A stretch of DNA of 20,590 nt, taken from positions 1 to 20,590 of the IMG/VR virus record IMGVR_UViG_3300021519_000093, one strand, 5' to 3'. Positions 1 to 20,590 of the stretch are shown here, one piece after another (positions within the stretch are counted from its first letter, which is position 1; each line of letters starts with the position of its first letter). Below the pieces are notes generated by a model. The model had not been told where the DNA came from. It did not search any database and was given only the letters and a program-made list of their open reading frames with translations. A program made the position numbers and the translations under genes. Source of the stretch: a virus.

Positions 1-177
1 GATACAATAATCTTTCATCAAAAGCACTCATCTGATCAAGACCCAGTACTTACGGTTAACAGGTCAATCTCTCCAAAGGCTGGATCAGCAATAATGTTTG
101 ATGGTTTGACTTATCACTCATCATCTTCCCCTCAATATACAGAAGAAAGAATAGTAATCAATATTAATTTTATCTAA
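1..177 (+). CDS. Fe(II)/2-oxoglutarate oxygenase, C-terminal part (5' end outside window)
   Basis: Frame 1 is open from the window edge to TAA at 175-177, giving 58 residues. The end of the protein reads AGSAIMFDGLTYHSSSSP and then ERIVININ. This matches the last part of the double-stranded beta-helix of 2OG-Fe(II) oxygenases: a Gly turn, the distal iron-binding His, and an Arg that would bind the 2-oxoglutarate carboxylate. The proximal HxD motif lies upstream of the window, so the catalytic triad cannot be checked. It is one of six such enzymes here. It lies directly upstream of a tail-like gene, so it may sit at the end of the structural block. The substrate cannot be told. Confidence 0.65.
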   Translation, partial: DTIIFHQKHSSDQDPVLTVNRSISPKAGSAIMFDGLTYHSSSSPQYTEERIVININFI

Positions 178-184
178 AATATGA

Positions 185-190
185 TACAAT
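185..190 (+). promoter_or_regulatory. Predicted leaderless promoter for the 197 gene (-10 TACAAT)
   Basis: TACAAT is preceded by TGA (extended -10) and followed by exactly six bases and ATG at 197. No good -35 is seen. The predicted start of transcription falls on the ATG. Confidence 0.55.
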
Positions 191-196
191 AGTTTT

Positions 197-433
197 ATGG
201 CACTACCACCAAATTATCAAGGCCTTTATAATAACGGAGTATCTTATCCACTTGGAGCAACCGTTCTCACAGATGGTAACCCATACGGAATAAATGGGGC
301 ATACTATATCAGAATTACTAATGGTGGTAACCCAGGATATGCTCCAGGGTATACAGACAACTGGGAAATATACACTATGCCTAAAGGCATAGACGGCGCA
401 GGATCAGTAACTGGTTCTGGAAGTATTGCTTAA
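197..433 (+). CDS. Small tail-type protein with carbohydrate-binding-like fold (tentative)
   Basis: This 78-residue protein is rich in Gly, Asn, Tyr and Pro. It has the pattern YQGLYNNGVSYPLGATV, then a Tyr pair (AYYIRI), then DNWEIY. The spacing of aromatic residues resembles the small chitin/carbohydrate-binding modules (CBM5/12-like) found on phage tail fibres, and the tail end GSVTGSGSIA is flexible. The family call is by eye only. ATG at 197 is six bases after a TACAAT box with no Shine-Dalgarno, so it is probably translated from a leaderless mRNA. It follows a partial oxygenase gene and converges with the membrane-protein gene that ends at 448. Confidence 0.6.
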   Translation: MALPPNYQGLYNNGVSYPLGATVLTDGNPYGINGAYYIRITNGGNPGYAPGYTDNWEIYTMPKGIDGAGSVTGSGSIA

Positions 434-447
434 TAACCGCATTTTAA

Positions 448-729
448 TTATTTACGAGACCAGACTAAACTAAGAAACTTATGCCAAGATAGCCTGTCTG
501 ACTCCAAATCTTTCCAATGTCTATATGATTTAATATAAACAACAGAATAGGCGATAGCAGCAAAGATAAAGCCATATTGCTTGGTACTTATTGCATAGTA
601 TATCCACATTGCTTCATTAAGAGTAGCCCAGATCCAACCCCATATCTGCTTTCTTCCAATAAAATATATTGCTGCAACGCCACTTAAGGCAAGCACCCAT
701 GATGCGTAGTCATTAATCCATTGTTCCAT
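448..729 (-). CDS. Small PnuC-like membrane protein
   Basis: This 93-residue protein has about three hydrophobic helices (roughly residues 8-25, 30-47 and 50-68), Trp-rich loops and a basic C-terminus. The run of Trp and Tyr (GWIWATLNEAMWIYYAI) and the following helix ending in YIKSYRHW resemble short phage relatives of the PnuC nicotinamide-riboside transporter family. At 93 residues it is less than half the size of a bacterial PnuC, so it may form a homo-oligomer or do something else, such as a role in lysis. The start ATG at 729 lies six bases after TATACT at 736-741, a leaderless arrangement. It opposes the neighbouring genes. Confidence 0.6.
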   Translation of the reverse strand: MEQWINDYASWVLALSGVAAIYFIGRKQIWGWIWATLNEAMWIYYAISTKQYGFIFAAIAYSVVYIKSYRHWKDLESDRLSWHKFLSLVWSRK

Positions 730-735
730 ATAACC

Positions 736-741
736 AGTATA
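736..741 (-). promoter_or_regulatory. Predicted leaderless promoter for the 448-729 gene (-10 TATACT)
   Basis: On the minus strand TATACT is followed by GGTTAT and then ATG at 729: exactly six bases. Confidence 0.55.
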
Positions 742-765
742 CCTTAAGTTGAGGGTTTAGTCAAG

Positions 766-771
766 TATAAT
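766..771 (+). promoter_or_regulatory. Predicted leaderless promoter for the 778 gene (-10 TATAAT)
   Basis: Consensus TATAAT, then ATAGTA, then ATG at 778: six bases, no Shine-Dalgarno. The -35 is not clear. Confidence 0.6.
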
Positions 772-777
772 ATAGTA

Positions 778-1092
778 ATGACCCTATTATACATACTCTA
801 TAGCCCTACGCATAAGGCTATTAAGATAGGCATATCCGATGTGTCTGGCAGAAGGTTTGCAAGTCATAGGCAAAAGGGCTGGATCTTAATTAAGTATTGG
901 GCATTTTCCGAACGGGATCGAGCAAGAGCCATAGAAACCACAGTACTAAATACACTAAGACAAAAGCATGGACACTTCCTGGATAAGTCTGATATGCCAC
1001 AGGGAGGCTATACAGAGACTTTTGATGCATCCAAGATAACTCGTAAGGGTTTGATCCGTATGGTTAATAAGTCTATAAAGGATTTATTGTAA
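778..1092 (+). CDS. GIY-YIG-type nuclease (T5orf172/MUG113-like)
   Basis: This 104-residue protein carries an N-terminal LYILYSPTHKAIKIGIS stretch. In the T5orf172/MUG113 branch of GIY-YIG domains, this Y-I-x(n)-IKIG motif replaces the classic GIY-YIG. It is followed by an RRFASH segment with the conserved Arg, a helix with a Glu near residue 58 (AIETTV), and GGYTETF near residue 82. Such stand-alone phage proteins are thought to cut DNA, as homing or host-DNA-degrading enzymes, but most are untested. It is a single gene with its own leaderless-type promoter, set between a membrane protein and a dioxygenase. Confidence 0.7.
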   Translation: MTLLYILYSPTHKAIKIGISDVSGRRFASHRQKGWILIKYWAFSERDRARAIETTVLNTLRQKHGHFLDKSDMPQGGYTETFDASKITRKGLIRMVNKSIKDLL

Positions 1093-1126
1093 TTTTTGTA
1101 TACCGTAAAGTTTTGTTTGTTTATGA

Positions 1127-1132
1127 TATACT
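1127..1132 (+). promoter_or_regulatory. Predicted leaderless promoter for the 1139 gene (-10 TATACT)
   Basis: TATACT with upstream TGA (extended -10), then TTTAGT and ATG at 1139: six bases. Confidence 0.55.
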
Positions 1133-1138
1133 TTTAGT

Positions 1139-1735
1139 ATGGAAAATATAAGAATTGTAAAAAACTTAGTAAGCCCATCTGATGCAACTCGTATTATTGA
1201 ATATACCAATAGAAACCTTGGCTCATTCCATAAGAGCAGATTCTACAATAGATATCAATTAATCTTTGGTTTTGAAGATGGATATTTTAATGATAAAGCC
1301 AAACCTTTAATTAATGGTTTAGAAGAGATTACTGAATTATCTAAAGATATTGTAAACAAAACAAAACTTACACTTTCAGATCAGTTTAATGATAAAGAGG
1401 ATATACTTTTGTCTGGTTTTTGGCTTGCTAAACAGACAGCAGGTGGAGGAGTTAAACTACATCATGACCACGATGGAGGACTAAATACTCACTTTTGTTA
1501 CAGCGCAGTCCTTTATTTAAATACTTTGTCAGATAGTGGAAGACTTGATTTTCCAGAAATAGGAATGTCTGTTAGTCCAGAGGTTGGTGACTTAGTGGTG
1601 TGGCCTTCTGGAATAAAAGAACTATCTCATGAGGTAAAAACTATTAATGAAGATAGGCACAGCATTCCTATGTGGTTTACTAAAGATAAAAACTTTGAAC
1701 TTGACTTTGCGGGGAACGAAAAGACTTCATCGTAA
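1139..1735 (+). CDS. Fe(II)/2-oxoglutarate-dependent oxygenase (prolyl-4-hydroxylase-like fold)
   Basis: This 198-residue protein has the iron triad of the 2OG oxygenase fold. HHDHD at 108-112 holds the HxD motif, the distal His is H164 in ELSHEV, and R173 (EDRHSIPMWF) is placed to bind 2-oxoglutarate. GDLVVWPSG before H164 and SAVLYLN before that are the usual beta strands. Related phage proteins are annotated as prolyl-4-hydroxylase-like. The substrate is unknown, and could be a host or phage protein or a nucleic acid. It has a leaderless-type start. Its last nine bases overlap the opposed zinc-ribbon gene at 1727, and it ends in a 12-base repeat (1729-1740). Confidence 0.85.
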   Translation: MENIRIVKNLVSPSDATRIIEYTNRNLGSFHKSRFYNRYQLIFGFEDGYFNDKAKPLINGLEEITELSKDIVNKTKLTLSDQFNDKEDILLSGFWLAKQTAGGGVKLHHDHDGGLNTHFCYSAVLYLNTLSDSGRLDFPEIGMSVSPEVGDLVVWPSGIKELSHEVKTINEDRHSIPMWFTKDKNFELDFAGNEKTSS

Positions 1736-1873
1736 TCTTTTATTAGCAGCACAAGTAAGACATACAAAAGGTTCATCATTAGCCTTAACATATAGTTGAC
1801 CACACTGGCTACAGGCTACTTTATAGGGCTCACTTTTAACAAACTTACTGTAGGATGACTCAAACTTGTTCAT
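1727..1873 (-). CDS. Zinc-ribbon microprotein, 48 aa
   Basis: The reading frame runs from ATG at 1873 (ATGA overlap with the stop of the upstream gene) to TGA at 1727-1729. It encodes two cysteine knuckles, CSQC near residue 21 and CLTC near residue 38, as expected for a four-cysteine zinc ribbon, with a basic tail NKRLR. The stop codon overlaps the convergent dioxygenase gene by nine bases. The function is unknown; it could bind nucleic acid or protein. The stop-start overlap and the paired knuckles are the reasons to call it real. Confidence 0.65.
   Translation of the reverse strand: MNKFESSYSKFVKSEPYKVACSQCGQLYVKANDEPFVCLTCAANKRLR
1729..1740 (+). repeat. ATCGTAATCTTT repeat, copy 1
   Basis: Exact 12-base copy; the others are at 3736, 4862 and 5036. 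Here it covers the stop codon of the dioxygenase gene. Confidence 0.6.
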
Positions 1874-2085
1874 ATGCTCCACCATGTTGGTGTTGCTTGA
1901 TGAAATAGGCCATACTTTTCTATATGTGCCTGTCTTAGCAGTTCTTGTTCTTGTGAGTTAGTCTCATGACTATCTTCCCCGCAATGTGGACAGATTGGAG
2001 CCCCTACTAATTTATAGACATGTATGCAGTAAGCACTAAGTTGTTGCTTTGCTTTTAGTACATCCAGGGATTCTATAATAATCAT
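1870..2085 (-). CDS. Small protein with CPHCG knuckle, 71 aa
   Basis: This is a 71-residue protein of unknown function. One cysteine knuckle, CPHCGEDSH, sits near residue 32. It is followed by a polar helix rich in Gln and Glu, then HIEKYGLFH and a tryptophan pair at the end (PTWWSI). A metal site made of the two Cys and nearby His residues is possible. The start at 2085 has only a weak CAGG upstream and no clear -10, so it is less certain than its neighbours. The stop overlaps the next start by ATGA. Confidence 0.65.
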   Translation of the reverse strand: MIIIESLDVLKAKQQLSAYCIHVYKLVGAPICPHCGEDSHETNSQEQELLRQAHIEKYGLFHQATPTWWSI

Positions 2086-2119
2086 TCAAAGTCAACCTGA
2101 GACTCAAATTTATCCATAG

Positions 2120-2308
2120 TTATCCACAGGCTATACAGTAATAAGGAACTCTAAAGTTGTCCTTATGAGTATAGATGGTTTGAGAGCAGCCAGAACATTT
2201 GATATTTCCCATATTAGGATCTGAAGCAGGCATTGAGAGTTTAAGGCTTCTCGTGTAGTAATATTTGACGGCATACCAAGTAAGCAGTATTAGTATTAGT
2301 GTTAGCAT
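2120..2308 (-). CDS. Membrane-anchored zinc-ribbon protein
   Basis: About 62 residues. A strongly hydrophobic N-terminal helix (LTLILILLTWYAV) is followed by a soluble part with two knuckles, CSGC and CIACG, the last ending at the stop codon. It is probably a membrane-tethered zinc ribbon. Two ATGs are adjacent (2311 and 2308). 2308 is preferred because it lies six bases after TAGAAT at 2315-2320. It overlaps nothing, but lies four bases after the gene ending at 2313. Confidence 0.65.
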   Translation of the reverse strand: MLTLILILLTWYAVKYYYTRSLKLSMPASDPNMGNIKCSGCSQTIYTHKDNFRVPYYCIACG

Positions 2309-2312
2309 CATA

Positions 2313-2435
2313 CTATTCTATCACATTAGGGTTTGTCATGTCATCATCCATAGCACCACAATTAGAACAGGTTACTTGGCCATCAAGGTCTAGTTGATAG
2401 TCACATCCATATTTAGTACACATTGCATCGCTCAT
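2313..2435 (-). CDS. Zinc-ribbon microprotein, 40 aa
   Basis: ATG at 2435 shares bases with the TAA of the Fe-S carrier gene (TAATG), and TAG is at 2313-2315. Cysteines at residues 6, 11, 23 and 26 (the last pair as CSNCG) could form one zinc site. The C-terminus is acidic. Coupling to the A-type carrier suggests joint expression and perhaps a joint role, but no function can be assigned. Confidence 0.6.
   Translation of the reverse strand: MSDAMCTKYGCDYQLDLDGQVTCSNCGAMDDDMTNPNVIE
2315..2344 (-). promoter_or_regulatory. Predicted leaderless promoter for the 2120-2308 gene
   Basis: Minus strand ATGACA, 18 bases, TAGAAT, six bases, ATG at 2308. It lies inside the end of the upstream gene. Confidence 0.45.
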
Positions 2436-2764
2436 TAGTGGAAACTATCCCCACAAGCGCATGAGCCTTGTGCGTTAGGGTTATCTATCGTAAAGCCTTG
2501 CTTCTCTATTGTATCCACAAAATCTAAGGTTGAGCCATTTAAGTATGGATCTGACATTCTATCTAATCTAAGATCAAAGCCTTCAAATTTATATATGACA
2601 TCGCCTTCTTTTTCTTCATAGTCAAAGTAGGTTTGATATCTAAGTCCTGAGCATCCTCCAGGTTGAACAGATATGCGTAGGAATTGAGGTCGTCCAGGTG
2701 TGGTTATCTGAGATTCTTTAATTAGTTCGGCAACTTTTTTGATTGCATCATCGCTTAGTATCAT
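2435..2764 (-). CDS. A-type iron-sulfur carrier protein (IscA/ErpA/SufA family)
   Basis: This 109-residue protein has the full family signature: GGCSG with C38 and the C-terminal SCACGDSF with C102 and C104, the three cysteines that hold the cluster or iron. The length matches bacterial ErpA/IscA (about 107-118). A-type carriers receive [2Fe-2S] or [4Fe-4S] clusters and pass them to apo-enzymes in the cytoplasm. A phage copy would help mature Fe-S proteins during infection. Possible clients in this window are the CDGSH fusion and the cysteine-rich GP88 protein. It has one of the best promoters here (TTGACA, 17, TATGAT) with the ATG six bases on. The next gene starts on its stop codon. Confidence 0.9.
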   Translation of the reverse strand: MILSDDAIKKVAELIKESQITTPGRPQFLRISVQPGGCSGLRYQTYFDYEEKEGDVIYKFEGFDLRLDRMSDPYLNGSTLDFVDTIEKQGFTIDNPNAQGSCACGDSFH

Positions 2765-2770
2765 ATACCT

Positions 2771-2799
2771 ATCATACCACTCGGCAAAAAATTTGTCAA
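2771..2799 (-). promoter_or_regulatory. Strong predicted leaderless promoter for the Fe-S carrier gene
   Basis: Minus strand TTGACA (2794-2799), 17-base spacer ending in TGG, TATGAT (2771-2776), six bases, ATG at 2764. The bases just before the -35 make CTTGACA. Confidence 0.75.
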
Positions 2800-2863
2800 G
2801 TCTTTAAAGTTCGGCGAAAATAGGATTTACAAACCTCACTATGCCCTACACGGGCAATAGTGG

Positions 2864-3070
2864 TTAGTATCCCCCTAAACACTCATTTCTTGTATGATAG
2901 AGGCGAATCTTAGTCAATATTTTACGGGACGGACCAAAGAGATCTTCCCTACAGGTACTACAACTATAAGACCATTCACCACTAAACCAGTCATGGACAT
3001 AGCCTTTGGCATTGGCATATTTCTTGGCTACAAAGGTTTGGAATGGATCAGGGATTTCCATGTTAATCAT
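2864..3070 (-). CDS. Small Cys/His protein next to HNH nuclease, 68 aa
   Basis: 68 residues, starting at ATG 3070 by ATGA overlap with the HNH gene stop. It contains YSCSTC near residue 36 and then YHTRNEC near residue 58, a possible C2HC metal site, with Trp-rich and basic patches. It is probably made together with the HNH protein, but there is no evidence of joint action. No known family is recognised. Confidence 0.6.
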   Translation of the reverse strand: MINMEIPDPFQTFVAKKYANAKGYVHDWFSGEWSYSCSTCREDLFGPSRKILTKIRLYHTRNECLGGY

Positions 3071-3405
3071 ATTGTTCCAATACTACGCATATAGGTCCTA
3101 TGTCTATGGCAATTAGCACATATTAGTTCACATTTATCTACCTCAGCAACAATCTGTTCCATAGTCTTATCTCTCATGCCTGTGCTGCTAAGTGGAAAAG
3201 ACTTTTCAAATTGGGGGAGATGGTCAAAGTCATAGACATATGGAGGATACTCAATACCACAGTCCATACAAGACTTGTCTTCTTTAAGGTTATGCACATA
3301 CTGGCGCTTGGTGCTTCTGCGAAGCCTTATCGCCTGCCGTCTGCGTTCCTTGTTGCGTTGATGCCAAAGAGCCTTAAGATGGGCAGTTCTTTCTTTTTGA
3401 TCCAT
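3067..3405 (-). CDS. HNH endonuclease
   Basis: This 112-residue protein has a very basic first third (RNKERRRQ, RLRRSTKR) that would bind DNA, then CMDCG (C46, C49), FDHL (D61, H62) and CELICANCHRHRT (C96, C99, H100). This is the treble-clef HNH layout with a structural zinc held by four cysteines, and DH as the catalytic start. Phages use such enzymes as homing nucleases or in DNA packaging; nothing here (no terminase nearby) favours packaging. The promoter at 3412-3440 is near-consensus and the start is of the six-base leaderless type. Confidence 0.85.
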   Translation of the reverse strand: MDQKERTAHLKALWHQRNKERRRQAIRLRRSTKRQYVHNLKEDKSCMDCGIEYPPYVYDFDHLPQFEKSFPLSSTGMRDKTMEQIVAEVDKCELICANCHRHRTYMRSIGTI

Positions 3406-3411
3406 TAAACC

Positions 3412-3440
3412 ATTATCTCAGATTTTGCGGGGGATGTCAA
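3412..3440 (-). promoter_or_regulatory. Strong predicted leaderless promoter for the HNH gene
   Basis: Minus strand TTGACA (3435-3440), 17 bases, GATAAT (3412-3417), six bases, ATG at 3405. Confidence 0.75.
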
Positions 3441-3457
3441 GAGAGAACCGTAATCCC

Positions 3458-3607
3458 CTATATAGAATCCTTAAAGAACTCTATACCCACATACCACTTA
3501 AACAGGTATAGGCCTATCTCCCATTCATGCTTAACTGGATAGCCCCAATTATGCAGATATATGCCAAGAGAGTAATTGGAGGTCATAGTGCCATAGCGTA
3601 GTTTCAT
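3458..3607 (-). CDS. Hypothetical aromatic-rich protein, 49 aa
   Basis: ATG at 3607 overlaps the preceding TGA (ATGA); TAG is at 3458. The 49 residues are rich in Tyr, Trp and Lys (YSLGIYLHNWGYPVKHEW, then LYLFKWYVG). There are no cysteines and no clear membrane span. No family is recognised. The coupled start and aromatic-rich composition favour a real gene. Confidence 0.55.
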   Translation of the reverse strand: MKLRYGTMTSNYSLGIYLHNWGYPVKHEWEIGLYLFKWYVGIEFFKDSI

Positions 3608-3699
3608 GGTTGGTTCTTAAACCATACAACGACAAAAGCGATACAAATTATAATTGGCACCCAGAATACTATGGCTGCTGTGATTGCTAATGATTCCAT
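3604..3699 (-). CDS. Single-span membrane microprotein, 31 aa
   Basis: From ATG 3699 to TGA 3604: 31 residues with one hydrophobic helix from about residue 5 to 26 (ITAAIVFWVPIIICIAFVVV), then WFKNQP. The start lies six bases after an extended -10 (TGC TATGAT at 3706-3711), so it heads a two-gene leaderless unit. Small one-helix phage proteins can serve in lysis or superinfection exclusion, but nothing here decides this. Confidence 0.6.
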   Translation of the reverse strand: MESLAITAAIVFWVPIIICIAFVVVWFKNQP

Positions 3700-3705
3700 G
3701 TATCT

Positions 3706-3711
3706 ATCATA
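3706..3711 (-). promoter_or_regulatory. Predicted leaderless promoter for the 3604-3699 gene
   Basis: Minus strand TGC followed by TATGAT, six bases, ATG at 3699. No clear -35. Confidence 0.5.
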
Positions 3712-3735
3712 GCACAGATAGGGGATATCTGGTGT

Positions 3736-3747
3736 ATCGTAATCTTT
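3736..3747 (+). repeat. ATCGTAATCTTT repeat, copy 2
   Basis: Lies just after the stop of the dioxygenase gene ending at 3761, within a short stem (GGTGTA ... TATACC, 3731-3754). Confidence 0.6.
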
Positions 3748-3760
3748 ATATACCGTGGTT

Positions 3761-4264
3761 TTATAGAGCCTTTAATGCCATAAGGAGAATACCCATGCGA
3801 GGTCCTTGTCCCCATACCTCATGCCTAATCTCATTGGATAAGAAAAGGATATCCCCAGGATTTAGGACAATTTCTTCTTCCCCACCTAATCTCCAAAATG
3901 ATTGACCAAGCATTTGAAGATAGGCTGCATCGTGGACATCTCTGTGAGGACTGACTACCCCATTGTCTAAAGATATGACTGGACCATCAACATGCCATAT
4001 ACCCTCACAGTTACAGATACCGCTTTGCCAGTCATCGTAGTATCGGCAGTCATCGTAATACTGTGAGCCATGGTCTTTATTTATCTTTTCAAAGAAAGGT
4101 TTGAGGTCTGGAAGGTCATCAAATAATCTACGGTTCTTTATCTTAAACCATAGGGTGTTAGATCGTTGTCCTTCTGCATTTTTATATAGGAGAGTCAGTG
4201 CCTGCTCCCAATTGGTGTTGATGAGGAAGTAATCTCTTATGAGTTTGTGTCTGTCTATAGGCAT
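3761..4264 (-). CDS. Fe(II)/2-oxoglutarate oxygenase or cupin-type dioxygenase
   Basis: 167 residues. GIWHVDGPV (H91, D93) and SPHRDVHD (H107, D109) both offer an HxD iron motif. NPGDILFLSNEIRHEV supplies the distal His (H148) and R156 follows. The PGDILF turn is typical of the double-stranded beta-helix shared by cupins and 2OG oxygenases. It sits directly behind the Asp/Asn hydroxylase-type gene, so two oxygenases lie in tandem. It has its own -10 (TATAAT, 4271-4276) at the end of that gene. Substrate unknown; CNC near residue 84 is an unexplained extra. Confidence 0.7.
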   Translation of the reverse strand: MPIDRHKLIRDYFLINTNWEQALTLLYKNAEGQRSNTLWFKIKNRRLFDDLPDLKPFFEKINKDHGSQYYDDCRYYDDWQSGICNCEGIWHVDGPVISLDNGVVSPHRDVHDAAYLQMLGQSFWRLGGEEEIVLNPGDILFLSNEIRHEVWGQGPRMGILLMALKAL

Positions 4265-4270
4265 GGTTTA

Positions 4271-4276
4271 ATTATA
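4271..4276 (-). promoter_or_regulatory. Predicted leaderless promoter for the 3761-4264 gene
   Basis: Minus strand TATAAT, TAAACC, ATG at 4264: six bases. It overlaps the stop of the upstream gene. Confidence 0.5.
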
Positions 4277-4733
4277 TATAATCTTTACTTAGATCTACCA
4301 ATAAATGAATCCTGTGAGTGGTTCCATTATTTAAAACCTTGTGCCATTTTTTATAATCAAACTCCCAGCACTGGCCAACCTTCATATTTATTTGACTATC
4401 CCCGCAATAAAATATAACATCTTCATTTGTTGTAATAGGTATATGAAACCTTCTTAGGTCATTAACCGCATCAGAGTGCTCTCTAATATCTTCTTGTGCA
4501 GGCAACAGAGTTATAGAGCGTTGGACTAACTTACCCCCCATTATTTTAACTAAGTCTTCTACGATAGGGTCTATCAATAGATCTAGCGAAGGGCTATACT
4601 TATGGTTGAGGCTTTTATAGTTAGGTGCGTTATGTACATCTATGTCTGGGTCTTTATCCCAAAGACTGGGATTGTTATCTAAAAAATTAATTATGGGTTT
4701 AACATCATAGTTAGTTATTAGATCAAAGTCCAT
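4272..4733 (-). CDS. Aspartyl/asparaginyl beta-hydroxylase-type dioxygenase
   Basis: 153 residues with the signature of the Asp/Asn hydroxylase family: REHSDAV (H86, D88), then RRFHIPITTN, then CWEFD, the distal H131 (WHKVLNNG) and R141 in the HRIHLLVDL strand. The order matches the family core. Bacterial members are often about 180-300 residues, so this is a compact form. The protein would hydroxylate a residue or related metabolite using O2 and 2-oxoglutarate in the cytoplasm. The start ATG at 4733 lies six bases after TATACT. DnaA-type boxes at 4755 and 4767 lie across the spacer and -35 region of this promoter. Confidence 0.85.
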   Translation of the reverse strand: MDFDLITNYDVKPIINFLDNNPSLWDKDPDIDVHNAPNYKSLNHKYSPSLDLLIDPIVEDLVKIMGGKLVQRSITLLPAQEDIREHSDAVNDLRRFHIPITTNEDVIFYCGDSQINMKVGQCWEFDYKKWHKVLNNGTTHRIHLLVDLSKDYI

Positions 4734-4739
4734 AGGCTT

Positions 4740-4745
4740 AGTATA
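4740..4745 (-). promoter_or_regulatory. Predicted leaderless promoter for the 4272-4733 gene
   Basis: Minus strand TATACT, AAGCCT, ATG at 4733. The upstream region carries two perfect DnaA boxes. Confidence 0.55.
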
Positions 4746-4754
4746 TCATCATAG

Positions 4755-4775
4755 TTATCCACAGGTTTATCCACA
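4755..4775 (+). promoter_or_regulatory. Two DnaA boxes (TTATCCACA) in tandem
   Basis: Perfect TTATCCACA at 4755-4763 and 4767-4775, with starts 12 bases apart, followed by an AT-rich stretch to about 4803. They lie in non-coding DNA within the control region of the 4733 gene. Confidence 0.65.
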
Positions 4776-4810
4776 GATTAATCTTACTGATTATTTAATT
4801 AGATAGGGTA

Positions 4811-4844
4811 GAAGTGGAGTGAAGTGGAGGATAGTGGAGGATAG
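4811..4844 (+). repeat. Tandem 10-base repeats (GAAGTGGAGK type)
   Basis: Three adjacent 10-base units at 4811, 4821 and 4831 (GAAGTGGAGT, GAAGTGGAGG, ATAGTGGAGG) and a partial fourth. Read on the minus strand, two copies of CCTCC result. Confidence 0.7.
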
Positions 4845-4849
4845 AGCGC

Positions 4850-4891
4850 TTTTAAAGGCCCATCGTAATCTTTTAAAAAGAGCGGGGCCAT
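4850..4891. repeat. Large inverted repeat around ATCGTAATCTTT copy 3
   Basis: GGCCC near 4856 pairs with GGGCC near 4886, and CTTTTAAA pairs with TTTTAAAAAG. The 12-base repeat (4862-4873) lies in or near the loop. A structured RNA or protein site is possible. Confidence 0.45.
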
Positions 4892-4894
4892 TGC

Positions 4895-4934
4895 CAAACC
4901 TCAAACCTTCAAACCTTCAAACCTTACAAACTAT
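4895..4934 (+). repeat. Tandem 8-base repeats (TCAAACCT)
   Basis: Four to five near-perfect copies of CAAACCTT in a row. Further CAAACC or GGTTTG words are scattered to about 5475. Confidence 0.65.
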
Positions 4935-4945
4935 CCCCGCAGCGG

Positions 4946-4974
4946 ATGATACCACAGATATAATGGTTTGTCAA
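4946..4974 (-). promoter_or_regulatory. Orphan minus-strand promoter
   Basis: TTGACA (4969-4974), 17-base spacer ending in TGG, TATCAT (4946-4951). No ATG follows within a normal distance. It would transcribe the repeats and DnaA boxes towards the 4733 gene, as a long leader or a small RNA. A 30-codon frame starting MAPLFLKDYD lies within it, but has no supporting signal. Confidence 0.5.
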
Positions 4975-5099
4975 GTCCTATCAAACCTTAAAACCCTATA
5001 AAAAAATCCCCAGAAACCAGGGAAAATTCTCGCTTATCGTAATCTTTTATTTAAAAAGTATTTAAAAATATATAGAAACCAGGAGAAAAGGTTTGTTAT

Positions 5100-5327
5100 T
5101 TACCATAGAGGTAGTTGGGTATGCTTTGGATCCCCGATTGAATCCTTAACAGGACTATCAGTGATCGCTAGATCGGGGGACTTAGGAAAGAAGGCCTTAA
5201 GAGTAACTATAGAATACAACATACCACATATAGCACCAAAGTCTCTATTGAATAGATCACCATCACTTGGGCTATCATGGCGATGAGAGGTTTGTCTATT
5301 TAGTTGTGCAAAGTGATCTCTTGGCAT
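5100..5327 (-). CDS. Hypothetical protein, 75 aa
   Basis: 75 residues starting MPRDHFAQLN, with a His/Arg/Ser-rich stretch (RQTSHRHDSPSDGDLF), a mildly hydrophobic centre (FGAICGMLYSIVTLKAFF), and a Pro-rich end. No family is recognised. The start is supported by TTGTAA, 17 bases, TATAAT, six bases, ATG, the same layout and same -35 word as the 7791 gene. It is the only gene within about 780 bases of repeat-rich DNA. Confidence 0.6.
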   Translation of the reverse strand: MPRDHFAQLNRQTSHRHDSPSDGDLFNRDFGAICGMLYSIVTLKAFFPKSPDLAITDSPVKDSIGDPKHTQLPLW

Positions 5328-5333
5328 AGTTCT

Positions 5334-5362
5334 ATTATAACATTGTTTGACAAACCTTACAA
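5334..5362 (-). promoter_or_regulatory. Predicted leaderless promoter for the 5100-5327 gene
   Basis: Minus strand TTGTAA (5357-5362), 17 bases, TATAAT (5334-5339), six bases, ATG at 5327. It overlaps the divergent plus-strand promoter at 5347-5375. Confidence 0.65.
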
Positions 5363-5375
5363 CCTATGGTATAAG
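5347..5375 (+). promoter_or_regulatory. Orphan plus-strand promoter
   Basis: TTGACA (5347-5352), 17 bases ending in TGG (extended -10), TATAAG (5370-5375). Downstream there is no gene of normal size, only repeats, a 16-codon frame (5407-5457) and a hairpin at 5493-5510. Confidence 0.5.
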
Positions 5376-5381
5376 ATCAGC

Positions 5382-5515
5382 AGGGGGAAAGATTTGAAGG
5401 TTCGTAATGTCTTGGTTTGGGGATATAAAGGTTTGGATCGTAATGTTCTGGATATGAGGTTTGGTGGTTTGACAATTTGATAAAGATATGCACGTGCCTT
5501 TTCGGGGCACAGTTA
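5382..5515 (+). ncRNA. Candidate small RNA or micropeptide transcript
   Basis: This is inferred from the promoter at 5347-5375 and the hairpin GTGCC ... GGCAC at 5493-5510. It contains two imperfect units beginning TCGTAATGT (5402 and 5439), several GGTTTG words and CACGTG (5491-5496). The frame 5407-5457 would encode the hydrophobic 16-mer MSWFGDIKVWIVMFWI. RNA, peptide, or neither remains open. Confidence 0.3.
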
Positions 5516-5773
5516 CTATTCTGTGAAGATATCTTCCAGTCTTGCAAAACCTTCATCTTCAATTCCCAAACCTTCAATAAACAAATCCCATGTCTCATTT
5601 ATGTATTGTTCAAGTGATGGTGTTCGGTTGATTATTCCTTCAGCAAATGAAAAAGCAAGTGGCAAACCTAAATCATTGTACTCAAAGAAATCTGTCCATT
5701 CGTCATCTTGTTTAAAATTAACCCATAGTTGTCCTAGGATTAAAGCCCTGCTATCAAAATCCGTTGCTTGCAT
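5516..5773 (-). CDS. Hypothetical acidic protein, 85 aa
   Basis: 85 residues, acidic and aromatic (DDEWTDFFEYND; DLFIEGLGIEDEGF), no cysteines. The ATG at 5773 has a good Shine-Dalgarno (AAGGAAGGT, about 9 bases upstream). It overlaps the previous gene by 20 bases, so the pair is translated together. It is followed by a GTGCC ... GGCAC hairpin (5493-5510). No family recognised; the high negative charge would suit a DNA mimic or inhibitor, but this is speculation. Confidence 0.65.
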   Translation of the reverse strand: MQATDFDSRALILGQLWVNFKQDDEWTDFFEYNDLGLPLAFSFAEGIINRTPSLEQYINETWDLFIEGLGIEDEGFARLEDIFTE

Positions 5774-5960
5774 AGTTAGTACCTTCCTTAGTTTCTTTGG
5801 CTGACTCTGCTATTACCTGTAATCTATTGTACACTACATAGGGCTGAGATTTTGCTAAGTATTCCCCGACTAATTCCAAATCCACTCGCAGGTCAGAAAT
5901 AGTATTGCCTAACTTCATGGCTACCTTCTCCTCCTCTGTGACTCGTCTGCTTATACGCAT
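5754..5960 (-). CDS. Hypothetical helical protein, 68 aa
   Basis: 68 residues, mostly predicted helix with mixed charge (VTEEEKVAMKLGNTISDLRVDLELVGEYLAKSQ begins at residue 7). ATG at 5960 has GGGAG upstream and an extended -10 (TGG TACAAT) about 17 bases before that. It is the first gene of a two-gene unit with 5516-5773. No family recognised. Confidence 0.6.
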   Translation of the reverse strand: MRISRRVTEEEKVAMKLGNTISDLRVDLELVGEYLAKSQPYVVYNRLQVIAESAKETKEGTNYASNGF

Positions 5961-6033
5961 AGTTCTCCCTTGTATCTATTGTACCAAAAAGTGGGGGAAA
6001 GAGCAAGCCCCACGCCTGCCCCTTCCACCCTAT

Positions 6034-6059
6034 AATCTAGAGGACCCACTCCCTAGATT
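6034..6059. other. Hairpin at the end of the 6053-8543 operon
   Basis: AATCTAG and CTAGATT form a perfect 7-base stem with a 12-base loop around the stop of the 6053 gene. There is no U-run, so it is a weak terminator candidate or an RNA-end stabiliser. Confidence 0.4.
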
Positions 6060-6418
6060 TGCTCCATTAAAACTGGACGATAGGCTGCTACGAAGAGGTC
6101 CCAATTGACATGGATGTCTGAGCCCAGTTCATAGATAGTCTTAGTATTGAAGTCGATGATTACAGTGGTGTCCCAAAATTCATACTCATCGTTATTAATA
6201 GCATAGATACCAAACCCTGTCTCATTCAAGACTGAGTCTTGCGTAAGATAACTAATCATCATGCGGGTGCCATAGGGGGCGTCTATCCACCTAGGCTTTG
6301 AGTGCTCCAGAGCCATGGCTAGGTCCCTCTGCCACTCAGTCTCACCCCAGTGACTGTAAAGTACAACTGAAGGCTTGGTTAATGAATCTTTAAATACATA
6401 GTTGATCCGTGCACCCAT
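6053..6418 (-). CDS. Hypothetical protein, 121 aa
   Basis: 121 residues, last gene of an eleven-gene overlapping run. It begins GARINYVFKD and SVVLYSHWGET, then has beta-rich segments (FGIYAINNDEYEFWDTTVIIDF) and ends LFVAAYRPVLMEQI. No known family is recognised. The SHWG near residue 22 and the acidic strand pattern recall small phage proteins of unknown role. Its ATG shares bases with the TAA of the gene before it (TAATG). Confidence 0.7.
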   Translation of the reverse strand: MGARINYVFKDSLTKPSVVLYSHWGETEWQRDLAMALEHSKPRWIDAPYGTRMMISYLTQDSVLNETGFGIYAINNDEYEFWDTTVIIDFNTKTIYELGSDIHVNWDLFVAAYRPVLMEQI

Positions 6419-6753
6419 TAGTCTTGCTCCTCATCTAGGTCACCTTCGAAGTCAATTACTACTTTAGATACTCGTCCGTCATTATTTAATTGAATGTATA
6501 CAGGATAGTAGCCGTCACCATAACCTGTATTAAATACTACAGCGCTGCCAATACCTAACTCCCCTGCGTTACCCGCAAGAGTTGTAGCACTAGCACCGTG
6601 ATAAGAGTATTCGCCTACTTTACCTTCTAGGTTCCACTCCTCGCCTTCATTTGTTTTCCAGCCGTCAAGGTAGCAGGGGTCGCCTACCATTGCTTGGCCT
6701 GAGTCAACAGCAATACTGCCAACTAAAATAAGTTCATCTATTTCTGTTTTCAT
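6418..6753 (-). CDS. DUF4241-like protein
   Basis: 111 residues. AVDSGQAMVGDPCYLDGW near residue 15 and NTGYGDGYYPVYIQL near residue 75 are the two hallmark patches of DUF4241-type proteins, common in phages and immunity loci. The fold is a small beta sandwich of unknown activity. The C-terminus is acidic (DFEGDLDEEQD). It is joined to both neighbours by short overlaps. Confidence 0.7.
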   Translation of the reverse strand: MKTEIDELILVGSIAVDSGQAMVGDPCYLDGWKTNEGEEWNLEGKVGEYSYHGASATTLAGNAGELGIGSAVVFNTGYGDGYYPVYIQLNNDGRVSKVVIDFEGDLDEEQD

Positions 6754-7196
6754 TTTTTATCCAATCCTACTAGGGTCATTTCTTCAAGTGTAGCACATTC
6801 TGGACATTTTTCCAAATCGTGCTCATCAAAGGCATCTCTGATAGTATTATCAGGGTCCTCAAATTCAGCGCTGCAGTTCTCACAATAGAACCAGTTATAA
6901 CTTACTCGTATCTGCATGTCAGTGTTGGGTGGGCACGGTACCTCAGTAATGAAGTATCCTAATCTATTTACAAATCCCCAGCCGTTCCATACATAAGACC
7001 CACCGTCGTCGCCATCACCATACATCCAGATGTTGGCTTCAGGCTGCTCTTTAACAAAGGCCACCTCATCACCATATGTCTCAAACATAATGCCGCCATA
7101 GCCGTTGTCAAAGGAGGCATTGTTATCTATATGATTAACGATTGGCTTATATGTATCACACCACTCATCAAAGTCCATCTCAATAAAGTTATTCAT
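6750..7196 (-). CDS. Acidic protein with C-terminal zinc ribbon, 148 aa
   Basis: 148 residues. The first two thirds are acidic and Trp/Gly-rich (IWMYGDGDDGGSYVWNGWGF). Near residue 103 comes FYCENCSAEF, then EKCPEC near residue 133, together a four-cysteine zinc ribbon. Such proteins often bind nucleic acid or a host complex. It overlaps the previous gene by eight bases and the next by four, so translation is coupled. Confidence 0.7.
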   Translation of the reverse strand: MNNFIEMDFDEWCDTYKPIVNHIDNNASFDNGYGGIMFETYGDEVAFVKEQPEANIWMYGDGDDGGSYVWNGWGFVNRLGYFITEVPCPPNTDMQIRVSYNWFYCENCSAEFEDPDNTIRDAFDEHDLEKCPECATLEEMTLVGLDKK

Positions 7197-7407
7197 TTAC
7201 TGCGTCCAATGATACAGGGGAAGCATATTCCTTATCGTAAATGATATAGTAGGCTGCTGACAAACCATCAACAAACCCTGATGCCTCAGTTCGCTCCATA
7301 GACTGCATTGCGTCTGAGTAGTCATCATCTTCTTCTTCTTTGGCAATCTCTAGGAAATCTAAAGTTGCCTTATCAATCATCTGTTCAAGCATTTCTTGTG
7401 GGGTCAT
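7189..7407 (-). CDS. Hypothetical acidic protein, 72 aa
   Basis: 72 residues, helix-rich, with a very acidic patch (KEEEDDDYSDAMQS). Starts at ATG 7407 in an ATGA overlap. It ends GLSAAYYIIYDKEYASP. This resembles the end of the protein encoded just upstream (GYMEALTNMYCMTYN), so the two may be distant paralogues. Confidence 0.65.
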   Translation of the reverse strand: MTPQEMLEQMIDKATLDFLEIAKEEEDDDYSDAMQSMERTEASGFVDGLSAAYYIIYDKEYASPVSLDAVNE

Positions 7408-7646
7408 GATACTTTCTCCTCTATGTGTTTTCTTTCTATAGATAAATTATAGGTCATGCAGTACATGTTTGTCAAGGCCTCCATATATCCCTGCAAAAAC
7501 CTGTCATCATTGTCTCCGTCAAGGAGTTCTTCCGTATCAAGCATTTCTACTTTTAGGTGTCCATGCATGAGGTCGATAAGGGGGATAGAGACATCCTCTA
7601 AGGCCTTCTCTAAATGTTCGGGGATGAAGGGATACTTATCGCTCAT
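7404..7646 (-). CDS. Hypothetical acidic protein, 80 aa
   Basis: ATG at 7646 (MSDKYPFIPEHLEK) is chosen over earlier in-frame starts because GGAG lies about nine bases upstream and it overlaps the previous stop by 11 bases. 80 residues, acidic, with paired Leu/Asp helices. No family recognised. Confidence 0.65.
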   Translation of the reverse strand: MSDKYPFIPEHLEKALEDVSIPLIDLMHGHLKVEMLDTEELLDGDNDDRFLQGYMEALTNMYCMTYNLSIERKHIEEKVS

Positions 7647-7791
7647 TGATATACTCCAAGTAATGCTTAGAGATATGAATAGCACCCTCTAGGTAAGGAA
7701 CAATACTATCAGCACCGTCCTCGTTTTCTAAGTCCTGCTCCATAGAGAGGATAGTTATCTTTATGTATTCTTGTAGTGTTTTTAGGTCCAT
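7636..7791 (-). CDS. Hypothetical protein, 51 aa
   Basis: From ATG 7791 to TAA 7636: 51 residues, acidic helix (SMEQDLENEDGADSIVPYL) and ISKHYLEYINER. It has no Shine-Dalgarno, but has its own leaderless promoter inside the end of the upstream gene. A perfect Crp-type palindrome is centred about 53 bases upstream of the start. It would allow regulated expression of the last six genes of the operon. Confidence 0.65.
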   Translation of the reverse strand: MDLKTLQEYIKITILSMEQDLENEDGADSIVPYLEGAIHISKHYLEYINER

Positions 7792-7794
7792 ATA

Positions 7795-8025
7795 TTAATT
7801 ATACGGGTTGGTGTTGATTTTTACAAGTTGTGGGGGTGTGACCTTCGTCACATCTGCAAGGATAGGTTCCCAAGCATCTTCATAACTAATATAGTTCATC
7901 ATTCTTCCACATGGGCATTTCATCTCTACAGATCCCAGGGGAAATCCAAAGCCATCTCTAGCGGTAAACTCAAGAAGAGCGTCACACTCATCAGGGTCAC
8001 AAACAAATGTATATTTACTCCACAT
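7795..8025 (-). CDS. Hypothetical protein with CPCG motif, 76 aa
   Basis: ATG at 8025 (TAATG overlap) is preferred to the TTG two codons earlier. 76 residues. FVCDPDECDALLEF and KCPCGRMMNY supply cysteines near residues 9, 14, 39 and 41, enough for one metal site. SYEDAWEPIL follows. A Crp-type palindrome (7837-7852) lies inside the coding sequence. Confidence 0.65.
   Translation of the reverse strand: MWSKYTFVCDPDECDALLEFTARDGFGFPLGSVEMKCPCGRMMNYISYEDAWEPILADVTKVTPPQLVKINTNPYN
7798..7826 (-). promoter_or_regulatory. Internal leaderless promoter for the 7636-7791 gene
   Basis: Minus strand TTGTAA (7821-7826), 17 bases, TATAAT (7798-7803), six bases, ATG at 7791. Confidence 0.65.
7837..7852. 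promoter_or_regulatory. Crp/GlxR-type palindrome, intragenic
   Basis: TGTGA-CCTTCG-TCACA, a perfect consensus. Its centre is about 53 bases upstream of the predicted transcript start at 7791, as for the site at 12985. Confidence 0.55.
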
Positions 8026-8105
8026 TAGCAATCCTCACAAGTAGTATCACCATAGGGAATAGAGACTCCACATTCAGAGCACCATGATTCATCATACATT
8101 CCCAT
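8025..8105 (-). CDS. Zinc-ribbon microprotein, 26 aa
   Basis: 26 residues from ATG 8105 to TAA 8025, both ends sharing bases with neighbours (TAATG). Almost the whole protein is one zinc ribbon: CSECG near residue 9 and CEDC at the very end. Too small for an enzyme; it may act as a binding partner or knuckle subunit. Confidence 0.6.
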   Translation of the reverse strand: MGMYDESWCSECGVSIPYGDTTCEDC

Positions 8106-8230
8106 TAGTCATCCTCATCTTCATCTAAGAAATCATTATAAGAGCCAAAGGTAGGCGTAGACCAGTCAGGAGCATCAATGCCCCAATTATCAGGGGAGTA
8201 AACAACATCTCTTGTACCATCAGGATTCAT
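8105..8230 (-). CDS. Hypothetical acidic protein, 41 aa
   Basis: 41 residues with TAATG overlaps on both sides. Begins MNPDGTRDVVYSPDNWG and ends in six acidic residues. No cysteines; family unknown. The evidence is the unbroken stop-start chain. Confidence 0.55.
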   Translation of the reverse strand: MNPDGTRDVVYSPDNWGIDAPDWSTPTFGSYNDFLDEDEDD

Positions 8231-8379
8231 TAGTCAAAGTACCCTTCTGCCCATAGTCCTTGTAAGAAACTAGATACTTCCTCTAGGCCTTTAGCAATGC
8301 CTGAATTGCCCAATTGTTTAGAAGCAATGTTTACATTAGCAATCATCATATCTAAGTCTGATAGTTCATAGCCTAACAT
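8230..8379 (-). CDS. Hypothetical helical protein, 49 aa
   Basis: 49 residues (MLGYELSDLDMM ... LQGLWAEGYFD) with TAATG overlaps on both sides. Amphipathic helices are likely. No family recognised. Confidence 0.55.
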   Translation of the reverse strand: MLGYELSDLDMMIANVNIASKQLGNSGIAKGLEEVSSFLQGLWAEGYFD

Positions 8380-8543
8380 TAGTTCTCCTCATCCCACCAG
8401 TATTTGACTATTGTATTCAAGGTAGTGTGGATGTTACAATCACAATCCCCACCGTTCATATTCTCCATGTATTCGAGATGTGGCTCATTGTCCATATACA
8501 TCTCATTGACTAATTCGTCAATCGTTCTCATTGTTTGGGTCAT
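8379..8543 (-). CDS. Hypothetical protein, 54 aa, first gene of the operon
   Basis: 54 residues, from ATG 8543 to TAA 8379, acidic and Met-rich with GGDCDCN near residue 31. ATG 8543 lies exactly six bases after a strong -10, so the eleven-gene run 6053-8543 probably starts as a leaderless mRNA. A second ATG four codons in is possible. No family recognised. Confidence 0.6.
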   Translation of the reverse strand: MTQTMRTIDELVNEMYMDNEPHLEYMENMNGGDCDCNIHTTLNTIVKYWWDEEN

Positions 8544-8549
8544 GTATTA

Positions 8550-8578
8550 ATTATCGCACAATCTAGGGGAAATGTCAA
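8550..8578 (-). promoter_or_regulatory. Strong leaderless promoter of the 6053-8543 operon
   Basis: Minus strand TTGACA (8573-8578), 17 bases ending in TGC, GATAAT (8550-8555), six bases, ATG at 8543. Confidence 0.8.
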
Positions 8579-8650
8579 CTCTATCGTAAAGATTTTATGG
8601 TTTGACATTTTTGGGGAAATATTTTGGCTATCGTAATTTAATTTAACATT

Positions 8651-8689
8651 GACATTTTTATGTCCGATTTGTACTAATTTCCACACGTG
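8651..8689. promoter_or_regulatory. Palindrome GACAT-TTTT-ATGTC and CACGTG box
   Basis: A 14-base inverted repeat at 8651-8664, then TCCGATTT (also at 16610), then CACGTG at 8684-8689. The region lies between the tRNA and the 8543 promoter. Confidence 0.4.
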
Positions 8690-8698
8690 GCGATTTTG

Positions 8699-8772
8699 CG
8701 AAGTGTACGGGACTTGAACCCGTGATCTCTACCGTGACAGGGTAGCGCATTAACCAACTATGCTAACACTCC
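8699..8772 (-). tRNA. tRNA-Asp (anticodon GTC)
   Basis: A full cloverleaf reads on the minus strand. The acceptor stem GGAGTGT pairs with ACACTTC (one G-T). The D arm GCAT/ATGC has the loop AGTTGGTTA. The anticodon arm CTACC-CTGTCAC-GGTAG carries GTC in the loop. The T arm ACGGG-TTCAAGT-CCCGT follows. The discriminator base is G, as expected for tRNA-Asp. CCA is not encoded, so the host must add it. It lies 37 bases after the DUF932 stop and four bases after a conserved hairpin, so it is probably cut from the same transcript. Confidence 0.92.
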
Positions 8773-8776
8773 ATGC

Positions 8777-8803
8777 GAGCAGTTTTAAATCTTGCTCAGG
8801 ATT
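8777..8803. repeat. GAGCA-hairpin family, copy 1
   Basis: GAGCA, 11-base loop GTTTTAAATCT, TGCTC, then AGGATT (plus-strand reading). It lies between the DUF932 stop and the tRNA 5' end. Transcribed on the minus strand it is an end-of-gene stem loop. Confidence 0.7.
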
Positions 8804-8809
8804 ATTTTG

Positions 8810-9826
8810 TTATGCGAGTTGCATTACATTCTGTACAACTTTTAGCAAACGATTCTTTTCTGCATTGATAGCAGGGTCAAATCCTGATGCTGATGCAAGC
8901 ATTGATTCATTAGAACCACCGCGAGCAGAACGATACCAGTCAAGGCGCTCAGTTAGTGCATTGAAAGCACCCCATGCGCTTCCAGCAATCATACCATTGA
9001 ACTCGCCTGTGTAAATATCATTGATTGAATCAATTTTATTCTCCCACTTTTTTAGCGAACCCTTAGCATCTGTTTCTGGTTTTGCATATGCAGCAAGAAC
9101 AATGTCATTGAATTGTTTAGCATTGACTTCTTTTTCAATCATAGCCTTAGCCATAATATCAAATGCGTCCATGTAAGAATTAGCCATGCCAAGAGTTTGG
9201 CGAGCAATAGCAACCTTACCGCTTGCTGTTTGCGTGTGGCGAATCTTGAATGATTGCTTGATGCCATTCTTTTTCTTGATTGAGCCAAGAGCAAGATTGA
9301 GAGTGTTAGCGCACACAACACGAACAGGTGTGATGCTTGCTTGAATAGCGATTGAGCCGTCATGTGATGTGTTGATAAGTAAATAAGTCTTTACCTTATC
9401 TGCAACACCGCTAGGGTCAAGGACAGTCTCGCGCTCTAGTGCCAATGCACCGAACACAACACGACCACCTTTAATTGAGCCAGCAGTTTCCCAACGACCA
9501 CCACCGTCTAGGATATTGTCACCGAATGAGAATAAATCTTCATTCTGCATTACATGGTAACGCTCACCAACGACACCAAGAATGTCGGTCTGTGTTGTAT
9601 CTGTAGGGTTAGTACGCAATACATATTGATAGTTTTTATCTGATGATAAATGAGTAGGGACTGTTAAATCTTCAAGACGAACATTCCACTTAGAAAGATT
9701 AGCAAGTGCTAACATTTCTGATGTAGTTTTTTCTTCTGTGAATACAGTACCCAATCCATGCCAAGCAGGTTCACGGAATGATGCAAATGATGCAACCCCG
9801 TTTTGTGTTTCCAAGTCATGTGCCAT
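8810..9826 (-). CDS. DUF932 (phage/plasmid-like, TIGR03299) protein
   Basis: 338 residues from ATG 9826. Earlier in-frame starts lie within the promoter. The N-terminus contains REPAWHGLGTVF, a hallmark of TIGR03299/DUF932, followed by the long beta-rich body (YHVMQNEDLFSFGDNIL, VCANTLNLALG) and the helical tail found in the family. Such proteins are common on actinophages, plasmids and other mobile elements, and their molecular role is not known. It is the longest gene of the window. A leader of about 25 bases carries AAAGGA. Control elements upstream are a Crp-type site (9934), two DnaA boxes and CACGTG. The stop is followed by a hairpin and tRNA-Asp. Confidence 0.9.
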   Translation of the reverse strand: MAHDLETQNGVASFASFREPAWHGLGTVFTEEKTTSEMLALANLSKWNVRLEDLTVPTHLSSDKNYQYVLRTNPTDTTQTDILGVVGERYHVMQNEDLFSFGDNILDGGGRWETAGSIKGGRVVFGALALERETVLDPSGVADKVKTYLLINTSHDGSIAIQASITPVRVVCANTLNLALGSIKKKNGIKQSFKIRHTQTASGKVAIARQTLGMANSYMDAFDIMAKAMIEKEVNAKQFNDIVLAAYAKPETDAKGSLKKWENKIDSINDIYTGEFNGMIAGSAWGAFNALTERLDWYRSARGGSNESMLASASGFDPAINAEKNRLLKVVQNVMQLA

Positions 9827-9857
9827 GAGTTTGTTTTTCCTTTTCTGTTGATTGTTT

Positions 9858-9886
9858 ATACTAAGTTTAGCAGACAGGGCTGACAA
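9858..9886 (-). promoter_or_regulatory. Promoter of the DUF932-tRNA unit
   Basis: Minus strand TTGTCA (9881-9886), 17 bases, TAGTAT (9858-9863). An overlapping choice is TTGACT, 17 bases, TGC TAAACT (9864-9869). Confidence 0.55.
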
Positions 9887-9933
9887 AGTCAAATCGGATA
9901 AGCAGACAGGGGATAAAACGGACATTTCTTAAA

Positions 9934-9949
9934 GGTGATCTTAATCACA
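9934..9949. promoter_or_regulatory. Crp/GlxR-type palindrome (one mismatch)
   Basis: GGTGA-TCTTAA-TCACA, upstream of the DUF932 promoter and directly beside DnaA boxes. Confidence 0.5.
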
Positions 9950-9952
9950 GCC

Positions 9953-9983
9953 TGTGGATAACTCTGTGGATAACTCCCACGTG
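9953..9983. promoter_or_regulatory. Two DnaA boxes and CACGTG
   Basis: TGTGGATAA at 9953-9961 and 9965-9973, with starts 12 bases apart as at 4755; CACGTG at 9978-9983. Confidence 0.65.
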
Positions 9984-10001
9984 CAAATTAAAATAAAAAG
10001 T

Positions 10002-10027
10002 GAACAGTTTTACATCGTGCTCAGGAT
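10002..10027. repeat. GAGCA-hairpin family, copy 2
   Basis: GAACA, 11-base loop GTTTTACATCG, TGCTC, AGGAT; one stem mismatch. Confidence 0.55.
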
Positions 10028-10048
10028 GTTTCGCCACTTATTTATACT

Positions 10049-10088
10049 GGCTGTACGGTGGCCAGTTGTATTAGTAGCCCCCTACTAA
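10049..10088. terminator. Two hairpins at the end of the 10085 gene
   Basis: ACTGGC ... GCCAGT (about 10046-10066) and TTAGTAG-CCCC-CTACTAA (10071-10088, covering the stop codon). Neither has a clear U-run. Confidence 0.4.
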
Positions 10089-10513
10089 ATATCTATGCGG
10101 TCAACACTGGATGACAACCAAGAAATATTATCTGAGTCATATTGCACGGTATCAAAATCAATATCGTGAATTACATTCTGTGCAGACTCTTCATCACGAG
10201 CATTAACAGTAACTGAATAAAGAACTGTAACTTCCAATTCAAATTCTGTTGTTAATTCAAAGCCCATAATTTCAGCAATTTGTTCTGCTTGAGATTCGGT
10301 AATGTCTTCATTGCTTAGTTCGCTAAGGGTCCATTCTTTCATTCCCTCAACCATACGGTTACGGTCTGCTGAATCGGAATAAGAGCGCTGGGTTACCTTT
10401 TGGATGTGCTCTTCAAGATTAGCAATGCGCTCAGTCTTCATTTGAATCTGAGACTGAAGAAATTCTTGCGTTGTTCTTGGTAGTACTGTTACTGATTCTT
10501 CTGTTTGGTCCAT
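10085..10513 (-). CDS. Hypothetical coiled-coil protein, 142 aa
   Basis: 142 residues. The first 50 form a likely coiled coil (FLQSQIQMKTERIANLEEH). A Ser/Glu-rich middle follows, then a beta domain (ELEVTVLYSVTVNARDEESA). That domain resembles the short sensor-like domains also seen in the 15642 gene (TYITVEAESYDEA). ATG at 10513 has AAAGAGG upstream. Its promoter has TTGTCAG with TACAAT 10 bases on. No family named. Confidence 0.7.
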   Translation of the reverse strand: MDQTEESVTVLPRTTQEFLQSQIQMKTERIANLEEHIQKVTQRSYSDSADRNRMVEGMKEWTLSELSNEDITESQAEQIAEIMGFELTTEFELEVTVLYSVTVNARDEESAQNVIHDIDFDTVQYDSDNISWLSSSVDRIDI

Positions 10514-10543
10514 GGGGGCCTCTTTCTGTAGTTGGTTAATTCA

Positions 10544-10566
10544 ATTGTACTGGGTGCCACTGACAA
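10544..10566 (-). promoter_or_regulatory. Promoter region of the 10085-10513 gene
   Basis: Minus strand TTGTCA (10561-10566), 11 bases, TACAAT (10544-10549). The spacing is the one shared by several operons here, not the usual 17. Confidence 0.45.
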
Positions 10567-10574
10567 ATTTAGGT

Positions 10575-10601
10575 GAGCAGTTTTGATACTTACTCAGGTA
10601 G
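10575..10601. repeat. GAGCA-hairpin family, copy 3
   Basis: GAGCA, 11-base loop GTTTTGATACT, TACTC, AGG; one stem mismatch. Confidence 0.55.
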
Positions 10602-10613
10602 TTACACTTCTTG

Positions 10614-10696
10614 CAGTTGGTGTGAACTGGCTCTATAGTATTTCTATGATCGCCCTAATCAGCCTGGCGAATTGGAGTGGGGCTTTTACACCCCAC
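10614..10696. terminator. Row of three hairpins after the 10707 gene
   Basis: CAGTT/AACTG (10614-10629), TCGCC/GGCGA (10650-10670) and GTGGGG/CCCCAC (10677-10696). The last, nearest the stop, is the strongest. They fill the non-coding stretch before hairpin copy 3. Confidence 0.5.
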
Positions 10697-10706
10697 CCAA
10701 CCTCAT

Positions 10707-11129
10707 TTAGAGATAACGAGAAACTGCTTGATAAGTCGAAGTAGAAACTACTTCCTCATCTGTCATCTTTAGAATACGAATAGCGTTAGAGATTTCCTCT
10801 TTCTGCTCACGATAGTTATAGACAGATAGTGAGTCAAAGTCCTTCTCAGGTTCTACTGGCATTTCTTTTTCTGTAACTGTTAGGTCAAAGTCAATGTTAA
10901 GAGTATTGTTCCATGAGCGATAGTTAGTGCGTAAGTTTTCTGCCTTGCTGATGTGAGCAATAGCAAACTCTTGCACTTTCTTTTGCCATGCCGTGCGCAA
11001 CTCTTGGTATCGTGCTTCGTTGGCTTCTTGTGATGTGTAGTCAAGTTCTAGTTTATCTAGTGACTTTTGTAGTGCTTCGATTACTCGTTGTGTAGGTATC
11101 TTTACTGAAATTGCTTTCTGTCGTGCCAT
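10707..11129 (-). CDS. Hypothetical protein, 140 aa
   Basis: 140 residues, highly helical and charged. A basic N-terminus (ARQKAISVKIPTQRVIEALQ) precedes a long predicted coiled coil to about residue 65, then an acidic loop (MPVEPEKDFDSL) and a helical end. It could bind DNA through the basic N-terminus, but no motif proves it. The leader shares the CTTTTCT/CCC pattern of the 11211 gene. Hairpin copy 4 lies between the two genes, so they may share a transcript. Confidence 0.7.
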   Translation of the reverse strand: MARQKAISVKIPTQRVIEALQKSLDKLELDYTSQEANEARYQELRTAWQKKVQEFAIAHISKAENLRTNYRSWNNTLNIDFDLTVTEKEMPVEPEKDFDSLSVYNYREQKEEISNAIRILKMTDEEVVSTSTYQAVSRYL

Positions 11130-11172
11130 TTGTTTTCTCTTTTCTTTTGTGGGTTATTTGTTAGGGGGTATT

Positions 11173-11199
11173 GAGTAGTTTTAATTCATACTCAGGAAT
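11173..11199. repeat. GAGCA-hairpin family, copy 4 (compensated stem)
   Basis: GAGTA, 11-base loop GTTTTAATTCA, TACTC, AGGA. Both stem bases changed together relative to GAGCA/TGCTC, which supports RNA pairing. Confidence 0.7.
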
Positions 11200-11210
11200 T
11201 AGTAATTAGA

Positions 11211-11375
11211 TTACTTAGCCGTCCAAGTTGTGTAACGGGCTGAACCATTTACATCTAACTTAACACGAACATTACCATTTGCTTGTGGGTTGATTTCTTG
11301 GATAACTCCTGTTACCTTTGACTTCTGTGTCGTGAAAGTATCTCCGACTTTGTAAGTTGCTGTTGCTACTGTCAT
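11211..11375 (-). CDS. Small SH3-like protein, 54 aa (paralogue of the 11481 gene)
   Basis: 54 residues from ATG 11375 to TAA 11211. ATYKVGDTFTTQKSKVTGVI near the start closely matches TYQIGDLFTTSKTGVTGRI in the next gene upstream. It ends with a beta strand and SARYTTWTAK. Likely a small SH3-like barrel. A GAGAAAAACA leader precedes the start. Confidence 0.65.
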   Translation of the reverse strand: MTVATATYKVGDTFTTQKSKVTGVIQEINPQANGNVRVKLDVNGSARYTTWTAK

Positions 11376-11420
11376 TGTTTTTCTCTTTTCTGTTTAGGGG
11401 TTGTTATTTGGTTATACCTA

Positions 11421-11450
11421 AGTATAACATTTTGGGTATAAAAATGTCAA
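11421..11450 (-). promoter_or_regulatory. Promoter of the 11211-11375 gene
   Basis: Minus strand TTGACA (11445-11450), 18 bases, TATACT (11421-11426). The -35 belongs to the repeated TTTGACATTT box. Confidence 0.7.
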
Positions 11451-11480
11451 ATCCATTTCGACATTTCTCACATTGTGAGA

Positions 11481-11651
11481 TTATTTGCTTGTCTTGACCA
11501 TAGCAAGGCGTTGTGCGCCATTTGCCAAGATTAGACTAACTCTGGTAACCTTATTAGACATTGGTGTAAAACCTGCGATACGACCTGTAACGCCTGTCTT
11601 GCTGGTTGTGAATAAATCACCAATTTGGTAAGTGTATCCGTGAAGTGTCAT
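11481..11651 (-). CDS. Small SH3-like protein, 56 aa (paralogue of the 11211 gene)
   Basis: Start ATG 11651 (MTLHGYTYQIGDLFTT) has AAAGGCAAGA upstream. Earlier in-frame codons lie in the promoter. 56 residues with the same YxxGDxFTT and VTGxI pattern as the 11211 gene, but a different end (SLILANGAQRLAMVKTSK). Role unknown; duplicate neighbouring genes suggest local duplication. Confidence 0.65.
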   Translation of the reverse strand: MTLHGYTYQIGDLFTTSKTGVTGRIAGFTPMSNKVTRVSLILANGAQRLAMVKTSK

Positions 11652-11687
11652 TGGGTCTTGCCTTTCTGTTGTGGGGGTTAATTGCTT

Positions 11688-11716
11688 ATAGTATAATTTT
11701 AGCATAAAAATGTCAT
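11688..11716 (-). promoter_or_regulatory. Promoter of the 11481-11651 gene
   Basis: Minus strand ATGACA (11711-11716), 17 bases, TACTAT (11688-11693). TATACT at 11690-11695 overlaps with a 15-base spacer. Confidence 0.5.
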
Positions 11717-11744
11717 AAATACCAATCCAAAGGGGGATTTAGGG

Positions 11745-11760
11745 TGTGTCCTTAATCACA
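11745..11760. promoter_or_regulatory. Crp/GlxR-type palindrome (one mismatch)
   Basis: TGTGT-CCTTAA-TCACA, about 70 bases upstream of the predicted start of transcription of the 11651 gene. Confidence 0.45.
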
Positions 11761-11811
11761 TCTTAAATGCGTGTCATAACTTGACAAACCTGGATCTTTG
11801 CGACGTGGCCC

Positions 11812-11840
11812 CTTTTATTTTATTGATGGAAAAATAAAAG
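11812..11840 (-). terminator. AT-rich hairpin after GP88 gene
   Basis: CTTTTATTTT and AAAATAAAAG form a perfect 10-base stem with a 9-base loop, about 50 bases after the GP88 stop. GACGTGG, a variant of the CACGTG box, lies just beyond it. Confidence 0.55.
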
Positions 11841-11888
11841 AAGCAACAACCAAAACAAAAGTATAACTTGAGTAATACGCATGTTATC

Positions 11889-12623
11889 TCATTTCTTAGT
11901 AGCAGAAAAAACTATGTCTGCTTTAGAGTATACACACAATCCGCAAGAAACGCAAGCCGAGCCAGCGGATGAGATAAGTGGAATTGCTTTTAGATTTTCA
12001 GGGCACTTAGCACCAGGCTTACCAATCATTTCTTTCATGTCTGCTTGACCGATAGCAAAATTCTTAGCAAGGTATGCAAGACGAATTCCTTGATTATTTT
12101 TTAAGTCAACGCCAATTTTTACATTCTCACTATCAGTGCTAAAGTAAAGAGACAGGTTATCAATATCTTTTAGGATGAGGGCTGCAGACTTTACTCTAGT
12201 GTAAACCCAGAATTGAATATCAGGATTAAGTTTGATTACATCGGACCAGGCAGTGGTATAAGTATCATTAAAGAAATCTCCGTCCCAATGAATGCGAAAT
12301 AGCATAGGGGCGTCTTTCTTTATACAATCAGCCCTGAAGTCTGCAATCATCTCAGCAATGAGATTAAGCATAGTTAAGTAGTCTGCGTCTTTTAGCAGGG
12401 CCCAATTGTGTAGCAGATTAGTTTTTACTCCAGGGAAGATCTTTTCGAGTTTTCCTGCGTAGCATACGCTTTCACATACACTAGTGGCACCAGGGCACGA
12501 GTAAGCCTTTCCAGCAGGCAATCCAAAGGTGTTAGCAATTGCGGCTTGCTTTCCATTTTTAGTGACAAGATTAGCGACCTTTCTATCATTAGAGCGTTTT
12601 AGTTTAAGTGTATTAGTAGTCAA
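11889..12623 (-). CDS. GP88-family protein (possible radical-SAM-like enzyme)
   Basis: 244 residues. SCPGATSVCESVCYAGK (C43, C50, C54), then FRIHWDGDFFNDTYTTAW and IQFWVYTR. The end holds C207, C224, C227 and C230. This is the pattern of the GP88 family of actinophages. The leading Cys-x6-Cys-x3-CYA and the RIH-GDF-YTR strands recall the Gp37/Gp68-type barrels thought to be radical-SAM-like, but that link is an inference. The start is TTG 12623: a TAG lies directly before it in frame. It overlaps the upstream gene by 11 bases. It would need an Fe-S cluster, consistent with the phage-encoded carrier at 2435. Confidence 0.85.
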   Translation of the reverse strand: MTTNTLKLKRSNDRKVANLVTKNGKQAAIANTFGLPAGKAYSCPGATSVCESVCYAGKLEKIFPGVKTNLLHNWALLKDADYLTMLNLIAEMIADFRADCIKKDAPMLFRIHWDGDFFNDTYTTAWSDVIKLNPDIQFWVYTRVKSAALILKDIDNLSLYFSTDSENVKIGVDLKNNQGIRLAYLAKNFAIGQADMKEMIGKPGAKCPENLKAIPLISSAGSACVSCGLCVYSKADIVFSATKK

Positions 12624-12789
12624 GGCCTAGACTCATTTCTAGAGCAATGTCTTCATTATAGGTAACGGACATTTCTTCTAGTAAGCAATGAGTACATTTT
12701 TCTTCATATGCGTCAACCGCATTTTCTTTACATTCAGGGCAGGTTGTGGCATAGTATTCATCATAGAATTCATCTGCGATATTTCCCAT
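12613..12789 (-). CDS. Zinc-ribbon protein, 58 aa
   Basis: 58 residues from ATG 12789 (AAAGGAGAA upstream) to TAA 12613. It contains CPECKEN near residue 17 and CTHC near residue 32, a four-cysteine ribbon in an acidic protein. The stop overlaps the TTG start of the GP88 gene, so the two are translationally coupled; it may be a partner of GP88. Confidence 0.65.
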   Translation of the reverse strand: MGNIADEFYDEYYATTCPECKENAVDAYEEKCTHCLLEEMSVTYNEDIALEMSLGLDY

Positions 12790-12793
12790 GGGG

Positions 12794-12940
12794 CTATTCT
12801 CCTTTTTCGTTGTTTTTTAATTGTAGCAGTTCGGACTGACATTTTCTACGGTTGTAAGATTTCTTAGAAGGCACGGCAGAGGCAGCGTTGCTACGGCGTA
12901 ATTCCATAAGCCTGCGTAATTCCTCGGGTGTTTTTTTCAT
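12794..12940 (-). CDS. Hypothetical basic protein, 48 aa
   Basis: 48 residues: KKTPEELRRLMELRRSNAA, then SKKSYNRRKCQSELLQ. Very basic, likely to bind DNA or RNA. ATG 12940 lies five bases after TAATAT of a good promoter, so it is nearly leaderless. First gene of a unit that includes the zinc ribbon and GP88. Confidence 0.6.
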   Translation of the reverse strand: MKKTPEELRRLMELRRSNAASAVPSKKSYNRRKCQSELLQLKNNEKGE

Positions 12941-12945
12941 ACTTA

Positions 12946-12975
12946 ATATTAGCATACAGGGGGTATAAATGTCAA
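12946..12975 (-). promoter_or_regulatory. Promoter of the GP88 operon
   Basis: Minus strand TTGACA (12970-12975), 18 bases ending in TGC, TAATAT (12946-12951). A perfect Crp-type palindrome begins ten bases beyond the -35. Confidence 0.75.
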
Positions 12976-12984
12976 ATCTTAAAC

Positions 12985-13000
12985 TGTGATCAATCTCACA
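12985..13000. promoter_or_regulatory. Crp/GlxR-type palindrome, perfect
   Basis: TGTGA-TCAATC-TCACA, centred about 53 bases upstream of the predicted GP88-operon transcript start. CACGTG follows at 13008-13013. Confidence 0.65.
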
Positions 13001-13014
13001 TCGGCGCCACGTGC

Positions 13015-13042
13015 ATTTTTATGCGGGGAAGCACATAAAAAT
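13015..13042 (-). terminator. Hairpin terminator candidate after the 13053 gene
   Basis: ATTTTTATG and CATAAAAAT form a perfect 9-base stem with a 10-base loop, eleven bases after the stop. It overlaps the CACGTG region by one side. Confidence 0.5.
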
Positions 13043-13052
13043 ACTTTAGTGA

Positions 13053-13286
13053 TTAGTCTTCTTCAAAGAATACATACCATTCAATAGTTTCATCATCAAA
13101 TAAATATATATGACCTTCTTCGTTAAAATCATTCCTGGTGTAAATATTAAATCCATCTTTATTTTGTGTAAGAGTTTCAATAGTTACATATTCATTATCA
13201 ACCTTAATTAGATCGCCTTCCATAAGTTGAGACGGCAATAAATTATCAGCAAATCTAAGTTCCATACTATTTATTGTATCAGACAT
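13053..13286 (-). CDS. Hypothetical beta-rich acidic protein, 77 aa
   Basis: ATG 13286 (MSDTINSMELRF) is chosen because GAGG lies about nine bases upstream and the previous stop is two bases away. 77 residues with EGDLIKVDNEYVTIETL and a string of acidic/aromatic strands; probably a small beta barrel. Last gene of the 14121 operon. Confidence 0.65.
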   Translation of the reverse strand: MSDTINSMELRFADNLLPSQLMEGDLIKVDNEYVTIETLTQNKDGFNIYTRNDFNEEGHIYLFDDETIEWYVFFEED

Positions 13287-13287
13287 T

Positions 13288-13563
13288 TCAATCCTCATCT
13301 GCTGGTGTGATAAACCAATCCAAGTGGTGTTGTTCAATTATTGCCCATGCTGGTGCGACATTACTGCCCTTATATGATACGCCTTCAGGCATAGCAATTT
13401 TTCTATCATAGTCCTCATCATAGGCTGCATCTATTGCATCTATGCAAGGTTGTACCATGCTTAGTGGTACTGGTGGATAGTGATTACCCTGTAAGTGATA
13501 TGCTAATTGTGTTTCTAAATCAAGGACGCTATCTGCTAATCCAATTGCTGTTACGCTTCCCAT
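13288..13563 (-). CDS. Conserved actinophage-type hypothetical protein, 91 aa
   Basis: 91 residues with PPVPLSMVQPCIDAIDAAYDE, IAMPEGVSYKGSNVAPAWAI and EQHHLDWFITP. I recognise this general pattern from mycobacteriophage hypothetical proteins, but no function is known. Starts by TAATG overlap. Confidence 0.7.
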   Translation of the reverse strand: MGSVTAIGLADSVLDLETQLAYHLQGNHYPPVPLSMVQPCIDAIDAAYDEDYDRKIAMPEGVSYKGSNVAPAWAIIEQHHLDWFITPADED

Positions 13564-13784
13564 TATTTAAATACGACCTTTCGTCCTTCACGATAAAATA
13601 ACTTTGTGTGCATTTTGCCACTAGGTTCAGAAAGATTAACTGTAGCATATTCATCAGCAAATCCCCAATCCTCAAAACTGTTAAAAGTATTAACTGCTGA
13701 TAGTGCGTCTGAATAACGCCCTGTCCAATGTACGGGCTTGCTGTCATACGATACTGTTACTGCGTATAAGTATTCTTTATCCAT
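13563..13784 (-). CDS. Conserved phage hypothetical protein, 73 aa
   Basis: 73 residues (YAVTVSYDSKPVHWTGRYSD; DWGFADEYATVNLSEPSGKM). The even beta-strand pattern looks like a compact alpha-beta domain. TAATG overlaps at both ends. No function known. Confidence 0.7.
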   Translation of the reverse strand: MDKEYLYAVTVSYDSKPVHWTGRYSDALSAVNTFNSFEDWGFADEYATVNLSEPSGKMHTKLFYREGRKVVFK

Positions 13785-13927
13785 TATTCTGCCTCTTTCG
13801 TTGTAAATAGTGCGCCTTCATTAAATAAGCCTAACTCTAAATTAAATAATTCATCGCTATTGGCTTGCGCTAAGTCTATCCAACCTGCGCCTTCGTTGTC
13901 AATTCTAAAAATCTCTACATATCCCAT
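13784..13927 (-). CDS. Hypothetical acidic protein, 47 aa
   Basis: 47 residues from ATG 13927 to TAA 13784, TAATG overlaps at both ends. Acidic (ANSDELFNLELGLFNEG). No cysteines; family unknown. Confidence 0.6.
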   Translation of the reverse strand: MGYVEIFRIDNEGAGWIDLAQANSDELFNLELGLFNEGALFTTKEAE

Positions 13928-14121
13928 TACTTATTAACCGCCAAACTGCGATAAGTGTAACCGCCATTTGTTTTGCGAATTTCAACACGATACGCTTCTG
14001 CGCCTTCATACCAAACCGCTTGTGGGTGTATCTCTGCTGAGATTATTTCTCCTGTTACGGACTTTGAGCGATACATTTTTCCGATTAGTAAATCGCTTAC
14101 ATTATAGACATTTGCTGACAT
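13927..14121 (-). CDS. SH3-like small protein, 64 aa
   Basis: 64 residues, first gene of a five-gene unit. LIGKMYRSKSVTGEIISAEI and a closing GGYTYRSLAVNK resemble the 11211/11481 pair (GDxFTTxKxxVTGxI). ATG 14121 has AAAGGAAGT upstream. A 5' region of about 155 bases carries a Crp-type site and two DnaA boxes. Confidence 0.7.
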   Translation of the reverse strand: MSANVYNVSDLLIGKMYRSKSVTGEIISAEIHPQAVWYEGAEAYRVEIRKTNGGYTYRSLAVNK

Positions 14122-14151
14122 AGTGTCACTTCCTTTTTCTTTTTGTTATTA

Positions 14152-14179
14152 ACTTTATCCTACCATAGGGGTCTGACAA
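14152..14179 (-). promoter_or_regulatory. Promoter region of the 14121 operon
   Basis: Minus strand TTGTCA (14174-14179), 16 bases, TAAAGT (14152-14157); TAGGAT (14157-14162) lies 11 bases after TTGTCA, the spacing shared with other operons here. Confidence 0.5.
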
Positions 14180-14280
14180 ATCTTGCTTATTTATTTTTTC
14201 TTACTATGTAAGTCTAGCCTATTACTCATAAATTATCAACCTACTAGCGGGTAGTCTTAAATAATGAGACGCTCAGAGGG

Positions 14281-14296
14281 TGTGATAAAACTCACA
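14281..14296. promoter_or_regulatory. Crp/GlxR-type palindrome, perfect
   Basis: TGTGA-TAAAAC-TCACA. About 140 bases upstream of the 14121-operon transcript start. Confidence 0.6.
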
Positions 14297-14305
14297 TCTT
14301 AAGCC

Positions 14306-14344
14306 TGTGGATAACTTGGTCTGACCTGTGGATAACTGCACGTG
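14306..14344. promoter_or_regulatory. Two DnaA boxes and CACGTG
   Basis: TGTGGATAA at 14306-14314 and 14327-14335 (two turns apart), CACGTG at 14339-14344. Confidence 0.65.
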
Positions 14345-14363
14345 CATTTTTTGTTGATGTGTT

Positions 14364-14390
14364 GAGCAGTTTTAGATCTTGCTCAGGATT
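14364..14390. repeat. GAGCA-hairpin family, copy 5
   Basis: GAGCA, 11-base loop GTTTTAGATCT, TGCTC, AGGATT. Ten bases after the stop of the 14400 gene. Confidence 0.7.
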
Positions 14391-14399
14391 TTATTTTAT

Positions 14400-14597
14400 T
14401 TATACATTTGATAATTCTTTATAACACGCAATAGCAAATCTATTTGCGTCAAATCTTTCGTTATCACTTTCAAACATTAAAGAAAATTCATCTACCAAAT
14501 CAGCAAATAAAATTTCTCCTTGTTCATCAAAAACAGATGTAGCAAAGTAATTGCTAAGAATTTCGGCAACCTTTACATAGTCTTTACGGGTCATCAT
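14400..14597 (-). CDS. Conserved phage hypothetical protein, 65 aa
   Basis: 65 residues beginning MMTRKDYVKVAEILS, and containing DNERFDANRFAIACYKE. This MTRKDYV ... F/RF...AC pattern is common among phage and plasmid orphans with no known function. ATG 14597 shares bases with the previous stop; the next ATG codon (14594) is equally possible. Confidence 0.7.
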   Translation of the reverse strand: MMTRKDYVKVAEILSNYFATSVFDEQGEILFADLVDEFSLMFESDNERFDANRFAIACYKELSNV

Positions 14598-14806
14598 TAG
14601 TTGGCCACCTTTAGAATTGCATAAGAGCCATTTGCATTTATTTCATCAAGGGCTGGCTGAATGCGGGGCGCAAGTAAATCTTTTAGCATACTTTCAAGCA
14701 TTACAATTTGCATTGACTCTGAAAGTTTAAGTAATTGCATTCCTATTGGGTGAGTTTCGTCTACCTCTGTTACAAAAGCGAGATTGTGTTTAATTGATAC
14801 TGTCAT
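14597..14806 (-). CDS. Hypothetical helical protein, 69 aa
   Basis: ATG 14806 (MTVSIKHNLAFVTEVDE) is preferred over starts up to 34 codons upstream, because those lie in the zinc-ribbon gene before it. TAGGAAA precedes it. 69 residues with Met-rich helices (SESMQIVMLESMLKDL). No family recognised. Confidence 0.65.
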   Translation of the reverse strand: MTVSIKHNLAFVTEVDETHPIGMQLLKLSESMQIVMLESMLKDLLAPRIQPALDEINANGSYAILKVAN

Positions 14807-14825
14807 TTTTTTATTTCCTATTCTT

Positions 14826-14969
14826 TTAGTTGTTGAATTGTTGTAGGTCTTGTTCTGTACCGAAATCGCATTGGCAAGTTTCGACATCAAAATCATTATC
14901 GTTACCAAAAAATAGTAACCCTGTTGAATTGCATTCTTCGCAAGGAATTGTGAGGACCGAGTTTATCAT
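14826..14969 (-). CDS. Zinc-ribbon microprotein, 47 aa
   Basis: 47 residues from ATG 14969 (TAATG overlap) to TAA 14826. CEECNSTG near residue 10 and CQCDFG near residue 32 give four cysteines; the first knuckle resembles the CxxCxxxG units of DnaJ-type zinc domains. Unknown role. Confidence 0.6.
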   Translation of the reverse strand: MINSVLTIPCEECNSTGLLFFGNDNDFDVETCQCDFGTEQDLQQFNN

Positions 14970-15154
14970 TAGATAAGTGCCTTTCCTCTAAGTGTTCCAC
15001 GAATACCAAGCAAGTCGCATGATACTTTTACAGATACGCCAACAGGTAACGCATTAGGATAGTTAGAGATAAAATCTGCAACCTGTCCTTTAGTGGATAG
15101 GGGAATTGTTTTTACGGAACCTGAATAGGTTTCGAGTTTTATAGTGTAAGTCAT
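14969..15154 (-). CDS. Small protein, 61 aa, paralogue of the 17121 gene
   Basis: 61 residues: TIKLETYSGSVKTIPLSTKGQ, then FISNYPNALPVGVSVKVS, LLGIRGTLRGKA. The 17121 gene on the opposite strand reads NVTLTTTGGTTR, FDTKEHVHEFIELMG, LHQGVAVCID, IIGIHNGWIQGK. The matched pattern shows common origin. ATG 15154 has AAAGGAAGT upstream. Function unknown. Confidence 0.7.
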   Translation of the reverse strand: MTYTIKLETYSGSVKTIPLSTKGQVADFISNYPNALPVGVSVKVSCDLLGIRGTLRGKALI

Positions 15155-15187
15155 TTAGTGACTTCCTTTCGTTTTAGTGATAAGACT

Positions 15188-15210
15188 ATCTTACCATTAG
15201 GGGCTGACAT
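15188..15210 (-). promoter_or_regulatory. Proximal promoter of the 15154 operon
   Basis: Minus strand ATGTCA (15205-15210), 11 bases ending in TGG, TAAGAT (15188-15193). Extended -10 type. Confidence 0.5.
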
Positions 15211-15218
15211 TATTGCCA

Positions 15219-15277
15219 CTTATTTGCTAAGGCTCATTGTGATACTCGTCACACTTATTTGCTTAGGCTCATTGGCT
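15219..15277 (+). repeat. Direct repeat CTTATTTGCTWAGGCTCATTG
   Basis: Two near-identical 21-base copies about 35 bases apart flank a perfect Crp-type palindrome. Confidence 0.6.
15238..15253. promoter_or_regulatory. Crp/GlxR-type palindrome, perfect
   Basis: TGTGA-TACTCG-TCACA, centred about 64 bases upstream of the predicted proximal transcript start of the 15154 operon, close to a class I activator position. Confidence 0.65.
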
Positions 15278-15306
15278 CAATGTCCAGTATTTAATTGTAT
15301 AAGAGA

Positions 15307-15327
15307 ATTATAGCAAAGAAATGTCAA
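15307..15327 (-). promoter_or_regulatory. Distal promoter of the 15154 operon
   Basis: Minus strand TTGACA (15322-15327), nine bases ending in TGC, TATAAT (15307-15312). TTGCTT lies 17 bases before the TATAAT. An extended -10 promoter with the repeated TTGACATTT box inside its spacer. Confidence 0.55.
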
Positions 15328-15366
15328 AAAAGCAAATCGACACGCCGTAAATTAGGGGAATAATAG

Positions 15367-15416
15367 TGTGTTTCTTATCACATTAGTTATCCACACCCTG
15401 TGGAAAACGCCACGTG
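15367..15416. promoter_or_regulatory. Control cassette: Crp-like site, DnaA box, CACGTG
   Basis: TGTGT-TTCTTA-TCACA (15367-15382), DnaA box TTATCCACA (15387-15395), TGTGGAAAA (15399-15407, one mismatch) and CACGTG (15411-15416), in the same order as at 9934 and 14281. Confidence 0.6.
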
Positions 15417-15421
15417 GAAAA

Positions 15422-15449
15422 ATCGCAGTGTTTTATTTCTGCGATCTTT
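15422..15449 (-). terminator. Intrinsic terminator of the 16409 operon
   Basis: ATCGCAG and CTGCGAT (15422-15428, 15439-15445). It is followed on the minus strand by TTTT and on the plus strand by CTTTTTT, so it can end transcription from either side. It lies just after the last gene (stop 15455). Confidence 0.75.
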
Positions 15450-15454
15450 TTTAT

Positions 15455-15556
15455 TTATTCTTTTACAAATAAATAAAATCCATAAAATAAACAACCGAAA
15501 GAAAAAAATAAAAGTGCGTTACCACTTACAAAAAAAGTTTGATAAAAGTTACTCAT
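15455..15556 (-). CDS. Single-span membrane microprotein, 33 aa
   Basis: 33 residues from ATG 15556 (ATGA overlap) to TAA 15455. A Phe/Leu-rich helix fills most of it (NALLFFSFGCLFYGFYLFV), followed by KE. Last gene of a seven-gene unit, just before a terminator. Perhaps a small membrane effector; unknown. Confidence 0.6.
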   Translation of the reverse strand: MSNFYQTFFVSGNALLFFSFGCLFYGFYLFVKE

Positions 15557-15645
15557 TTATTTTCATCAATTTCATTTAGCAATTCCCAAAGTATTGGCTC
15601 TAACGCTAATGCGCTTTCATCTAATTTTTCTTGAAGTGTTTTCAT
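15553..15645 (-). CDS. Hypothetical acidic helix protein, 30 aa
   Basis: 30 residues, acidic amphipathic helix (LQEKLDESALALEPILWELL). ATGA overlaps on both sides and GGAG nine bases upstream (spacing typical for this operon) support translation. Confidence 0.6.
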   Translation of the reverse strand: MKTLQEKLDESALALEPILWELLNEIDENK

Positions 15646-15791
15646 TCGCTTAACTCCAAATCTTTTATGTCAGCGACATAGACATTATCTTTATTTATTC
15701 CGTATTTTAATTGGAATTGAAATACATCGATAGCCTCATCATAGGACTCAGCCTCTACAGTTATGTAGGTTAGAAACTCAAAGTTTTTCAT
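15642..15791 (-). CDS. Hypothetical protein, 49 aa
   Basis: 49 residues: FLTYITVEAESYDEAIDVFQ. A beta-alpha pattern much like the C-terminal part of the 10085 gene. GGGAG lies upstream of ATG 15791. Probably a small ferredoxin-like or ligand-type domain; no proof. Confidence 0.6.
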   Translation of the reverse strand: MKNFEFLTYITVEAESYDEAIDVFQFQLKYGINKDNVYVADIKDLELSE

Positions 15792-15956
15792 TTATTTAAC
15801 TCCCTTGTATAGGTAGTCCCATGCCTTACGGCACATTAGTATGCTTTCGCAATTATCGCAACACACAACCCCATTAGGGTTTAGGTCATAGTCATAGATG
15901 TCAATGGTAGTGCTAACCGCACCGCATACTGACTTGATAGGTACATAGGTACTCAT
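15792..15956 (-). CDS. Zinc-ribbon-like protein, 54 aa
   Basis: 54 residues. VCCDNCESILMCRKAW gives a cluster of four cysteines within 13 residues, plus C11. A metal site is likely. GAAGGAG precedes ATG 15956. Role unknown. Confidence 0.65.
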   Translation of the reverse strand: MSTYVPIKSVCGAVSTTIDIYDYDLNPNGVVCCDNCESILMCRKAWDYLYKGVK

Positions 15957-16120
15957 TTAGTTACTCCTTCGAATAATTCTTTACACTTGTTAGGATTATC
16001 CCACCAAGCAAATCCTTCGTGATACTTAGCGGGTGCTAATACCACTTGACCGCAAGGGCATAGGTTCATCATGCCTTTAGGGTAATCGCTTACAGTAGCA
16101 AACTTAGTCCAAATACTCAT
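15953..16120 (-). CDS. CPCG-containing protein, 55 aa
   Basis: 55 residues, with NLCPCGQVVLAP near residue 20 and one later Cys (KCKELF). The CPCG word also occurs in the 7795 gene. GAAAGG upstream of ATG 16120; ATGA overlap downstream. Confidence 0.65.
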   Translation of the reverse strand: MSIWTKFATVSDYPKGMMNLCPCGQVVLAPAKYHEGFAWWDNPNKCKELFEGVTK

Positions 16121-16239
16121 TTAGTGTAACTACCTTTCTTTATTAACTCATCAAGCATTTTTGCTAAGTCGGGGTGAATACCTACGGGAGGATTTTTCCA
16201 ATAGTTTTCTAATTCGATTTTTTCTACATAGTCACGCAT
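16117..16239 (-). CDS. Hypothetical protein, 40 aa
   Basis: 40 residues (RDYVEKIELENYWKNPPVG, then PDLAKMLDELIKKG), with TAATG and ATGA overlaps. Helical. No family recognised. Confidence 0.6.
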   Translation of the reverse strand: MRDYVEKIELENYWKNPPVGIHPDLAKMLDELIKKGSYTK

Positions 16240-16409
16240 TAGTTAGACACTTTCCAATCTGACCACATTGGTAGTCGCTCAGGGTCGGTATCGTTATACC
16301 ACCGCTCTATATTCTGTTCGCATATTTCGCAGAAAGTAAATTGCTCATCACAATATTCTGATATTGCGAGATTAGGGATATGCTCTAGGCATTTTGTTAG
16401 TGTAGTCAT
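16239..16409 (-). CDS. Cys/His protein, 56 aa, first gene of the operon
   Basis: 56 residues: KCLEHIPNLAISEYC, then FTFCEICEQNIERW. Four cysteines and a histidine could bind one metal. AAAGGTGGT upstream of ATG 16409 is an almost perfect Shine-Dalgarno. It heads a seven-gene chain ending at 15455. Confidence 0.65.
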   Translation of the reverse strand: MTTLTKCLEHIPNLAISEYCDEQFTFCEICEQNIERWYNDTDPERLPMWSDWKVSN

Positions 16410-16465
16410 TTTAGACCACCTTTCTTTAGAGGATTTCTTTACCTCTTGTTTTTCTTTATACTAGA

Positions 16466-16488
16466 ATTATAGCAGGGGGGTCTGACAT
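16466..16488 (-). promoter_or_regulatory. Promoter of the 16409 operon
   Basis: Minus strand ATGTCA (16483-16488), 11 bases ending in TGC, TATAAT (16466-16471). Leader about 50 bases. Extended -10 type. Confidence 0.6.
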
Positions 16489-16631
16489 TTAGGGGTGTAC
16501 AAAACGGACATATAGTACATATGCCACTGTGACATACATCATGTGGATAACTTGAGCGTAAAACAAAGTGTGATGTGCGCCATGTGGATAACTTTTTGCA
16601 CGTGCCTATGTCCGATTTATCCCATATGTCG

Positions 16632-16647
16632 TGTGACGGACATCACA
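16632..16647. promoter_or_regulatory. Crp/GlxR-type palindrome, perfect
   Basis: TGTGA-CGGACA-TCACA, centred about 64 bases upstream of the predicted + transcript start. The outer bases GTCG ... CGAC extend the symmetry in part. Confidence 0.65.
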
Positions 16648-16668
16648 TGCGACACGCCGTGCTAGGAC

Positions 16669-16697
16669 TTGACTTTTTGACATTTCTATGCTATACT
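16669..16697 (+). promoter_or_regulatory. Promoter of the 16813 operon
   Basis: TTGACT (16669-16674), 17 bases ending in TGC, TATACT (16692-16697). The repeated TTGACATTT box lies inside the spacer. Confidence 0.75.
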
Positions 16698-16740
16698 TCT
16701 AGTATAAGAAAAATTAAATAAGAACAAATCCTAGTGAGCC

Positions 16741-16792
16741 TCGATAAGAGCAAATAACCTAGGTCAACAAAAAGATAACACAAGGTTATCGA
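16741..16792 (+). promoter_or_regulatory. Leader with mutually exclusive stems
   Basis: TCGATAA (16741-16747) and ATAACC (16754-16759) can each pair with GGTTATCGA (16784-16792), but not both at once. A switch or protein-binding site in the 5' leader is possible. Confidence 0.4.
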
Positions 16793-16812
16793 ATTAACGA
16801 AAGGTATTCACA

Positions 16813-17010
16813 ATGAATACACTAAATACATTATCACCTCGACTAGAGGAATACCGCTTAGCACAACAGGCTCGTTATGCTAAAGAGCATGAGGCTAACA
16901 TGGTTAAGTATCCATGGATTAGAGAAAGCATTAACGCTTTTAACAATGCTACACCTGAGCAATTAGCACAAGTAGAGGCTATCCTACGCAAGAGAGGTCA
17001 AATTAAATGA
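16813..17010 (+). CDS. Hypothetical helical protein, 65 aa
   Basis: 65 residues: PRLEEYRLAQQARYAKEHEA, then ESINAFNNATPEQLAQVEAI, ending RKRGQIK. Helical and charged. ATG 16813 has GAAAGG upstream. First gene of a three-gene + operon controlled by the divergent region. No family known. Confidence 0.65.
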   Translation: MNTLNTLSPRLEEYRLAQQARYAKEHEANMVKYPWIRESINAFNNATPEQLAQVEAILRKRGQIK

Positions 17011-17120
17011 CATTAGACGAATACAAAAAATATGTAGAGGCTCAGCGCCTCTCATCTCTAGGCTTAGCACTAGAGGCACTTACTAAATCTAAATCAATGC
17101 AAGAAAGTGAGAATAAATAA
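17007..17120 (+). CDS. Hypothetical protein, 37 aa
   Basis: 37 residues from ATG 17007 (ATGA overlap) to TAA 17118-17120, directly before the next ATG. TLDEYKKYVEAQRLSSLG and a Ser/Lys-rich tail. It resembles the start of the gene before it (EEYRLAQQARYA) only loosely. Confidence 0.55.
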   Translation: MTLDEYKKYVEAQRLSSLGLALEALTKSKSMQESENK

Positions 17121-17303
17121 ATGATAAATGTAACACTAACAACAACAGGCGGTACAACACGAGGTATGGAATTTGATACCAAAGAGCATGTACACGAGTT
17201 TATTGAATTGATGGGTAGTACACTTCACCAAGGTGTGGCGGTATGTATTGATGCCCCAATCATAGGTATACACAATGGCTGGATACAGGGTAAGATGAAG
17301 TAG
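17121..17303 (+). CDS. Small protein, 60 aa, paralogue of the 14969 gene
   Basis: 60 residues with the same pattern as the 14969 gene: an N-terminal beta hairpin with TTTGG, a central FDTKEHVHEFIE helix, GVAVCID, and a closing GIHNGWIQGK. The two copies lie on opposite strands, both in operons with Crp-type sites. It is followed by a clear terminator. Function unknown. Confidence 0.7.
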   Translation: MINVTLTTTGGTTRGMEFDTKEHVHEFIELMGSTLHQGVAVCIDAPIIGIHNGWIQGKMK

Positions 17304-17320
17304 AAGGTTCTCCCAAGATC

Positions 17321-17352
17321 TAGTGCGTCTGTTATGGGCGCACTATTTTTTT
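17321..17352 (+). terminator. Intrinsic terminator of the 16813 operon
   Basis: TAGTGCG (17321-17327) and CGCACTA (17339-17345) form a perfect 7-base stem followed by seven T (17346-17352). Confidence 0.85.
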
Positions 17353-17445
17353 GTGTGTATTTTCTGTATAGTATGTATCATACATCTAGACAAAATATTC
17401 AGATTTTAGGCTATTTGAGTTTTACAAATTTTTTCAGAAAGGTGA

Positions 17446-17451
17446 TATAAT
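17446..17451 (+). promoter_or_regulatory. Leaderless promoter for the 17458 gene (-10 TATAAT)
   Basis: Perfect TATAAT preceded by TGA, then AGATCT and ATG at 17458: six bases. It starts the three-gene unit that ends with the CDGSH fusion. A palindrome ATGTAT-C-ATACAT lies near 17380. Confidence 0.65.
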
Positions 17452-17457
17452 AGATCT

Positions 17458-17547
17458 ATGACCGAATCCACATATACAGGGTGCTGTGCAGGATGTACCT
17501 GTCCAGATCCTCATTCATCCAAGCCACCAGTAGCCGAAGAGGAATAA
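17458..17547 (+). CDS. Cysteine-rich microprotein, 29 aa
   Basis: 29 residues. TGCCAGCTCPDPHSS packs four cysteines and one histidine into 11 positions; the rest is Pro/Glu-rich. It may bind a metal or an Fe-S cluster. Its leaderless start and the position at the head of the unit leading to the CDGSH-dioxygenase suggest a linked function, but this is inference. Confidence 0.6.
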   Translation: MTESTYTGCCAGCTCPDPHSSKPPVAEEE

Positions 17548-17548
17548 A

Positions 17549-17830
17549 TTGGCAATCCTAGACAATCTAGAAAATTCCTGGGATGAAAATTTCTTATTCG
17601 AATCTAAACCTATGCCAGTAACAGACAGTATGGGAAGAGACGTATTTTGGGAAGACATTGGTAGAGAACAAGAAGAAAAATTAACTCCAGAACAAGCACA
17701 AGCAATTTTGCTATTCCAGATTGAGCAAAAAATAAGGTTTGCTATTGCAAAACAAGTTGAGAATAAATTTCACGGTAAGTATCATAACGAATCACATGAG
17801 ATAGCCCAATTCATAAGAAACATAGAGTAG
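17549..17830 (+). CDS. Hypothetical protein, 93 aa
   Basis: Start is TTG 17549, two bases after the previous stop, with AGAGGA upstream; no ATG or GTG fits better. 93 residues: LDNLENSWDENFLFESKPM, then VFWEDIGREQEEKLTPEQAQ, then a helical basic end. It lies directly before the CDGSH fusion gene. Unknown family. Confidence 0.65.
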   Translation: MAILDNLENSWDENFLFESKPMPVTDSMGRDVFWEDIGREQEEKLTPEQAQAILLFQIEQKIRFAIAKQVENKFHGKYHNESHEIAQFIRNIE

Positions 17831-17834
17831 TCTA

Positions 17835-18533
17835 ATGAGTGACATTGGTCATGGTGGTGGTTTTAAAAGATCAGAAAAAACACAATGCATTTGTGGCTAT
17901 TCTGCTAACTATCCATTTTGCGATAACACTCACTTAAAGATAAATGAAAAATTTAAAAAAGATTGGGATTATAAAATACGAACATATCCTAAGCATCCAG
18001 AACTTCAAGAAGTAATTCCTGGAATATACATCATTAGTGATTTTATATCTCAAGATCAAGTAAAAGAAATTATGGATTTCTTACAAAAAAATAAAGACAA
18101 TACTTTGAAGTTAGAAGAACAAAATCCAAATTCAAAAATGATGGATAATAGACTAATTGATATTGTTGGCAAAGGTCTTAGCATTGAAGATATTGATTTT
18201 GATCCAATCTTTGATGGTTTGTATAGCGTTCTATCAATTAAAAATATTATGAAATATGAAATTGGAGAAGAATTTCCACCACACCATGATTCTGGCGAGT
18301 ATTGTCCAATACAATCCGATTGGGGTTTGGTTTTATATATCAATGACAATTTTGAAGGTGGAGAACTCTACTATCCAGAAAAGAACATAACATACGTTCC
18401 AAAATCAGGGGACTTAGTAATTCATGGCGCGAGTGAAGAATTTGCTCATGGCACAACTCCAATTATAAGCGGAACAAAGTATGTAGCAACGTCTTTTGCA
18501 TTTTTATTTCCTAGAAAAGAAAGAGAATCTTAA
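17835..18533 (+). CDS. CDGSH iron-sulfur domain fused to Fe(II)/2-oxoglutarate oxygenase
   Basis: 232 residues. CICGYSANYPFCDNTH at 18-33 follows the CDGSH pattern C-x-C-x2-S-x3-P-x-C-D-x2-H, with C18, C20, C29 and H33 as ligands of a [2Fe-2S] cluster. The usual Gly after CD is Asn. From residue 58 a prolyl-4-hydroxylase-like dioxygenase follows. HHD (H150, D152) and the distal H205 form the iron site. The EGGELYYP strand is at 174-181. K215 in HGTTPIISGTKY sits where P4H-type enzymes use Lys to hold 2-oxoglutarate. CDGSH domains carry redox-active clusters, so the cluster might feed electrons to, or sense redox for, the oxygenase. Length and motifs are complete. It converges with a related oxygenase. 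Confidence 0.85.
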   Translation: MSDIGHGGGFKRSEKTQCICGYSANYPFCDNTHLKINEKFKKDWDYKIRTYPKHPELQEVIPGIYIISDFISQDQVKEIMDFLQKNKDNTLKLEEQNPNSKMMDNRLIDIVGKGLSIEDIDFDPIFDGLYSVLSIKNIMKYEIGEEFPPHHDSGEYCPIQSDWGLVLYINDNFEGGELYYPEKNITYVPKSGDLVIHGASEEFAHGTTPIISGTKYVATSFAFLFPRKERES

Positions 18534-18543
18534 TTTTATAATT

Positions 18544-19122
18544 TTAGTAATTAGATCCATCGTGTAGTTCTACATCACCAAAGATACTATGGTTTAATAA
18601 AACGGGGGAGTCAGCAGAACCCCTAACAAACGATGTAGAAAAATACCTAGAACCATCCCCAATAAGCCTTTTTGGTCCATGTAGGATATTCCCACCGTGT
18701 AAGACTAACGATCTGGCTTTTGGTTTGTGAACAATGCCAAGTTCGGGGTATTCAATCTCTCCGCCTTCGTAGTCATCATTATAATATATAACAATCCCAT
18801 AGCGGATATAATAATCTAAATCTTTAAGCCAATAATCCCTATGCAGGCGCATTGGTTCGTTATCAAGATATCTCTGTAAAGCAATATTACCTATATCTAA
18901 AGCACTGGAAAAAAGGTTTTTTACATTTTGATCTATCTCATCAAAAATTTCTGGCAACTTACCCCATTTTTGTTTTCCATAAAAAAAGGTTTCTTTTTGT
19001 TCTTCATGCCACCAATCAGATTCTTCTAAAGACTTAGAATACTCTAAAACCTGGTTTGCTTTTTCTATAGTTACAAAATTTTCAATTTCATAAATGTCGG
19101 GGGATAGTCTATTGACCTTCAT
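18544..19122 (-). CDS. Fe(II)/2-oxoglutarate oxygenase (P4H-like)
   Basis: 192 residues. MRLHRDYW (H94, D96), EGGEIEYPELG (119-129), ILHGPKRL (H148) and R159 in the GSRYFSTSF strand form a complete iron and 2-oxoglutarate site. The EGGE-YPE strand and the HG turn match the fusion protein at 17835, ten bases away on the other strand, so they are probably related. Here the 2-oxoglutarate ligand is Arg, in place of the Lys of the fusion. ATG 19122 overlaps the upstream stop by 14 bases. It lacks the CDGSH part. Confidence 0.85.
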   Translation of the reverse strand: MKVNRLSPDIYEIENFVTIEKANQVLEYSKSLEESDWWHEEQKETFFYGKQKWGKLPEIFDEIDQNVKNLFSSALDIGNIALQRYLDNEPMRLHRDYWLKDLDYYIRYGIVIYYNDDYEGGEIEYPELGIVHKPKARSLVLHGGNILHGPKRLIGDGSRYFSTSFVRGSADSPVLLNHSIFGDVELHDGSNY

Positions 19123-19321
19123 CTTCTACTTTTTCCAACTCCCACATATTAACATCAACAAAACCCCATCTAGCCTTATCTGCCAACTCTTCAGTCTCTG
19201 CCTCAACTACAATTCTTACATTTGACTCAATGTCAAATCCTGGCTCGTATTCTTTCTGGGCATTTGCCAAATATGCTTCCTTGATCTTATCAAGAATTGG
19301 TTTGTAATAATATTTAGACAA
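19109..19321 (-). CDS. Hypothetical acidic protein, 70 aa
   Basis: Start is TTG 19321, overlapping the previous stop by eight bases, with GGTGG upstream. 70 residues: SKYYYKPILDKIKEAYLANA, then NVRIVVEAETEELADKARWG, acidic end. Alpha-beta pattern, no cysteines. Sits directly before the dioxygenase gene. Confidence 0.65.
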   Translation of the reverse strand: MSKYYYKPILDKIKEAYLANAQKEYEPGFDIESNVRIVVEAETEELADKARWGFVDVNMWELEKVEDEGQ

Positions 19322-19499
19322 TTATTCCACCATCCTTCATACGATTATACATATTCTCAATAATAAAATGTAGGCTTGGCTGGCTTTGTGAAATTTGTGA
19401 CTCCATATCTGCCTCATTCATTCCACCTTTTAAGCACAGTTCTCTATTATCATCGTTAATACTTTTTAGCATTAATTGCATTGCTTGTTCTTTTGTCAT
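19314..19499 (-). CDS. Hypothetical protein, 61 aa
   Basis: ATG 19499 (MTKEQAMQLMLKSINDDN) is preferred to ATG 19505, because AAAGGA then lies at a workable distance and the ATGA overlap with the previous stop is kept. 61 residues, helical; one Cys. No family recognised. Confidence 0.6.
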   Translation of the reverse strand: MTKEQAMQLMLKSINDDNRELCLKGGMNEADMESQISQSQPSLHFIIENMYNRMKDGGIIV

Positions 19500-20266
19500 A
19501 CCCATTCCTTTTCTTGGTCGTAGGTTACAGAGTACTCCCCTGTAAATATCTCTGCATAAGAGATGATATCTCTATTATACCGCATAACGGTTTCTATGCC
19601 AACTTTGTCACATATGTACTTGCTACCCCTAGTTAGTGGTTTAAACTTCATCCCGTGGTCTTCTAGGGCCCTATTAAGGGTAGTCAAATAACGTCCCTTG
19701 CCATATCTTTTAGAAGTAAATGATTGATCAACATAATCAAACCTTGCTTGTGCATCATCTCTTTTTGCAATGTCCGAATTGTCTATTATGTACTGAACTG
19801 CAGGATGATCCATCCGTGTTGACCAGTTTCGCATGTTAGGCTCATACCTCTCCATGTTCTTGAGAGTTGAATCAGCGAAAGCCATGCGTATTAGGTCAGG
19901 GTTGGAGGTTTGAACCTCTGTTGCGAAACTTATCAAAAAGGCGGTTGCGAAAGGAAACTTGTCGCTATATGTAGTGACGCCAAAGTGAACATTTGGATTA
20001 AACGACTCGACGGACATATTATCTTCTAAGAGTCGCATATGATTGCCGAGAGATACAAACTCTTGTCGATTCATATCGCAGTCGACAAACAAACATTCCG
20101 ACGGATCTATATCATCGGCGAGACATAAAATATTTTTGTCGTATGAACCCACTATTTGCGAACCGTTAAAACGCTCTAATAATTTTGCGGTCATAAAACC
20201 ATCCATGTCGGGGGATATAATAAGATTCTTAGAATACTCCAGAGTGTTGAGTATGTCTGTTTTCAT
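19496..20266 (-). CDS. DHH-phosphoesterase-like protein
   Basis: 256 residues. IISPDMDGFMTAKLL (D20, D22) resembles motif I of the DHH family (RecJ/NrnA), and CLFVDCDMN (D62, D64) resembles motif II. In place of the DHH triplet the sequence has GNHM (74-77), so one metal ligand may be lost or replaced. Family members cut nanoRNA, single-strand DNA or cyclic dinucleotides; the last would suit an anti-defence role. Whether this copy is active is open. The ATG 20266 lies six bases after TATATT. First gene of a four-gene unit ending in a dioxygenase. Confidence 0.6.
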   Translation of the reverse strand: MKTDILNTLEYSKNLIISPDMDGFMTAKLLERFNGSQIVGSYDKNILCLADDIDPSECLFVDCDMNRQEFVSLGNHMRLLEDNMSVESFNPNVHFGVTTYSDKFPFATAFLISFATEVQTSNPDLIRMAFADSTLKNMERYEPNMRNWSTRMDHPAVQYIIDNSDIAKRDDAQARFDYVDQSFTSKRYGKGRYLTTLNRALEDHGMKFKPLTRGSKYICDKVGIETVMRYNRDIISYAEIFTGEYSVTYDQEKEWV

Positions 20267-20272
20267 TTGTTG

Positions 20273-20278
20273 AATATA
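20273..20278 (-). promoter_or_regulatory. Leaderless promoter for the DHH-like gene (-10 TATATT)
   Basis: Minus strand TATATT, CAACAA, ATG at 20266: six bases. Lies back to back with TATAAT (20284-20289) of the + gene. Confidence 0.5.
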
Positions 20279-20298
20279 CCCCTTATAATAATGTTACT

Positions 20299-20568
20299 AT
20301 GATGACAATCCAAGACTGGGCTTCCTTAATCGTAGCGATACTTACAATTGTATCATCAATCACCTTTGGAATCAAGTGGATGGTCAGACATTATCTCGTC
20401 GAACTTAAGCCCAATTCTGGATCATCGATGAAAGATCAAATTTCGAGATTAGAAACCGCTGTTGACGACCAAAGATTAGATTCGGAAAGATCTAGAGATC
20501 GCCAAGAAAAAAAACTTGATGAGATGTATAAAATGCTACTTGATCATATTGCTAACACTAAAAAATAA
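20299..20568 (+). CDS. Holin-like membrane protein
   Basis: 89 residues. One hydrophobic helix at about residues 7-28 (WASLIVAILTIVSSITFGI), then WMVRHYLVELKPNSGSSMKDQ, then a charged coiled coil to the end (DSERSRDRQEKKLDEMYKML). This layout and the ELKPNSGSSM word are typical of small holin-type proteins of actinophages. It would permeabilise the membrane at the end of infection. No endolysin is in view. TATAAT (20284-20289) lies nine bases before ATG 20299; AATAAT is six bases before. Confidence 0.65.
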   Translation: MMTIQDWASLIVAILTIVSSITFGIKWMVRHYLVELKPNSGSSMKDQISRLETAVDDQRLDSERSRDRQEKKLDEMYKMLLDHIANTKK

Positions 20569-20590
20569 TTTGCTATATACTATATATAAA

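Follow-up and report, generated by a model that had tools for sequence, protein, structure and literature searches.

Genomes of uncultivated phages couple a short CDGSH motif with 2-oxoglutarate (2OG) oxygenases, a pairing that is strongly supported by our sequence comparisons. We studied a 20,590-base IMG/VR fragment of an aquatic phage (the window), in which one plus-strand gene (17835..18533; ATG start, 232 aa) was identified from its ORF, Pfam matches and orthologues as a CDGSH-2OG oxygenase fusion. As far as we found, the CDGSH-oxygenase pairing and the pattern of one module per oxygenase array are new; each domain type was already known. We tentatively suggest that the module may be a dedicated phage iron-sulfur helper, present once per genome, either free or fused to one of several P4H/JmjC-type enzymes, which would sustain the activity of about ten 2OG oxygenases in the absence of ascorbate. 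We regard this as a real possibility rather than a probable outcome, and below we discuss the alternatives against which it was weighed.

The fusion gene and its surroundings

The translated 17835–18533 frame begins with MSDIGHGGGFKRSEKTQCICGYSANYPFCDNTH, and the CDGSH motif occupies residues 16–33 (17880..17933, plus strand). The motif residues are C18-x-C20-x2-S23-x3-P27-x-C29-D30-N31-T32-H33, with the ligand spacing C-x-C-x8-C-x3-H (C18, C20, C29, H33); these ligands were invariant in both orthologues, L001 and L002. The zf-CDGSH profile (PF09360) matched residues 16–33 of the window protein with E = 6.9e-6 and 26.7 bits, compared with a curated cut-off of 29.5 bits, and the match lay above the cut-off in 30/43 related records. 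Residues S23, P27, D30 and T32 agree with the published CISD consensus positions S/T7, P11, D14 and S/T/A16. In contrast, consensus G15 is replaced by Asn (N31), and thus the set of conserved CISD residues is incomplete; the same position is G, N or E in the further fusion families. The residue preceding C18 is Gln, whereas it is hydrophobic in the CISD consensus. The window protein contains no GP or SP (the P motif, GP-hydrophobic-x-hydrophobic), and an N-strand with hydrophobic residue 1 is missing from its module. Judged by its sequence, the module falls short of a full CISD domain, having neither Gly15 nor the N-strand or P motif, and we infer from the same motif that it would bind a cluster of the [2Fe-2S] kind.

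Farther along the frame lies a P4H-like double-stranded beta-helix (DSBH) core with H150, D152, H205 and K215 (18246..18497, plus strand), located through PF13640, AF2 and Foldseek. The 2OG-FeII_Oxy_3 profile (PF13640) matched residues 138–221 with E = 3.3e-8 and 34.8 bits, above the 27-bit cut-off, and the PHROG match of the fusion protein was the 2OG oxygenase phrog_61 (2e-18). By sequence, the best solved relative was B. anthracis P4H (1.5e-6); the solved relatives also included CDGSH proteins, which matched more weakly. In a 48-sequence alignment, H150, D152, G175, G176 and H205 were invariant, and position 215 was R in 33 sequences and K in 15. AF2 gave the P4H-type core of the window protein a pLDDT above 90. 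Foldseek’s best matches to this core were again B. anthracis P4H (5hv0/3itq, E = 5e-10), with a TM of only about 0.5–0.6 that was due to the uncertain remaining parts of the model. Sequence and structure prediction agree that the oxygenase part is of the P4H-like Fe(II)/2OG type with a DSBH fold. Because the CDGSH stretch had a pLDDT below 50 in both AF2 models (residues 1–28 in the window protein; residues 241–272 in L035, which also has a confident core), no statement on docking is possible, and the cluster-to-iron distance was dropped. A first-pass annotation, made from the letters of this DNA, had described a complete CDGSH motif and a P4H-like oxygenase in one ORF, and the coordinates, Pfam matches, ligands and orthologues agree with that description.

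The elements leading to the fusion gene are, from 5' to 3', a terminator-like hairpin, a promoter-like block, a 29-aa micro-ORF and a 93-aa gene, all on the plus strand. The hairpin (17321..17345) stands at the end of the preceding unit, and the L001 alignment has a similar hairpin plus a T run. The promoter-like block, ACAAAATATTCAGATT ... TTTTTCAGA ... TATAAT (17390..17451), was recognized by conservation with L001 and L002 alone and was not listed by the consensus promoter scan. The 93-aa gene (17549..17830; TTG start) stops 4 bp upstream of the fusion gene and is kept in both orthologous genomes, shortened in L002; it had no Pfam or PHROG match. The Cys-rich micro-ORF, MTESTYTGCCAGCTCPDPHSSKPPVAEEE (17458..17547), lies in the apparent transcription unit of the fusion and is tied to it by proximity only. 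It belongs to a family of 26–40 aa with the pattern CCxxCxCx(D/N)PHxS, usually ending ...SKP. A pattern scan matched this family in 36 viral contigs, most copies being Met-started; members of the family are the window copy, L001 413–499, L002 6720–6833 and L314–L348, and in L348 the pattern is doubled inside one frame. A copy occurs near the fusion in 3/3 fusion genomes, and the product, from its sequence, is possibly a metal-binding peptide.

The 20.6-kb window contains five oxygenase-type genes. Convergent with the fusion is a second P4H-like 2OG oxygenase without CDGSH (18544..19122, minus strand; PF13640 weak at 0.0066, phrog_2297 at 3.4e-7), whose product matched the oxygenase part of the fusion with E = 1.4e-14. 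A third P4H-like 2OG oxygenase lies at 1139..1735 (plus strand; PF13640, 3.6e-8), and Pfam matches identified an adjacent pair on the minus strand, a JmjC_2/cupin-like ORF (3761–4264) and an Asp/Asn beta-hydroxylase-like ORF (4272–4733). A tRNA-Asp (gtc) gene lies at 8698–8772 (minus strand). The window also encodes an A-type Fe-S carrier of the HesB/IscA family (2435–2764, minus strand; PF01521, 7.7e-15). We rejected it as a part of the system, as it was found in 0/49 related records; random records had it in 0/43. The host of the window phage is likely actinobacterial, because a GP88-like window gene resembles Mycobacterium phage proteins (about 54% identity).

Pairing of CDGSH modules and oxygenases across viral genomes

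By the standard that the first-pass annotation set itself, its reading would have fallen if all homologues had lacked the fusion. Searches of other viral genomes instead recovered it, whole, in two more IMG/VR genomes (L001 and L002, 80–81% identity), and CDGSH fusions occurred in seven families overall. Across the window fusion and its orthologues, dN/dS was about 0.16 for the CDGSH stretch and 0.05–0.10 for the oxygenase. In fam0, the family with a C-terminal fusion, search patterns confined to the oxygenase part retrieved full-length relatives of which 39/39 had all four ligands, and the non-ligand residues S/T7, P11 and D14 were also kept in 39/39. We concluded that the fusion is not due to chance, because of the orthologues, the low dN/dS, and the presence of the motif in all 39 oxygenase-retrieved relatives.

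Two motif scans of IMG/VR viral contigs gave at least 119 stretches in the first and 95 in the second. Among the matches listed, 40 unique motif-bearing ORFs exceeded 180 aa and fell into seven families, all of them 2OG/JmjC-type oxygenases; in these counts related contigs appear repeatedly, the motif pattern itself fixes the residues sought, and some families were possibly missed. Also among the matches listed, the motif was N-terminal in six families and C-terminal in one (fam0), and five of the seven families matched PF13640. In families 1–3 the motif begins no more than a few residues after the start codon, and fam4 (L041/L132) matched JmjC_2. Family fam0 (L035) had no significant Pfam oxygenase match of its own; it aligned to the window family at 2.6e-13, with H105, D107, H187 and R197 invariant. 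Among the matches listed, just one other noteworthy kind of fusion lacked an oxygenase: a phage protein with a short WYL_2 SH3-like domain and a C-terminal CDGSH (L028, 9125–9490; L039, 814–1149).

The same partners occur both split and fused. Some phages carry a free CDGSH ORF of ~40 aa inside tandem oxygenase arrays. In family 1, the fused form occurs in L030, L099, L113 and others, and the split form in L053, L023, L156, L166, L167 and L170; in these split loci the oxygenase frame is overlapped at its start by a CDGSH frame of 41 codons. A free CDGSH ORF precedes a family 0 oxygenase in L059, L071 and L077, the order is reversed in L141 (oxygenase 30 bp ahead of the free CDGSH ORF), and L035-type genes have the motif at the oxygenase C-terminus. 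In a tree built from 72 representative oxygenases, which includes several long rows and does not distinguish gains from losses, six changes were required to explain the fused state, and well-supported branches forced at least five of them. Further origins, different in kind and beyond the changes on this tree, are those of the JmjC family and of the family with the C-terminal motif.

We compared these loci with controls. Among the matches listed, 70/119 CDGSH loci had an oxygenase match: 34 were fused, and the others were 36 of 85 unfused loci. The unfused fraction (36/85) contrasts with 1/102 random viral loci obtained with a random 14-base pattern (Fisher p = 7e-14, uncorrected for relatedness and base composition). 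A search with an unfused family-1 oxygenase returned 80 loci, with CDGSH fused in 31, free in 23 and none in the stretch in 26; among the loci of at least 9 kb, more than one CDGSH was seen in 0/62, and none in the stretch read in 20/62.

One module typically accompanied many oxygenases. Exactly one CDGSH was present in 75 of the 77 CDGSH-bearing loci with at least four oxygenases, and it occupied at least six different positions, either free or on families 0, 1, 2, 3 or 4. Whole records carried CDGSH in 41/43 and exactly one copy in 35/43; the two without CDGSH were G089 and G090. The number of PF13640 oxygenases per genome was 7–14 in 12/12 related records counted. The L001 genome (G044) has 10 and the L002 genome (G045) has 9, with one CDGSH module each; this module sits kilobases away from the main oxygenase array and is still oxygenase-fused. 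Tandem arrays of 4–9 divergent 2OG oxygenase genes were seen in L071, L128, L163, L030 and similar loci, and in G044–G092. Some arrays adjoin DUF6065, tail-fiber (Peptidase_S74, collagen-like), laminin-G, fn3 or class II ribonucleotide reductase genes.

Isolate phages yielded no CDGSH-oxygenase fusion, the searches with the short motif being insensitive; they carry distant oxygenases without the module, the best matches spanning residues 39–221 or less at about 27% identity. A cellular contig search found no relative of the fusion, and across 84,980 cellular genomes this form of the motif turned up in 13 stretches, none with oxygenases of these families. The fused family was matched in 0/296 bacterial genomes (a search with no positive control) and in 3/398 of a second bacterial set, all over the oxygenase part only. 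A cellular origin of the fusion was set aside, no cellular relative having emerged from the contig and bacterial-genome searches. Open-licence papers included none joining CDGSH, 2OG oxygenases and phages. Within the isolate-phage and open-licence literature searches, the earlier remark that no phage enzyme of this architecture had been described still holds.

Possible roles of the module

The explanation that we rank first, although we stop short of calling it probable, is that one minimal [2Fe-2S] module would reduce the iron of phage oxygenases as a substitute for ascorbate, acting in cis and on several enzymes in trans. The CDGSH module would bind a [2Fe-2S] cluster, host flavin or thiol reductants would reduce the cluster, and the module would hand electrons to the mononuclear iron of phage oxygenases or otherwise keep that iron reduced. 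Without a reductant, uncoupled turnover would leave the oxygenases trapped in the Fe(III) state. Bacteria are generally without ascorbate, and the module would take its place. One module would serve its own oxygenase in cis and several others in trans; several are probably served because there is usually one module with 7–14 oxygenases, that module being either free in the array or attached to varying enzymes. FMNH2 can donate electrons to mitoNEET, which relays them to O2 or ubiquinone (PMC9490426), and a prolyl hydroxylase of this type has a turnover under 10% without ascorbate (PMC7864055). We favored the reductant role because of the repeated coupling, combined with the electron transfer by mitoNEET and the possibly strong ascorbate dependence of a P4H-type enzyme.

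The first-pass annotation had proposed that the cluster reduces, or senses redox for, the adjacent iron center, giving a self-supporting or redox-gated hydroxylase. A redox mechanism appears plausible and is favored by the repeated fusion, the split and fused pairs, and the single module per array. That is, the redox part of the idea survives, but ‘self-supporting’ is probably too narrow, because the orthologue phages have 9–10 oxygenases and one CDGSH module. Counted against our explanation are the CDGSH-free records G089 and G090, the 20 longer loci (of 62) with no CDGSH in the stretch read and, in the predicted protein, the missing N-strand and P motif. The association through fusion fits equally well with iron delivery, sensing or targeting.

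The targets of the oxygenases would be phage virion or tail proteins, or host molecules, a substrate assignment that is weakly supported. The L001 and L002 fusions are each followed, about 2.2 kb downstream, by collagen-like genes (PF01391), and the oxygenase array of L163 adjoins tail-fiber genes. Collagen-like genes were present in 9/70 CDGSH-plus-oxygenase loci versus 0/49 and 0/102, the loci being short and related. This is suggestive but weak evidence for collagen-like tail proteins as the hydroxylation substrate.

It seems unlikely that the module is instead an iron or cluster donor, whose labile cluster would give Fe(II) to new oxygenases, allowing fast loading of some ten enzymes in iron-poor water. 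NEET clusters are reported to be labile (PMC6006223), a single module stands against about ten iron enzymes per genome, and donation agrees with a module acting in trans. However, two irons per module would be poor stoichiometry for bulk loading, and there was no conserved Fe-S trafficking partner, the A-type carrier of the window being absent from all 49 related records. We are similarly doubtful that the Cys3His motif, built on Zn2+ or a cluster, plays a structural or targeting part as a small module which gathers oxygenases or recruits substrate. The 17-residue motif is nearly everything the module has, with no N-strand or P motif; a few fusions carry the WYL_2 SH3-like domain in place of an oxygenase; and the published core motif offers a dimerization surface. 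Against this, the cluster-fold residues S/T7, P11 and D14 persist in all 39 C-terminal fusions, and the partners are almost exclusively iron oxygenases. A redox, O2 or NO switch, in which the state of the cluster gates the oxygenase, is quite unlikely: when reduced, the mitoNEET cluster binds NO, which stops its redox cycling (PMC9490426), and the ligands are under tight selection, but a gate would be expected on one enzyme, whereas this module shifts among oxygenases and is often free. Lastly, we consider it most improbable that a drifting CDGSH gene joined its neighbors by chance in oxygenase-rich phages, with no functional link; an oxygenase is the likeliest neighbor in an array, but fusions occur at both ends and with JmjC and P4H types alike, they are under strong purifying selection, the modules of G044 and G045 are oxygenase-fused far from the main array, and non-oxygenase fusions were rare among the scanned ORFs.

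If the preferred reductant role is true, phages would possess a built-in or shared 2OG oxygenase reductase, of a kind that we did not find described in cells or viruses. The module would then replace ascorbate with a gene product and would be, to our knowledge, the smallest cluster binder of the NEET type. Few accessory genes of aquatic phages are commoner than those for 2OG oxygenases. Both the roles of these oxygenases and the upkeep of reduced iron in ascorbate-free bacteria could be addressed through this small partner.

Comparison with known systems

The phage module shares with CISD/NEET types 1–7 the motif C-x-C-x2-(S/T)-x3-P-x-C-D-x-(S/T/A)-H. Solved CISD structures all have an N-strand and a GP-hydrophobic P motif, whereas the phage module is without either. 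The seven published CISD types include fusions with a glutamate synthase domain and DUF1271 (types 5 and 7) but none with a 2OG oxygenase. The oxygenase part resembles P4H-like enzymes (B. anthracis P4H, 5hv0/3itq; PBCV-1 vCPH, 5c5t) in the DSBH, the HxD...H residues and the basic 2OG residue. Unlike the phage fusion, the matched chains of the solved P4H relatives found are without a CDGSH motif. 2OG oxygenases are frequent phage genes (PMC11561400), and those of cyanophages and pelagiphages (phrog_61, phrog_2297) belong to the same superfamily, but the isolates are without CDGSH. A phage flavodoxin is reported to supply electrons for an oxygenase-type reaction with a cytochrome P450 partner (PMC9405906). 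The flavodoxin is a separate protein with no fusion, but it is, like the module proposed here, an electron carrier that the phage itself would supply.
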